Positions 1-64,000 of a stretch of DNA of 64,000 nt are shown here, piece after piece. Within the stretch, counting starts at the first letter, position 1, and every line of letters begins with the position of its first letter. The stretch spans positions 1,915,001 through 1,979,000 of the forward strand of contig NZ_CP071249.1 of assembly GCF_024499055.1 (NCBI RefSeq), in the 5' to 3' direction. Source of the stretch: Turicibacter bilis. Lineage in GTDB: Bacteria; Bacillota_I; Bacilli_A; MOL361; Turicibacteraceae. The notes below the pieces were generated by a model. It was not told the origin of the DNA and searched no databases. It was given only the letters and a program-made list of their open reading frames with translations. The position numbers and the translations under genes are program-made.

Positions 1-326
<326 letters not shown>

Positions 327-378
327 AAAGAAACTGAAGAAGATATCTAGTTTTGGAAGATTAACAACATCTTTCAAT

Positions 379-490
379 GGTCTAGTGATGATGGCAAGGA
401 GGGCACACCTGTTCCCATACCGAACACAGAAGTTAAGCTCCTTAGCGCCGAGGGTAGTACGCAAGTGCGAGAGTAGGACGTCGCTGGGCC
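379..490 (+). rRNA. 5S ribosomal RNA
   Basis: About 112 bases with the typical 5S core (CCCATACCGAACACAGAAGTT near 413-433). The two ends pair to form helix I (GGTCTAGTG with CGCTGGGCC, with G-U pairs). It sits directly downstream of 23S and upstream of a tRNA, as in Bacillota rrn operons. Confidence 0.96.
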
Positions 491-500
491 AAACCTATAT

Positions 501-574
501 GCGGGTGTAGTTTAATGGTAGAACTTCAGCCTTCCAAGCTGACTGTGAGAGTTCGATTCTCTTCACCCGCTCCA
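501..574 (+). tRNA. tRNA-Gly (anticodon UCC)
   Basis: Cloverleaf with acceptor arm GCGGGTG/CACCCGC, anticodon loop CTTCCAA (anticodon TCC at 533-535), T-loop GTTCGATTC and an encoded CCA at 572-574. It is the last gene of the rrn operon and is followed immediately by a terminator. Confidence 0.97.
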
Positions 575-586
575 ATTCGAATAGTC

Positions 587-608
587 GCACTCTTAGAGTG
601 CTTTTTTT
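587..608 (+). terminator. rrn operon terminator
   Basis: Stem GCACTC/GAGTGC with a 3-base loop followed by seven T residues, 12 bases after tRNA-Gly. A standard intrinsic terminator that ends the rRNA-tRNA transcript. Confidence 0.9.
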
Positions 609-693
609 ATCCCTTGTGAGAATATAATTTTCCAAAAATTTCGTTTATATCCGACTTTATTAATATTTATTATTGTATTATTAAATTATATCT

Positions 694-2394
<1,701 letters not shown>

Positions 2395-2422
2395 TTTAGT
2401 ATAATATTTAGTTTATAGATTT

Positions 2423-2494
2423 GTAGTTGGATTGAGAGTAAGAGCTTTTTAGAATTAAAAAGTGGGCTCGAGATCTAACTACTTTTTTTATTTT
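2423..2494 (+). terminator. pyrG terminator (long hairpin)
   Basis: GTAGTTGGA pairs with TCTAACTAC, enclosing a second helix (GAGC..TTTTT with AAAAA..GCTC), followed by TTTTTTTATTTT. A large intrinsic terminator closing pyrG. Confidence 0.75.
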
Positions 2495-2554
2495 ATTGGT
2501 AAAAATATGATATAATTATGTGTGAAAACGAATTCAGAGTTGAGGATGGGTAGG

Positions 2555-4635
2555 ATGAAGAATTACTTGTTTATTTTTTTAATCGCTATATGTTCGATGA
2601 TAAATAGTGGGGATGATTTTTGTATAGAAGCGTCTAGTGTTTTCAATAATTCTGATGAGGAATGGTTATTAGAAAAAAGTCAGAGTAAGTTTAAGATAGG
2701 GTACCCTTCTTCTATTACACCATTAAATTATTACTATTTTTATAGTTCGTTAAAGGGAGTTATTAATGATATTTCTCAAGAATTTTCTAATTTAACTGAT
2801 AAGAATTTATCTTCATATTTAATTTCAGATATTGCAGAAAATGAAAGTTTATTAAAATATGGGATTATCGATTTATTTGTATCAGGTAAGATGGAGGCAT
2901 ATAAGGAGTTTTATTATAGCTCCCCTATTCATGAATTCGAGTATACTTTTTATGTGAATCAAGGAAATAATGCGAAAAATACAGAAGACTTGATGAAGTA
3001 TAAAATTGGGATTGTTAATAATGATGATAAGATTGAAAAGTATTTATTATCTTTTAAAGATATTATTAGTTATCCAAATTATATGGCTCTATATGCTGGT
3101 CTTAATAATGGTGAGATTGATGCGATTTTTGTACCGAGAGATTTGTTTCAGTATTAAAGTTTAGTGCATGAGTTACGAGAGGTGAAATCAACGGAATATT
3201 TGTCATCAGCATGGTATTTTATTTCAGATGAACCTAATTTAATCTCAATTATAGATAGGATTATGTCTAAGATGCAGACGATGGAAAAGCATGCGGATTA
3301 TTTCTTCAACCATCAGAATGCATTAATTGGGAAGCTATATAATTTAGATAAATCGACATATGAATGGTTATTTTATCGGCAACCTGTGATAAAGGTTGGG
3401 ATTTATGATGTACCACCTTTTATGTATTATAATGAGGATGAGGATACGTTATCTGGGATGTTAGATTATGTTTTGAAGCAGATTCATAACAATTTTGGTG
3501 TCAAGTTTGAGTTTGTTTTTGGTGATTATGAAGAGTTAGTAGGGGCTTATCAACAGGGTGTGATTGATATATTACCTGTTTTTGAGATGGAGTCTAATGA
3601 GAAATTATTTTTAGAGGGAAATAATTATGAGATTTATCAAGGTCAGATAAATGCGTATGGGCTATTTAATCAAGTGATGTTTCAAGAGGCGGTGGGTACT
3701 AATCTTAATACAGTGCTAGGAAGTGTATCCAGTGAAGGATTTTTAAGAAGTGAGATGAATGTTCGAGTTGAAGATTCGATTAGTAAGTTACATGAGGGCT
3801 AGTTGAAAGAAAGATTGATTATTTATTACTAGATCCTGTTTATTTAGATTATTTTGAACAGTACAATTTGTCGTATAAAGGAAAAATTGGTAAGTATATT
3901 TTCTCTTTAATGGTTAGAGATAATCAAAATTTTATGATATTATTTGATGCGATTAAAGTACATGATTTTGAAGATGATGAGGTGCGATTGAAGTATGAGA
4001 TGGTCCTTTCAAGTGAAATGTACTTGTTTGAGATGTCTTCATTGAAGCATGATTTATATTTGATGCATCAGCAACAATTTTTGTTTGCTGGAGGGACTAT
4101 TCTATGTACATCTATTATTTTGGTGTTGGGACGTATGCGTTATTTGGATAAGAAGACGGAGCATTTGAAATATACGGATTATGCGACAGGACTTTTGAAT
4201 CGATTAGGTTATATGAATCAGATGGATAAGATGATGAATAAGGGTGAGCCGTTTACTTTTGCCATTATGGATATTGATCATTTTAAGTCAATTAATGATA
4301 CGTATGGTCATTTAGTTGGCGATCAAGTTATTACTTATGTGGCGAATGTGTTGAAGAAATGTTGTCCACAGAATAGTGTGATTTGTCGATTAGGTGGTGA
4401 TGAGTTTGTGATTTGTATTAGAGATCATAGTAAGGAAGTTGCTATTTCAGTTGTAGAAAGTATTAGAGAAGATTTGAAAGGTTATAGTGAATATTTTGAA
4501 GTGACCGTTTCAATGGGGATTTCTTTTTATAGAGGGGAGGCCGTTGATTTAGAAAAGCTTTATCAGCAGGCTGATCATGCTTTGTATGAAAGTAAGAAAA
4601 ATGGTCGGAATCAATATCAAATTTTTCAAAATTAG
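2555..4635 (+). pseudogene. broken sensor diguanylate cyclase (SBP-like sensor + GGDEF)
   Basis: Reading through the lesions gives one protein: a signal peptide from ATG 2555 (SD GAGG 9 bases upstream), two periplasmic substrate-binding-like modules, a membrane segment near 4080-4130 and a C-terminal GGDEF domain (GGDEF motif at about 4393-4407). Such proteins make cyclic-di-GMP in response to an external ligand. It is interrupted by an in-frame TAA at 3155-3157 and by a frameshift near 3796-3800, where a TAG follows the old frame and the +1 reading frame continues. No RxxD inhibitory site precedes GGDEF. Its promoter (TGATATAAT, 2508-2516) still looks intact. The last fragment alone could in principle be translated, but no good ribosome site was seen. 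Confidence 0.8.
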
Positions 4636-4639
4636 GGGA

Positions 4640-4667
4640 TTGCATATTGAGATTTCTTTGATATAAT
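4640..4667 (+). promoter_or_regulatory. promoter of the 19-codon leader unit
   Basis: TTGCAT (4640-4645), a 16-base spacer and TATAAT (4662-4667) with the extended element TG two bases before it. This predicts a transcript from about 4674 covering the short reading frame at 4705 and the hairpin after it. Confidence 0.6.
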
Positions 4668-4704
4668 AGTAACGTTAAATCCTATATAAAAAGGTGACAA
4701 AATA

Positions 4705-4764
4705 ATGAAACTAACAAATTTGGAAACTAAATTGACAAATTTCATATATATTTTAAGTATCTAG
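4705..4764 (+). CDS. possible 19-residue leader peptide
   Basis: ATG with a good ribosome site (AAGGTGA, 7 bases upstream) encodes MKLTNLETKLTNFIYILSI and stops at TAG 4762-4764. The stop codon abuts the left arm of a strong terminator. It lies between its own promoter and the oxidoreductase gene at 4833, with no other clear promoter in between. This is the geometry of a translated attenuator or a tiny free-standing peptide gene. The repeated LTN triplet is the only visible pattern. No function is claimed. Confidence 0.4.
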   Translation: MKLTNLETKLTNFIYILSI

Positions 4765-4794
4765 CACTCTATGTTCGCATAGGGTGCTTTTTTG
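4763..4794 (+). terminator. terminator/attenuator before the FAD oxidoreductase
   Basis: Eleven-base stem AGCACTCTATG/CATAGGGTGCT (one G-U pair) with a TTCG tetraloop, followed by six T residues. It ends the short leader transcript unless read through. Confidence 0.8.
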
Positions 4795-4832
4795 TTGGTA
4801 TATACCAGATTTGTTTAAAGGAGTAGAGAGCA

Positions 4833-6248
4833 ATGAGTAATTACGATGTTGTTATTGTTGGGGCAGGACCTGCAGGGATTTTTGCTGCATATGAGTTATC
4901 AAAGAAAAATAAGGATTTAAAGGTGGCTTTAGTAGATAAGGGGTTAGATATTTATAAACGTAGATGTCCAATTCTTGAACATAAAATTAAAAAATGTCCA
5001 GTAATCAAGGACCATGTAGGTTGTATGCCTGCTTGTTCAATTACGAATGGGTTTGGTGGAGCTGGTGCTTATTCGGATGGAAAGTTTAATATTACACATG
5101 AGTTTGGTGGATGGATGACAGATTATTTATCAAATGGTGTAGTAGAGGATTTAATTAGTTATGTTGATGAAATTAATTTAGAACATGGGGCAACGACTGA
5201 TATTACGGACCCAACGACGGATAAGGTTCGTGAGATTGAGAAACGTGGATATGCGGTAGGATTAAAATTACTTCGTGCAAAAGTTCGTCATTTAGGAACA
5301 GAACAAAACTTAGAAATTTTAAAAAGCATTTATGAAGCAATGAAAGACCGTGTGGATTATCACTTTAAAACTGAAGTAAAAGATGTTATCGTCGAAGATA
5401 ATGAAGTAAAAGGGTTATTACTTGCTAATGGAGAGACAATGAAGGCTAATCAAGTCTTTTTAGCACCAGGTCGTGATGGATCAGTATGGTTAAAAGACGT
5501 GATGAAAGGTCAAAATATTCCGATGAAGAATTTACAAGTTGACATTGGAGTACGCGTGGAAACTTCTGATATTGTCATGCAAGAAATCAATGAGCATTTA
5601 TATGAAGGAAAGTTCGTCTATCGCACGAGTGTAGGGACTGTTGTTCGTACGTTCTGTTCAAATCCTTCAGGTCATGTTGTTGTTGAAAATCATTCAGGAA
5701 CGATGTTGGCAAATGGTCATGCTTATAAGGATCCAAAGTTAGGAAGTAAGAATACGAACTTTGCTTTACTTGTTTCTCATACGTTTGAAGAACCATTTGA
5801 TCAACCAAATGAGTTTGCTCATGAAGTTTCACATTTAGCAAACAAATTATCAAATGGATCAATAATTGTTCAAAAATATGGAGATATTTTAAGAGGGCGT
5901 CGTACGACGGCTAAACGTTTAAAAGAAGGATTCGTAGAACCAACATTAAAAGAGGCGGTTCCTGGAGATTTAGGGTTAGTACTGCCTTATAATACGATGA
6001 AGTCATTAATTGAGATGACGGAAGCGTTAGATCATGTAACACCAGGTATTGCAGCGGAGCATACGTTGTTCTATGGTGTAGAAGCGAAATTCTATTCAGC
6101 TCGTCCTGAGATTGACGATAAGTTTGAAACAAAAGTTAAGGGCTTATTCGTTGGTGGAGATGGAGCGGGTGTAACACGCGGACTTGCGCAAGCTGGAGCA
6201 AGCGGAGTTTGGGTGGCTCGTCAAATTTTAGAGCGCTATGAGGCGTAA
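4833..6248 (+). CDS. NAD(P)/FAD-dependent oxidoreductase (COG2509-like)
   Basis: A 471-residue flavoprotein of unknown substrate. The N-terminus has the FAD-binding Rossmann signature VVIVGAGPAGIFAAYEL, and a second glycine-rich segment (GLFVGGDGAGVTRGLAQA) near the C-terminus completes the FAD site. A cysteine-rich stretch (CPILEHKIKKCPVIKDHVGC.. CPAC region, residues about 45-70) could bind metal or be redox active. It belongs to the uncharacterised 'FAD-dependent protein' family common in Bacillota. The start at ATG 4833 has AAAGGAG 9 bases upstream. It lies after a leader peptide/terminator unit that may attenuate it. Confidence 0.85.
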   Translation: MSNYDVVIVGAGPAGIFAAYELSKKNKDLKVALVDKGLDIYKRRCPILEHKIKKCPVIKDHVGCMPACSITNGFGGAGAYSDGKFNITHEFGGWMTDYLSNGVVEDLISYVDEINLEHGATTDITDPTTDKVREIEKRGYAVGLKLLRAKVRHLGTEQNLEILKSIYEAMKDRVDYHFKTEVKDVIVEDNEVKGLLLANGETMKANQVFLAPGRDGSVWLKDVMKGQNIPMKNLQVDIGVRVETSDIVMQEINEHLYEGKFVYRTSVGTVVRTFCSNPSGHVVVENHSGTMLANGHAYKDPKLGSKNTNFALLVSHTFEEPFDQPNEFAHEVSHLANKLSNGSIIVQKYGDILRGRRTTAKRLKEGFVEPTLKEAVPGDLGLVLPYNTMKSLIEMTEALDHVTPGIAAEHTLFYGVEAKFYSARPEIDDKFETKVKGLFVGGDGAGVTRGLAQAGASGVWVARQILERYEA

Positions 6249-6313
6249 AATTGATGAATTGTTTTCGCTAATCAATTCATTTAGATACTAGAAAAATTTA
6301 AATTTCATTTTGA

Positions 6314-7613
<1,300 letters not shown>

Positions 7614-7615
<2 letters not shown>

Positions 7616-7680
7616 AACAACTCTGCACTATGTGCAGTTAGTTGTTCTTGACTCCGCAACAAGCGGAGTTATCCTTTTTT
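7614..7680 (+). terminator. double hairpin and terminator after purA
   Basis: A first hairpin (AGAACAAC/GTTGTTCT enclosing CTGCAC/GTGCAG) begins at the stop codon. A second (ACTCCGC/GCGGAGT, 7651-7669) is followed by CCTTTTTT. The second is the likely intrinsic terminator. Confidence 0.8.
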
Positions 7681-7924
7681 GTGAAAGTCGTGAGAAACGA
7701 AGTAAGCACGACTACTACAAGAGGATTATTAGAAGCGAGAGTTTTCTTAATCGAGTGAAACTTTTGAATTAGAAATGAGAATTTATTTAGATACATACAT
7801 AGTGAAAAAGATTTCACATTTTACGAAATAAGCTTAGTACATTCGTTTTGATGGTAGCCAGGCTAACTATAGTAGCGCTAAAATTTTTTCAGCTATGAAA
7901 AACTTATCGCTACTTATATATATT

Positions 7925-8473
7925 CTGAGATAGCGGTGGAGAAAGCTGTTATAAATGTCAGTAAAGTGAGTGATTTGAGTAGAGAAGGGGAAATCTCTAC
8001 TAAGATTAATCAGTAAGAAAAAGTCATGAATCTGATGGGGAAGTCAGGTTTATGGTTATTGAATAGATGACTTTAGTGGAAGTGGGGAAGCTTCTGCTAT
8101 AATTTAGCGTATCATTATCGTGAGGAAACGATGGTGATGGATTTATGAGTGAGAGGTTTTAATAGAAATGGGGAAGTTTCTACTAATATAATTTGAATAT
8201 AGCTGAGAAGTTATGTTTATTTGAGTAAGAGCAACCTATTAGAAGCGGGGAAACTTCTACTAGGTTTTAGTGAGAAAACAGAATTTAATTGAATAAGAGT
8301 AGTAGTGAGAGTTAGAATTTTGAAGTGGATGGTAGATGGAAGGTGCTTATTAATAATGGGGAAGTTATTAATGGGTGGAAGGAACGTTTGTTTTATTTTT
8401 TAGGAGTAGGCTAAGAAGGTCAAGGTGGGAATTTTTATATAGATAGGCAACGCAATTTGCGTTGCTTTTTTTT
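7925..8473 (+). ncRNA. tandem GRGGAA-loop hairpin RNA
   Basis: No coding frame is seen between purA and 8516. Instead there are seven long stem-loops, each with the same hexaloop GGGGAA or GAGGAA, at 7987-7992, 8037-8042, 8084-8089, 8122-8127 (GAGGAA), 8170-8175, 8247-8252 and 8358-8363. Their stems are 8-13 base pairs and differ in sequence but pair throughout; two carry one A-C or T-C mismatch, and several use G-U pairs. A weaker relative (GGTGGAGAA loop) is at 7931-7947. Some hairpins are enclosed by longer pairings (TGATT/AATCA around the first, AAAGTCAT/ATGACTTT around the second). A perfect terminator closes the array. The upstream part, 7681-7924, holds further imperfect hairpins (for example AGTAGCG/CGCTACT at about 7871-7913), and the 5' end is not fixed. 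GGA in positions 3-5 of a hexaloop is the geometry recognised by CsrA/RsmA proteins, but whether this organism has one is unknown. Confidence 0.7.
8447..8473 (+). terminator. terminator of the hairpin-array RNA
   Basis: GCAACGC/GCGTTGC stem with an AATTT loop followed by eight T residues. It ends the non-coding unit 40 bases before the next gene. Confidence 0.9.
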
Positions 8474-8515
8474 CTAAATCATGTAAAATAGTGATGTTAA
8501 AGGGGCGTGATTTGG

Positions 8516-8797
8516 ATGAAGAAATGGTATTATGCAATTTTTTTAGTTTGTTTATTTGTTTTTAATCAAGCATTTAAGTCTTATGTAGAAGTATATGGTT
8601 TAATTGAAGGAGTATTGGTTGGGTTAACGATTGCATTTTTATGTAAGCTGGTGTTTAAGGTAGTGACGAAGACGATTATTTTTATCGCTATTGTGTGTGG
8701 TATTTTAGTGTTTTTAGTGTCATCAGGTTATATTGAGTTACCAGCAGAGCTTGCTAATCTTTTTAACCTTTCACATATATTTCACAGTTTTTTCTAA
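8516..8797 (+). CDS. small hypothetical membrane protein (93 aa)
   Basis: Not recognised. The 93-residue product is strongly hydrophobic, with two or three predicted membrane segments (about residues 4-20, 30-50 and 55-70) and a short polar tail. ATG 8516 is preferred over GTG 8507 because AGGGG (8501-8505) lies 10 bases before the ATG but only 1 before the GTG. A -10-like element (TGTAAAAT, about 8481) precedes it. The thioredoxin-like gene follows 50 bases later in the same direction. Confidence 0.7.
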   Translation: MKKWYYAIFLVCLFVFNQAFKSYVEVYGLIEGVLVGLTIAFLCKLVFKVVTKTIIFIAIVCGILVFLVSSGYIELPAELANLFNLSHIFHSFF

Positions 8798-8847
8798 TAT
8801 AAGAGGTTATTTTAAGTTATAATAATGGATGTAAAGGAGCAATAGTT

Positions 8848-9432
8848 ATGAAGAAAATTTTAATAGCCTTAGTTGCAGTTATTGTTATTGCAGTAGGAGC
8901 AAATTTCCTATTCCCTTCGGTTAATTCGCTGACTGATTTTAAACATATTAACTATACAGAGACTTTTGATCAAAAGGAGTCAGAGTATTACGTTTATTTT
9001 TATCAGGAAACTTGCCCACTCTGTTTGCAGTTTAGTCCAGAGCTAGTGGCTGCGTATAATGAGAAGGATGTTCCGATTTATGTGGTTGATGCTGCGGCAA
9101 CAGAAAATAAAGCGGCTTGGTATGATTGGGCTGCTCATGATAAAAAATATACAAAAGTGATTGGTAAAGTTGAGAATGGGGTACAGGTTTTCAATGAAGG
9201 AGAATCGAGTGCGAAGTATCCATCGAATGAAGGATGGACAATTTCTACAAATAAAAATAATGAGCTTGTTGCTTATCATAAAGATGCTTTTAATAACCGT
9301 TCACCACAAACCGCAGAAGAAATTGAGATTTCTGGTACACCAGCGTTAATTAAAGTTAAAGATGGGAAGTTAGCGGGGTATGGTGAAGGGATCGATCAAG
9401 ACCGTGCTTTATTGGAGACTTATGGACAATAA
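8848..9432 (+). CDS. membrane-anchored thioredoxin-fold protein
   Basis: Likely an extracytoplasmic disulfide/thiol protein or chaperone. The 194-residue product has an N-terminal membrane anchor (residues 3-22), then a thioredoxin-like domain with the active-site motif CPLC (Cys56, Cys59) in YQETCPLC and a late cis-proline segment (SGTPAL). An unusual insertion of about 70 residues lies between the CxxC helix and the TPAL strand. ATG 8848 follows AAGGAGC. A terminator follows. The substrate is unknown. Confidence 0.8.
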   Translation: MKKILIALVAVIVIAVGANFLFPSVNSLTDFKHINYTETFDQKESEYYVYFYQETCPLCLQFSPELVAAYNEKDVPIYVVDAAATENKAAWYDWAAHDKKYTKVIGKVENGVQVFNEGESSAKYPSNEGWTISTNKNNELVAYHKDAFNNRSPQTAEEIEISGTPALIKVKDGKLAGYGEGIDQDRALLETYGQ

Positions 9433-9437
9433 TTTAA

Positions 9438-9468
9438 AAAAATCTTGCTTTAACGAGCAAGATTTTTT
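9438..9468 (+). terminator. terminator after the thioredoxin-like gene
   Basis: AAATCTTGCT/AGCAAGATTT stem with a TTAACG loop and a T tract. Confidence 0.85.
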
Positions 9469-9493
9469 AACAGATTAATATGAGGTGATAGAT

Positions 9494-10186
9494 ATGAAAC
9501 ATATTTTCGTAATTGATGATGATGCAAATATTAGACAATTAATTTTAAGATATTTAGAAAAGGAAGGATATAAGGTTACAACATTTGAAAATGCAGATTC
9601 AGTGTTAGAGGCATTTAATGTGATGCAACCAGATGCCCTTGTTTTAGATATTATGATGCCAGGTACAATGGATGGGCTTGATTTATGTAAAAAGATTCGT
9701 ACGGTCAGTCAAGTTCCAATTATTTTCGTATCAGCGAAAGATGAAGCGGTGGATCGTATTATTGGTTTAGAGCTTGGAGCGGATGATTATTTATCAAAAC
9801 CATTTAGTCCTCGCGAGTTGTTAGTACGTTTGAAAATTATTTTCCGCCGTATTGAACCCGTCATGGCAACTGAACAAGAGACAACTCTTTATCAAATTAA
9901 CGATGTAAAAATTGATGATTCAAAACGTGTCTGCACAGTGAATGGTGCTGAGATGTCATTAACAAATAATGAGTATATGTTATTATCTTATTTAGTAAAG
10001 AACAAAAATATTTCATTTACTCGCGAAAATTTAATTCAAAATATTTGGGGTTATGATTATGTCGGAGAATCACGAATGATTGATGATTTAGTGAAACGTC
10101 TTCGTAAAAAATTAAAAGCGATGAATGCACAGGTTGAGATTACAACGGTTTGGGGTTATGGATACCGAATCGATGATAATTTATAA
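9494..10186 (+). CDS. OmpR/PhoB-family response regulator
   Basis: Transcription regulator phosphorylated by the adjacent kinase. The 230-residue protein has a receiver domain (acidic pocket DDD at 8-10, phospho-acceptor Asp52 in LVLDIMMPG, conserved Lys in LSKPFSPREL) and a C-terminal winged helix ending TTVWGYGYRI. ATG 9494 is chosen over GTG 9485 because GAGG (9482-9485) is 8 bases before it. It forms an operon with the kinase 12 bases downstream. Targets are not evident from the sequence. Confidence 0.92.
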   Translation: MKHIFVIDDDANIRQLILRYLEKEGYKVTTFENADSVLEAFNVMQPDALVLDIMMPGTMDGLDLCKKIRTVSQVPIIFVSAKDEAVDRIIGLELGADDYLSKPFSPRELLVRLKIIFRRIEPVMATEQETTLYQINDVKIDDSKRVCTVNGAEMSLTNNEYMLLSYLVKNKNISFTRENLIQNIWGYDYVGESRMIDDLVKRLRKKLKAMNAQVEITTVWGYGYRIDDNL

Positions 10187-10198
10187 TTAGGTGTTGAT

Positions 10199-11542
10199 AT
10201 GAGACTTGATCGCAAGTTGTTTTGGAGTTATATTGTGATTATTTTAATCGCGATCTCCACGTCATTTACACTATTTACAGTGGCCTCTAATCAATTTTTA
10301 ACTTATCGTTTAATGGATAGTATGAAAAAAGAGCTAGATTTAATTAAGGAAAACTTGATGATTTATAATACGGATTATTTTCACTCAGGATCTGTCATTA
10401 GAGATCATATTATGCAATTAGTTCAATCTAACTTGATTATTATCCAGGATAATACACTAGCTTTTACAAATAGTCAGGATCTTTATGATGAATTACAGGT
10501 TCATAAAGGGGATATTTCTTATCTAAATAAACATTATTTAACTGTTTCAGGTGAAACGAATATTGGATATACGAAGTTTGATATTATCTTATTGAGTGAA
10601 AAAGGGATGATTAGTGAATTAAATCAACTAAATTTAAGTATCCTATTTATTACTTCACTGGTCAGTATGTTAATTGCTGCGTTTTTTGGCGTCTATGTTC
10701 AAAATAATATTTCAAGACCAATTCATTTACTGAAAAATAAGGTTCGAGGTTTCCAAGAAAGTATGGAGGCGCCTGAGGTAACGATTTATACAGGTGATGA
10801 GATCCAAGAATTAGATGAAGATATTGTTCGTATGGCGACATCGATTGTTAATAATGATCGTAAGCGCAAGGCGTTCTTCGAAAATACGTCTCATGAATTA
10901 AAGACCCCCTTAATGAATATTCGCGGTTATGCGGAAGGATTAAAGGATGGTATTTTTTCAATCGATGAGGCTGCTGAAGTCATTGCTCAGGAGAGTGAGT
11001 CCCTTCGAACGTTAGTTGAGTCTATTTTATATTTATCTAAACTTGAAGATGCGACGCACGATCGTTATCAACTTCAGTTGGTTGATTTAAATCAATTTTT
11101 AGATGGCTTCTATCATAAGATGGCGGGTTTAGTAGCAGATAAGAATCTTGAATTTCAGTTGAATTTGGATAAATCAGTTCAAGTTAAAATGGATGATGAT
11201 AAGATGATTCGTGCGTTATCGAATATTATTACGAATGCAGTTCGTTATGCGAAGACAGTGATTTCGATTGAGACGATTGTTGAGAATAATGTTGTGGAGA
11301 TTCGTTTATTTAATGATGGACCACAAATTGCTGAGGCGGATTTACCTTATCTTTTTGATCGTTTTTATAAAGGGGATAAAGGTCAGTCAGGTCTTGGTTT
11401 AGCGATTGTTCAAAGTATTATGACAACACATCATGGTACGGTTGAGGCGCTAAATGTTGAGGGTGGTGTATGTATGAGTGTTAAGTTACCTTATGTGGCA
11501 TCTTCTAGTAAACGTCGATTAAATGAGATGAAAAAAGGTTAA
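10199..11542 (+). CDS. sensor histidine kinase
   Basis: Partner of the upstream response regulator. The 447-residue protein has a membrane helix at 9-30, an extracellular sensor of about 115 residues, a second helix at 147-167, a HAMP-like linker, the phospho-acceptor His232 in TSHELKTPL, and an ATPase domain with N-box (NIITNAVRYA) and G-box (GQSGLGLAIVQS). It starts at ATG 10199, 12 bases after the regulator stop. The signal is unknown. The stop codon lies inside the left arm of its terminator. Confidence 0.92.
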   Translation: MRLDRKLFWSYIVIILIAISTSFTLFTVASNQFLTYRLMDSMKKELDLIKENLMIYNTDYFHSGSVIRDHIMQLVQSNLIIIQDNTLAFTNSQDLYDELQVHKGDISYLNKHYLTVSGETNIGYTKFDIILLSEKGMISELNQLNLSILFITSLVSMLIAAFFGVYVQNNISRPIHLLKNKVRGFQESMEAPEVTIYTGDEIQELDEDIVRMATSIVNNDRKRKAFFENTSHELKTPLMNIRGYAEGLKDGIFSIDEAAEVIAQESESLRTLVESILYLSKLEDATHDRYQLQLVDLNQFLDGFYHKMAGLVADKNLEFQLNLDKSVQVKMDDDKMIRALSNIITNAVRYAKTVISIETIVENNVVEIRLFNDGPQIAEADLPYLFDRFYKGDKGQSGLGLAIVQSIMTTHHGTVEALNVEGGVCMSVKLPYVASSSKRRLNEMKKG

Positions 11543-11570
11543 ATCAATAAACTGATTTAACCTTTTTTAT
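11533..11570 (+). terminator. terminator of the two-component operon
   Basis: AAAAGGTTAAATCA/TGATTTAACCTTTT stem followed by T residues, overlapping the kinase stop codon. Confidence 0.88.
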
Positions 11571-11733
11571 TTGAAATGAAAGTGGATTAATCATTTGTTA
11601 GCGTTTCGGTAGTTTATCATTTTTTTTATTGCGACAAATGATGTCAAAAATTTAAAAGAAAGATTTGTTAGAATGGGCAATTTAAGTTAAAATAAATAGG
11701 TAAAGTAAAATAGGATAAGGTGGGAAAGTAGAC

Positions 11734-13029
11734 ATGATTGAGCGTTATTCGCGCCCTGAGATGGCAGCTATTTGGACAGAACAAAATAAGTTTGAAGCAT
11801 ACTTAAAAGTTGAGATTTTAGCTTGTGAAGCTTGGGCTCATTTAGGACACATTCCAATGGAAGATGTTGAAAAGTTATGGAAAAATGCTTCATTTGATCT
11901 GAATCGTATTTATGAAATTGAGCGAGAAACTCGCCATGATGTTGTAGCTTTTACACGTGCGGTAAGTGAAACTTGCGGTGATGAGAAGAAGTGGGTACAT
12001 TATGGATTAACGTCAACGGATGTTGTAGATACAGCAAATGGATATTTATTAAAACAAGCGAATGATATTTTACGTGCTGATATTCAACGTTTTATTGATG
12101 TTTTAGGTGAGAAAGCTAAAAAATATAAACATACAGTGCAAATGGGTCGTACACACGGGGTTCATGCTGAAATCACGACGTTTGGATTAAAGTTAGCGTT
12201 ATGGTATGAAGAGATGAAACGTAATCAAGCTCGTTTCGAGGAAGCTGCTCGTGCGGTTGAGTGTGGAAAAATTTCTGGTGCCGTTGGAACGCACGCGAAT
12301 ATTCCATTCTTCGTTCAAGATTACACTTGTGAGAAGTTAGGAATTGAATCTGCTAAGATTTCAACTCAAACGTTACAACGTGACCGTCATGCCGCTTATA
12401 TGGCAGCTATCGCGTTAGTTGGAGCATCTATCGAGAAAATGGGTGTTGAAGTTCGTCACTTACAACGTACTGAGGTTCGTGAGGCAGAGGAGTTCTTCCG
12501 TAAAGGACAAAAAGGTTCTTCAGCTATGCCACATAAACGTAACCCAATCGGTTCTGAGAACATGGCAGGGTGCGCACGTGTGTTACGTGGATATATGGTG
12601 ACGGCATATGACAATATTGCTTTATGGCATGAACGTGATATTTCACATTCATCTGCAGAGCGTATTATTATGCCAGATGCAACAATTTTATTAGATTATA
12701 TGTTAAATCGTTTTACTAACCTTATCGATAATTTAACTGTTTATGAAGAAAACATGTTAGAAAATATCAACAAAACTCATGGTGTTATTTTCTCTCAACG
12801 TGTGATGTTAAAATTAATCGAAAAAGGATTTGTTCGTGAGCAAGCTTACGATTTAGTTCAACCTAAGGCAATGCAAGCTTGGGAAAACCGTCAATCATTC
12901 CGTCAATTATTAGAAGCAGATGAAACAGTCATGAGCCATTTAACAATGGAAGATTTAGATGATTGCTTCGATCATACATATCACTTAAAAGCAGTAGACG
13001 GAATCTTCGAGCGCCTTGGATTAAACTAA
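11734..13029 (+). CDS. purB: adenylosuccinate lyase
   Basis: Cleaves adenylosuccinate to AMP and SAICAR to AICAR, each releasing fumarate. The 431-residue protein has the fumarase/aspartase superfamily signature [16 protein letters not shown] and the TSTDVVDTA and MGRTHGVHA segments that build the active site. Length is normal. ATG 11734 follows AAGGTGGG. It works directly after PurA in AMP synthesis, although an unrelated two-component system lies between them. Confidence 0.97.
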
Positions 13030-13037
13030 AAGGTTAA

Positions 13038-13136
13038 AAATGACGTTGAGCTTTCCGTACAGGTCGGATTTCGGGGGTCTAAACTCGAAGTTTGAGTTTA
13101 GTGATCGGAGGAGACTTGATAGGAAGGTTGTCATTT
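13038..13136 (+). ncRNA. rod-shaped structured RNA after purB
   Basis: Nested complementary blocks form one long hairpin: AAATGAC (13038-13044) with GTCATTT (13130-13136), CTTTCC (13051-13056) with GGAAGG (13122-13127), AGGTC (13061-13065) with GACTT (13113-13117), and CTAAACTC (13079-13086) with GAGTTTAG (13094-13101) around a 7-base loop. Internal loops between helices are purine rich (GGATTTCGG opposite GGAGGA). There is no coding frame and no T tract immediately after. I could not match it to a riboswitch or ncRNA class that I know. It starts 8 bases after the purB stop, so it may be the 3' UTR of purB. Confidence 0.5.
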
Positions 13137-13300
13137 GAAACTGGATTGAATAAAAGTTGCCCTAAAGGATAAGAATATTTAAATTCAAATGAATTAGATG
13201 GGCCAAAAAGTAGCGGGAATTTTGCGTTCTCTGAGTTAAGTAGGGAAATAAATTTTAGTTAAATGTACTACCTTAGATGAGGAAAGGTAGTTAAATATTT
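13137..13300 (+). other. further hairpins downstream of purB
   Basis: TTGCCC (13157-13162) pairs with GGGCCAA (13200-13206, one bulge) around AATTC/GAATT. ACTACCTT (13267-13274) pairs with AAGGTAGT (13284-13291) around the loop AGATGAGGA, whose GAGGA resembles the loops of the array near 8 kb. No gene is seen here. Together with the preceding rod this may be one transcript ending at the terminator at 13339. Confidence 0.35.
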
Positions 13301-13338
13301 TAGATTAATTTGATTGGCCATATTCAATTTAATCGTGT

Positions 13339-13379
13339 TGTGGATAACTTCATTTGAAGTTATCCACATTTTTGTTTTT
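13339..13379 (+). terminator. terminator of the purB/ncRNA transcript
   Basis: Perfect 13-base stem TGTGGATAACTTC/GAAGTTATCCACA with an ATTT loop followed by TTTTTGTTTTT. Confidence 0.9.
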
Positions 13380-13383
13380 GAGC

Positions 13384-13407
13384 AAAAAAAGAGCCATTCG
13401 GCTCTTT
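13384..13407 (-). terminator. rubrerythrin terminator
   Basis: On the minus strand AAAGAGCC/GGCTCTTT with loop GAAT is followed by seven T residues, 7 bases after the rubrerythrin stop. Confidence 0.88.
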
Positions 13408-13413
13408 GAGATA

Positions 13414-13956
13414 TTAGTAGTTTTCTGAACGGATTTCGAAGTGTGCTTGATCGTATGAGCAAACTGGACATACTTTCGGCGCCTTTTTCCCGAAATGAAT
13501 GTGTCCACATTCTTGGCATACCCAAGCAACTTCTTCTTCACGTTCAAATACTTGACCTTCTTCAATATTTTTTAATAATTGTATATAACGCTCTTCGTGG
13601 TGTTTTTCGATTTTTCCAACCATTTCGAATAAGGCTGCAATACGATTGAACCCTTCTTCGCGAGCTTGTTGTGCGAATGTTGCATACATGTCAGTCCACT
13701 CATCGTTCTCTCCAGCTGCAGCATCTTTTAAATTTGTCATTGTATCTGCGATTTCACCTTCATGTAATAATTTGAACCATAATTTTGCATGTTCCATTTC
13801 GTTACGAGCTGTTTCTAAGAAGATGTTTGAGATTTGTTCATATCCTTCTTCTTGAGCTTTTGCAGCATAATAAGTATATTTGTTACGTGCCATTGATTCA
13901 CCAGCGAATGCATGCATTAAATTTGCTTCAGTTTTAGAGCCTTTTAAGTTATTCAT
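13414..13956 (-). CDS. rbr: rubrerythrin
   Basis: Peroxide-scavenging non-haem iron protein of anaerobes and microaerophiles. The 180-residue product has an N-terminal ferritin-like diiron domain (helix motifs [34 protein letters not shown]) and a C-terminal rubredoxin domain with two Cys pairs (CQECGH and CPVCSY). ATG 13956 follows AAAGGAG. A palindrome sits just downstream of a -10-like TATAAA, consistent with oxidative-stress control. It is a single gene with its own terminator. Confidence 0.95.
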
Positions 13957-14008
13957 AATTCAATTCTCCTTTATTCTCGTTATCTCTAATTAGACTTTTT
14001 AAAGTAAA

Positions 14009-14030
14009 TAGTAACTATTACTAGTTTATA
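14009..14030 (-). promoter_or_regulatory. rubrerythrin promoter and candidate operator
   Basis: Reading the minus strand, TATAAA (14030-14025) is followed at once by the perfect inverted repeat TAGTAATAGTTACTA (14023-14009), which would cover the transcription start. PerR or Fur family regulators often bind AT-rich palindromes at such genes, but this one does not match their consensus closely. Further upstream (14085-14115) are two TTGATATTA direct repeats, one inside TGATATTAATTATCA. Confidence 0.45.
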
Positions 14031-14164
14031 TTAGCTTTAGATTAAAATCAATAATAATTCTTAAATTTATTTAAAATAATTGATATTATTATATTTTTGA
14101 TATTAATTATCATTTAAGGTAATAAAAAATTGCTTATAGGATAAATTTTAGATATCATAATAGT

Positions 14165-14232
14165 GAGATCAGTATAAAGTAAGTAGTTTATCTACTTCCA
14201 ATTAAAAAAGATGCGCTTAGCGCATCTTTTTT
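14165..14232 (+). ncRNA. candidate small RNA (about 68 nt)
   Basis: A promoter-like pair TTGCTT (14130-14135), 17 bases, TATCAT (14153-14158) predicts a start near 14165. The transcript would contain the hairpin AAGTAG/CTACTT and end at the terminator GATGCGC/GCGCATC plus six T residues (14210-14232). It has no reading frame. It lies divergent from rubrerythrin and upstream of the three related RNAs. Confidence 0.45.
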
Positions 14233-14265
14233 GTATATTTTTTTGTTAATGAGTTATTCTATTAA

Positions 14266-14460
14266 TGAGAGTTGCAGTGGTGTTTGTCGATCATCCCACT
14301 ATAATTAGTAGAATCGGCCGTTGCGTGGCGTTTGTGGATAGCCCACGATAAATAGTAATAATCTGAAAAAGTTTAATGAATACCGTTATTAGACTTTAAA
14401 ACTCTCAGAAAAAAGTGTCTTGTTTTAGAAAAATGTTTCTATGCAAGACACTTTTTATTT
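14266..14460 (+). ncRNA. paralogous structured RNA, copy 1
   Basis: A closing stem TGAGAGTT (14266-14273)/AACTCTCA (14400-14407) encloses two similar hairpins, AGTGG..CCACT (14276-14300) and CGTGG..CCACG (14324-14347), each ending GAT-N(3)-CCCAC followed closely by ATAA. A TAATAA/TTATTA helix follows. A long terminator hairpin (AAAAGTGTCTTG/CAAGACACTTTTT, 14411-14456) comes directly after the closing stem. Two other copies follow at 14780 and 15373. No reading frame is seen. I do not recognise the family. Confidence 0.6.
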
Positions 14461-14510
14461 TTTGTTATTAGCGGACCAAAAAAAGTACTATTAATTTAAG
14501 TCACTCTGTT

Positions 14511-14675
14511 TTATAAGATAAGTTGATAGATGAAGCAAATGAAAACGACCATCGCAAAACTAGCAATAAATACATTTAGCTTCTTTATTTTTCTTGGCCC
14601 TATACCGGGACTAAACCAAAATAAGTTATCAATTATATCAAATAAGGTTTGAATTAAATTATCTATAAAATCCAT
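14511..14675 (-). CDS. small membrane protein (54 aa), hypothetical
   Basis: A short reading frame from ATG 14675, preceded by GGGGGG 4 bases upstream, encodes 54 residues. The first half is amphipathic (MDFIDNLIQTLFDIIDNLFW), followed by a basic turn (GPRKIKKL) and one hydrophobic membrane helix at the C-terminus. It sits between copies 1 and 2 of the structured RNA on the opposite strand. Copy 1's terminator hairpin is symmetrical enough to end this transcript too. Not recognised; it could be an orphan membrane peptide or part of a small toxin-like module, but there is no direct evidence for that. Confidence 0.55.
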   Translation of the reverse strand: MDFIDNLIQTLFDIIDNLFWFSPGIGPRKIKKLNVFIASFAMVVFICFIYQLIL

Positions 14676-14779
14676 TTTTCCCCCCTGTTTTGATGAATTA
14701 ATACTTTATTATATGAGAAATATATTTAAAAATATGTCGGAATTAAGGATAAAAATTTTGAATCTACATATCCTATTAG

Positions 14780-14972
14780 TGTAGAGTCAAAGGTGGTCTT
14801 CGCTGATGTTCCCACATAAAAAAGAAATTTAGCCTTAGAATGGAGTAGCAGATAGCCCATTATAAAGAATATTATCTGACTAATATTCAGTTGTGAAACT
14901 CGATATTAGATGGACTCTACAGGTTAAGTGTCTTATTGTAGGAAGATGTTCCTATAATGAGGCACTTTTTTA
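14780..14972 (+). ncRNA. paralogous structured RNA, copy 2
   Basis: Closing stem TGTAGAGTC/GACTCTACA (14780-14788 with 14913-14921). Inside are hairpins GTGG..CCAC (14793-14815) and ATGG..CCAT (14840-14860), again with GAT-N(3)-CCCA and ATAA, then the hairpin GAATATTA/TAATATTC (14868-14889). The terminator AAGTGTCTTATTGTAGGAA (14926-14944) pairs with 14949-14967 and is followed by T residues. Its terminator arm is closely related to those of copies 1 and 3. The last bases overlap the stop codon of the opposite-strand gene. Confidence 0.6.
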
Positions 14973-15308
14973 TTTTTTATATTTGTCGAAAGCTTTTTTA
15001 TCATCTAGGTGAACATTTTTGAAAAAGTAAATGAGCCAAATAATGATGGTAAGAATGAAGCACCACATTCCGAAGAAATAAGTTGGGATTGAGCCAATGA
15101 CAAAAATAATGCCGTAAGTGATAAAATTATTTCTCATGTCCAGGCTCAGGCGTTTCTCATCATATTTAAGACGTTCTTTTTTCGATTTGAAGTTATAACC
15201 TGAAATTAAGAGACATGCTTTTTCTTTTAATAAAGCAAAAATAGTGGCAAAAATGAAAAAAAATATTGCCATTATTAGAGTGAAAATGGTTAAGGGCATA
15301 TTTTCCAT
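14970..15308 (-). CDS. DUF3784-like membrane protein
   Basis: A 112-residue protein with a first membrane helix (residues 6-28), the segment SGYNFKSKKERLKYDEKRL that resembles the GYN..S.EE..KYD core of DUF3784 proteins, and two further helices (about 62-82 and 83-100). Function is unknown. I place the start at ATG 15308, because CCTCC (15316-15320, GGAGG on the minus strand) is 7 bases upstream; the earlier ATG at 15314 would be only one base from it. It is flanked by structured RNA copies 2 and 3 on the other strand. Confidence 0.7.
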   Translation of the reverse strand: MENMPLTIFTLIMAIFFFIFATIFALLKEKACLLISGYNFKSKKERLKYDEKRLSLDMRNNFITYGIIFVIGSIPTYFFGMWCFILTIIIWLIYFFKNVHLDDKKAFDKYKK

Positions 15309-15372
15309 ATTCATTCCTCCTTTATTTTATTATATGAGTGAATATTTTTTGATACAAGGGAAATAATTAATT

Positions 15373-15508
15373 TGTAGAGTTTTGCGTAAGGGTTATCGGA
15401 TAGCCGTGAAGTATCTGGATAAGATTTAGTGAATGCTAAATGTTAGAAACTCTGCAATAAAGTGTCTTGTGATAGAAAATAGTTTCTATGATAAGGCACT
15501 TTTTTTTG
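15373..15508 (+). ncRNA. paralogous structured RNA, copy 3 (short form)
   Basis: Closing stem TGTAGAGTTT/AAACTCTGCA (15373-15382 with 15447-15456) and terminator AAAGTGTCTTGTGATAGAAA (15459-15478) pairing with 15483-15501, then eight T residues. The interior keeps the GGATAGCC, ATCTG and TTAGA landmarks of copies 1 and 2 but lacks their extra 5' hairpin module, so it looks like a shorter version. It lies just upstream of glyA, whose leader follows. Confidence 0.55.
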
Positions 15509-15539
15509 TTTTTTGGTTAAAAAACACACCTGCGAACTA

Positions 15540-15570
15540 CTTTACTTATATACTAGAAGTATAAGTAAAG
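15540..15570 (+). promoter_or_regulatory. inverted repeat upstream of glyA
   Basis: Perfect 11-base arms CTTTACTTATA/TATAAGTAAAG separated by 9 bases, 74 bases before the glyA start and without a T tract. This could be a regulator operator or an RNA hairpin in the glyA leader. No known regulator is identified. Confidence 0.45.
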
Positions 15571-15643
15571 AGCATATAAGTTGGCTATTCGATAGGTTTA
15601 TGTGAAAATGACGATAGAAGTTTTTGTTAGGAGTGATTTTTTG

Positions 15644-16876
15644 ATGAAAGATACGGCTATTTTTGAGGCGCTACAATTAGAGTTAAAGCGTCAACGTGAA
15701 AATGTGGAATTAATTGCGTCTGAGAATTATGTATCAGAAGAAGTTATGGCGGTTCAAGGATCTATTTTAACAAATAAATATGCAGAAGGGTATCCAAATA
15801 AACGTTATTATGGTGGATGTGAATTTGTAGATACGATTGAAGATATTGCACGTAATCGTGCCAAACAATTATTTGGAGCAAAATTTGCGAATGTTCAACC
15901 TCATTCGGGTTCTCAAGCCAATATGGGAGCTTATCGTGCAGTGTTAGAGCCAGGAGCAAAAGTATTAGGAATGAATTTAAGTCACGGGGGACATTTAACT
16001 CATGGTCATCCGTTAAACTTCTCAGGAAAAGATTATGAGTTTTATGAATATGGAGTAAGTGATGAAACTGAAACGATTGATTATGAAGTTGTTCGTCAAA
16101 TTGCTCTTGAAGTTAAGCCAGCTTTAATTGTAGCAGGGGCATCTGCTTATCCACGTGCTATTGATTTCAAAAAATTCCGTGAAATTGCAGATGAAGTAGG
16201 GGCTTATTTAATGGTAGATATGGCGCATATTGCGGGATTAGTCGCAGCGGGATTACATCAAAATCCAATGGATTATGCTCATATTGTGACAACAACGACT
16301 CATAAAACATTACGTGGGCCACGTGGTGGAATGGTTTTAACGAATGATGAAGAAATTGCGACAAAATTAGATAAAGTTGTATTCCCTGGTATTCAAGGCG
16401 GGCCTTTAATGCATGTTATTGGCGCAAAAGCTGTTGCGTTTGGAGAAGCTTTAACCCCTGATTTTGTAGAGTATCAAAAACAAGTGATTAAAAATGCGAA
16501 AGTGTTAGCTGAAGAATTAGCGAAGCATGGTTTACGTATTGTGTCAGGTGGAACAGATAATCATTTGATGCTTGTTGATGTGAAATCGACATTTGGCTTA
16601 ACTGGAAAAGTCGCTGAAGCTGTCTTAGATCGAGTGGCGATTACGTGTAATAAAAATACGATTCCATTTGATACAGAAAAACCATTCGTTACGAGTGGAA
16701 TTCGTTTAGGAACGCCTGCCGTCACAACTCGTGGATTTAAAGAAGCAGAAATGATTGAGTTAGCAGGTTATATTGCTGAAGCGTTAAAATATCATGAGGA
16801 TGAAGAAAAATTAGCTCAAATTCGTCAATCAGTCTTAGGATTAACTGGACGTTTCCCTTTATATGAAAATCGATAA
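15644..16876 (+). CDS. glyA: serine hydroxymethyltransferase
   Basis: PLP enzyme that interconverts serine and glycine and charges tetrahydrofolate with a one-carbon unit; it feeds FolD, encoded 2 kb downstream. The 410-residue protein shows the PLP-lysine motif [14 protein letters not shown] (Lys221) and family motifs such as ELIASENY and [13 protein letters not shown]. The start is placed at ATG 15644 (AGGAG 10 bases upstream). The longer in-frame start at 15602 adds a non-conserved leader of 14 residues. Confidence 0.95.
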
Positions 16877-16887
16877 TTAAAAATAAG

Positions 16888-16916
16888 AAATCCCTTGCGT
16901 GAGGCAAGGGATTTTT
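16888..16916 (+). terminator. glyA terminator
   Basis: AAATCCCTTGC/GCAAGGGATTT stem and a short T tract, 11 bases after the stop codon. Confidence 0.88.
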
Positions 16917-17005
16917 AATGATAATCTTAGCTATGTATAAATAGTAGTGGCGAGCTAAGCATACATTAAATAGATGAGGCATATGTTATTTTATAGGGTA
17001 TTTTG

Positions 17006-17014
17006 TGTTATAAT
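17006..17014 (+). promoter_or_regulatory. promoter separated from folD by the IS110 element
   Basis: Extended -10 TGTTATAAT (17006-17014). No coding sequence follows it on this strand before the insertion sequence. By position it was probably the folD promoter before the element inserted, but this is an inference. Confidence 0.4.
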
Positions 17015-17184
17015 GAAGAAACTTAAAGATAAAGTTTGTAAGTAGACTTGTGGTATTAAGTCAAGTATATGATTGAAAAAAATAGATAAAGATTTTTAAA
17101 AGTTGGGCGCACTGAACTAGACCCTCGGCTAATTTTTTAAAAATTTAGCCTAGCGCCAGACAGAAAGGATTCAAAAGCAATCAG

Positions 17185-18426
17185 TTAGCTTTTGAGTGAT
17201 ACGCTCCTTTCCGGCGTGTAGAGTTGGTGGTTACGTAACAGCGTATCCACCAAACGCACTAATTTTCTAGCGGTTAGGACGAGGGCTCGTTTGTGTTTAA
17301 ATTTCGGAACTTCATCGTATTTTTTCTGGTAATACAAGCGGTAAGTATCTTCGTGTCGTCTGATAGAGTTGGCAGCTTCAACCATATAATACCGAAGATA
17401 TTGGTTGCCTGTTCGTGTCAGTGGTGTACGTTCCGATTCAAAGTTTCCAGACTGATTTTTTTTCCAGTAGAGACCGCAATATTTGGCTAATTGGGCTTCA
17501 TTTTCAAAACGTTCAATTTGACCGATTTCAGCGACAATACCGGCGGCATAAACAATACCGATACCTGGAATACTTTTTAAACATTGGGCTTCTGTTACAA
17601 TTTCAAAGAGCGCCACAATGCTTTTTTCTAAATCTTTAATCTGTTTTTTCAACGTTTGGATTAATCGTGCATAAGTCGCTAAAACCATGTCTACTGATTC
17701 TTGAACGACTTTACCCAATCGATAAGAATCACGAATAGCTTTTTTAATGGTTTTAGCTAATTTCTGTGGATCACTAAAACGACCTCGACCTTTTTCTTGT
17801 AGAAGGTTAGCTAAATCTTCTAACTCCATTTCGGCCATTTCATCGAGGGTTAGTGCATCAGAAAGAAGATCGAGCATGGTCGCACCAAAAACAGAGGTAT
17901 CGAGCTCTTTAGAGAGGGTATTACACTTGTAGTAAAGGTTCTCAAGAAAGTGCTGTTTACATTCGGTGAGTTGATGAACCATTTGATATCTCGAACGAGT
18001 CAGACGTTGAAGAGCGACATAGCGTTCCTCTTTTAAAACTGTCTTATTAAATCGTTCAATACGTAAGAAGTCGGCAATACGAAAGGCATCCATTCGATCG
18101 TTTTTATCTTCTTCAAAAAGCCCTTTATAACGATGAATGGACTTAGGGTTTTGGATAACGACTTCAACGAGACCTAAGGATTTTAGTTCAAGATCTTCAG
18201 ATAAAAAAGTTGCAGGATGAAAACTGTAAATCGAAGTAGACTCCATTCCAATCACGATTTTTTCATAGTTAAATGATTGGTGAAACTGGAGAACATCTTC
18301 TTTGATAGAAGAGGCACCGTTAATGTTATTAGGAAGGGTAACTTCTTTTAACGTCGTGTCTGAACTATCAAGAAAACAAACATCAAGTTTTTCAGAGCTA
18401 ACATCAATACCGACAAATAATTTCAT
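17185..18426 (-). CDS. IS110-family DEDD recombinase
   Basis: A 413-residue recombinase that moves the element with a bridge RNA guide. The N-terminal RuvC-like DEDD domain is visible as GIDVSSEKLDV (Asp8), IGMESTS (Glu near 62) and the acidic pair in EEDKNDRMDAF. The C-terminal Transposase_20 domain has SIPGIGIVYAAGIVAEIG, a Ser-bearing segment NQSGNFESE, and TRTGNQYLRYYMVEAA. The frame is intact and full length. ATG 18426 has AGGAGG just upstream. Confidence 0.93.
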   Translation of the reverse strand: MKLFVGIDVSSEKLDVCFLDSSDTTLKEVTLPNNINGASSIKEDVLQFHQSFNYEKIVIGMESTSIYSFHPATFLSEDLELKSLGLVEVVIQNPKSIHRYKGLFEEDKNDRMDAFRIADFLRIERFNKTVLKEERYVALQRLTRSRYQMVHQLTECKQHFLENLYYKCNTLSKELDTSVFGATMLDLLSDALTLDEMAEMELEDLANLLQEKGRGRFSDPQKLAKTIKKAIRDSYRLGKVVQESVDMVLATYARLIQTLKKQIKDLEKSIVALFEIVTEAQCLKSIPGIGIVYAAGIVAEIGQIERFENEAQLAKYCGLYWKKNQSGNFESERTPLTRTGNQYLRYYMVEAANSIRRHEDTYRLYYQKKYDEVPKFKHKRALVLTARKLVRLVDTLLRNHQLYTPERSVSLKS

Positions 18427-18429
18427 GGA

Positions 18430-18730
18430 AGGGACCTCCTTTCTTTTGAATGAATTTGGAATAAACTCGGATACGGCTGGACATCCCTAGGGTCCCAAAC
18501 GTGGCGACAACCTCGCGTATAAGTATTCTAAAGACTTTAGCTATGAGTGCTGCCCTCAACCCTGTTAAGAAGAGGAACATAGAAAGAGTCGATACAGCTT
18601 GTGCGTCTGTCGAACAGTTTGGGTCTGGGTCACAGTCTTCAAATGTAGTCGAACTACAGGAGGAAAAAGTATATTCCTGATGGATCCAATTCCATTACCT
18701 ATATGATGGAACGTCCGAGGGTATCTGAGA
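18430..18730 (-). ncRNA. probable bridge RNA region of the IS110 element
   Basis: About 300 bases upstream of the recombinase contain no gene but many self-complementary blocks on the minus strand: GTTCCAT/ATGGAAT, GTAGT-TCG-ACTAC, CTGT/ACAG and CTAAAG/CTTTAG. In the IS110 family the bridge RNA, which carries target- and donor-binding loops, lies in the non-coding end, so this is the expected position. I did not resolve the guide loops or the exact RNA ends. Confidence 0.55.
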
Positions 18731-18843
18731 CAAAAAGAGATCACTAAATGAATCATTTAGGTAAAGAAAACTCATTCAGTTTTCAAAGAACAATTCATGC
18801 CCTAAATGAAGGGCTTAAACTTATTATACGAGGAGGAATCGTG

Positions 18844-19692
18844 ATGACAACATTGATTGATGGGAAAAAAGTTTCCTCTCAAATTAGAGATAAAATTTCC
18901 CAGGAAACGGCAGAATTCATTGAGAAAACAGGGATTCAACCTCATTTAGTTGTGATTATTGTAGGTAATAATCCTGCATCAATGACTTATGTTAGAAATA
19001 AGAAAAAATCTTGTGAAGAGGTTGGATTTAAGTCAACGGTGATTGAATTACCTGTTGAAACAACTGAGTCGGAGTTATTGACAAAAATTAAGGAATTAAA
19101 TGAAGATCCATCTGTTCATGGGATTTTAGTTCAGTTACCACTCCCTAAACATATTAGTGAGGAAAAGGTCATTGCAACGATTTCAGTGAAAAAAGATGTT
19201 GATGGATTCCATCCGTATCAGGTAGGAGCTTTAGCTTCGGGTCTAGATTGCTTAAAGCCATGTACACCATCTGGTGTGATTGAATTATTAAAAGCTTATA
19301 ATATTGAGATGACAGGACGTCATGCGGTTATTGTTGGGCGTAGTCATATTGTTGGGAAACCTCTTATTCAATTACTTTTAGATGAAAATGCAACGGTCAC
19401 GGTTTGTCATTCTCGCACACAAGAGTTAGCTCAATTTACGAAATCAGCTGATCTTCTCATTGTGGCTATTGGACGTCCGAACTTTATCACAGCGGATATG
19501 GTCAAAGATGGAGCAGTTGTCATTGATGTTGGAATTAATCGATTAGAAACTGGAAAACTTGTGGGTGATGTAGCTTTTGATGAAGTAGAACCAAAAGTTA
19601 GTTATATTACGCCTGTTCCAGGTGGAGTTGGACCAATGACAATTACAATGTTACTTCGTAATACATTAGAGGCTGCTAAACGTTTAAAATAA
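18844..19692 (+). CDS. folD: methylenetetrahydrofolate dehydrogenase/cyclohydrolase
   Basis: Bifunctional enzyme interconverting 5,10-methylene-, methenyl- and 10-formyl-tetrahydrofolate, supplying purine and formyl-Met synthesis. The 282-residue protein shows the [13 protein letters not shown] segment with the catalytic Lys, QLPLPKH, DVDGFHP, and the NADP-binding GRSHIVGKP and PGGVGPMT motifs. ATG 18844 is chosen (GAGGAGG upstream); the in-frame start at 18748 lies in IS-flanking sequence and adds an unconserved leader. The IS110 element now occupies its upstream region. Confidence 0.95.
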
Positions 19693-19765
19693 TTGTAAAA
19701 AAAGTAACTTCTAATAGTCTCACCTTTTTTAAGTTGATATAATAAGGAAAAGGGGGGATGTGAAG

Positions 19766-19954
19766 ATGAGTTTTAAAAGGATGAAGGGGATTTTAGCGTT
19801 ATTTTGGTTAGTTGCTTCTATTGTTATTGTTGTACTTGATATTAATGGGGTAATTAATTTAGCGCGAAATAATGTCCTGTTTTTTGGAGTTATTCTTTCT
19901 ATGTTTGTTTCATTTCAAATGATTAATTACTTTGAGAAAAAGAAACAAAAATAA
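19766..19954 (+). CDS. small membrane protein (62 aa), hypothetical
   Basis: Two hydrophobic segments (about residues 8-24 and 32-54) and a lysine-rich tail; not recognised. ATG 19766 has GGGGGG 8 bases upstream, better placed than GTG 19760. An extended -10 promoter (TGATATAAT, 19735-19743) lies directly upstream, so it is transcribed independently of folD. It shares a bidirectional terminator with the gene on the other strand. Confidence 0.6.
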   Translation: MSFKRMKGILALFWLVASIVIVVLDINGVINLARNNVLFFGVILSMFVSFQMINYFEKKKQK

Positions 19955-19983
19955 AACCAGTCCTAGAGACTGGTTTTATTTTT
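19953..19983. terminator. bidirectional terminator
   Basis: AAAACCAGTC/GACTGGTTTT stem flanked by A and T runs on both sides, between two convergent genes. Confidence 0.85.
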
Positions 19984-20224
19984 GTTGTAAATAGTTTTCT
20001 AAGGCTTGTGCAAGTTGATCTGGACATGATGTCTCTTTTGTACGGCATGGAATGCCTTTTAGCTTATTAATTGCTTCCTCCACTTCCATTCCTTTTACAA
20101 GGTGTGAGATTCCAATTAAATTTCCTGGACATCCCCCGATAAAGTTAACACTTTTGATTTTGTTATCTTCAACTTCAAATTGAATTTCTTTGGCACAGAC
20201 GCCTGTTGTTTTGTATGTTTCCAT
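19976..20224 (-). CDS. TSCPD domain protein (TIGR03905 family)
   Basis: An 82-residue protein of the TIGR03905 family, found as a stand-alone relative of the C-terminal TSCPD segment of vitamin B12-dependent ribonucleotide reductases. It shows the signature TSCPDQLA and conserved cysteines (GVCAKEI, GGCPGN, PCRTKETSCPD) that probably bind metal. Exact role unknown. ATG 20224 has AGGAGG 7 bases upstream. A good promoter lies just upstream on the same strand. Confidence 0.88.
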   Translation of the reverse strand: METYKTTGVCAKEIQFEVEDNKIKSVNFIGGCPGNLIGISHLVKGMEVEEAINKLKGIPCRTKETSCPDQLAQALENYLQQK

Positions 20225-20259
20225 TAAACAACCTCCTGAATTACCATTTTATTACAAGT

Positions 20260-20288
20260 ATTATAGCAGCTCACCTACTCTAAAACAA
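20260..20288 (-). promoter_or_regulatory. promoter of the TSCPD gene
   Basis: On the minus strand TTGTTT (20288-20283), a 17-base spacer and TATAAT (20265-20260). Confidence 0.6.
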
Positions 20289-20323
20289 GTTTGCTATTTT
20301 TGGTAAACGCTTCCTGTTTGGGG

Positions 20324-20462
20324 TTGTTTTTTTAGATATTTAGTTTTATAATGGAGGTTGAATAACCATGTGATATTCGATTATTGAGGGTGTCGATTTT
20401 TTGAGGTTAAGTGGTTATTTATTTGAGGAGTAGGTAGTGTCAGTATTTGACACTGCCTTTTT
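20324..20462 (+). ncRNA. candidate small RNA with its own promoter (about 104 nt)
   Basis: TTGTTT (20324-20329), 17 bases and TATAAT (20347-20352) predict a start near 20359. The transcript would begin with AATAACCA (20361-20368), which pairs with TGGTTATT (20412-20419). The interior contains two copies of TCGATTWTTGAGG (at about 20377 and 20393). It ends at an 11-bp terminator AGGTAGTGTCA/TTGACACTGCCT with T residues (20432-20462). No usable reading frame. It lies between the TSCPD gene and lysS. Coordinates include the promoter. Confidence 0.55.
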
Positions 20463-20542
20463 AATATGAACTGAATATTTTTTGCCTAAATAGACAATAA
20501 TTAAGACAAAATGTGCTTTAACATGTTATAATGAAAAAATGA

Positions 20543-22060
<1,518 letters not shown>

Positions 22061-22068
22061 TAAATGAG

Positions 22069-22096
22069 AATCCCGCTACACATAGCGGGATTTTTT
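22069..22096 (+). terminator. lysS terminator
   Basis: AATCCCGCTA/TAGCGGGATT stem, CACA loop, T tract. Confidence 0.9.
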
Positions 22097-22211
22097 ATAG
22101 CATCAATTAATGAGAAAAGTATATTTTTACGATAGCTTAAATAGTTAGATCTTTCTTTGTAAATAATGTTTTACTTATCCACAATTTTATATTTTATAAC
22201 AATTAGTTAAC

Positions 22212-22242
22212 GGGTTACCTTTTTTGGTAGCCCTTTTATTTT
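22212..22242 (+). terminator. second hairpin terminator after lysS
   Basis: GGGTTACC/GGTAGCCC stem and TTTTATTTT. No gene lies between it and the lysS terminator; it may be a back-up terminator or the end of a very short transcript. Confidence 0.6.
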
Positions 22243-22299
22243 GGAAGACGTTATGATATGATGGAATAAAGTTTATTGATTTTATGGGGGATGAGATTT

Positions 22300-22671
22300 A
22301 TGTTAGGATTAGTGATTTTTCCAATGTTATTTTTTATGATCGGTTTTTTATTTAAGGTGTTTCGTCCATATTATAAGCCTGCGGAGTTTGTTTTTTTTAA
22401 TATGATAGCTGCGATGATTGCTTTAGTGGTGGCAAATGGTGCAACTTTATTTATGACGATTCCTTTTTTTGTACAAATGGCACTTTTACATGTGGGAATT
22501 TATTTAGCATTTGCATTTGTTGGATTATTGACGCAAAATATTTATGGATGGTTTAATAATCGATTTCCAATCGCTGGTGGAATAGGTCGTGGGATTACGA
22601 TGGTGGCATTAATTTGTGTGATGATGACAGCTTGTTTTTCAATTCAATATATCTTAACGTTAATTTATTAG
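22300..22671 (+). CDS. hypothetical membrane protein (123 aa)
   Basis: Not recognised. It has four hydrophobic segments (about residues 2-22, 34-55, 60-82 and 100-120), so it is an integral membrane protein, with aromatic-rich loops. ATG 22300 has GGGGG (22286-22290) 9 bases upstream; earlier in-frame starts are too close to that site. An extended -10 TGATATGAT (22254-22262) lies upstream. It is monocistronic, ending at a terminator right after the stop. Confidence 0.65.
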   Translation: MLGLVIFPMLFFMIGFLFKVFRPYYKPAEFVFFNMIAAMIALVVANGATLFMTIPFFVQMALLHVGIYLAFAFVGLLTQNIYGWFNNRFPIAGGIGRGITMVALICVMMTACFSIQYILTLIY

Positions 22672-22699
22672 AAACTCAGGACTTTTCCTGAGTTTTTTT
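22672..22699 (+). terminator. terminator
   Basis: AAACTCAGGA/TCCTGAGTTT stem, CTTT loop, T tract, directly after the stop codon. Confidence 0.88.
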
Positions 22700-22803
22700 A
22701 TATTTTATGAGTTATTCTTCATAAAGAAGTCGAATGTTTTTTTACATGAAGGACTTTCGAGAGAATAAATTAGAAGTAGTTAATGATAGGAGGGATATAG
22801 AAG

Positions 22804-24105
22804 ATGGCAAAGGATACAAATTTATCTTTACGTCAGTCGGTGATTTATCAAGTATATAATCGTAATCATAATGAAAGTGGAACGTTTCGTGAACTGATTG
22901 GAGATTTAGAGCGAATTAAGCAATTAGGAGTAGATATTTTATATTTGTTACCGATTCATCCGATTGGCAAGAAAGATAAGAAAGGTGAGTTAGGTTGTCC
23001 GTATTCGATTCAAAACTACCGTGAGGTTAATCCTGAGTATGGAACACTTGAAGATTTCAAGGCGTTAATTGAAGCAACGTATAAACAAGGAATGAAATTA
23101 ATGATTGATGTCGTTTATAATCATACGTCTCGAGATTCTTATTTATTAAACCAGCATCCTGAATGGTTCTATTTTAATAAGGACGGGCAATTCGCAAACC
23201 GTGTGGGTGATTGGTCTGATATTACCGATTTGGATTATTCTAAGGATGTCGCGTTATGGGATGAATTAATTGAGACTTTAAAATACTGGGCAGCACTGGG
23301 TGTAGATGGATATCGATGTGATGTGGCATCGTTTGTACCAGTAGAGTTTTGGCTAAGAGCTAGACGTGAGGTTGCAGAGATTAATCCCGACTTCATTTGG
23401 CTAGCAGAAAGTGTCGATGGTGGATTTATTAATTATATTCGTTCGCAAGGTTTTGAGGTGCATAGTGATTGTGAGATGTATCAGGCGTTTGATATTTGTT
23501 ATGATTATGATGTGTTTGCTTTCTATAAGGATTATTTACTTGGACGTGCCCCATTAGGGGAATATATTAAGCGCGTGCAAATGCAGGAGGTTATTTATCC
23601 GGGGAATTATGTGAAGTTGCGTTGCTTAGAGAATCATGATCAGGCACGGATCGCTTCGCTAGTTAAATCGGTAGAGCAATTAAAAATGTGGACCGCATTT
23701 GTGTATCTACAAAAAGGGGCCACGATGATTTATGCGGGACAAGAGGCACTTTGTACGCATACTCCAAGTTTGTTTGATATCGATAAGGTGGATTGGTTAC
23801 GTTATAATGAAGCAGGAATGGCTGATTTAATGTGTCAGTTAGCTTCTTTAAAAAAAGATGATATTATGCGTGATGGATTTTATACGATTGAATTAGGGGA
23901 AGTCTTAGATACGGTTCGATTAATGTATCAGACAAAGGTGAAAAAACGAATTGCAATTTTTAATTTTGGTTTAAAGTCAGGAGAGGTTTCTGTTGATACA
24001 GTGGATGGTGAATATAAAAATTTACTAACCAATGAAGTTATTCGAGTGAAAGCTGGGAAAGTTATGCTAATAGCAGAACCTATTGTTTTTGAAGCGAATC
24101 AATAA
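22804..24105 (+). CDS. GH13 alpha-amylase family enzyme (intracellular)
   Basis: A glycoside hydrolase or transglycosidase acting on alpha-glucans; substrate not defined. The 433-residue protein lacks a signal peptide. GH13 regions are visible: DVVYNHT (region I), GYRCDVAS with nucleophile Asp173, WLAESVDG with acid/base Glu202, and LENHDQ (Glu276 to Asp279). Domain B is short, and there is only a small C-terminal beta domain. ATG 22804 follows AGGAGGG. Flanking terminators make it a single-gene unit. Confidence 0.88.
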   Translation: MAKDTNLSLRQSVIYQVYNRNHNESGTFRELIGDLERIKQLGVDILYLLPIHPIGKKDKKGELGCPYSIQNYREVNPEYGTLEDFKALIEATYKQGMKLMIDVVYNHTSRDSYLLNQHPEWFYFNKDGQFANRVGDWSDITDLDYSKDVALWDELIETLKYWAALGVDGYRCDVASFVPVEFWLRARREVAEINPDFIWLAESVDGGFINYIRSQGFEVHSDCEMYQAFDICYDYDVFAFYKDYLLGRAPLGEYIKRVQMQEVIYPGNYVKLRCLENHDQARIASLVKSVEQLKMWTAFVYLQKGATMIYAGQEALCTHTPSLFDIDKVDWLRYNEAGMADLMCQLASLKKDDIMRDGFYTIELGEVLDTVRLMYQTKVKKRIAIFNFGLKSGEVSVDTVDGEYKNLLTNEVIRVKAGKVMLIAEPIVFEANQ

Positions 24106-24107
24106 AG

Positions 24108-24133
24108 TCTACTTTTTATAAGTAGATTTTTTT
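24108..24133 (+). terminator. terminator after the GH13 gene
   Basis: TCTACTT/AAGTAGA stem followed by seven T residues. Confidence 0.85.
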
Positions 24134-24229
24134 AATTTTGTAAAGAAAGTGTAGATTGGTGCAAAAATGACAAATAGTTTTAGTTGATTTAGTGTATCCT
24201 AATAAAAAACAAGATAATTAGGTGAAGTT

Positions 24230-24766
24230 ATGAAACAATTGTTTATTGGTATTAGTTTTTCCACGGAGCTAAAAGATTATTTTAAACATGCTCAGTTAAT
24301 GGTGGAGAAATATTGTGAAGTAGCAAAGTATACGAGTTATGATAATTTTCATCTGACGCTCAAGTTTCTAGGGATGATGGAGGAGGCGAGTGTCAATCAG
24401 TTGATCGAAATCATCAATTCAATTGATGTTGAGAAAATAATCTTGATGCTTGATCATATTGGCTTCTTTAAAAAGAAAAATCGTTACGTTATTTATATGG
24501 GAACGCATCCGAATGAAGCGTTGACGAAAGTGGCAATGGATTTGCATGATGCTTTAGTTGAAGCCCGTTTAGTGACTCAAGAGGAGTTTATTTATACGCC
24601 TCATGTGACACTTTGTCGAAATGCAAAGTTGTTAGTTCCATCAGTTGATTTATCTCGAGGGATTGATATTCAAAAGGAAATGATGCTTGATAATATTACA
24701 TTATATGAAAGTACGAATATTAACGGAGTGCTAACTTATCAACCGTTGTATATTCGGGAGGTGTAA
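24230..24766 (+). CDS. thpR: RNA 2',3'-cyclic phosphodiesterase
   Basis: 2H phosphoesterase family (ThpR/LigT): hydrolyses 2',3'-cyclic phosphate RNA ends to 2'-phosphate. The 178-residue protein has both HxTx motifs, HLTL (His41, Thr43) and HVTL (His125, Thr127). The next gene starts 3 bases after the stop, so the two are translationally linked. The downstream partner carries a HEPN-type RNase motif, and enzymes of that class leave cyclic phosphate ends, giving a plausible functional link. Confidence 0.92.
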   Translation: MKQLFIGISFSTELKDYFKHAQLMVEKYCEVAKYTSYDNFHLTLKFLGMMEEASVNQLIEIINSIDVEKIILMLDHIGFFKKKNRYVIYMGTHPNEALTKVAMDLHDALVEARLVTQEEFIYTPHVTLCRNAKLLVPSVDLSRGIDIQKEMMLDNITLYESTNINGVLTYQPLYIREV

Positions 24767-24769
24767 AAA

Positions 24770-25483
24770 ATGGTAGAACAAGAAGGATATCTAGTATTCA
24801 TTGAATCATTTAATCATATACATAAATATCTGAAGAAATATACGGACTCAGATGACAATGTGTCGTTTAGCGATTTACTTTATAAGGCAAAGGCGCATCC
24901 CATGATTCATCTTTATTTAGATGAGTTACATTTATTCCGTAAGTTACGAAATATTATTGTGCATCAAACCGATGACTTTGAGCAATTGATTGCAACACCA
25001 AGTGATGAAGTGGTCGAACGAATTAAATTTATTGAACAACAATTAGTGGACCCATCGACAGTAGGTGTATTTAAAGCGGAAGTGATAAAATTTAATGCTA
25101 CTGATTCTATTGAAGATGTTTTAAAACTTTCTGGAGAAAAGGAAATTTTGAAACTTCCTATTTACGAGAATAATAAGTTTATAGGGTTAGTTACTTCAAG
25201 AGCGATTGCGAAATGGTTACAAAAACATATTCAAAATAATACAATTGAGCTTTCAGGGACAGTAAAAGATTTATTAGACTTTGAAAAAAAATCACAGTAT
25301 GAATTTATCGCTTCATCGATGACGGTTTATGAGGCTTGGCATCTCTTTCAAGCGTCACCTAAAAAATTAGATGCGTTATTGTTAACTGAAAGTGGCCGTC
25401 AAGAGGACGTGATAGAAGCTGTTATTACATATGACGATCTTTTGAAGTATATTTATACGCACGATCAATATGTTTTTAATTAA
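24770..25483 (+). CDS. HEPN-like domain fused to CBS pair
   Basis: A 237-residue protein. The N-terminal about 90 residues are helical and contain RNIIVH (Arg60, Asn61, His65), matching the R-x4-6-H signature of HEPN domains, many of which are metal-independent RNases. Residues about 95-230 form a CBS domain pair (LKLPIYENNKFIGLVTSRAIAKWL; DALLLTESG..EAVITYDDLLKY), which usually binds adenine nucleotides. It starts 3 bases after thpR with a GGGAGGTG site. The function is inferred only: a nucleotide-sensing RNA-cleaving or RNA-binding protein. HEPN assignment rests on one motif. Confidence 0.6.
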   Translation: MVEQEGYLVFIESFNHIHKYLKKYTDSDDNVSFSDLLYKAKAHPMIHLYLDELHLFRKLRNIIVHQTDDFEQLIATPSDEVVERIKFIEQQLVDPSTVGVFKAEVIKFNATDSIEDVLKLSGEKEILKLPIYENNKFIGLVTSRAIAKWLQKHIQNNTIELSGTVKDLLDFEKKSQYEFIASSMTVYEAWHLFQASPKKLDALLLTESGRQEDVIEAVITYDDLLKYIYTHDQYVFN

Positions 25484-25565
25484 AGACTTTTAAAATTTTG
25501 AGTTGCTATTCTAGCACTTAGTGAATATGTTAGGAGTAATAGTGTCCATTGAGGGGGAGTGTAAG

Positions 25566-26189
25566 ATGAGGGAGTATGTGAAGACGGTCATCAATAAAAA
25601 AGTAGAACGTACAGTGGAAGCCTTGAAACGCCATGGATTTAATGCGACATTTGCCAATTCTAAGGAAGACGCATTTTCCCTTGTTACATCATTAGTTCAG
25701 AAGGGAAAGCTAATCGGAGTTGGTGGTTCAATGACGTTCAAAGAAGTTAGGTTATTAGATGAATTTCAAAAGGATGACTATCGTTTCATTCAAACATAGG
25801 TGGAAGGGTTGACACAGAGTGAGTGTCATTAATTATACCGAGAATATTTTTGCGGATGTTTATTTGATTACTGAACATGGGGATTTATATAATTTAGATG
25901 GTTGTAACAATCGAATAGCATTATTGTTATAGGGGGCTAATCTGGTTATGATTGTAGCGGTAATTAATAAGATTGTTCGTGATTTAGATGAGCTGATTAA
26001 GTGAAATGGGGAAGTTGTAGCTCCTGCTAATACACTTCGTCTAAATAAAAAATGCCTTGCACAAAGACGTTAAAATGTTGTGATTGTAAGAGTCCAGATT
26101 GTATTTATTGCAATTATGTTGTTATGTGGCCACAAGCTGATCAAGAATAAATTAATATTATTTTAGTAAATGATGAGCTAGGTTTTTAA
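25566..26189 (+). pseudogene. decayed LUD-domain (LutC-like) gene
   Basis: Starting at ATG 25566 (GGGGGAG upstream), the first 78 residues match the N-terminus of LUD domain proteins (KKVERTVEALKRHGFNATF, GVGGSMTF) and stop at TAG 25797-25799. Further family pieces follow in changing frames with several stops: ITEHGDLYNLDGCNNRIA (about 25873-25920), VVAPANTLRLNKK (about 26015), a cysteine block DCKSPDC (about 26084-26105) and the closing NIILVNDELGF to 26189. The intact family are lactate-utilisation-type proteins. Multiple stops and shifts show it is dead. Confidence 0.8.
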
Positions 26190-26344
26190 GATAAAAGAGT
26201 TGTATTTAGGACAGTGATGTACTTTTATATGGACTATCAATGATTCGTCTTAATCTCACAATTTATCCTATGTATTTTTTTATAACGAGTTAGTATAATT
26301 ATTGTTATGTGAAAACGGTTAACAAATATAGAGGGGGGCTATAG

Positions 26345-28582
26345 ATGGCCGAGAAAGTAACAAGAGATGCGTTACTAAGTTTTTTTATTGATTCATGTTA
26401 TCTGTTAGAAAACTACAGAAAAGTCGAGGGAATATTATATGAGCAGATAGAAAAGGATGAGTTAGAATTAGAGAATATACTAAATGATTATCGGGAAAAT
26501 CAAAGTTTTGAATGGTTAATTCCGATGTTGATTTTTGCTTCACGTTATTATTCTCAACAGAAAGCCAATAATGTGGCACTTAAGTATCTAATTGAATGTG
26601 AGTGTATTTTAGAAAATTTAGAAACTGATAATCTCTTAAAAGGTTACATTTTTGCTGAGTTAGGCTATATTTATGAAACGAAAGGTGTATTTAAAGAGGC
26701 AGACTTTTATTATATGTCGGCAGCTTCTTTTGGTAGTGATAAAAAGATTCCTTTATTAACGACGTATGCTTTGGAACGGTTAATTTATATTATTCTAGTT
26801 TCATGTCACCGTAAAAGCATCGAGAGGTTTCAAACATTTACTGCTGATTATCAAAATCAGGATATTTCAGATTATTTAAAATATCAAATTGAATTATTAA
26901 GGTTATATCTATCTGAAAATTATGAGGAGATTATTTTAAATATAGAACCAGTGGATGAAACTCAAGAGAATACCTTGTTAATGAAAAAGGCAATATGCGC
27001 TCATTCGTTATTTCAATTAAATCGTAGTGATGAGATTGAGTGGGATTTGAACCTTCTAGAGTTGGTGGCCTCTCAACAATCTGATGTTTATTGCTTAATT
27101 TATCATTTAACTTATCATCTCGTTCATGATAATGATGAGCAATTATATGATTATATTACAAAACTGTCCAATAATTTAAAGGATAAACAACAAAATGGTT
27201 GGTTGAGATTTGTTTATCAATTTTTATCTCAATCTTGTGAAGGTAAACTAAATGAAGTAGAGGGGAGTGAATTTCAAGATAGTTTAAATAAGCTAACTCA
27301 ACAAGTTTCTTATCAAGAACAAAGATTAAAACATCGAATGCAAGGGATATATCATAACTATCGACAATATTATAACGGGATTCATTTAATTCGAAATAAA
27401 CGAAAATATAAAGTAGTTAGTTGGAAGCAACTTCCTATTTCTTATCGATACGAGTATACGTCTAAAACTGTCGTTGGTTATTTTAAATTAGATCATTGTT
27501 TCTATAGTGACTTCAACACATCCCTTTTGAAACAAGTGATTGAAATGATTGATGAGTTTATTGGAGAAAGTATTACTTTTTCAGTAGAGAAAGAAGGATT
27601 ATGGTTTTATTTTAAAGCGTGTTGTAGTGAAATCAAACTTAAGAGAAAGCTCAATCGCTTAGTCGAACGATGGTATGAAAAGCTTGGGCAGTCTTATTTT
27701 GTTACTTTTTGTTTACCCCAATCAACGACAGATTCATTTGAAGAAACTATTGAACGCGTTAAATCTAGTTTTTATGGAATGATTTTAAAATCAAGGTCTA
27801 AACTCTCATATGAAGTTAACTTTTGTCAGGAAAAATTCACACGGTATAATTTTTCAGTTAAAATTCATCAATTATTAGAGAAGGCTAATCACATAGGTGA
27901 ATTTACGTTAAATTATAGTCCTCTATATTATCGAGATGGACATCAGTTATTTGGTATTGAGTGCCACAATATTTTAGATGATTATAGTATTTTAAATCAA
28001 TTACCTGTCGAAGAGCGTGAAGAGGCATCACCTTTTTTAAATATTGAAAAAGAGATTTATTTATTTAAATTAGGTTGTGATTATTTAAAGGATTACGATG
28101 AAAAAAATTCAGTTAAATTATCACTATTTATTAAGTTTTCCCGTCAAACACTCTTAAATAAATGTTTGTGTTCTCGTATTTTAACTCATTTAAAAGAAGA
28201 TGGCATTGATCCAAATCAAGTGATTATTAGTGTGAATGAGGATATCTTATTTGAACAAAATGTTTTAATTCAAAAGGCAATTAAACGATTACGTGAATTT
28301 GGCGTTAATATTGCATTAGATGAATATGGTGCTGGTGCTTTAACAGGGTCTATTCGTAATTTAAGTATTGATTATTTAAGAATTAGTTCATGTTTTATTC
28401 AATATCTTAAGTCTTCGAAAAATTGTTTAAGTATGATGAATTCGTTAATTAATGTTTGTATGAGTAAAGATGTAAAGATTTGTTGTTCAGAAATTGAAAA
28501 TGAATCTAGTCTTCATTTGATTAGGGATTTTGGAATTGATGTTGTGAGTGGAAGCTATTATCAAAGAAAATTAGTTGTTTAA
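26345..28582 (+). CDS. TPR-like protein with degenerate EAL domain
   Basis: A 745-residue cytosolic protein. Residues 1-300 are helical repeats of TPR type. The middle (about 370-500) may be a degraded GGDEF-like fold but has no GGDEF motif. The C-terminus (about 505-745) resembles an EAL cyclic-di-GMP phosphodiesterase, with changed catalytic positions: the ExLxR motif is replaced around FGIECHN, DDFG is LDEYGAG, and the QG(Y/F) end is SGSYY. So it is probably not an active phosphodiesterase but a binding or scaffold protein. ATG 26345 follows GAGGGGGG. TATAAT at 26294-26299 is a likely -10. Confidence 0.7.
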   Translation: MAEKVTRDALLSFFIDSCYLLENYRKVEGILYEQIEKDELELENILNDYRENQSFEWLIPMLIFASRYYSQQKANNVALKYLIECECILENLETDNLLKGYIFAELGYIYETKGVFKEADFYYMSAASFGSDKKIPLLTTYALERLIYIILVSCHRKSIERFQTFTADYQNQDISDYLKYQIELLRLYLSENYEEIILNIEPVDETQENTLLMKKAICAHSLFQLNRSDEIEWDLNLLELVASQQSDVYCLIYHLTYHLVHDNDEQLYDYITKLSNNLKDKQQNGWLRFVYQFLSQSCEGKLNEVEGSEFQDSLNKLTQQVSYQEQRLKHRMQGIYHNYRQYYNGIHLIRNKRKYKVVSWKQLPISYRYEYTSKTVVGYFKLDHCFYSDFNTSLLKQVIEMIDEFIGESITFSVEKEGLWFYFKACCSEIKLKRKLNRLVERWYEKLGQSYFVTFCLPQSTTDSFEETIERVKSSFYGMILKSRSKLSYEVNFCQEKFTRYNFSVKIHQLLEKANHIGEFTLNYSPLYYRDGHQLFGIECHNILDDYSILNQLPVEEREEASPFLNIEKEIYLFKLGCDYLKDYDEKNSVKLSLFIKFSRQTLLNKCLCSRILTHLKEDGIDPNQVIISVNEDILFEQNVLIQKAIKRLREFGVNIALDEYGAGALTGSIRNLSIDYLRISSCFIQYLKSSKNCLSMMNSLINVCMSKDVKICCSEIENESSLHLIRDFGIDVVSGSYYQRKLVV

Positions 28583-28678
28583 TTAAATGAAATGCGTCAT
28601 AATAGAGATTATAAAACGAGTAGGCGATAATTCAATACGCACGAAATGTTAATCTTTAGTATGAAGAGGTGACACGAG

Positions 28679-29008
28679 ATGAAGCAGGATATGAATATGG
28701 ACTTAGGAATTGAGTCATTTTTAGAACCAGACTCTGATTTTATTGAAGAACTATGTGAACATTTAGAAGGGGAAGGCATTCATTTAACGAGTGAATTATT
28801 AGTTCAAATTCTTTCAAAATATGAGGATCATAAGTTTAGTTTTTTCAAAGAATTAATTGAACAATTAGTTGGGGCTGATAATATGGCCTTACCAACTGAT
28901 GGGGGACCAGCTGTCATTCAAGTGGTTATGGATGGGAAACGTGATCGAAAACAAAAAGATAAAGATAAGGATCACTTAGTTGATGTAGATTCTACATTGT
29001 TATCATAA
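28679..29008 (+). CDS. hypothetical acidic protein (109 aa)
   Basis: Not recognised. The 109-residue product is acidic in its first half (ESFLEPDSDFIEELCEHLEGEG), helical, soluble, and ends with a charged Lys/Asp-rich tail (KRDRKQKDKDKDH). ATG 28679 has GAGGTGA upstream. It follows the degenerate EAL gene in the same direction with a gap of about 100 bases. Confidence 0.6.
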   Translation: MKQDMNMDLGIESFLEPDSDFIEELCEHLEGEGIHLTSELLVQILSKYEDHKFSFFKELIEQLVGADNMALPTDGGPAVIQVVMDGKRDRKQKDKDKDHLVDVDSTLLS

Positions 29009-29131
29009 TTTTAACTAGATAAGAAGCAGTGATTTTTTGTACTGTTAACATTTGACCGTTTTTATTACTAGCCTGTTTTCAAGGTCGATTAAGACGTTTA
29101 TTTAAAGTTTTTATCCATTTCTATCTAAATT

Positions 29132-29156
29132 AAGCGACTCTTGGGAGTCGCTTTTA
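29132..29156 (+). terminator. terminator
   Basis: AAGCGACTC/GAGTCGCTT stem with a TTGG loop followed by TTAAAAT. Confidence 0.75.
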
Positions 29157-29173
29157 AAATGAGTAAAAGTAGT

Positions 29174-29210
29174 AAAAACGACAAAAAAATATTTTTTTTG
29201 TCGTTTTTTT
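29174..29210. terminator. second, AT-rich terminator hairpin
   Basis: AAAAACGACAAAAAAA pairs with TTTTTTTGTCGTTTTT, ending in a T tract; nearly symmetrical, so it could work in both directions. It insulates the sigma-factor operon from upstream transcription. Confidence 0.7.
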
Positions 29211-29234
29211 AGTTATAATTTATTCAGTCATATG

Positions 29235-29260
29235 GGAATGAAATCATAGGATGAAACGTC
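29235..29260 (+). promoter_or_regulatory. candidate ECF-type (autoregulated) promoter
   Basis: GGAAT (29235-29239), a 17-base spacer and CGTC (29257-29260) resemble the GGAAC/CGTC pair used by ECF sigma factors, directly upstream of an ECF sigma gene. A start near 29267 would leave only the ribosome site (GAGG, 29273) in the leader. A TATAAT-like element also occurs at about 29214. Confidence 0.4.
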
Positions 29261-29284
29261 TAATATATGAAAGAGGTGAAATGA

Positions 29285-29794
29285 GTGAGTTTAAGCACCC
29301 ATGAACCAGTGGAACGACTTATTGAAACATACGGGCAAGAAGTTTATAAAATTGCATATTTCTATATGAAAAATACGCAATTAGCAGAAGATGTTTTTCA
29401 AGAAGTCTTTTATAAGGTCATGAAAAATTATGATAAATTTCAACATCAAAGCAGTGAAAAAACATGGCTCATTCGAATTACAATCAATACGTGTAAAGAT
29501 ATGTTGAGAACGAGTTGGATTAAGCGAGTCACCACCTTTGGAGTTTATCAAGATTCGAAGAATGATTACGAAAAACCTTTTGATATAGCGCAACAAGAGA
29601 CGAATCGAGAGTTATATGAATTAATTCAAAAACTACCATCAAAATATAAAGAAGTTATTTTATTGTTTTATTATAAAGAGTTATCATATGAAGAGATTTC
29701 TGAAATATTAAAAATTCCTGAAGGAACAGTACGTAGTCGTTTATCTCGAGCACGTCAAAAATTAAAAAAAATGATGAATGAAAGTGAGGTGTGA
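29285..29794 (+). CDS. ECF sigma factor
   Basis: A 169-residue alternative sigma factor. Region 2 spans about residues 8-75 (AEDVFQEVFYKVMKN, the -10 recognition and core-binding helix), and region 4 spans about 105-165, ending in a helix-turn-helix (SYEEISEILKIPEGTVRSRLSRARQKLK). Region 3 is absent, as usual for ECF. The start is GTG 29285 with GAGG 8 bases upstream. The gene is 3 bases from the next, which encodes a probable membrane anti-sigma factor. Confidence 0.92.
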   Translation: MSLSTHEPVERLIETYGQEVYKIAYFYMKNTQLAEDVFQEVFYKVMKNYDKFQHQSSEKTWLIRITINTCKDMLRTSWIKRVTTFGVYQDSKNDYEKPFDIAQQETNRELYELIQKLPSKYKEVILLFYYKELSYEEISEILKIPEGTVRSRLSRARQKLKKMMNESEV

Positions 29795-29797
29795 GGT

Positions 29798-30355
29798 ATG
29801 GATGATCAGAAGATTAAATCAGCGATGAAGTTACAACTCGATTCACTTGAAATGGATAAACAACTAAAAGAAAAGACGTTGCGTTATATTATGAATGAGA
29901 AACCAATGCTAACGTCTCGATTAAGCTGGAGATGGATGAATAGTGGATTAGGATTCGTTGCTGTTTGTTTGATGGCATTTATTTTAATTCCAAAAGTGGA
30001 ATCAACCAATCATTCATTAAACCTTATTTCTACCTTAAATGATGACTTGAGTGTCAATACTCGTCAGGTAGAAACTCCACTTGACACACTAAAAATGGTT
30101 ATGGATCAACTAAATCTAACTTATAGGATTGGAACCCCTCATATTGAAACATCTTATACCGTAACACCAATCATCGTGGATGATGTTAAAGGTTACTATG
30201 TTGAATTATCCACAACTGTGGATAACTTTGATGTGTGTTCTCAAACTTCATTGCAAGTCATTCGATTAGGTGAAAAAAGTTTATTCTTGTATGCTGATAT
30301 GCAGGATGAACTGGTTGAATCATTAATAGCAAATTACACCATTCTTTGTAGATAG
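29798..30355 (+). CDS. probable membrane anti-sigma factor
   Basis: A 185-residue single-pass membrane protein: a cytosolic helical N-terminus (1-45), a membrane helix at about 50-66, and an extracytoplasmic domain of about 115 residues. Position right after the ECF gene and this topology are typical of anti-sigma factors, but no zinc-binding HxxxCxxC motif is present, so the assignment is by context. Confidence 0.6.
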   Translation: MDDQKIKSAMKLQLDSLEMDKQLKEKTLRYIMNEKPMLTSRLSWRWMNSGLGFVAVCLMAFILIPKVESTNHSLNLISTLNDDLSVNTRQVETPLDTLKMVMDQLNLTYRIGTPHIETSYTVTPIIVDDVKGYYVELSTTVDNFDVCSQTSLQVIRLGEKSLFLYADMQDELVESLIANYTILCR

Positions 30356-30382
30356 GGTTATCCACAAATCCACAAGAGCAAA

Positions 30383-30410
30383 AAAACCACTCAACTAGTT
30401 GAGTGGTTTT
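30383..30410. terminator. bidirectional palindromic terminator
   Basis: A perfect 28-base palindrome, AAAACCACTCAACT and its complement, flanked by A/T runs, between convergent genes. It encodes the last residues and stop of hflX on the minus strand. Confidence 0.85.
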
Positions 30411-31660
30411 ACTTTATATTCAGCTAAGCGATGTGCATCATGCTCAGAACATTCAACGGTAATTAACGTTCCATTTTCTAAATACTCTGTGTCAAAAACA
30501 TTCGCATGTTCATTTAGGTAAGAAACGAGATTTCCGCGATCGTAAGGAATTAAAAAGCTAGCTTTTACATAGTGTTGGAAAATGTGTGATTTAATACAAT
30601 CGATTAAGGTATCAATATTCGTTAAGTTTTTAGCTGAAATACGAACGGCCTCTTTTGTACTAGGTGTGAATTCATCTTCGACAAGATCAGCCTTATTGTA
30701 GACATATACCATTGGAGTTTCTTTAACTCCTAATTCATCAAGCACTTTATTCGTGATTTCAATCTGAGTTTGGAACTCTGGATGTGATAAGTCTACCACG
30801 TGAAGTAATAAGTCAGCTTCTGTTACCTCTTCTAGTGTTGAACGGAATGCTTTGACTAACTGGTGAGGCAGTTTACTAACGAATCCAACCGTATCTGTTA
30901 ATAAAAATTGTTTATTATCTGGTAGTTGAATGTGTCGAGTTGATGTTTCAAGTGTCGCGAACAGCATGTTTTTCTCGAAAACAGATTTTTCTGATTGAGC
31001 ATTTGAAACAGTCAGTAAAGCATTCATTGTTGTTGACTTACCGGCATTCGTATAACCAACTAAAGCAACGACTGGCGTTGAGTTGCGTTTACGAAGTTTA
31101 CGTTGATTTTGACGGGCAAGAACGAGAGAGTCTAATTCTTTGTTTAGTTTATGAACTTGTTCTTCAATACGACGACGATCAAGTTCTAATTTCTTTTCCC
31201 CTGGCCCTTTTGATCCGATTCCACCGGCTTGTCTCGATAAGGAAGCATTAAGTCCAATTAAACGAGGCATCATATATTTAAGCTGAGCCACTTCAACTTG
31301 AAGTTGTGCTTCACGCGTTTTAGCACGGCTTGCGAAGATATCTAAAATTAAAATTGTACGGTCAATGACTTTACATTGTAGTCCATGCTCAAGGTTACGA
31401 ATTTGCGATGGGGATAATTCATCATTAAAGATGACAAGATTAGCATCATTTTGTTCAACAAGTAAAGCAACCTCGTCAACTTTTCCTGTTCCAATATAGC
31501 AAGCTGGGTTCACACGTTCAAGTTTTTGCGTTAGAACGCCAACGACTTGAACGGAGCATGCTTCAGCTAGATTTTTTAATTCTTCCACGCTATAGTCGAA
31601 ATTTTTATCATTATTTAAATCGACTCCAACTAAGATGGCGCGTTGAATGATTTCTTCCAT
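30395..31660 (-). CDS. hflX: ribosome-associated GTPase HflX
   Basis: A GTPase that binds 50S subunits and can split stalled ribosomes. The 421-residue protein has the N-terminal HflX domain with the nucleotide-binding glycine-rich segment (GGIGSKGPGEKKLELDRRRI), a coiled linker, then the G domain with G1 GYTNAGKST, G3 DTVGF and G4 NKAD. ATG 31660 has GAGGTGATGAA upstream. Length is normal. Confidence 0.95.
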   Translation of the reverse strand: MEEIIQRAILVGVDLNNDKNFDYSVEELKNLAEACSVQVVGVLTQKLERVNPACYIGTGKVDEVALLVEQNDANLVIFNDELSPSQIRNLEHGLQCKVIDRTILILDIFASRAKTREAQLQVEVAQLKYMMPRLIGLNASLSRQAGGIGSKGPGEKKLELDRRRIEEQVHKLNKELDSLVLARQNQRKLRKRNSTPVVALVGYTNAGKSTTMNALLTVSNAQSEKSVFEKNMLFATLETSTRHIQLPDNKQFLLTDTVGFVSKLPHQLVKAFRSTLEEVTEADLLLHVVDLSHPEFQTQIEITNKVLDELGVKETPMVYVYNKADLVEDEFTPSTKEAVRISAKNLTNIDTLIDCIKSHIFQHYVKASFLIPYDRGNLVSYLNEHANVFDTEYLENGTLITVECSEHDAHRLAEYKVKPLN

Positions 31661-31892
31661 TTCATCACCTCAGGTCATATTTTCAAAAACTACTATAAGT
31701 TTACTAGAAAAAAGGTAAAATAGAAATATTATCGTAAATTTAAGTGAGTTTACTAGTCCTCATATAGTTTGATATCGCTCTATTATATTGTATGCGTTTG
31801 GATGAAAAAGATTTATCTCTTGCTAGGATATCTGATTGAGTTATGTGATAATTAAAGATAGAAATTAATATAGTTTATAAGGAGGGCATTTT

Positions 31893-33281
31893 ATGGCGAA
31901 AGCAAGAACAAAAACATCATTTTTCTGTCAGCAATGTGGGACAGAAAGTTTAAAATGGGTCGGAAGATGTCCAGGTTGTGGCGAATGGAATACGATGGTG
32001 GAGGAATTAAAGCCCACAAAGGCAGAACAGCGCCGTGGCTTTGTAGCAAGTGAAAGTATGGCAAAACCTCAACGTCTACAAGAGATAGAAACAAAAGAGG
32101 AAGCACGTATTCAGACATCAATGAGTGAGCTTAACCGTGTTCTTGGTGGTGGAATTGTTCGTGGATCACTTGTTCTGTGTGGGGGTGAGCCTGGGATTGG
32201 GAAATCAACACTACTTTTACAAACGGCACAAGATTTAGCGCATAAAAATGTTCAAGTATTATATGTTTCAGGAGAAGAATCTGCTCGTCAAATTAAACTT
32301 CGTGCTGAGCGTTTAGGAGTAAGTAGCGAGCACTTATATATTTACGCAGAAACAGATTTAACTTTAATTGAACGTCAAATTCAACAGTTAAAACCAGAGT
32401 TTGTCATTATCGACTCGATTCAGACGATTCATATGCCAGAGGTAACATCGGCACCTGGGAGTGTCTCGCAAGTTCGTGAATGTACGGCCCAATTGATGAA
32501 AATTGCTAAAATTGGTGGAATTTCAGTCTTTATTGTCGGACATGTGACGAAAGATGGAAATATCGCTGGGCCACGTTTACTCGAGCATATGGTGGATACT
32601 GTCTTATATTTTGAAGGAGATCGTCATCATACGTATCGTATTTTACGAGCGGTTAAAAACCGATTCGGTTCAACGAATGAGATTGGAATCTTTGATATGA
32701 AAGAAGAGGGGCTTGATGAAGTGACGAATGCCTCAGAGGTCTTCTTAGAAGATCGCACGAAAGGATTACCAGGAACGGCGATTATGGCCTCAATTGAAGG
32801 AACACGTCCAATCTTAGTTGAGATTCAATCATTATTAACGCCGACTTCATTTGGTAATCCAAAACGAATGGCATCTGGAGTGGATCATAATCGTGTATCT
32901 TTGATTTTAGCTGTGCTTGAAAAACGTATGGGATTCTTCTTACAAAATCAAGATACATATGTAAAAGTAACTGGTGGTGTAAAGTTAGATGAACCGGCTG
33001 TCGATTTAGCGATTGTGGCAAGTATTGTTTCAAGTTATAAAGATAAGATGACGCCAAGTGGCGATGTATATATGGGAGAGGTTGGATTAACGGGTGAAAT
33101 TCGACGTGTGTCTCGTATTGAAGAGCGTGTGAAAGAAGCGAAAAAACTTGGGTTTACGCGCGCAATTATTCCAAAGAAAAATATAGGTGGATGGACAGCT
33201 CCAAAAGGAATGGAGATTGTTGGGGTTGATACCATTTCGGATGCACTTAAAGCAATGTTTAAAGATGATTTGAAGTTCTAG
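31893..33281 (+). CDS. radA: DNA repair protein RadA
   Basis: RecA-like helicase that promotes branch migration in recombination. The 462-residue protein has a C4 zinc finger (Cys12, 15, 26, 29), Walker [10 protein letters not shown] (98-106), the RadA-specific KNRFG motif and a C-terminal Lon-like domain. ATG 31893 follows AAGGAGGG. The next genes start 30 bases later in the same direction. Confidence 0.96.
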
Positions 33282-33313
33282 TCGTAGCCAGCTTATTGAA
33301 GGGGGCGACGGAT

Positions 33314-34147
33314 TTGGGAGTATGGAATTTTTTAAAGCGTGTCTTTTGGTTGATGATAACAGCAATTATGGTACTTATTCTTGTTAGTTTAATTCCATTA
33401 TCATTTAAGGAAAGAATAGAAAGTGACGAAAGCGATGAGGTAATCCCATCGCTTTCGTCGTCATTAATCAATGATGAGTCATCTCAGACGTATTTTAATA
33501 TTTCAATTAAAATGAATGTTTCACAAATTAGTGAGAGTTTATCACAATTAAATGTATTAGTTCAACAGGGATCGGGGACGGTGATGTCATCTAGTTTAGT
33601 AGCAATAGATCAAATGTTGGAAAGCTACATGGGTTCATGTATCTTAGAAATTGAGTCAACAGAGGTGGAAGAATTTTTACAGCAGGTTGAGCTCATAGGG
33701 CAAATTACTCAGATGGAGACATATACTAATAGTGAAGTCTTAGTAACGGAAGATATAGACAGTTGGTTGTCAAATTTAAGTATGCAGCAATCAAAATATC
33801 AGACACTCCTTTTGGAGGCAGAGACCGTTAGCGACATTATCAAACTGGAAGAAGAATTAGCACGAGTTCAAGTAGAGATGGATAAATGGTCTGCCTTGAA
33901 AGCTCAAGATGAAGTTGCGAGAAATAAGGTGACGATAGTCTTTGAACTGAAAGAGGGAGAAATCTATGATGATTCAAGATGGGGAGTTATGATTCAAAAT
34001 GAGCTTTCGGTTCAATTAAATCGAATTATTCAAGTGACACGATGGCTAGTAGTTAAATTACTTGGGCTAGTTCCGTATGGCGTCATTTTATTCGTGTTGA
34101 TCCTTATCATGCGATGTTTATTTAAGGGGCGTAAACGAAAACCATGA
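33314..34147 (+). CDS. DUF4349-like membrane protein
   Basis: About 277 residues: an N-terminal membrane helix (about 8-28), an extracytoplasmic region with the DUF4349 core (coiled coil around ETVSDIIKLEEELARVQVEMDKW), and a C-terminal membrane helix (about 245-268) with a basic tail (KGRKRKP). Function is unknown. I prefer TTG 33314, since AAGGGGG lies 7 bases before it; TTG 33296 is possible but precedes that site. Confidence 0.65.
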   Translation: MGVWNFLKRVFWLMITAIMVLILVSLIPLSFKERIESDESDEVIPSLSSSLINDESSQTYFNISIKMNVSQISESLSQLNVLVQQGSGTVMSSSLVAIDQMLESYMGSCILEIESTEVEEFLQQVELIGQITQMETYTNSEVLVTEDIDSWLSNLSMQQSKYQTLLLEAETVSDIIKLEEELARVQVEMDKWSALKAQDEVARNKVTIVFELKEGEIYDDSRWGVMIQNELSVQLNRIIQVTRWLVVKLLGLVPYGVILFVLILIMRCLFKGRKRKP

Positions 34148-34162
34148 AAGAGGTGGTAAAGA

Positions 34163-35182
34163 GTGAAGAAATGGTTGGTTAGTGGGTGTGTACTACTCAT
34201 CATCTTATTTGGATGTTTACAAATCTGGCAAGGTAAACATTCTATGACGATAGAGGGATTGGTTCTTCAAGTTGACCCAAATTCGGTATTATTATCTCAA
34301 AAAAAGGAGATTAGCTCAGAAGACTTAGTAAAGACGTATGAGGAATGGATGGATGGGGACTATGATGTCATTTTTGTTTCAAATGTCGAAGGTGTTGAAG
34401 TTGGAATGATATTACGTGTGATTATTGAAGAGACGATGACAACAAGTTATCCAGCCCAGACCCAAGCTAAATCATATGAGATTTTAAATCAGCTTCAAAT
34501 TCCGACAGATGAATCTGATGAGATGATCATGGCTCCAGAAAATCCGTATAATCAAGAGTTACTTGATATTTTTCCTAAAATGGTCGATATGTATCAATTA
34601 TTTAATGGATATGCGGAATATGGCCACTTTCAAACACTGAAAACAGCTCAAGAATGTGGTTCTGTCTTTCAGATCATATTTGATGGGATGATGACGGATG
34701 GGTATGGAGAAAGCGAATCTCGAGTATTCCAATTAACTTATGAAATTACCAATCAAGCCGTTATTGAACATATTTATAATGAAGATCCGTATAATCAGCT
34801 AAAAGATGAAAGACTATTAAATTCGATTATACCTAATAAAGTTTTATTAAAATTACCGCTTGAAGTCGGAAATAGTTGGACAGAAAAATTCAGTTATCAG
34901 GAGAAAGAGTATACAGCAATGACAGAGATTGTTCGGATTGACACGAATGAAGATGGAAAATTAACGTATGAAACATTGACAACCGTAGCAGGTATAGAGG
35001 GAGATTATAATGGATGTTATAAAGAAACTCGAGTATTTACTACCGGTAGCGGGATGACCTCGTTTAGTAGTTTCTTTGCATTTGAATCAACAGGCACGGA
35101 TGATGAAGATTTCGAGCAGGCAGAAGATTTATATCTTTTTGGTTATTCATTATCGGCTGAAAATATTATTATTGAAGAATAA
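34163..35182 (+). CDS. hypothetical exported protein with DUF3221-like N-terminus
   Basis: A 339-residue protein starting GTG 34163 (GAGGTGG upstream) with a signal peptide ending LFGC, possibly a lipobox. Residues about 28-90 (EGLVLQVDPNSVLLS.. VIFVSNVEGVEVGMILRV) resemble DUF3221. The rest is unrecognised and beta rich. It lies 15 bases after the DUF4349-like gene and is probably co-transcribed with it and possibly with radA. Confidence 0.55.
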   Translation: MKKWLVSGCVLLIILFGCLQIWQGKHSMTIEGLVLQVDPNSVLLSQKKEISSEDLVKTYEEWMDGDYDVIFVSNVEGVEVGMILRVIIEETMTTSYPAQTQAKSYEILNQLQIPTDESDEMIMAPENPYNQELLDIFPKMVDMYQLFNGYAEYGHFQTLKTAQECGSVFQIIFDGMMTDGYGESESRVFQLTYEITNQAVIEHIYNEDPYNQLKDERLLNSIIPNKVLLKLPLEVGNSWTEKFSYQEKEYTAMTEIVRIDTNEDGKLTYETLTTVAGIEGDYNGCYKETRVFTTGSGMTSFSSFFAFESTGTDDEDFEQAEDLYLFGYSLSAENIIIEE

Positions 35183-35213
35183 AAAAACGACCAAGTGACC
35201 TTGGTCGTTTTTG
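35183..35213. terminator. bidirectional terminator
   Basis: AAAAACGACCAAG/CTTGGTCGTTTTT stem between convergent genes. Confidence 0.88.
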
Positions 35214-35214
35214 A

Positions 35215-36435
35215 TTAAGCAATCGTCTGTTCAAAAGCTGGTTCGTTGTTAATGACACTAGATTTTTTAGAAAAGACTATTTTAAGTAGGACGGGAGTAA
35301 TAACTGTTGTCACAACAACCATAATTACGATTGGTCCAAAGAAGACAGTTCCCATTAATCCAAAGGCTGAACCTTTACTAGCCACGATGAGGGCAACTTC
35401 TCCCCTTGAAACCATTCCTGTTCCAATTTGAATGGCTTCTTTAGTAGTATAGCGACACAGCTTAGCACCAAGTCCACAACCTAATATTTTTGTTAAGATA
35501 GCCATGATAACTAAAGCAACTGAGAAGGCGACTAAAGCCGGTGTCATTTCTGGAATAACAACTTTAATTCCGATACTTGCGAAGAAGATAGGTGATAATA
35601 ACATATAAGCCGTCGTTTCAAAACGATTCATGATGTAATGTTTACGAGGTGTGTTTGATAAAACTAACCCTGCCATGAATGCTCCAGTAATATCAGCTAC
35701 TCCGAAGAAATGTTCAGCACAGAATGATAATAATAAACAGAAGACGAATGATAAAACAACGAATCGTCTGAGATCCATATTATATCGGTTCATGCTGTGT
35801 TCCATTGCTCTAGAGAATAAGAATCCGGCAAATCCACCCACAATAAAGAATAATACGATTTTAATCAATACAAGTCCGATACTCACATCTGTACTTGTTG
35901 AACTTGTTACGACAGTTAAGGCGATGACTCCTAAAATATCATCGATGATGGCGGCACCTAAAATTGCATTACCAGCACGAGTATTTAATTTTCCGAGTTC
36001 TTTTAATGTTTCAACCGTAATACTCACCGATGTCGCAGTAAGAATAATTCCGATAAAGATATTTTGTAATAGCGGTGCAGCAGTTGCATCTGAGATTCCG
36101 CCTTTATTAAATATTGAAGCAAGAGCGAATCCACCAGCTAGGGGAATAATCATCCCTAGGATAGCAATCACAATCGAAGCTTTTCCTGTCTTTTTCAATT
36201 CTTTAATATCTGTTTCGAGCCCTGCCGTAAACATTAAAACAATCACGCCTAGTTCAGCAACTTGGAGAATAAAGTCTGTTTCATGTAAAATGTTTAAACA
36301 AGCCGGGCCGAGTAATAATCCTGCCAACAAGGCACCTACAACCTGTGGTAATTGAATTTTTTTAGTTAGTAATCCGAGTAGCTTTGTACTCATTAAAATT
36401 AAAGCAATGTCAAATAGAAATTCGTAAGACAACAT
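35215..36435 (-). CDS. Kef-type cation:proton antiporter (CPA2)
   Basis: A 406-residue integral membrane protein with about 12 hydrophobic segments, matching Na+/H+ exchanger domains of the CPA2/Kef family (GALLAGLLLGPACLNIL, AAIIDDILGVIALTVV with the conserved Asp pair, GMVSRGEVALIVASKG). It lacks the C-terminal TrkA-N regulatory domain, so it is the minimal transporter. Ion specificity is unknown. ATG 36435 has AGGAGGGAG upstream. Divergent from the next gene. Confidence 0.85.
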   Translation of the reverse strand: MLSYEFLFDIALILMSTKLLGLLTKKIQLPQVVGALLAGLLLGPACLNILHETDFILQVAELGVIVLMFTAGLETDIKELKKTGKASIVIAILGMIIPLAGGFALASIFNKGGISDATAAPLLQNIFIGIILTATSVSITVETLKELGKLNTRAGNAILGAAIIDDILGVIALTVVTSSTSTDVSIGLVLIKIVLFFIVGGFAGFLFSRAMEHSMNRYNMDLRRFVVLSFVFCLLLSFCAEHFFGVADITGAFMAGLVLSNTPRKHYIMNRFETTAYMLLSPIFFASIGIKVVIPEMTPALVAFSVALVIMAILTKILGCGLGAKLCRYTTKEAIQIGTGMVSRGEVALIVASKGSAFGLMGTVFFGPIVIMVVVTTVITPVLLKIVFSKKSSVINNEPAFEQTIA

Positions 36436-36640
36436 TGTTTCTACTCCCTCCTAGTTTTTTCACATTGACAAATTATACTCTTATATACAATAATTTACAA
36501 TTAAAAAGACAAATTAAAAGCGGTTTTATTTTGAAAATTTTACCGTTATTCAATATAATTAATTTTTGCTTTAATGATTATAATTTTTATGAAAAAATAA
36601 AAAATAGGCGAACCATTAATTTTCAGAGTTTAAAAATGAT

Positions 36641-36669
36641 TTGACTTTCTAATTGTTGTCTGTTAAATT
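36641..36669 (+). promoter_or_regulatory. promoter of the FUSC-family gene
   Basis: TTGACT (36641-36646), a 17-base spacer and TAAATT (36664-36669). The rest of the divergent gap is very AT-rich with no other clear feature. Confidence 0.5.
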
Positions 36670-36704
36670 ATTCAATATTAAATTTTTTGGGGGAAGGTGG
36701 TCTA

Positions 36705-38285
36705 GTGAAACAAAAATTTATTTCAAAGACAATTATGTTTATTTTAAATTTGGTCTTTGTCATGTTTTTTCAAAATATTTTTGGAGTGACTAATAAGATG
36801 GTTGGAATTGTTGTTTTAATCATTGGATTAGCTATTACTGAAAAAGACTTAACACAAAACTTAGGCGTGTTAACTATTGAATTATTGATCATTAATTTAT
36901 TGATGGGAATTTTAAGTTATTTAACCTTATTAAATCCTATTCTAGGATTAGTAATTAATTTCTTCTTTATTTTTTATGTGACTTACGGTACCGTAGCAGG
37001 AAATAAAAAGCCGTATCATTTTTCTTTTATTTTAGGTTATTTATTTTTAACCCTGAATTCTCCTCCAACATTAAGTGAATTACCTGGACGTCTAGTTGCA
37101 TTAACTGGCGGGACGTTTATGATTGTTGGATTACAATGGGTATTTAATCGAAATACTTACACTAACATTTTAAATACACAATTAGATAGGGTACTAACCT
37201 GTTTGCATCAGCGAATGGAACGAATCGTTGCAGGAGATAATCGTAGCTATCCAGAAGAGGCGATGTCGCTTCAAGATGGAGTCAGTCAATTTATGAAAGT
37301 AACATACGATAGACGAAGTTTTAAAGGGCCGTTAACGCCAGAAAGTATGTATCGCATAACTGAAATAATTGCATTTGAAAAAATGTATTATTTATTAGAC
37401 GATGTAGCCCAAGATTATAAAGCAGGGCATATTGATAAAACAGTGCTTAATGAACTTTATACCTTTATTAAAGACCTACAAGAAGGAGATTTATCAGATG
37501 CCAACAAATTAATTAGTAAGTGGGAAAAGGACGCAATGCCCGTTTCAATCATTAATTTTAAAAAAGCAGTTCAAGTGTTACAGGGTGCCAAAAAGCAAGA
37601 ATATCCTCTTTATAAGCAGGGATTATTAAAACAATTTGTCAAGGGAATTGATAAAGAGTCATATGCTTATAAATTTTCACTTCGATTAGCTATTTTAGTT
37701 GGACTTTCGTTATTTATTGTTCAATTATTTAATCTGACTTATGGACGTTGGTTTTGTTTTACTATTCTTGCCCTTGTTCAGCCAGGATTCGAGGAGAGTC
37801 GTCAGAAAACAATTTATCGATTCCTTGGGACCTTTGTTGGTGTTATTTTATTTATTATTTTAATTAGCGTATTTAAAAATGATTCCCAGCTAGCAATGAT
37901 TGTTTTGGGTGCTTCTTATATTGGGACGTATATGAATCGTTATGATTTGAAGATGATTTTTATAACCGTTCAAGCTTTAGGGGCTGCTATTATTGGAACA
38001 ACAGGATCTATTGTGATTGGAAATCGTGTTTTTTATCTTATCATTGGGGCTTTTGTGGCATATATCGGAAATAAATTCTTGTTTACTATTCGTGAACAGG
38101 AAGTTAGTCAACATTATTTGGACTTATATGAAAAAGATAAAAAGCATTTATTACTTGATCCAAAAGATTATCCTCATTCAATGATTGTTGAAGCTTATCA
38201 TTTTCTACAAGTGGGACAAATAGAAAAAGAAAAATACCAAGAATGGTTAACGATTAGTTTTGATGCATTAGCTAAAGCTATTTAA
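36705..38285 (+). CDS. FUSC-family membrane transporter
   Basis: 526 residues with two membrane blocks (about 8-150 and 325-460) separated by a cytosolic helical region, the arrangement of FUSC/aromatic acid exporter proteins. The second block (YGRWFCFTILALVQPGFEESRQKTIYRFLGT) fits the FUSC_2 signature. Substrate unknown. GTG 36705 is the likely start (AAGGTGG upstream). It ends at a strong terminator. Confidence 0.75.
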   Translation: MKQKFISKTIMFILNLVFVMFFQNIFGVTNKMVGIVVLIIGLAITEKDLTQNLGVLTIELLIINLLMGILSYLTLLNPILGLVINFFFIFYVTYGTVAGNKKPYHFSFILGYLFLTLNSPPTLSELPGRLVALTGGTFMIVGLQWVFNRNTYTNILNTQLDRVLTCLHQRMERIVAGDNRSYPEEAMSLQDGVSQFMKVTYDRRSFKGPLTPESMYRITEIIAFEKMYYLLDDVAQDYKAGHIDKTVLNELYTFIKDLQEGDLSDANKLISKWEKDAMPVSIINFKKAVQVLQGAKKQEYPLYKQGLLKQFVKGIDKESYAYKFSLRLAILVGLSLFIVQLFNLTYGRWFCFTILALVQPGFEESRQKTIYRFLGTFVGVILFIILISVFKNDSQLAMIVLGASYIGTYMNRYDLKMIFITVQALGAAIIGTTGSIVIGNRVFYLIIGAFVAYIGNKFLFTIREQEVSQHYLDLYEKDKKHLLLDPKDYPHSMIVEAYHFLQVGQIEKEKYQEWLTISFDALAKAI

Positions 38286-38323
38286 AAAAAATCACCTCTT
38301 AATTTATTAGAGGTGATTTTTTT
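38285..38323 (+). terminator. terminator after the FUSC gene
   Basis: AAAATCACCTCT/AGAGGTGATTTT stem and a T tract. Confidence 0.88.
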
Positions 38324-38428
38324 GTATGAAAGATAGGGAAGAAGTAAAAGTTATATAGAAACTGATCATTTTTTCACCTTTTTAGCATAAATTTTAATTG
38401 TCTGAATTTTTTAAAAGAGGTTCTATAT

Positions 38429-38508
38429 GCCGTAACAGATATCTTTGATTCGTTAAAAACTAGATAAATAGTGTTCTACTAGTTTGTTAAAAAGATATTC
38501 TCTATGGC
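38429..38508 (+). other. long hairpin in the gap before glpX
   Basis: In the 430-base gap before glpX the blocks ATATCTTT (38439-38446) and AAAGATAT (38491-38498), AAACTAG (38457-38463) and CTAGTTT (38479-38485), and GCC/GGC outside them, nest into one extended stem. A second hairpin, AGGAAGC/GCTTCT, lies near 38545-38575. There is no T tract and no coding frame. The rest of the gap shows nothing, except an extended -10 TGATATAAT (38712-38720) for glpX. Confidence 0.35.
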
Positions 38509-38755
38509 TACATCTGATAGATTAAAGTTTTGCTAAATGTTTTAGGAAGCGAAAATTAATTAGGCTTCTATAAAATGAGGAAATTTTAAGTAGTTGCGAA
38601 GGTCAGCCATTTGTAAGACAGTTTAGTGTTTTTGATGGATAAGATGACTGCGGTAAGATAGTGAAAATTGTTTCAGAAATCATCGAAAGTTCAGCAATAA
38701 TTAACATTTTTTGATATAATGAGAGAGGAAATTTATCATTTAGGAGGGTTTCAAC

Positions 38756-39766
38756 ATGAGACGTGAATTAGCAATTGAGTTTTCTCGTGCCACTGAGGCA
38801 GCTGCTTTAGCAGGGTATAAATGGTTAGGACGCGGAGATAAGAACGCAGCAGATGGAGCTGCCGTACTTGCGATGCGTCACGTATTAAATGAGATTAATA
38901 TTCGCGGTGAGATTGTCATTGGTGAAGGTGAAATCGATGAAGCGCCAATGTTATATATCGGAGAGCGTGTTGGAACTGGATTTGGTGATGATGTCGATAT
39001 CGCAGTAGACCCAATTGAAGGAACACGTATGACAGCAATGGGACAAGCAAATGCGATGACAACGTTAGCCGTTGGAGAGAAAGGGTCATTCTTAAAAGCA
39101 CCAGATATGTACATGGAAAAACTCATTGTTGGTCCAAAAGCAAAAGGTGTTATTGATTTAAATTTATCATTAGAAGAAAATATTCGTCGTGTAGCAGAGG
39201 CAGTAAACAAGCCATTATCAGCTTTGACAGTGATGACACTTGCTAAACCACGTCATGATGAGCAAATTAAACAAATGCAAGCTTTAGGTGTACGTGTGTT
39301 TGCGATTCCAGATGGAGATGTTGCTGCTTCAATCTTAACTTGTATGCCATTTAGTGAAGTTGATATGGTTTATGGAATTGGTGGAGCACCAGAAGGTGTT
39401 GTTTCAGCTGCTGTTATTCGTGCTTTAGATGGAGATATGCAAGGACGTTTAGTTTTACGTAAAGATGTTAAAGGTGAAACAGAAGAAAATATTCGTATGA
39501 GTAAAGATGAAGCACGTCGTTGCGATGAAATGGGTGTTAAACCAGGTCAAATTTTAAAATTAGAAGATATGGCAAAGAGCGATAACGTGATGTTCTCAGC
39601 AACAGGAATCACAAAAGGTGATTTATTAGAAGGAATTATTTGTGAAGATGGAATGGCAACAACAGAAACATTATTAATTCGTGGGAAATCTCGTACTGTT
39701 CGTCGTATTCAATCAGTTCACTATTTAGATCGTAAAGATGATCAAATTAAAGAGATTATTTTATAA
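38756..39766 (+). CDS. glpX: fructose-1,6-bisphosphatase class II
   Basis: Hydrolyses fructose-1,6-bisphosphate to fructose-6-phosphate in gluconeogenesis. The 336-residue protein has the lithium-sensitive phosphatase motifs IGEGEIDEAPML and VDPIEGT (metal binding) and GGAPEGVVSAA. Length matches GlpX. ATG 38756 follows AGGAGGG. Here it stands alone, not in a glycerol operon. Confidence 0.95.
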   Translation: MRRELAIEFSRATEAAALAGYKWLGRGDKNAADGAAVLAMRHVLNEINIRGEIVIGEGEIDEAPMLYIGERVGTGFGDDVDIAVDPIEGTRMTAMGQANAMTTLAVGEKGSFLKAPDMYMEKLIVGPKAKGVIDLNLSLEENIRRVAEAVNKPLSALTVMTLAKPRHDEQIKQMQALGVRVFAIPDGDVAASILTCMPFSEVDMVYGIGGAPEGVVSAAVIRALDGDMQGRLVLRKDVKGETEENIRMSKDEARRCDEMGVKPGQILKLEDMAKSDNVMFSATGITKGDLLEGIICEDGMATTETLLIRGKSRTVRRIQSVHYLDRKDDQIKEIIL

Positions 39767-39826
39767 TTTTTAAAATGAAAGAGCTCCCACTGAAATGGGG
39801 GCTTATTTATTATCAGAGGTGTAAAG

Positions 39827-40504
39827 ATGTATAGTGCAATAGTCTTAGCAGCGGGAATTGGAAGTCGTATGGGACTTGGATATAATAAAATGTTACATCA
39901 AATCAAAGGACAACCAGTTGTTGTTCATACGATAAAAAAGTTTTTAAATGATGTAACATGTGGACAAGTTGTTTTAGTTGTCAATGAATTAGAAATTGAA
40001 ACGATGCAACAACTTTTAAGTGATGCCGGGGTAAAGAACCCTCGTATTGAAATCGTATCAGGTGGGTCAGAACGACAATATAGTGTCTATCATGGATTAC
40101 AGGTTGTTCGTGAAGAAGTGGTGTTAGTTCATGATGGAGCACGTCCATTTGTGACACAACAAATGATTTCAGAATGCTTTGAATTAGCGAAAAAGGGTCA
40201 TCCTTCAATTGTTGCTGTTCCAGTAAAAGATACGATGAAGCGTGTCGTAAATGGAGTAGTTGTTGAAACGCCAAATCGTGATGAGATGTACAGTGTTCAA
40301 ACGCCTCAAGCCGCACCGACTGAGTTACTAAAAAAGGCTCATGAAGCTGCAAAAAAAACACATTTCTTAGGAACAGATGAAGCGAGTTTAATCGAAAAGT
40401 ATACGGATATACCAGTTTGTGTCGTTAAAGGTGCTTATACAAATATTAAGTTAACGACACCAGAAGATTTATTAATGGCTGAACAATTATTAGTAGCTGA
40501 ATAG
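39827..40504 (+). CDS. ispD: 2-C-methyl-D-erythritol 4-phosphate cytidylyltransferase
   Basis: Third step of the MEP isoprenoid pathway: MEP + CTP to CDP-ME. The 225-residue protein has the N-terminal nucleotide-binding motif LAAGIGSRMGLGYNKM, VHDGARPF, and TPQ with the DEASLIE segment. IspF, a later enzyme of the pathway, is encoded 3.8 kb downstream; the IS66 element and the PadR operon now lie between them. ATG 39827 has AGAGGTG upstream. Confidence 0.95.
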   Translation: MYSAIVLAAGIGSRMGLGYNKMLHQIKGQPVVVHTIKKFLNDVTCGQVVLVVNELEIETMQQLLSDAGVKNPRIEIVSGGSERQYSVYHGLQVVREEVVLVHDGARPFVTQQMISECFELAKKGHPSIVAVPVKDTMKRVVNGVVVETPNRDEMYSVQTPQAAPTELLKKAHEAAKKTHFLGTDEASLIEKYTDIPVCVVKGAYTNIKLTTPEDLLMAEQLLVAE

Positions 40505-40689
40505 ATACAGCTACTTTTTTTAACACACTACTAGACAATATACAGTAGTGTTTGTTATACTACTAGTGTATAATGCATAATAGTTAATTTATAATTAGAG
40601 GATAAATTATAAAATACATAACTATTTAATACATAAAAAAGGTAAATTTTATAAAAATAATAATAATTCAATTTATAAGGAGGACTGTT

Positions 40690-41460
40690 ATGAGAAAGAC
40701 AGCGTTATATTCAATGTTATTAACTGGATTTGTTTTATTTGGATGCTCAGCAAACAACCAACCGGTTAATCCAACAACAAATTCAAATCCTAATACGAAT
40801 ATTAATACAACGAATCAAGCAAAAATTGATGAACAACAAGCAAAAGAAATCGCATTAAAAGAAGCCGGTGGCGGTCAAGTCACTGAATTTTCATATGATA
40901 TGGATGATTATACGCCTAATTATGATATTACGGTTCTTAATGGAACGACTGAATATGAATATGAAATTAGCGCTGTTGACGGAAGTATCTTAAAAAGAAG
41001 TTTAGAAAATCATCCAACAGGAACGAACACGGTGACAATTGATGAAGCAAAGGTTAAAGAAATTGTAAATAATCAAGTAAAAGGAACAATTGTTAGTATC
41101 AAACTAGATCACGATGATGCTCGCTTAGTTTATGATGTGACAGTAGTTGATGAGACATATAAGTATGACTTTGAAATTAGTGCTGTTGATGGTAGTATTG
41201 TAAGTCAAGATAAAGAGTTAATTAACCAAGTTTCTAATTCAACGAATACGCAAGGAGTAACAATTGATGAAGCGAAAGCGAGAGAAATTGCTTTAAGTCA
41301 AGTCCCAAATGGAACTATTATTGAAATTTCATTTGACTATGAAATGGGTGTTTTAGTGTATGATGTGACGGTTGTTGAAGGAACAACAGAATATGATTTT
41401 GAAATCAGTGGTGTTGATGGAAGTATTATTTCAAGAAGTATGGATTCAACATTAGACTAA
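40690..41460 (+). CDS. PepSY-domain lipoprotein
   Basis: 256 residues: a signal peptide with a lipobox-like end (FVLFGC, Cys about 19), an Asn/Thr-rich linker, then three PepSY repeats of about 65 residues, each with the pattern IDE.KA.EI..., YDVTV and YDFEISAVDGSI. PepSY proteins are cell-surface domains thought to bind or inhibit proteins. ATG 40690 has AAGGAGG upstream. The IS66 element lies 40 bases after the stop; the natural terminator is at 43168, beyond the IS. Confidence 0.85.
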   Translation: MRKTALYSMLLTGFVLFGCSANNQPVNPTTNSNPNTNINTTNQAKIDEQQAKEIALKEAGGGQVTEFSYDMDDYTPNYDITVLNGTTEYEYEISAVDGSILKRSLENHPTGTNTVTIDEAKVKEIVNNQVKGTIVSIKLDHDDARLVYDVTVVDETYKYDFEISAVDGSIVSQDKELINQVSNSTNTQGVTIDEAKAREIALSQVPNGTIIEISFDYEMGVLVYDVTVVEGTTEYDFEISGVDGSIISRSMDSTLD

Positions 41461-41492
41461 TAAATATATAAAATAATGATATAAAAATGAAA

Positions 41493-41500
41493 AAATATTT
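41493..41500 (+). repeat. 8-bp target duplication (left)
   Basis: AAATATTT directly outside the left IS66 end, identical to 43149-43156. Eight base pairs is the usual IS66 duplication. The octamer is itself palindromic, so an extension of the inverted repeat is an alternative reading. Confidence 0.75.
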
Positions 41501-43148
41501 GTAACTATTCAGCCTAGTAGAAAAGAGTATCACAAAAAGGAGTGCTCATTTAGTGAAGTACTCCTTGTGAATGTTATGAAAATTGAATCGTATTTCCCAT
41601 TAAAATGGTTTCAATACTTTCGATAATATTTAATCCTTGCTTTTGACAAGTAGAGATGAAACCTCTGATTCGGGCGAAACAATGAGCACCTTTTTCTGTT
41701 CGGAAACATCCGGATATTTTTTGTTTAGTTTTAGTCATTCGGACATCACGCTCAGCTAAATTATTATCAAACGGAACTTCAACTTGATACAGAAATTCTA
41801 ATACTTCTTCTTGTCGTTTCGATAAACGATTGAGTAATCGAACGGAATCCGTATTCTTTTCATGCAGTTTTAAAGGATTCTCACGGTAACCCTCTTCGAT
41901 GATTTGTTGGTATCGTTTCTCAAACTCCTGTATTTTAGATAAGGGTAAAGGATATTCCGTCTCTTCTGAATAAGTTTTAGCTTCAAGTAATAATTTCGTC
42001 ATGTTTTTTGCCCACTGTTGGTTCTCAAAATCGATGATTCCTTTAAACTCTCTTAAATGATGAACGTTACATAAAGCATGCGTACAATCATCATATTTAA
42101 AATACGGGGTCCAATGGTCATGGATGACGGTTCCTTTGAAAGAGGGAAGAATGCCATTGGCTTCAATTGCTTGAGAGCCACGCTTTTCATGAACAAAGTA
42201 ATGCGTGAATTTTTGATTTGAAGTCACGTGAAGCCAGTGTCTCTTTCCATTGACATAACAGCCTGTTTCATCTAAATGAAGATGATTTGATGCCAAAAGA
42301 TTTTCTTTGATTGAAGCTTCAGTCGTTTCTAATAACTCATCACATCGTTTCGTCATATTCACCAGTGTTCCTTGGCTGATGGTCGCTTTGAAAATATCTT
42401 GAGTCAATTGTTTCAGACGGTTGAAAGGAATCAATTGATAGTGACTGAAATAAGTTAATACACTTGTTAAATGTGGCCCATATTGTGTCGGTTGTGTGAC
42501 ATGTTTCGGAAATAGTCCTTCATTTTTAAAGTGACAGTTAGGACATACTTTAATTTGAGATTGATGCTCAGTGACTTGAAGCCTTAATCTCGGTAAATCA
42601 AAAACTTGACGTCGAATCGTTTTTTGAGGTTCAACGTTTTCTAAACAACACCCACACCCTCGGCAAATTTTCGGATGATGTGTGACGACATGATCCGGAT
42701 CTTTTATCATTTTTAAGGTTGAACCTTGATGTCCGACTTGACCACCCGGTTTTTTATTTGAAGGTTGACGCAAACTTTTTGTCTTTTTAAAACCATCGGT
42801 TGAGGGAGGCAAACTACTGTTTTGACTTGTTTTATTTGATTGTTTTTCAAGTTTTTTAAGGCGAGCATCTAAATCTGAAATGATTTTATTTTGTTTCTCA
42901 ATCGTTTGAGATAAATCAGAGATTTGAGTGGAAAGTCCTTGAACTAAAGTAATGACGGATTGAATTCCTTCATGATAAACTTTGATGATTTCAGATTCTG
43001 ACATAAGATGACACCTTCTTCTAAAGTTGGAATAGTAAGGATATTATAACGTAAATCTTATAAATAGGTAAGTTATTCACGAGAGCTACATATCATTAAC
43101 AAAACCACCAATAAACGGAATTCGTTTACTTGGTGGCTGAATAGTTAC
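41501..43148 (-). mobile_element. IS66-family insertion sequence (single-gene type)
   Basis: 1648 bases with perfect 14-bp inverted repeats (GTAACTATTCAGCC at 41501-41514, complement at 43135-43148), flanked by an 8-bp direct repeat. It encodes only the TnpC-type transposase; tnpA and tnpB are absent, as in the simpler IS66 subgroup. A second inverted repeat (CCACCAA..AAACG/CGTTTA..TTGGTGG, 43107-43138) lies next to the right end. It inserted between the PepSY gene and its terminator, probably recently, given intact ends and frame. Confidence 0.92.
41574..43004 (-). CDS. IS66-family transposase (TnpC)
   Basis: 476 residues, intact. The N-terminal coiled coil (residues 12-60) is followed by the helix and zinc-binding region (SKPP-like NSSLPPSTDGFKK; Cys motifs CRGCGCC and CPNCHF), then the catalytic DDE domain (LHLDETGCYVNG, VIHDHWTPYF, DNNLAERDVRMTK) and the IS66 C-terminal domain. 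ATG 43004 is preceded by GAAGAAGGTG. Confidence 0.95.
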   Translation of the reverse strand: MSESEIIKVYHEGIQSVITLVQGLSTQISDLSQTIEKQNKIISDLDARLKKLEKQSNKTSQNSSLPPSTDGFKKTKSLRQPSNKKPGGQVGHQGSTLKMIKDPDHVVTHHPKICRGCGCCLENVEPQKTIRRQVFDLPRLRLQVTEHQSQIKVCPNCHFKNEGLFPKHVTQPTQYGPHLTSVLTYFSHYQLIPFNRLKQLTQDIFKATISQGTLVNMTKRCDELLETTEASIKENLLASNHLHLDETGCYVNGKRHWLHVTSNQKFTHYFVHEKRGSQAIEANGILPSFKGTVIHDHWTPYFKYDDCTHALCNVHHLREFKGIIDFENQQWAKNMTKLLLEAKTYSEETEYPLPLSKIQEFEKRYQQIIEEGYRENPLKLHEKNTDSVRLLNRLSKRQEEVLEFLYQVEVPFDNNLAERDVRMTKTKQKISGCFRTEKGAHCFARIRGFISTCQKQGLNIIESIETILMGNTIQFS

Positions 43149-43156
43149 AAATATTT
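43149..43156 (+). repeat. 8-bp target duplication (right)
   Basis: AAATATTT immediately outside the right IS66 end; matches 41493-41500. Confidence 0.75.
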
Positions 43157-43167
43157 TAAATTTAATG

Positions 43168-43197
43168 GACTTGTGTTATCATATCACAAGTCTTTTT
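43168..43197 (+). terminator. PepSY-gene terminator displaced by IS66
   Basis: GACTTGTG/CACAAGTC stem followed by five T residues. Removing the IS places it about 50 bases after the PepSY gene stop. Confidence 0.7.
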
Positions 43198-43258
43198 GAT
43201 AGATAACTTATTCAAAGGGAGGTTAGAATAGCAGCTTATTGTTGTTAGGAGATGGATT

Positions 43259-43570
43259 ATGAATGCACAGTATAAGAAGGGTGTTTTAGAGCTATGTGTT
43301 TTAAAATTAATTCAACAAGATGATTTATATGGTTATGAAACAGTTCAGAAAGTTTCATTTTATATAGAGGTCACAGAAAGTACGATATATCCATTGTTAA
43401 GAAGATTAACGAAAGAAGGATATTTAAGTACGTATAATAGAGAATCGAATGAAGGCCCTCCACGTAAATATTATTCAATGACAGTTGAAGGGGAAGTTTA
43501 TTTGGCAACATTAATAAGAGAATGGGATCAGATGGTAGATTCTGTTCAACGTTTATTGAAAGGAGTGTGA
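43259..43570 (+). CDS. PadR-family transcriptional regulator
   Basis: A 103-residue winged-helix repressor of the compact PadR class (LCVLKLIQQDDLYGYE, ESTIYPLLRRLTKEGYL, PPRKYYSMT). It is first gene of an operon with a HAAS/DUF1700 membrane protein and a small membrane protein, an arrangement common in Bacillota where PadR controls the membrane proteins and itself. ATG 43259 follows GGAGATGG. Confidence 0.92.
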   Translation: MNAQYKKGVLELCVLKLIQQDDLYGYETVQKVSFYIEVTESTIYPLLRRLTKEGYLSTYNRESNEGPPRKYYSMTVEGEVYLATLIREWDQMVDSVQRLLKGV

Positions 43571-43577
43571 TTAATTA

Positions 43578-44075
43578 ATGAATGTTCTTAATCAATGGTT
43601 AGAAGAGTTATATCAAGAGTTACAGGGAATTTCAGAAGATGATCGTAAAGATATTTTAGAATCTTACGAGGAACAAATTAATGAAATGATTGACTTAAAG
43701 ATCAATGAACGTGAAATCTTATCTAAACTAGGGTCACCTAAAAAAGTTGCACAGGAGATTAAACAATCATTTACTGATACAGAGACTGTATCCGCACAAA
43801 ACAAGCAGATTGTTTTTAATATAAGAGAGAAAACAAACGATGATGTAATTAAAAAGGCAATTTTTATTGTTGTTTGCATTATCTCATTGTTTGTCTCACT
43901 ATTCTTTTTAATTACTGCTCTTCGCTTAATTATTGGAGGTTTTTTACTATTCCAGTTATCGGCAGGACTTATGATTGCGATATTAGGATTAGGTTTATTG
44001 TTTTTAAATATTGGAATTGCCTCAATCTATATTGGTTACTTGGGATATAAGCGAATTAGTGAAAAATTAGATTAA
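43578..44075 (+). CDS. HAAS/DUF1700 domain membrane protein
   Basis: 165 residues: an N-terminal HAAS-type helical domain (about 1-65; LEELYQELQGISEDDRKDILESYEEQI, KLGSPKKVAQEI) and two C-terminal membrane helices. It starts 7 bases after padR. HAAS domains are typically encoded beside PadR regulators and are thought to work in envelope signalling. Confidence 0.85.
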   Translation: MNVLNQWLEELYQELQGISEDDRKDILESYEEQINEMIDLKINEREILSKLGSPKKVAQEIKQSFTDTETVSAQNKQIVFNIREKTNDDVIKKAIFIVVCIISLFVSLFFLITALRLIIGGFLLFQLSAGLMIAILGLGLLFLNIGIASIYIGYLGYKRISEKLD

Positions 44076-44092
44076 GAAAGTTGGTGACTTAC

Positions 44093-44284
44093 ATGCGAAA
44101 GAAGGGTTTAGAACGTTATTTAATTATTTCTAGTATTGCATCTATTGTGATTATTGTAGTTAGCTTTGTATCAGCCACTTTTTATAATCCAACAATTAAA
44201 CAAAGTCTTCAATATGGGGCTGTTTCTGAGTTAATTGAACAATATTCACTAGGTTTAATTGATTTAGAGGATTTATTTGATTAA
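44093..44284 (+). CDS. small single-pass membrane protein (63 aa)
   Basis: Not recognised. Basic N-terminus (MRKKGLERYL), one membrane helix (about 11-32) and an acidic extracytoplasmic tail. ATG 44093 has GGTGA 6 bases upstream; the longer GTG/TTG starts lack a site. Third gene of the padR operon; ispF follows after 18 bases. Confidence 0.65.
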   Translation: MRKKGLERYLIISSIASIVIIVVSFVSATFYNPTIKQSLQYGAVSELIEQYSLGLIDLEDLFD

Positions 44285-44302
44285 CAGGAAGGAGAGATAA
44301 GG

Positions 44303-44788
44303 ATGATTCGAATTGGACATTCAACGGATATTCATCAACTAGTCGAAGGACGAAAGCTAATTTTAGGTGGAGTTGAAATTGAGCATACGAAAGGACTTCT
44401 AGGTCATAGTGATGCAGATGCGCTTTGTCATGCGGTAACAGAAGCCATTATTGGTGCTTTAGCGAGAGGTGATATCGGTGCGCATTTTCCAGATACTGAC
44501 CCACAATATAAAGGAGCTGATTCACGTGTCTTACTTCGCGGGGCGAAAGCGATGATGGATGAAGCTGGATATGTTCTTGGGAACTTAGATGCAACGATTT
44601 ATGCAGAGCGCCCTAAAATGCGACCACACATTGATGCGATGCGTGCAAATTTGGCAATAGATTTAGACGCTAATTTGGATCAAGTCAATGTTAAAGCAAC
44701 TCGTGGTGAGAAATTAGGCTTCGTTGGGCGTGAAGAGGGAATTGCAGCTGAATGCGTGGTCTTATTATTTAAAAAAGGTGCCAATTAA
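44303..44788 (+). CDS. ispF: 2-C-methyl-D-erythritol 2,4-cyclodiphosphate synthase
   Basis: Fifth step of the MEP pathway. The 161-residue protein has the metal ligands Asp9, His11 (GHSTDIHQL) and His43, and the family segments [11 protein letters not shown] and [20 protein letters not shown] 44303 has AGGAAGGAG upstream. It is placed behind the padR operon and probably reads from it. Confidence 0.96.
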
Positions 44789-44840
44789 TCAAGGTTTAAC
44801 ATGATTTTAACAAGAACTTCATTTTTTAATGTTTAGTGCC

Positions 44841-44907
44841 TGTTATACTAAAGAGGTGAAACTCCTTATAAGAGATTGAAAGCTAAAGGTTGACTTTAGC
44901 TTTTTTT
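44841..44907 (+). promoter_or_regulatory. promoter and terminator pair before gltX
   Basis: An extended -10 TGTTATACT (44841-44849) is followed by a small hairpin GAGG/CTCC and a terminator AGCTAAAG/CTTTAGCT with seven T residues (44881-44907). A second promoter-like TATAAT at 44942-44947 lies closer to gltX. The first unit may be an attenuated leader for gltX; the terminator could equally serve ispF. No T-box features are seen. Confidence 0.45.
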
Positions 44908-44989
44908 CTGTGAAAATATTTAATATTTTGTTTCAATCGTATATAATATGAAAAGAATAAAAGTAGTATTTTAATTAGGAGGCAAGATT

Positions 44990-46426
44990 ATGACAGTTCG
45001 TGTTCGTTATGCACCAAGTCCAACAGGATTTTTACATATCGGAAATGCTAGAACGGCATTATACAATTATTTATTTGCTAAACACCACGGTGGAGATTTT
45101 ATCTTACGTATTGAGGATACTGACATTGAACGTAACGTAGAAGGTGGAGAAGAATCTCAAATGAACTACTTACGTTGGTTAGGTATTGAATGGGATGAAT
45201 CATTTGATGTTGGTGGGGAGTATGGACCATATCGCCAATTAGAGCGTTTAGATATTTACCGTAAATATGTAGATGAGTTAATCGAAAAAGGATTAGCTTA
45301 TAAATGCTATTGTACAAGTGAGGAGCTTGAGGCAGAACGCGAAGCAATGTCAACTCATGGCCATGATAATATTCATTACTCTCGTCGTTGTTTAAATGCA
45401 ACAGGTGAAGAATTAGCTGAGTTAGAGGCACGTGGAGAATATGTTGTTCGTATTAAAGTTCCTGAAAATGAAGTTTATACGTTCAATGATATCGTTCGTG
45501 GTGAAATCTCATTCAACTCAGAAGACTTCGGTGACTGGGTCATTATGAAAAGTAATGGAATCCCAACTTACAACTTTGCCGTTGTTGTGGATGACTATTT
45601 AATGAAAATCACTCACGTGTTCCGTGGAGAAGAACATATTACAAATACACCCAAACAAATGATGGTTTATCGTGCTTTTGGATGGGATGTACCAACATTT
45701 GCTCACATGACATTAATCGTTAATGAAAATGGTAAGAAATTATCAAAACGTGATAAAGATACTGTTCAATTCATTGAGCAATATGCAAACATGGGATACT
45801 TACCAGAAGCATTATTCAACTTCATTGCTTTATTAGGATGGTCTCCAGGAATCGAAGAAGAAATTTTATCTCATGAACAATTAATCGAATTATTCGATGA
45901 AAAACGTTTATCTAAATCACCTTCAACATTTGATAAAGCTAAATTAGCTTACATCAATAACCGTTATATCAAAGCTTTAGAAGCGGAAGAGTTATTAGAA
46001 TTATGTATGCCTCACTTAGTTGAAGCGGGAATTTTAGAAGGACGCACACATCAATGGGCTGTTGAATTAGTTTCTTTATTCCACGATCGTTTATCATACG
46101 GTGCTGAAATCGTTGACTTATACGATGAATTCTTCTCAGAAGAATTAACATTAGATGAAGAAGCACAAGCATTTATTGCTCAAGAAGGTGTTGCTGATAC
46201 ATTAAAAGCATTCAAAGAACAATTAGAAGCTTTAGAAGATTTCACTGCTGAAGGAATCCAAGCAGCTGTTAAAGCAGCTGGAAAAGCAAGCGGAGCTAAA
46301 GGGAAAATGTTATTCATGCCTTGCCGTATTGCAACAACAGGACAAATGCATGGTCCAGATTTACCAAAAGCTTTAGCCTTATTAGGAAAAGACACAGTTA
46401 TTTCTCGTATTGAGAAATTTATCTAA
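44990..46426 (+). CDS. gltX: glutamyl-tRNA synthetase
   Basis: Charges tRNA-Glu, and tRNA-Gln if the organism uses the amidotransferase route. The 478-residue class I enzyme has a HIGH-type motif (FLHIGNART) and a KMSKS-type motif (KLSKRDK), and a C-terminal helical anticodon-binding domain. In Bacillus gltX lies just before cysE-cysS; here cysS follows at 49.8 kb, with an MFS gene, ridA and threonine ammonia-lyase between. ATG 44990 has AGGAGG upstream. Confidence 0.96.
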
Positions 46427-46435
46427 TATAAGACA

Positions 46436-46467
46436 AAAAAACCTCAGATTAAGTCTGAGGTTTTTTT
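46436..46467. terminator. bidirectional terminator
   Basis: AAAACCTCAGA/TCTGAGGTTTT stem between convergent gltX and the MFS gene. Confidence 0.88.
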
Positions 46468-47636
46468 GACCTTAAAGAAATTAATAAGAAAATCGAATAG
46501 AGAACGGTTAAAGCAAAGTACGTTACCCAAACTAAGGTATAGTTTAAGTGATCAGCAATAAATCCTGAAATCATTGGCCCTAGTGCGCCACCAAATGTGA
46601 AAATCATATTAATAAATCCTAGATGCATCGCATAGTGCTCTTTACCAAACAAAGCACTGGTTCCATAAGATGGAAGCATTGAGGGAAGGCATAAGCACAG
46701 TCCAAACAAAGCTGCGAAAACAAACAATAAAGGTGCGAATGCACCATAAATTAAACAAATGTAACTCAAAAGACTCATTGATACAAAAATGATAATAGAG
46801 TTGCGTAAGTTTAATTTATCGAAAACATACCCGCCAATTAAGTTGCCTAATAAAGCAAAAATGGCTTGTGTTGAACCGACATTTGCATTAAACGTTAAGG
46901 GGTGACCGAGGTGAGTTAAATAAGGTTGGATATGCATTTTAGTTCCTGAAATATTGACGCCAAGTAAAAATAAGCCCAAAGCGAATAGAATCAATTGCAT
47001 GCTCCAGTGAATATCCTTATAGGAGATTTTCTCTTTCTTTTTAGCTTCTATCGTTGTATCAGGGGGCATTTTCATCACAAAAAGGGTAAGTGGGAGACAA
47101 ACAACTAAAATAATCAAACCTAAGATGGCATAAGTTTCTTGATAAGAAAGATCAGTTAGCATTCTTGAAACAATTTGCATCCAAATGAATGATCCTGTTC
47201 CCGCACCTGCCATCGCAATTCCAAGTGCCATCCCTTTTTTATCTTCAAACCAGTGTGTTATAGCAGTCGAAATAGGAATGACTGTTAAACACGATGTTCC
47301 GATTCCAACAATAACAGCAATCACATAGAACATCCAAATCTGAGTGGCCAACGAATAACAGAAAAAGCCGCCACCGGCTAGAATCGCACCTAGTGACATG
47401 ATAGCTTTAAGTGGAACTTTCGAAATTAGTTGACCAATGATAGGAGACATCAAGGCTGTTGTAATGGCACCAATCGTAAACACAAAGGAAAACGATGAAA
47501 TCGAAAGTCTTAAATGCTTCGTCACAGGATCGATAAATAAAGACGTAATGTTATTGATAATACTGAATGAAACAGCCATGATTAAAAAACAAGCGGCTAA
47601 GACTAGATATTTACGAAATTTAAGTCTATTTGACAT
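46449..47636 (-). CDS. MFS transporter (OFA-like)
   Basis: 395 residues with 12 hydrophobic segments and a central loop at about 190-215. The fold and sequence (loop 2-3 IGQLISKVPLKAIMSLG; helix 4-5 MAGAGTGSFIWMQ) suit the major facilitator superfamily, near the oxalate:formate antiporter-like group. The substrate cannot be deduced. ATG 47636 precedes a gap of 180 bases with no other clear feature. Confidence 0.85.
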   Translation of the reverse strand: MSNRLKFRKYLVLAACFLIMAVSFSIINNITSLFIDPVTKHLRLSISSFSFVFTIGAITTALMSPIIGQLISKVPLKAIMSLGAILAGGGFFCYSLATQIWMFYVIAVIVGIGTSCLTVIPISTAITHWFEDKKGMALGIAMAGAGTGSFIWMQIVSRMLTDLSYQETYAILGLIILVVCLPLTLFVMKMPPDTTIEAKKKEKISYKDIHWSMQLILFALGLFLLGVNISGTKMHIQPYLTHLGHPLTFNANVGSTQAIFALLGNLIGGYVFDKLNLRNSIIIFVSMSLLSYICLIYGAFAPLLFVFAALFGLCLCLPSMLPSYGTSALFGKEHYAMHLGFINMIFTFGGALGPMISGFIADHLNYTLVWVTYFALTVLYSIFLLISLRSKKPQT

Positions 47637-47819
47637 ATATTAACCTCCAAATCTAGTGTCTTCATTAGGATTAGATTCTTGGAGGGAATTTATGTAGAAA
47701 ACATCTAAAAGTAAGGGATGTCATTGAAAATTCTTTTTTAATTTATCAAAAGTGAATATCTTATTAGAAGGGTGAGTATATATGAGGTAGTTTTAAAAAA
47801 ATTGAGGGGAGAGAATAAG

Positions 47820-47960
47820 ATGAATTTAATAGGTGGACTGTTTACCTCTATCATTGGATTAGGAGTATTAGGTTTGATTGTTTGGTTTTGGGTGTTAGTC
47901 TTTACTGCTTTAGTCAGAGCTAATCAAGCATTAAAACTATATATTGAAAAGAATAAATAA
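47820..47960 (+). CDS. small membrane protein (46 aa), hypothetical
   Basis: ATG 47820 with AGGGGAGAG (47805-47813) upstream encodes 46 residues with a glycine-rich membrane helix (about 4-30) and a polar tail. An earlier start at 47772 lacks a ribosome site. Not recognised. A bidirectional terminator separates it from ridA. Confidence 0.55.
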   Translation: MNLIGGLFTSIIGLGVLGLIVWFWVLVFTALVRANQALKLYIEKNK

Positions 47961-47977
47961 GTTATCCACAGAACCAA

Positions 47978-48004
47978 AAAAGGAACCGTTTGACGGTTCC
48001 TTTT
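47978..48004. terminator. bidirectional terminator
   Basis: AAAAGGAACCG/CGGTTCCTTTT stem between convergent genes. Confidence 0.88.
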
Positions 48005-48007
48005 AAA

Positions 48008-48382
48008 TTATTTAACAGCAATTGCTTCAATTTCGATTTTGGCATCACGTGGTAAACGAGCCACTTGCACACAAGCACGAGCAGGTTTATGTTCAGAGAA
48101 ATATTGCCCATAAACCGTGTTAACCACAGCGAAATCATTCATATCTGCTAAGAAGATTCCGCATTTCACAACATTTTCTAAACCATATCCCGCTTCTGTT
48201 AGAATCGCTTGAATATTTTTTAAACATTGATGTGCTTGAGCTTCGATCTCATCAGATACAAATTCCATCGTTTGTGGATCAAGTGGGATTTGACCAGAGA
48301 TATATAATGTTCCATTTGCTTCAATGGCTTGAGAGTAAGGTCCAATGGCTTGAGGGGCATTTGGTGTTGCAATAACTTTCAT
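48008..48382 (-). CDS. ridA: RidA family enamine/imine deaminase
   Basis: Hydrolyses reactive enamine/imine intermediates such as 2-aminoacrylate made by PLP dehydratases. The 124-residue protein opens with the typical [16 protein letters not shown], and contains the GQIPLDP and [23 protein letters not shown] motifs, with the conserved Arg. Start at ATG 48382 (AAGGAGG upstream); the longer frame to 48436 adds an unconserved leader. It is divergently paired with threonine ammonia-lyase, whose product RidA detoxifies. Confidence 0.95.
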
Positions 48383-48558
48383 TTGATTTCCTCCTTGAGT
48401 ATGATTGGGATTTTTAAATGCACTTATCATTTTCATTATAACATATCCATATAATGGTTTTAAGAGTTATGATTCGATATATTGTGTGATACAATAAAGA
48501 TAAATTATAAGTGGAAAATATAGGATGAATGATAAGTGGTTTAATGGAGGGAATTGAA

Positions 48559-49773
48559 GTGGAAACTGTAACATTTCAAATGATAGTAGAGGCGGCAAGA
48601 AACTTTAGAAATATTATTAAAGAGACTGATTTTTGTTACTCTGAATCTTTAAGCGATTTAACAGGAGGAGAAGTTTATTTAAAATTAGAAAATCTTCAAC
48701 AATCAGGATCATTTAAAATTCGAGGCGCTTATAATAAAATGATTCATTTATCAGATGAAGAAAAAGCTTGTGGAGTTGTTGCGTCAAGTGCGGGTAATCA
48801 CGCACAAGGTGTTGCGATTAGTGCAACTAAGCTAGGAATTAAATCAACGATTGTCATGCCTAAGAGTGCGCCATTTGCAAAAATTTATGCGACACGTAAA
48901 TACGGGGGTGAGGTTGTTTTAGAAGGAGAAGTTTACGATGAGGCTTATCAAAAAGCATTAGAAATTAAAGAAGCAACTGGGGCAACGTTTGTTCATCCCT
49001 TTAATGATCCTTATGTTATTGCAGGTCAAGGAACGATTGGACTTGAACTTTTAAAGGAGCAACCTGATTTAGATGTTATTTTAGTACCAATTGGTGGGGG
49101 AGGGATTGCGTCAGGGATTGCTTTAGCCGTTAAGAGCATTAATCCAAATATTAAAGTCATTGGCGTTCAAACAAAGAATGCCCCTTCAATGTATGAGTCA
49201 GTTCGAAGTGGTCATATTGAATCAATTCCTGTAAATAAGACGATTGCAGATGGGATTGCGGTTGGGAGACCCGGTGATTTAACGTTTCCTTTAATTCAAC
49301 AATACGTTGATGAGATTGTGACTGTATCAGAAACAGAAATTTCGCAAGCCTTTTTATTGTTACTCGAGAATTGTAACCTTGTTTGTGAAGGAGCGGGTGC
49401 TGTTTCAGTTGCTGCTATGCTTTCAGGTCAGTTAGATCTTAAAGGTCAGAAAGTGGGTGCTGTTCTTTCTGGAGGAAATATTGATATTAACCTAATTGAA
49501 AGTATCATTAATCATGCAATGATTGCGACTGGACGACGAACAGAAATTAAAGTGTCCATTAATCATAAGCCCGGAGAATTAAGTGCCTTTTTAAACACAA
49601 TCGCCGAAGAATTAGGGAATGTGGTAGTCATTCGTCAAAGTCGTCATCGAGAAGGTGTATCAATGTATGACTTAGAAGTGACAGTTGTTGTTGAAACACT
49701 AGATGTTGAGCATAAACAACGCTTAATTCAAAAACTGATTGAAACAGGATATGAGATTGAGTATACTAACTAG
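48559..49773 (+). CDS. ilvA: threonine ammonia-lyase
   Basis: PLP enzyme converting threonine to 2-oxobutyrate and ammonia. The 404-residue protein has the PLP lysine in SGSFKIRGA, the phosphate-binding GGGGIASG loop, and a C-terminal ACT domain (about 325-400; VSINHKPGELSAFLNTIAEE). This short form with one ACT domain could be the biosynthetic IlvA or the catabolic TdcB type. GTG 48559 is the chosen start (GGAGGG 8 bases upstream). RidA is encoded divergently next door. Confidence 0.9.
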   Translation: METVTFQMIVEAARNFRNIIKETDFCYSESLSDLTGGEVYLKLENLQQSGSFKIRGAYNKMIHLSDEEKACGVVASSAGNHAQGVAISATKLGIKSTIVMPKSAPFAKIYATRKYGGEVVLEGEVYDEAYQKALEIKEATGATFVHPFNDPYVIAGQGTIGLELLKEQPDLDVILVPIGGGGIASGIALAVKSINPNIKVIGVQTKNAPSMYESVRSGHIESIPVNKTIADGIAVGRPGDLTFPLIQQYVDEIVTVSETEISQAFLLLLENCNLVCEGAGAVSVAAMLSGQLDLKGQKVGAVLSGGNIDINLIESIINHAMIATGRRTEIKVSINHKPGELSAFLNTIAEELGNVVVIRQSRHREGVSMYDLEVTVVVETLDVEHKQRLIQKLIETGYEIEYTN

Positions 49774-49836
49774 CCATTTTAATCGAAATATATTAAAATG
49801 AAGATAACATCTAGAAAGATAGGAGTTGGACTCACA

Positions 49837-51177
49837 ATGTTAATTTATAATACGTATACGCGTGAGAAAGAAGAATTTAAACCGATTGAAGAAAATAAGG
49901 TAAAAATGTATATTTGTGGACCAACCGTGTATAACTATATTCACATTGGAAATGCACGTCCTGTATTATTTTTCGACTTAGTTCATCGTTATTTTAAATA
50001 TTTAGGATATGAGGTTGAGTTTGTTTCAAACGTAACAGACGTGGATGATAAAATTATTAACCGTGCCATTGAAGAAGAAGTAACTGAAGCAGAGATTGCT
50101 GAAAAATATTTAAATTACTTTTTAGAATGTAATCAGCTATTAAATGCTTTACCATTCACTTCAATGCCAAAAGTAACTGAAAATATGGATGAGATGATTC
50201 AGTTCATTCATGAATTAGTTGAGCGTGGATTTGCTTATGCGGTTGATGGAGATGTGTACTTCCGTATTGATAAAGTACGTGAGTATGGTCAATTATCAGG
50301 AAAGAAAATTGAAGAGTTAGAAGTTGGAGCTCGTATCGCAGAAGATTCTAAAAAAGAGAACCCATTAGACTTTGTGTTATGGAAAAAAACTGATAAAGGA
50401 ATCACATGGGATTCGCCTTGGGGTGCGGGACGCCCAGGTTGGCATACGGAATGTGTGGTTATGATCGGAAAAGAATTTGGCGGTAAGATTGATATTCATG
50501 GTGGCGGAACAGACCTTCAATTCCCTCATCATGAAAATGAAATTGCTCAATCAATCTGTATGAATGGTCATAGCTTAGCAAATTACTGGATGCATGTGGG
50601 ACGTTTAGGTTTAAATAACGAAAAAATGAGTAAGTCTTTAGGAAATGTGATTAATGTTAAAGATTTAATTGAAGCAATTGATGCGAATGCCTTCCGTTTA
50701 TTCATGTTATCGGTTCATTATCGTCAACCAATTAACTACACAGAAGAAAATATTCAGTTAGCAGTGAAAGAGTGGCAAAAAATTAAATCAACGTTTGAAC
50801 AATTACACTTAAAACTTGATTTAGCCGAAGCATTAGAGGTGGAAGGAGAGGTCGTTCCTGAGATTGAAGATTTAATGCAACAATTTACAGCAGCACTTGA
50901 AGATGACTTCAATACATCAAATGCGATTACAAGTTTATACGGTGTGATTAAAGAAATTAATAAAATGACACGTGCAAAAGCAAGTGATGCAGCTTGTAAA
51001 TATGCCTTAATGACACTTCAAAATATGGCTTATATTTTTGGATTTGATTTAAGTAAGAAACGTTTAACTTTAGAAGAGCGCAAGTTAATGAAAGCTTGGG
51101 AAGAAGCACGCAAAGCGAAAGACTTTACGAAAGCAGATGAGCTAAGAGCACAATTACAGGCTTTAAATGTTTTATAA
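49837..51177 (+). CDS. cysS: cysteinyl-tRNA synthetase
   Basis: Class I synthetase for tRNA-Cys. The 446-residue protein has YNYIHIGNARP (HIGH type) and EKMSKSLGN (KMSKS) and zinc-binding residues including CGPTVY, GWHTEC and HHENE. ATG 49837 has AGGAG 11 bases upstream; the earlier ATG 49798 adds an unconserved extension. It precedes mrnC and rlmB as in many Bacillota. Confidence 0.95.
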   Translation: MLIYNTYTREKEEFKPIEENKVKMYICGPTVYNYIHIGNARPVLFFDLVHRYFKYLGYEVEFVSNVTDVDDKIINRAIEEEVTEAEIAEKYLNYFLECNQLLNALPFTSMPKVTENMDEMIQFIHELVERGFAYAVDGDVYFRIDKVREYGQLSGKKIEELEVGARIAEDSKKENPLDFVLWKKTDKGITWDSPWGAGRPGWHTECVVMIGKEFGGKIDIHGGGTDLQFPHHENEIAQSICMNGHSLANYWMHVGRLGLNNEKMSKSLGNVINVKDLIEAIDANAFRLFMLSVHYRQPINYTEENIQLAVKEWQKIKSTFEQLHLKLDLAEALEVEGEVVPEIEDLMQQFTAALEDDFNTSNAITSLYGVIKEINKMTRAKASDAACKYALMTLQNMAYIFGFDLSKKRLTLEERKLMKAWEEARKAKDFTKADELRAQLQALNVL

Positions 51178-51196
51178 AATGAGATATGATAATAAG

Positions 51197-51226
51197 GATT
51201 CCATTCGAAAGGATGGAGTCTTTTTT
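51197..51226 (+). terminator. cysS terminator
   Basis: GATTCCAT/ATGGAGTC stem with a T tract, 20 bases after the stop. Confidence 0.8.
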
Positions 51227-51398
51227 ATTGAATTTAAGAAAAGAGTTCATGTTTAGTGCCATTTATTAGAAGAGAAGATTAGAGTTTTTCGTAGAAATGA
51301 CTCGAATTCGTGAAAGTCACGGTTTGAATTGGCTTTTTCGTTAAAAGATAATGATTTAGTGTATAATAATGACGATATTAGAAAAGGCGCGTGAGAAG

Positions 51399-51791
51399 AT
51401 GGAAGTAAATCAAATGAATAGTACGATGTTAGCCTTTGTTGGAGATTCGTACTATGACTTAAAAGTTCGTGAGATGCTTTGTAGACGTGGGATTAATAAA
51501 CCAAATCGTCTGCATCAATTAGCAGTCAAATATGTTTCTGCTCATGCACAAGCCACGACTTTAGCTTATTTAATAGAACAAAATCTCTTAACAGAGAAGG
51601 AATTAGAAGTGGTTAAAAAAGGACGTAATACGAAAAGTCGTTCCGTTCCTAAAAATACGGATGTGTTAACTTATACCCATTCAACAGCGTTTGAAGCGTT
51701 AATTGGGTATTTATATTTAACGGAACAAGCACAACGATTAGATGAAATCGTGTCTTATAGTATCGAATTTAAAGATGGGGTGACAAACTAA
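51399..51791 (+). CDS. mrnC: Mini-ribonuclease III
   Basis: RNase III-like dimer that matures 23S rRNA in Bacillota. About 130 residues, catalytic domain only, with FVGDSYYDLKVRE, the KKGRNTKSRSVPKNTDVLTY segment, and the acidic motif STAFEALIGYLYL. The ATG at 51399 is preferred, because the ATG at 51369 lies just after a -10-like TATAAT (51362-51367) and would precede the likely transcript start. The start remains uncertain. The stop overlaps the rlmB start (TAATG). Confidence 0.85.
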   Translation: MEVNQMNSTMLAFVGDSYYDLKVREMLCRRGINKPNRLHQLAVKYVSAHAQATTLAYLIEQNLLTEKELEVVKKGRNTKSRSVPKNTDVLTYTHSTAFEALIGYLYLTEQAQRLDEIVSYSIEFKDGVTN

Positions 51792-52645
51792 TGGCGAAAC
51801 CAGTAAAAGGTGCGAAAAAAGATAAAGCATCAAAACGTGATTACAAACAAGCTCCTAAAAAAGAAGGAAAAGCTATTTCTAAAAAAGATAGCAATCGTGA
51901 AGTTATTTACGGAAAAAATACGGTGAATGAAGTATTAGAATCAAAACGCAAAGTCTTTGAAGTGATTGTTACTGATGCGGTTGCTCAACATGATGCGGGA
52001 TTAATGGAATTAGTGGAGAAACAAAACATTTCTTGCAAAGTATTACCTAAGCAAAAGTTTGAGCAAATGGCTAAAGATAAATATGATGTTAAAGGAAATC
52101 ATCAAGGTGTCTTAGCAATCGTTGAGCCATATGCATACATGCCTTTAAATGATTTAATCAAAAAGGCCACTCAAAAAGAAGAACCCGCGTTCATTCTGAT
52201 TTTAGATGGTCTTGAGGATCCACATAACTTAGGAGCGATTTTACGTACGGCTGATGCATCAGGTGTAGATGGAATTATTATTCGTAAAGACCGTTCAGTT
52301 GGATTAACAAGCACTGTTGCTAAATTATCAACGGGTGCTATTGAGCACGTCCCAGTGGCTTGTGTGGCTAACTTAACAGTAGCAATTAACCAGTTAAAGG
52401 AAGCGGGACTTTGGATTGCTGGAACTGATGCGAGTGAAGCACAAGATTACCGCACACTAGATGCTAGTTTACCGTTAGGTTTAGTCATCGGGAGTGAAGG
52501 AAAAGGAATGAGTCGTTTAGTACGTGAAGCGTGTGATTTCAAAGTTTATCTTCCAATGCGTGGTCACGTTACTTCGTTAAATGCATCAGTGGCAGCTGCC
52601 TTATTAATGTACGAAATTTATAATAAACGCAATCCTATTAAATAG
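51791..52645 (+). CDS. rlmB: 23S rRNA (Gm2251) 2'-O-methyltransferase
   Basis: SpoU-type methyltransferase. The 284-residue protein has a basic N-terminal tail, an L30e-like substrate-binding domain (about 35-110) and the SPOUT knot with ILDGLEDPHNLGAILRTAD, GLVIGSEGKGMSRL and MRGHVTSLNASVAAALL motifs. It overlaps mrnC by one base, so the two rRNA-processing genes are co-translated. Confidence 0.93.
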   Translation: MAKPVKGAKKDKASKRDYKQAPKKEGKAISKKDSNREVIYGKNTVNEVLESKRKVFEVIVTDAVAQHDAGLMELVEKQNISCKVLPKQKFEQMAKDKYDVKGNHQGVLAIVEPYAYMPLNDLIKKATQKEEPAFILILDGLEDPHNLGAILRTADASGVDGIIIRKDRSVGLTSTVAKLSTGAIEHVPVACVANLTVAINQLKEAGLWIAGTDASEAQDYRTLDASLPLGLVIGSEGKGMSRLVREACDFKVYLPMRGHVTSLNASVAAALLMYEIYNKRNPIK

Positions 52646-52663
52646 TGTCTTAGGAGGAATACG

Positions 52664-53266
52664 GTGAAGGTTGAATATAATGATTATGAGTTGGTATACT
52701 TAGTTCGTGAACAAAATGAAGCAGCTTTAGATATCCTCATCCAGAAATATTCGCCGCTAATTGGAAAAATCGCCTCTTCTTATTATGGAGTTGGATTCGA
52801 TTACGAGGACTTTTTTCAAGAAGGACGAATGGCATTTATCAAATCGATTTATACATTTGATGAAACATCCATTGCTAGTTTTTATTCTTATTCGATGACA
52901 TGTGTACGAAATGCGATTACGACTGCATATCGTAAAGCTAAACGAAGCGCTGGTTTAGATTTGTTAACTGATTATAGTGATCCGGTTTTACCAATAGCTT
53001 CTGAGGCACAAGTCTATTATTATTTAGATAGAGACCATAACACCTTGAATGAACGTCTACTTCTCGAATTTGCTTTAAGAGAAAAGGGGATTTTATCTGA
53101 ATTTGAAAAAACGTGTTTGAAATACTATTTATTAGATAATAATTATATTGAGATAGCAACGATTCTGAGTGTGCCCCCTAAAAAAGTAGATAATGCTTTG
53201 AGTCGATGCAAAAGTAAGTTAAAAAATTTAAATAAAATAAACTCATCTTCTGGGCAATGTTGCTAG
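52664..53266 (+). CDS. sigma-70 family factor (SigH-like)
   Basis: 200 residues with sigma region 2 (GVGFDYEDFFQEGRMAFIKSIYTFDET.. YSYSMTCVRNAI) and a C-terminal region 4 helix-turn-helix (NNYIEIATILSVPPKKVDNALSRCKSKLK). In Bacillus sigH occupies exactly this place between rlmB and rpmG-secE, so it is a SigH relative. It is weakly conserved, and its role in this organism is unknown. GTG 52664 follows TAGGAGG. Confidence 0.82.
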   Translation: MKVEYNDYELVYLVREQNEAALDILIQKYSPLIGKIASSYYGVGFDYEDFFQEGRMAFIKSIYTFDETSIASFYSYSMTCVRNAITTAYRKAKRSAGLDLLTDYSDPVLPIASEAQVYYYLDRDHNTLNERLLLEFALREKGILSEFEKTCLKYYLLDNNYIEIATILSVPPKKVDNALSRCKSKLKNLNKINSSSGQCC

Positions 53267-53271
53267 CTTTA

Positions 53272-53300
53272 TTGACAATGATGGTTGTTTTTGATAGAGT
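53272..53300 (+). promoter_or_regulatory. promoter of rpmG-secE-nusG
   Basis: Consensus TTGACA (53272-53277), a 17-base spacer, TAGAGT (53295-53300) preceded by TGA. It overlaps nothing coding and lies 38 bases before rpmG. Confidence 0.7.
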
Positions 53301-53337
53301 AGATGAAGTTAAGATATAAAAATTGTGAGGTCAAATA

Positions 53338-53487
53338 ATGCGCACAAAAGTAATTTTAGCTTGTGACGAATGTTTAAGTCGCAACTATTCAACGGTTAAA
53401 AATAAACAAACACACAGCGAGCGTCTTGTAGTTAAAAAATTCTGCAAGCGTTGTGGAAAACATACAATGCATAAGGAAACAAAATAA
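53338..53487 (+). CDS. rpmG: ribosomal protein bL33 (zinc-binding type)
   Basis: A 49-residue 50S protein with two Cys pairs (Cys9/Cys12 and Cys36/Cys39), that is the C+ zinc-ribbon form. ATG 53338 follows GTGAGG. It is the usual gene before secE. Confidence 0.93.
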
Positions 53488-53509
53488 GAATAGTATAGGG
53501 GGCTACATG

Positions 53510-53689
53510 ATGAGTCAGGTAAAAGGGTTTTTTAAAGGTGTGTCTGCTGAATTAAAGAAGATTGCTTGGCCAACAGAAAAAGAGATGAAAACATATACAT
53601 TACAAGTATTAATCTTCGTAGTTGTATTATCAATCTTCTTCTTTGCTGTTGACTTAGTGATTTCCCAAGTAATGAGTTTACTAGGGTAG
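53510..53689 (+). CDS. secE: preprotein translocase subunit SecE
   Basis: A 59-residue single-pass subunit of the SecYEG channel: amphipathic helix (FFKGVSAELKKIAWPTEKE) followed by one membrane helix. ATG 53510 has GGGGG 7 bases before it; ATG 53507 is the alternative. Confidence 0.94.
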   Translation: MSQVKGFFKGVSAELKKIAWPTEKEMKTYTLQVLIFVVVLSIFFFAVDLVISQVMSLLG

Positions 53690-53701
53690 GAGGTCATGAT
53701 A

Positions 53702-54238
53702 GTGGAAAAACGTTGGTATGTTGTTCAAACGTATGCTGGTTATGAAAATAAAGTAATGACTAACTTATTAAAACGTATTGAAACAATGAATATGCAAGAC
53801 AAAATCTTCCGAGTATTGATTCCGGAAGAAAAAGAAGTAACAATCAAAGACGGTGTACGTAAAGAAAAGTTAAAGAAAACTTTCCCTGGTTACGTCTTAG
53901 TAGAAATGATCGATACAGATGATTCTTGGTACATGGTTCGTAACACACCAGGTGTAACTGGATTCTTAGGATCAAGTGGTAAAGGAACTCGTCCAGTTCC
54001 GCTTCCAACAGAAGAAATTATGCCAATTCTTAAGAAGATGGGTGTTACAAGTGTCGAAGTATCATTAGATATCGAAGTTGGACAACAAGTATTGGTTGCA
54101 GCTGGTCCATTCTCAGGACAAGTTGGAAAAATCGAATCAATCGACAAAGAACATGGTAAAGTTAGTGTGTTAGTGGATTTATTTGGACGCGAAACACCAG
54201 TCGAATTAGATTTCGGACAAATTTGTGAAGTCGAATAA
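53702..54238 (+). CDS. nusG: transcription termination/antitermination factor NusG
   Basis: 178 residues with the NGN domain (WYVVQTYAGYENKV; FPGYVLVEM; NTPGVTGFLG) and a C-terminal KOW domain (VGQQVLVAAGPFSGQVGKI). GTG 53702 is chosen, because GGAGG (53689-53693) is 8 bases upstream; ATG 53696 would be only 2 away. Confidence 0.95.
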   Translation: MEKRWYVVQTYAGYENKVMTNLLKRIETMNMQDKIFRVLIPEEKEVTIKDGVRKEKLKKTFPGYVLVEMIDTDDSWYMVRNTPGVTGFLGSSGKGTRPVPLPTEEIMPILKKMGVTSVEVSLDIEVGQQVLVAAGPFSGQVGKIESIDKEHGKVSVLVDLFGRETPVELDFGQICEVE

Positions 54239-54283
54239 AAAAAAATCTTGCCTAATATAAAAAAAGGTGATAAACTATCGTAG

Positions 54284-54333
54284 TTGATATGAGATTCATA
54301 TCAAGTGGGAGGGTGAAACACCCAAATAACCAC
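54284..54333 (+). promoter_or_regulatory. rplK leader, probable L1-binding mimic
   Basis: A hairpin TTGATATGA/TCATATCAA (54284-54304) is followed by GTGGGAGGG..CCC..CCAC (54305-54333). The GTGGGAGG/CCAC element matches the L1-binding stem of 23S rRNA (helix 76-77). A second such element occurs before rplA. L1 is the known repressor of L11-L1 operons. Confidence 0.6.
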
Positions 54334-54360
54334 ATCACGGACTTAGAGGAGGTGTGTCGC

Positions 54361-54786
54361 GTGGCAAAAGCAGTAAAAAGTATTGTTAAATTACAAATTC
54401 CTGCAGGAAAAGCAAATCCAGCTCCACCAGTAGGTCCAGCATTAGGACAAGCAGGTGCGAACATTCAAGGATTCTGTCAAGAATTCAATGAACGTACACG
54501 TGAACAAATGGGAAGTATTATCCCAGTAGTAATCACAGTTTATGAAGATCGTTCATTTACATTCATTACAAAAACTCCACCAGCATCAGACTTATTAAAG
54601 AAAGCTGCTGGAATTCAAAGTGGATCATCTTTACCTCACAAGGAAAAAGTTGCTACTTTAACTAAAGATCAAATTCGTGCTATCGCTGAGCAAAAAATGC
54701 CAGACTTAAACGCGAATACAGTAGAAGCTGCAATGCGTATTATTGAAGGTTCTGCAAGACAAATGGGAATCGTTGTAGAAGACTAA
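54361..54786 (+). CDS. rplK: ribosomal protein uL11
   Basis: 141 residues; N-terminal domain ([21 protein letters not shown]), C-terminal RNA-binding domain for the GTPase-associated centre. GTG 54361 has GAGGAGG upstream; the longer frame to 54289 is leader RNA. Confidence 0.96.
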
Positions 54787-54794
54787 TCTACCGT

Positions 54795-54846
54795 TTTAGG
54801 TTGTAGATTACAACCTAAATCTGTGGGAGGAGATTCCGTTAACCAC
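54795..54846 (+). promoter_or_regulatory. rplA leader, second L1-type element
   Basis: Hairpin TTTAGGTTG/CAACCTAAA, then GTGGGAGG..TCC..AACCAC (54823-54846), the same GTGGGAGG/CCAC pattern as before rplK. Confidence 0.55.
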
Positions 54847-54865
54847 AATTTAGGAGGTACTTAGA

Positions 54866-55561
54866 ATGGCTAAAAAAGGTAAAAAATTCATCGAAGCCAA
54901 AAAATTAGTTGATTCTACTACTTTATACTCTGTAGAAGAAGCTGTTGAATTAGTTAAGAAAACTAATGTTGCTAAATTTGATGCAACTGTAGATGTAGCT
55001 TTCCGTTTAGGAGTTGACCCACGTAAAGCGGATCAACAAATTCGTGGAGCTATGGTATTACCTCACGGAACTGGGAAAGTTCGTTCAGTATTAGTATTCG
55101 CTAAAGGTGAAAAAGCTAAAGAAGCTGAAGCGGCTGGAGCAGATTTCGTAGGAGATAGCGATATGATCAACAAAATCCAACAAGGTTGGATGGAGTTCGA
55201 TGTAGTTGTAGCTACTCCAGATATGATGGCTGAAGTTGGTAAATTAGGACGCGTTTTAGGACCACGTGGTTTAATGCCAAACCCTAAAACTGGTACTGTA
55301 ACAATGGATGTTACTAAAGCTGTTAATGAAATCAAAGCTGGTAAAGTAGAATACCGCGTTGATAAAGCTGGTAACGTACATGTTCCAATCGGAAAAGTAT
55401 CTTTCGAAGACCAAAAATTAGTTGAAAACTTCAAAGCTATCTTCGATACTATTTTAAAAGCTAAACCATCTGCAGCTAAAGGAACTTACGTGAAAAACAT
55501 CGCTGTTTCTTCAACTATGGGACCTGGTATCAAAGTTGCATCTGAATCATTAGAAAAATAA
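54866..55561 (+). CDS. rplA: ribosomal protein uL1
   Basis: 231 residues, two-domain L1 stalk protein ([23 protein letters not shown]-type start; [18 protein letters not shown] motif). It is the likely repressor that binds the leader elements upstream. ATG 54866 follows TAGGAGG. Confidence 0.96.
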
Positions 55562-55590
55562 TTTTTCTTATTGATAATTGAATAGAATTA

Positions 55591-55716
55591 CCGTAGACAG
55601 TAGGGGCCTTTGGCTTAATGATCCTACCGAGGTTTTGGATATATATATTATTTATTTTCATGCCTTAGTTACACCCTTCTGTCCACATTTTAGTGGGTAA
55701 AAGGGTTTTTCTACGG
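55591..55716 (+). promoter_or_regulatory. L10 leader (rplJL autoregulation)
   Basis: Matches the known L10 leader: GTAGACAGTAGGGGCC.., GGCTTAATGATCCTACCGAGG, and a closing helix CCGTAG (55591-55596)/CTACGG (55711-55716). A terminator-like stem ACCCTT/AAGGGT plus TTTTT (55672-55710) lies inside. L10(L12)4 binding to this leader represses rplJ-rplL. Confidence 0.88.
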
Positions 55717-55744
55717 ACTTAGACGAACATAGGAGGTGTGAATA

Positions 55745-56308
55745 ATGAGCGCTACTGCAATCGAAATGAAATCTCAATTAGTTGCTGAGTATGCAGCGCA
55801 ATTCAAAGAATCAGCTTCTTTAGTAGTTGTTGATTACCGCGGATTAACTGTTGCTGAAGTAACTGAATTACGTCAACAATTACGTGCTGAAGGTGTTGAA
55901 TTTAAAGTATTAAAAAACAATATCTCTCGTCGTGCTGTGACTGAAGCTGGATTCGAAGGTTTAGGTGAAGCATTCGTTGGTCCAACTGCTGTTGCATTCT
56001 CTAAAGAAGACGTTGTTGCACCTGCACGCGTATTATACAACTTCGCTAAAGAACACCAAGCTTTAGAATTAAAAGCTGGTTTAATCGAAGGATCTGTTGC
56101 TTCATTAGAGCAAGTTATGGAATTAGCTAAATTACCAAACCGCGAAGGTTTATTATCTATGTTACTTTCTGTATTACAAGCTCCAATGCGCAATATGGCA
56201 TGTGTTGTTAAAGCTGTTTCTGAACAAAAAGAAGCTGGTGTTGAAGCACCTGTAGCTGAGGCTGCTGCTGAAACAACTGAAGTGGCTGAAGAAGCTGCTG
56301 CTGAATAA
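55745..56308 (+). CDS. rplJ: ribosomal protein uL10
   Basis: 187 residues; N-terminal rRNA-binding domain ([21 protein letters not shown]) and C-terminal helix that carries L7/L12 dimers, with an Ala/Glu-rich tail. ATG 55745 has AGGAGGTG upstream. Confidence 0.95.
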
Positions 56309-56371
56309 TTTTTGAAATTTAAACAATTAACCTAAAAGGGAAAAATCCCTAATTTGAAGGAGGAAAATAAA

Positions 56372-56737
56372 ATGGCAAAATTAACTGCTGCTGAAATGAT
56401 CGAAGCGATCAAAGAAATGTCAGTTTTAGAATTAAACGAATTAGTTAAAGCTATCGAAGAAGAATTTGGTGTAACTGCTGCTGCTCCTGTAGCTGTTGTT
56501 GGTGGAGCTGAAGCTGCTGCTGGACCATCTGAAGTAGATGTAATCTTAACAAACGCTGGAGCTAAAAAAATCGGTGTTATCAAAGTAGTTCGTGAAATCA
56601 CTGGATTAGGATTAAAAGAAGCTAAAGAATTAGTAGACGGAACTCCTGCTCCAATCAAAGAAAAAGTTTCTCCAGAAGAAGCTGAAGAATTAAAAGCTAA
56701 ATTAGAAGAAGCTGGAGCTACTGTTGAAGTTAAATAA
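56372..56737 (+). CDS. rplL: ribosomal protein bL12 (L7/L12)
   Basis: 121 residues: N-terminal dimer domain, Ala-rich hinge, C-terminal domain ([28 protein letters not shown]) that recruits translation GTPases. ATG 56372 has GGAGG 8 bases upstream; the frame to 56354 is not used. Confidence 0.97.
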
Positions 56738-56772
56738 TTAACTTTAATATAAGTTTCGCTGAAATATAAATA

Positions 56773-56807
56773 AAAACCTGAGTGTGTTTATCGCCTCAGG
56801 TTTTTAT
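56773..56807 (+). terminator. terminator after rplL
   Basis: AAAACCTGAG/CTCAGGTTTT stem and a T tract. Confidence 0.88.
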
Positions 56808-56913
56808 TTCATAAACATATAATGTAATAATTTACTTTAACATGGCAATAATAGAGCATGTAAAAATGTTCATATTCTCTAATTTTTAGGTAAAATCAAA
56901 AGGGGTTGTGATC

Positions 56914-57507
56914 ATGCATTATTATACTAACAATGTTAATGCTCGTTCGGACGAAAAGGACTTTGCTTACACACTTAGAGGGCATAAACTCAAATTCACA
57001 ACAGATATTGGGGTCTTTTCGAAGAGAGATGTTGACTTTGGTTCTAGACTTTTAGTAGAAAGCTTTACTGTTCCAGAAGTAGATGGGAATATTTTAGATG
57101 TTGGCTGTGGTTACGGACCTATCGGTTTGAGTTTAGCTAAAAGTTATGTAAATCGAAATATTCATATGGTAGATGTTAATCAACGAGCGTTAGAACTATC
57201 AAAAAAGAATGCACAGGATAATGGAATTTCAAATGCAACAATGTATGAAAGCTTTTGCTATGATGGTGTAGAAGGTGAATTCGCGGCTATTTTATCGAAT
57301 CCTCCAATCCGTGCAGGGAAAAAAGTTGTTCACGCTATTATTGAAGAAGCTAAAGAATATTTGGTTGAGAATGGTGAACTTTGGATAGTAATACAGAAAA
57401 AACAAGGCGCTCCATCTGCTAAAGCGAAAATGGAAGAAGTCTATGGGAATTGTGAAGTTGTCGACAAAGATAAAGGATATTTTATATTAAAGTCTATCAG
57501 ACGTTGA
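56914..57507 (+). CDS. class I SAM-dependent methyltransferase (RsmC-like)
   Basis: 197 residues, related to the small 16S rRNA (guanine) methyltransferase RsmC (YbxB in Bacillus, which has this same position before rpoB). SAM-binding ILDVGCGYGPIGLSLA and the catalytic SNPPIR motif are visible. ATG 56914 follows AGGGG (8 bases); GTG 56908 is less likely. Confidence 0.88.
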   Translation: MHYYTNNVNARSDEKDFAYTLRGHKLKFTTDIGVFSKRDVDFGSRLLVESFTVPEVDGNILDVGCGYGPIGLSLAKSYVNRNIHMVDVNQRALELSKKNAQDNGISNATMYESFCYDGVEGEFAAILSNPPIRAGKKVVHAIIEEAKEYLVENGELWIVIQKKQGAPSAKAKMEEVYGNCEVVDKDKGYFILKSIRR

Positions 57508-57532
57508 CACTATTGAAAAAATTTGATATTAT
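57504..57532 (+). promoter_or_regulatory. rpoBC promoter
   Basis: Consensus TTGACA (57504-57509), exactly 17 bases, TATTAT (57527-57532). The -35 overlaps the stop codon of the methyltransferase gene. Confidence 0.75.
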
Positions 57533-57541
57533 TATAAAATG

Positions 57542-57587
57542 CCTAATACTGCTTGTATTTTACATGTGCTAAGTCAAATACATTAGG
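57542..57587 (+). other. hairpin in the rpoB leader
   Basis: CCTAAT (57542-57547)/ATTAGG (57582-57587) enclosing GTATTT/AAATAC, right at the predicted 5' end of the rpoBC transcript. No T tract. Could stabilise or regulate the mRNA. Confidence 0.45.
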
Positions 57588-57642
57588 TGTTGAATAAAAA
57601 AAACAACAAAAGTTTACATAAACAAACAAAGAGGTGAAACGC

Positions 57643-60600
57643 GTGGCAGGGAAAATTGTTCAATATGGTAAAAAGAGACAACGTCGTAATTACTCAAGAA
57701 TTGATGTTGCACTCGAACTCCCTAACTTAATTGAAATTCAAACTGCTTCTTATCAGTGGTTCCTTGATGAAGGTATTCGTGAAATGTTCAAAGACATTTC
57801 TCCAATTGAAGACAATAACGGTAATTTAGCGCTTGAATTCGTTGGATATAGCTTAGGAGAACCAAAATATTCTGTTTTAGAAGCTAAAGAACGCGATGCT
57901 AACTATGCTGCCCCTTTACGTGTTAAGGTTCGTTTACACATTAAAGACGAAGAAACACACGCAATTAAGGAAGTGAAGGAAAGCGAAGTATACATGGGGG
58001 ACTTCCCTTTAATGACCCCAACAGGAACATTTGTTATCAATGGTTCTGAACGTGTAATCGTATCACAATTAGTCCGTTCATCAGGTGTTTACTACAATAA
58101 AGAGACTGATAAAAAGAGCGGTAAAGAAAAATATGCTGCACAAGTAATTCCTAACCGTGGTGCATGGTTAGAGTATGAACTTGATGCAAAAGACATTGTT
58201 TATGTTCGTGTCGATAGAACGCGTAAAATTCCAATTACAGTTTTATTACGTGCATTAGGACTTTCAACAAAAGAACAAATCATCGAAATGTTTGGTGAAA
58301 ATCAGTATATCTTAAATACGTTAGAAAAAGACCAAACTGTTAACTCTGATGAAGCATTAATGGAAATCTTCCAAAAACTTCGTCAAGGTGAGCATGCTAC
58401 GATCGATGGTGCTCGAACTTTATTCGTTTCTCGTTTCTTTGATCCTAAACGATACGACTTAGCTCATGTTGGACGTTATAAATTCAACAAAAAATTAAGT
58501 GCACAAGAACGTTTATTAAATCAAAAATTAGCTAGTGATATCTTTGATTCAGAGACAGGTGAAGTACTAGTAGAAGAAGGTACAGTAATTACTCGTCGTA
58601 TCTTTGAAGAAGTATTAGCTGATAAAATTGATCGTTTAAATATTAAAAAAGTCGAATTAGTGAATCCTTTAGAAGAAACACAAACTTATGTTCAAGAATT
58701 CGAAGTTTATTCACAACGAGTAAATGAAGGGGATCAAGTTGTAAAAATTATCGGAAATGTAGAAGATGAGTGTAAACACATTACTACTTCAGATATCTTT
58801 GCATCTGTAAGTTACTTCTTCAACTTATTAGATTCAGTAGGTTACTTAGATGATATCGATCACTTAGGAAACCGTCGTTTACGTCTAGTAGGTGAATTAT
58901 TACAAAACCAATTCCGTATCGGGTTATCTCGTATGGAGCGTGTTGTTAAAGAAAGAATGTCAATTCAAGAAAGTGAAGGAATCACACCATCAAGCTTAAT
59001 TAACATTCGTCCTGTAACAGCTGCAATTAAAGAGTTCTTCGGTAGCTCACAGTTATCACAGTTCATGGATCAAACTAACCCATTATCAGAGTTAACGCAC
59101 AAACGTCGTTTATCTGCTTTAGGGCCAGGTGGTTTAACACGTGAACGTGCTGGAATGGAAGTACGTGACGTTCACTACTCTCATTACGGTCGTATGTGTC
59201 CTATCGAAACGCCTGAGGGACCAAACATCGGGTTAATCAACTCTTTATCATCTTATGCAAAAGTTAACGAATTTGGATTCATTGAGACTCCATATCGTAA
59301 AGTTATCCCAGTTATTGATGAAGCAACTGGAGAAACAAAAATGCAAGTAACTGGGGAAATCCGTTATTTAACTGCTGACGAAGAAGATCGTTATGTAGTA
59401 GCACAAGCTGGATTAGATTTAGATGCAAATGATTGCTTACCTGAAAAAGTAATTGTTCGTCATCGTGGTGAAAACTTAATCGTTCCTGCTGAACGTGTTG
59501 ACTTCGTGGACGTATCACCAAAACAGATTGTATCTGTTGCCACAGCATGTATCCCGTTCTTAGAGCACGATGATGCCAACCGTGCATTAATGGGAGCCAA
59601 CATGCAACGTCAGGCCATTCCTTTATTAATTCCTGAAGCCCCATTCGTTGGTACAGGTATGGAATATGTAGCGGCAAAAGACTCAGGGCAAGCAGTAGTT
59701 GCTCACAACAGCGGAACAGTAGAATACGTTGATTCAAAACAAATCCGTGTTCGTCGTGATGCTGATGGAGGATTAGATCGTTATCCATTAATTAAGTTTG
59801 TTCGTTCAAACTCAAGTACTGTATTAAACCAACGTCCAATCGTTCGCCTAGGTGATCATATTAATGCTGGTGAAGTATTAGCAGATAGTTCATCAATGGA
59901 AAGCGGAGAATTAGCTTTAGGACGTAACGTCGTTGTAGCATTCATGACATGGAACGGATATAACTATGAGGATGCCATCATCATGAGTGAACGCTTAGTA
60001 AAAGATGATGTGTATACATCAATTCACATTGAAGAATATGAATTAGAAGCTCGTGACACTAAGTTAGGCCCAGAAGAAATTACACGTGATATCCCAGGTG
60101 TTGGGGAAGACGCTCTTAAAAACTTAGATGAGCGTGGAATTATCCGTATCGGTGCTGAAGTTAAAGAAGATGACATCTTAGTAGGTAAAGTAACTGCTAA
60201 AGGTCAGACTGAATTAACTGCAGAAGAACGTTTATTACATGCTATCTTCGGTGAGAAAGCACGTGAAGTTCGTGATACATCATTACGTGTACCACACGGT
60301 GGAGACGGAATTGTGCATGACGTTAAATACTTCTCTCGTCGTAACGGTGATGACTTATCACCAGGTGTAAACGAAGTAATTCGTATTTACATTGTTCAAA
60401 AACGTAAAATCTCTGAGGGAGATAAAATGGCCGGACGCCATGGTAATAAAGGGGTTATCTCTAAAATCTTACCTCAAGAAGATATGCCATATATGCCAGA
60501 TGGAACACCAGTGGATATCATGTTAAACCCATTAGGGGTACCATCACGTATGAACATCGGTCAGATCTTAGAAATTCACTTAGGTATGGCTGCTAAAAAA

Positions 60601-61173
60601 TTAGGAATTCACGTTGCAACTCCAGTATTCGATGGTGTTAAAACTGAAGACTTAGAAGCAATCATCGCAGAAGCTGGTATGGACCCAGATGCGAAGACTG
60701 TATTATATGATGGACGTACAGGTGAAAAATTCGATAACCGAATTTCAGTTGGGGTTATGTATATGATTAAACTTGCCCACATGGTTGATGACAAATTACA
60801 TGCCCGTTCAATTGGACCTTACTCATTAGTAACTCAACAGCCGCTTGGAGGTAAAGCTCAATTCGGTGGACAACGTTTCGGTGAGATGGAGGTATGGGCA
60901 CTTGAAGCATACGGTGCGGCATACACATTACAAGAAATCTTAACAGTTAAGTCAGATGATATCACAGGACGTGTTAAAACATACGAAGCTATCGTACGTG
61001 GAGAAAATGTTCCTGAACCAGGTATCCCTGAATCATTCCGAGTATTAGTTAAAGAGTTACAATCATTAGGTATGGATGTTAAAATCTTATCTGATGACAA
61101 AGATGAAATTGAAATCCGCGATCTTGAGAATGTAAAAACTCATCAAATCGTTGTTCCAGAAACAGTTGAATAA
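57643..61173 (+). CDS. rpoB: RNA polymerase beta subunit
   Basis: 1176 residues with all standard landmarks, including the rifampicin region ([31 protein letters not shown].. motif split here; near 59040-59150) and the C-terminal [25 protein letters not shown] 57643 is chosen, with GAGG 8 bases upstream; GTG 57634 overlaps that site. Wild-type-looking rifampicin pocket. Confidence 0.97.
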
Positions 61174-61199
61174 TAATTAGACGCAAGGAGGGAATCGCC

Positions 61200-64000
61200 T
61201 TGGTAGATGTTAACAAGTTTAAGTATATGAAGATCGGTTTAGCATCTTCAGATACAATCCGTAAATGGTCTTATGGTGAAGTTAAAAAATCTGAGACAAT
61301 CAACTATCGTACATTAAAACCTGAAAAAGATGGATTATTCTGTGAGCGTATCTTCGGTCCACAAAAAGACTGTGAGTGTGCTTGTGGTAAATATAAACGT
61401 ATTCGCCACGAAGGGATCGTTTGTGATCGCTGTGGTGTAGAAGTAACAGTAGCAAAAGTTCGTCGTGAACGTATGGGTCACATCGAACTTGCTGCACCTG
61501 TTGCACATATTTGGTATGTAAAAGGTATTCCAAGCCGCATGGGACTATTATTAAATATGTCTCCTCGTGAGCTTGAAGAAGTTATCTACTTTGTAAACTA
61601 TGTTGTAATTGACCCAGGTAAAACTGATTTAATTAAACAAAAAGTATTAACTGAAAAAGAATATCGTGAAGCATATGAAAAATGGGGGAATGCATTCCAA
61701 GTAGGTATGGGTGCTGAAGCCATTAAAAAGTTATTAGAATCATTAGATTTAGATAAATTAGCGAAAGAATTACGTTCTGAATTAAAAATTGCACAAGGTC
61801 AAAAACGTGGGAAAGTTATCAAACGTTTAGAAGTTGTGGAATCATTCCGTAATTCAGGAAACCGTCCTGATTGGATGATCTTAGACGTATTACCGGTAAT
61901 TCCACCAGAATTACGTCCAATGGTTCAATTAGATGGTGGACGTTTTGCAACATCTGACTTAAATGACTTATATCGTCGTGTTATTAACCGTAATAACCGT
62001 TTAATTCGTTATTTAGAAATCGGTGCGCCTAATATTATCATTAACAATGAGAAACGTATGATTCAAGAAGCAGTAGATGCTTTAATTGATAATGGTCGTC
62101 GTGGACGTCCAGTTACCGGTCCAGGAAACCGTCCATTAAAATCACTTTCTCACATGTTAAAAGGTAAACAAGGTCGTTTCCGTCAAAACTTATTAGGTAA
62201 ACGTGTTGACTACTCTGGACGTTCTGTAATCGTAGTAGGACCAGACTTAAAGATGTATCAATGTGGATTACCAAAAGAAATGGCTCTTGAGTTATTCAAA
62301 CCATTCGTTATGAAAGAATTAGTAGAACGTGATTTAGCACAAAATATTAAGAGTGCTAAGAAAATGATTGAGCGCATGGATGATGCATTATGGGACGTTG
62401 TAGAAGACGTAATTCGTGAGCATCCAGTATTATTAAACCGTGCCCCAACATTACACCGTTTAGGTATCCAAGCGTTCGAACCTAAAATTGTAGAAGGACG
62501 CGCAATTCGTCTTCACCCTCTTGTAACGACAGCATTCAATGCCGACTTCGATGGTGACCAGATGGCGGTTCACGTTCCTTTATCTCAAGAAGCACAAGCT
62601 GAAGCTCGTTTATTAATGCTTGCTGCAAACAACATCTTAAACCCGAAAGATGGTAAACCAGTCGTTACTCCATCTCAGGATATGGTATTAGGAAACTACT
62701 ACTTAACGATGGAGGAAGCAGGAGCAATTGGTGAAGGTAATATCTATAAAGATACAAATGAATTAATGATGGCTTATGCAAACGGATATGTAACATTACA
62801 CTCTCGTATTGCATTAGATGCTAAAGCATTAAATAACATGACTTTCACTGAAGAGCAAAATAGCAAATATATCATCACAACTTTAGGAAAAGTTATCTTC
62901 AATGGTATTTTACCTAAAACATTCCCTTACTTAAATGAGCCAACAATGACGAACTTACAAGGTGCTACACCAACTAAGTACTTCGTTGAAAAGGGAACAG
63001 ATATTAAAGCACACTTAGCGGATGTTAAAATTGTTTCTCCATTCAAGAAAAAATTCTTAGGAGATATCATTTCTGAAGTATTCCGTATTTATAAAACAAC
63101 TGAAACATCACGTATGTTAGACCGCTTAAAAGACTTAGGATTTAAGTATTCTACTGTTGCCGGAATTTCTGTAGGGGTTGCTGACGTAGTCGTATCTTCT
63201 AAGAAAAAGGATTTATTAAAACAAGGTGACGATAAAGTTGCTCAAATCCAAGAGTTCTATAACCGTGGTTTATTAACTGATGATGAGCGTTATCGTTTAG
63301 TTATCGATGTTTGGGCGAAAGTAAAAGATGAAATTCAACACGTATTAATGAATGAGTTACCTGCTGATAACCACATTTACATGATGAGTGATTCAGGAGC
63401 CCGTGGTAATGCATCGAACTTTACGCAGTTAGCCGGTATGCGTGGATTAATGGCCAACCCATCTGGTAAAACAATTGAGTTACCAATCAAATCTTCATTC
63501 CGTGAAGGTTTAACAGTAACTGAGTTCTTCATCTCTACCCATGGTGCCCGTAAAGGATTAGCCGATACAGCCTTAAAAACAGCCGATTCAGGTTACTTAA
63601 CTCGTCGTTTAGTAGACGTAGCACAAGATGTAATCGTTCGTGAAGATGACTGTGGTACAGATAAAGGACAATATATCACTGAATTAAAACAACGTGGTCA
63701 AACAGTAGAAACATTATTTGATCGTATCGTTGGACGTTATACAGCAAAACCTATCTATCATCCGGTAACAAAAGAAAAGATTGCAGAACGCAATGTATAT
63801 ATTACAGATGAATTAGGTAAAGCTATCATCGATGCTGGTATTGAAGGAGTAGATATCCGTACTATTTACTCATGTAATGCTCAAAAAGGTGTATGTAAAA
63901 AATGTTATGGTCAAAACTTAGCAACTGGTAAAGAGGTTGAAGTTGGGGAAGCTGTTGGTATCATGGCTGCTCAATCAATCGGTGAGCCAGGTACTCAGTT
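61200..64000 (+). CDS. rpoC: RNA polymerase beta' subunit (partial, 5' part)
   Basis: Open to the window end, about 933 codons. Start TTG 61200 with AAGGAGGG 7 bases upstream. N-terminal zinc finger (Cys60, 62, 75, 78), the catalytic triad NADFDGDQM with Asp449, 451 and 453, and the bridge-helix/trigger-loop start ([10 protein letters not shown]) at the edge. It follows rpoB by 26 bases. Confidence 0.96.

Follow-up and report, generated by a model that had tools for sequence, protein, structure and literature searches.

A tandem array of GRGGAA hexaloop hairpins in the purA 3' region of Turicibacter, a possible decoy for an RNA-binding regulator

What might seven tandem hairpins that hold up nearly the same hexaloop be doing in the noncoding DNA behind a purine gene? 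The locus lies in a window of 64,000 nucleotides from Turicibacter bilis (contig NZ_CP071249.1, positions 1,915,001 to 1,979,000), by which we mean the whole stretch of DNA analysed here, and the window is collinear with genomes of the genus Turicibacter. An earlier note, made from the sequence alone, had proposed a sponge for CsrA or another RNA-binding protein. We compared the genome to which the window belongs (G000) with four Turicibacter congeners (G001 to G004). The reading that we favour, at a probability of about 0.42, is that the array would be transcribed as part of the purA 3' region, be bound by an RNA-binding regulator and act as a decoy that titrates this regulator from mRNAs with single sites.

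The hairpin array and its surroundings

The 891 noncoding bases that separate purA (adenylosuccinate synthetase; 6335-7615, plus strand; Pfam PF00709, E=9e-186) from a small membrane-protein gene at 8507 contain the array, and the region adjoins the purA orthologue in all five Turicibacter genomes. GRGGAA occurs seven times in 7925-8440, with the first loop base at 7987, 8037, 8084, 8122, 8170, 8247 and 8358. Every one of these hexamers (7987-8363) forms the loop of a hairpin with a stem of 8-15 bp, GGGGAA in six cases and GAGGAA at 8122, the split of loops that the earlier note had described. The array is G-rich and C-poor (28% G, 7% C), and the region is far more stably folded than shuffled sequences (z -6.4). 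The other 41 occurrences of GRGGAA on both strands of the window give only three weak stems.

All seven hairpins are encoded on the plus strand. Hairpins 2 (8022-8057), 3 (8074-8099), 5 (8159-8186) and 7 (8344-8377) present GGGGAA above a U.G closing pair, whereas the loop is A-GGGGAA-A in hairpin 1 (7968-8012), GAGGAA in hairpin 4 (8110-8139) and C-GGGGAA-A in hairpin 6 (8233-8266). The pair adjoining the hexaloop is thus U.G in four hairpins, in keeping with the description of the closing bases as mostly U and G, and U-A in one; the two with a mismatch there (A.A, C.A) have an 8-base loop. The stems had also been called unrelated, which is true of hairpins 2, 4 and 7, and of the array hairpin and leader hairpins in other contexts described below, but not of hairpins 1, 3, 5 and 6. 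These four have stems of a common TAG(T)AGAA...TTCTACTA-like type and, judged by that likeness, probably arose by duplication. Because their stems are related, part of the shared loop reflects inheritance, a point that weighs against the decoy reading.

Several other elements lie between purA and the array. A 35-nt hairpin (M1; 7614-7648, plus strand) with an 8 bp outer stem, a U/UUA internal loop and a 6 bp inner stem lies at the stop codon of purA in G000, G001 and G004; eight of its 14 pairs are changed on both sides among these three species, with 100% pairing and a conserved internal loop. M1 has no Rfam match. It was considered as a member of the array and rejected, being a separate hairpin that recurs near rpsR in G004, where a second copy (L092 1501-1535, minus strand) follows the rpsR terminator and precedes some 300 nt of noncoding DNA that is structured and ends in a terminator. 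Tandem structured repeats that are partly related to this stretch also occur in G004 3' of a DUF177-like gene (L103, about 1200-1900). Behind M1 in the window, a weak terminator-like hairpin (M2; CCGCAACAAGCGG, about 7649-7674, plus strand) precedes UAUCC and a T-run that is displaced, and hairpins related to M2 stand after M1 in G004 as well. Between M2 and the array lies one of about 45 dispersed genomic copies of a palindromic repeat (7852-7924, plus strand), which ends at TTATATATAT and probably represents one end of an IS200/IS605-like element or of a non-autonomous derivative. In G001 no such repeat precedes the array, and it is not part of the RNA in the congeners. A DNA search recovered only 7852-7924 elsewhere and none of the hairpins, so the array itself was rejected as a dispersed repeat family.

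On the other side, the motif UCAARGUGGGRAWUU (8416-8434, plus strand) stands shortly 5' of an intrinsic terminator (8445-8473, plus strand), the perfect terminator ending at 8473 that the earlier note had pointed out. Both are kept in all five genomes, including G002 and G003, which have no array and retain a UCAARGUGGGRA-like motif before the terminator. Since these two species keep it, the terminator is probably the ancestral one of purA. In G001 about 75 nt, free of any T-run terminator, separate the stop codon of purA from the start of the array, whereas in G000 the weak M2 and the repeat copy intervene. Given the G001 arrangement, the array more likely belongs to the purA 3' UTR, or is cut from it, than forms a separate RNA, as first supposed. 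G001 also has an insertion of about 130 bp between the last array motif and the terminator (L029 3160-3300).

Selection on loops and stems

The number of hairpins downstream of purA varies from seven in G000 to four in G001, one in G004 and none in G002 and G003. The four of G001 are orthologues of hairpins 1, 2, 3 and 7, that of hairpin 1 having the same loop, and the single hairpin of G004 carries an identical U-GGGGAA-G top on an unrelated stem. Between the orthologous hairpins of G000 and G001, none of the 24 loop bases has changed, compared with 17 of the 96 stem bases (p=0.022), and pairing at the changed stem pairs is kept in 13 of 14 cases on the plus strand and in two of 14 on the minus strand. 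In the 12 hairpins of three species, 38 cells are changed on both sides versus 12 in shuffles, and covariation is far above both shuffled and slid controls. The same hairpins contain 21 G.U pairs and two A.C pairs, which identifies the plus strand as the RNA, as had been assumed. The antisense strand was rejected on the two pairs kept of 14 and on its lack of a T-run.

Since the loops are unchanged and 13 of the 14 changed pairs are kept on the plus strand, the comparison indicates that a plus-strand RNA is under selection for both stem and loop. This bears out the claim that pairing is maintained under stem change while the loop stays fixed. The opposite pattern, relatives that keep the stems and lose GRGGAA, had been named as one that would speak against a recognition site, and the congeners do not follow it.

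Occurrence elsewhere and single-copy sites

The covariance search suggested earlier was carried out with a model of the hairpins on 296 genomes of the class, and arrays were confined to Turicibacter. The best single match outside the genus scored 29.9 bits; the eight single matches in other genera are most likely due to chance, as is a match at nrdF in G004 (L049). A further match in G004 (34.2 bits) maps to an SNF-family leader. In the own genome, where 150 of 1426 candidates were scored, the covariance search found the array alone. A direct scan of sampled stretches added three sites, and the idea that the array is the sole site in this genome was accordingly rejected. The scanned sample comprised 2.46 Mb of Turicibacter DNA (45% of G000, 27% of G004 and 15% of G001). 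Outside the array, it held four GGGGAA hairpins of comparable score in 763 occurrences of the hexamer, compared with 14 hairpins in 34,939 occurrences of other G-rich purine hexamers. Two of the four are SNF leaders from deliberately chosen stretches. The remaining two, which came up unasked in the 3' UTR of glnA (glutamine synthetase) and the brnQ leader, are jointly of weak significance (p=0.045), which suggests but does not prove that they are part of the same set.

The SNF leader hairpin of G004 is situated about 58 nt upstream of the start of a gene of the Na+:neurotransmitter/amino-acid symporter family, and in G000 the orthologous leader forms a hairpin that is stronger still, its stem unrelated and its GGGGAA-A loop the same. 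No clear hairpin is present in this leader in G002 and G003. The decoy reading gains support from these two species, because they also lack the array. It is weakened by the gene itself, which is absent from G001, where the array is present, and has one in-frame TAA in G000 (L135 11032-12543, minus strand), the reading frame being intact in G002, G003 and G004. All five genomes have a second SNF paralogue, which lacks the hairpin. Transporters of the SNF family in Turicibacter attract interest in connection with serotonin. The gene with the leader hairpin is named here by family only and is not equated with the published TuriSERT (PMC10707687). An overlap with the Shine-Dalgarno sequence was rejected as a peculiarity of the SNF leader, since ribosome-binding sites of the form (A)GGGGGAA are common in the genus. 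At glnA, the GGGGAA hairpin has a perfect 12 bp stem just 5' of the terminator, and at brnQ the hairpin follows a T-box (Rfam RF00230, 143.6 bits) and precedes the ribosome-binding site.

The statement that no RNA of such form had been described agrees with our searches. Rfam at gathering score gave no match over 7580-8520, and the sub-threshold matches at a relaxed threshold sit at or around the terminator, so a known RNA family was rejected; searches of the literature did not find a description of the Turicibacter GRGGAA array RNA. A pattern scan of viral contigs with 16 bases of hairpin 7 returned 35 scattered single matches. The array is best called a form of putative multi-site decoy RNA, limited to part of one genus among the 296 genomes.

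Candidate regulators and competing explanations

Most known multi-hairpin sponges for proteins act on CsrA, and ANTAR regulators have such sponges in a two-hairpin form; in form, by analogy, the Turicibacter array resembles either kind of decoy. The proposal of a CsrA/RsmA sponge of the CsrB/RsmZ kind drew on GGA at hexaloop positions 3-5, which all seven loops contain, on the presence of several such hairpins on one terminator-ended RNA, and on the parallel, which now extends to single sites in mRNA leaders. However, the CsrA consensus is ANGGA, and loop position 1 is A in none of the seven array loops. The suggested genome search for csrA, by PF02599 in the own genome and the four congeners, returned nothing above cut-off, while the control genomes of E. 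coli, B. subtilis and T. maritima were positive. CsrA therefore has next to no chance of being the partner, and we do not assign the array, which also differs in its location in the purA 3' region, to the Csr sponges. The rest of the proposal fares better: the site is repeated, the same site occurs at other genes, and a sponge is still the best reading. A further likeness is to the flaA mRNA of Campylobacter, a target-derived CsrA sponge, in that its hexaloop sites are part of an mRNA and can draw off a regulator that binds leaders; it differs in having two sites in a 5' UTR that are read by CsrA, whereas the Turicibacter array has up to seven in a 3' region and no detectable csrA in the genome (PMC4894983).

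The most concrete candidate partner is a putative RNA-binding protein with a receiver-like and an ANTAR domain, encoded directly upstream of glnA (L216:16639-17205, minus strand; PF03861, E=3.7e-12, above cut-off). It comes first because its gene adjoins glnA, ANTAR proteins bind hexaloop hairpins and decoys titrate them. The glnA leader of G000, which separates the two genes (L216 16492-16573, minus strand), is predicted to form two hexaloop hairpins (AAUGGG, UGUGUU) that are mutually exclusive with a strong terminator, and is likely an ANTAR attenuator for glnA. The consensus ANTAR target consists of paired hairpins with A1 and G4 in the hexaloop and a linker of 5-12 nt (Turicibacter linkers are given below; PMC3369931), and in the crystal structure of an ANTAR protein with a hexaloop, G4 is the sole base-specific contact (PMC8934654). 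G4 is present in all 12 hairpins, and position 1 is G in all 12. The gaps between the array stems are about 9-77 nt (roughly 9, 16, 10, 19, 46 and 77, taking the longest stem for hairpin 1), of which at most two fall in the linker range. Because A1 is missing and the spacing differs, we do not assign the array to the ANTAR decoys, and the fit of the candidate is partial.

The nearest precedent is EutX/Rli55, a decoy RNA that sequesters the ANTAR protein EutV (PMC8934654). The two share a hexaloop with G4 read on variable stems, a decoy that titrates (in Turicibacter, would titrate) a leader-binding regulator, and here an ANTAR gene, that upstream of glnA. In contrast to the dual motif of EutX/Rli55, the array consists of seven mostly widely spaced single hairpins; nearly all positions of its loop are fixed, whereas EutV reads only G4; the SNF and brnQ sites have no evident antiterminator, and Rfam gives no riboswitch at the array.

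As a decoy, the array would offer one binding site for a trans-acting regulator on each GRGGAA hairpin, and seven sites on one RNA could draw the regulator off the single sites in the SNF-family Na+ symporter leader, probably the brnQ leader, and the glnA 3' UTR. Amino-acid uptake would by this means be tied to purine and nitrogen status. The decoy would be dispensable, because one congener has a single hairpin and two have none, and this counts against the reading. The regulator would not be CsrA, Hfq would be uninvolved, and the ANTAR protein may be the one concerned. A more specific version, possible though doubtful, is a circuit peculiar to the genus. In it, the leaders of amino-acid transporter genes would be controlled through their GGGGAA hairpins by an ANTAR protein whose loop code has altered, or by a hexaloop-binding protein of a kind not yet described, and the purA 3' UTR would carry an array, able to expand, that titrates this regulator. 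If the decoy reading is true, a seven-site decoy in the 3' region of an mRNA, from a gut symbiont of the Bacillota in which neither CsrA nor Hfq was detected, would widen the sponge class, with arrays seen growing and shrinking between species, and would open a first way into the study of post-transcriptional control in Turicibacter.

Three other explanations account for part of these observations. C-rich small RNAs of Bacillota block ribosome-binding sites via a C-rich seed, and the GGGGAA loops could kiss such a seed (UUCCCC) and so act as a small-RNA sponge. Pairing of this kind would conserve the loops, many ribosome-binding sites of the genus read (A)GGGGGAA, with UUCCCCC antisense near starts, and a UUCCCCC loop tops an intrinsic terminator on the minus strand of L176. 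Yet we identified no conserved UUCCCC small RNA, pairing has no need of a conserved U.G closing pair, and a search of the five Turicibacter genomes for hfq (PF17209) gave nothing above cut-off while control genomes were positive, so that an Hfq-dependent small RNA was rejected and the sponge in general seems unlikely. We are similarly sceptical of a role purely in cis, in which the hairpins, without titrating anything, would stabilise purA mRNA or time its decay by way of a bound protein or an RNase. The position of the array between purA and the conserved terminator, close behind the stop codon in G001, suits this explanation, as does the 3' UTR location of the glnA site; a stabiliser has no need of a fixed loop, however, the SNF leader sites stand 5' of the gene, and some species lack the array.

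Neutral expansion, by which one hairpin was duplicated and its copies drifted, without any function, in a 3' region that can be dispensed with, would explain the range of copy numbers across species and the related stems of hairpins 1, 3, 5 and 6, in a genus where dispersed repeats and hairpin-rich noncoding stretches are common. It is very unlikely in view of a loop that stays frozen while stems change and pairing is kept on one strand, and of the same loop on unrelated stems at the SNF leaders.

A long noncoding stretch elsewhere in G000 (L176 1-1900, minus strand) likewise contains repeated hairpins and terminators (ATGGATACCAACACCG..., TAGCGGGA...), one of them with a UUCCCCC loop.
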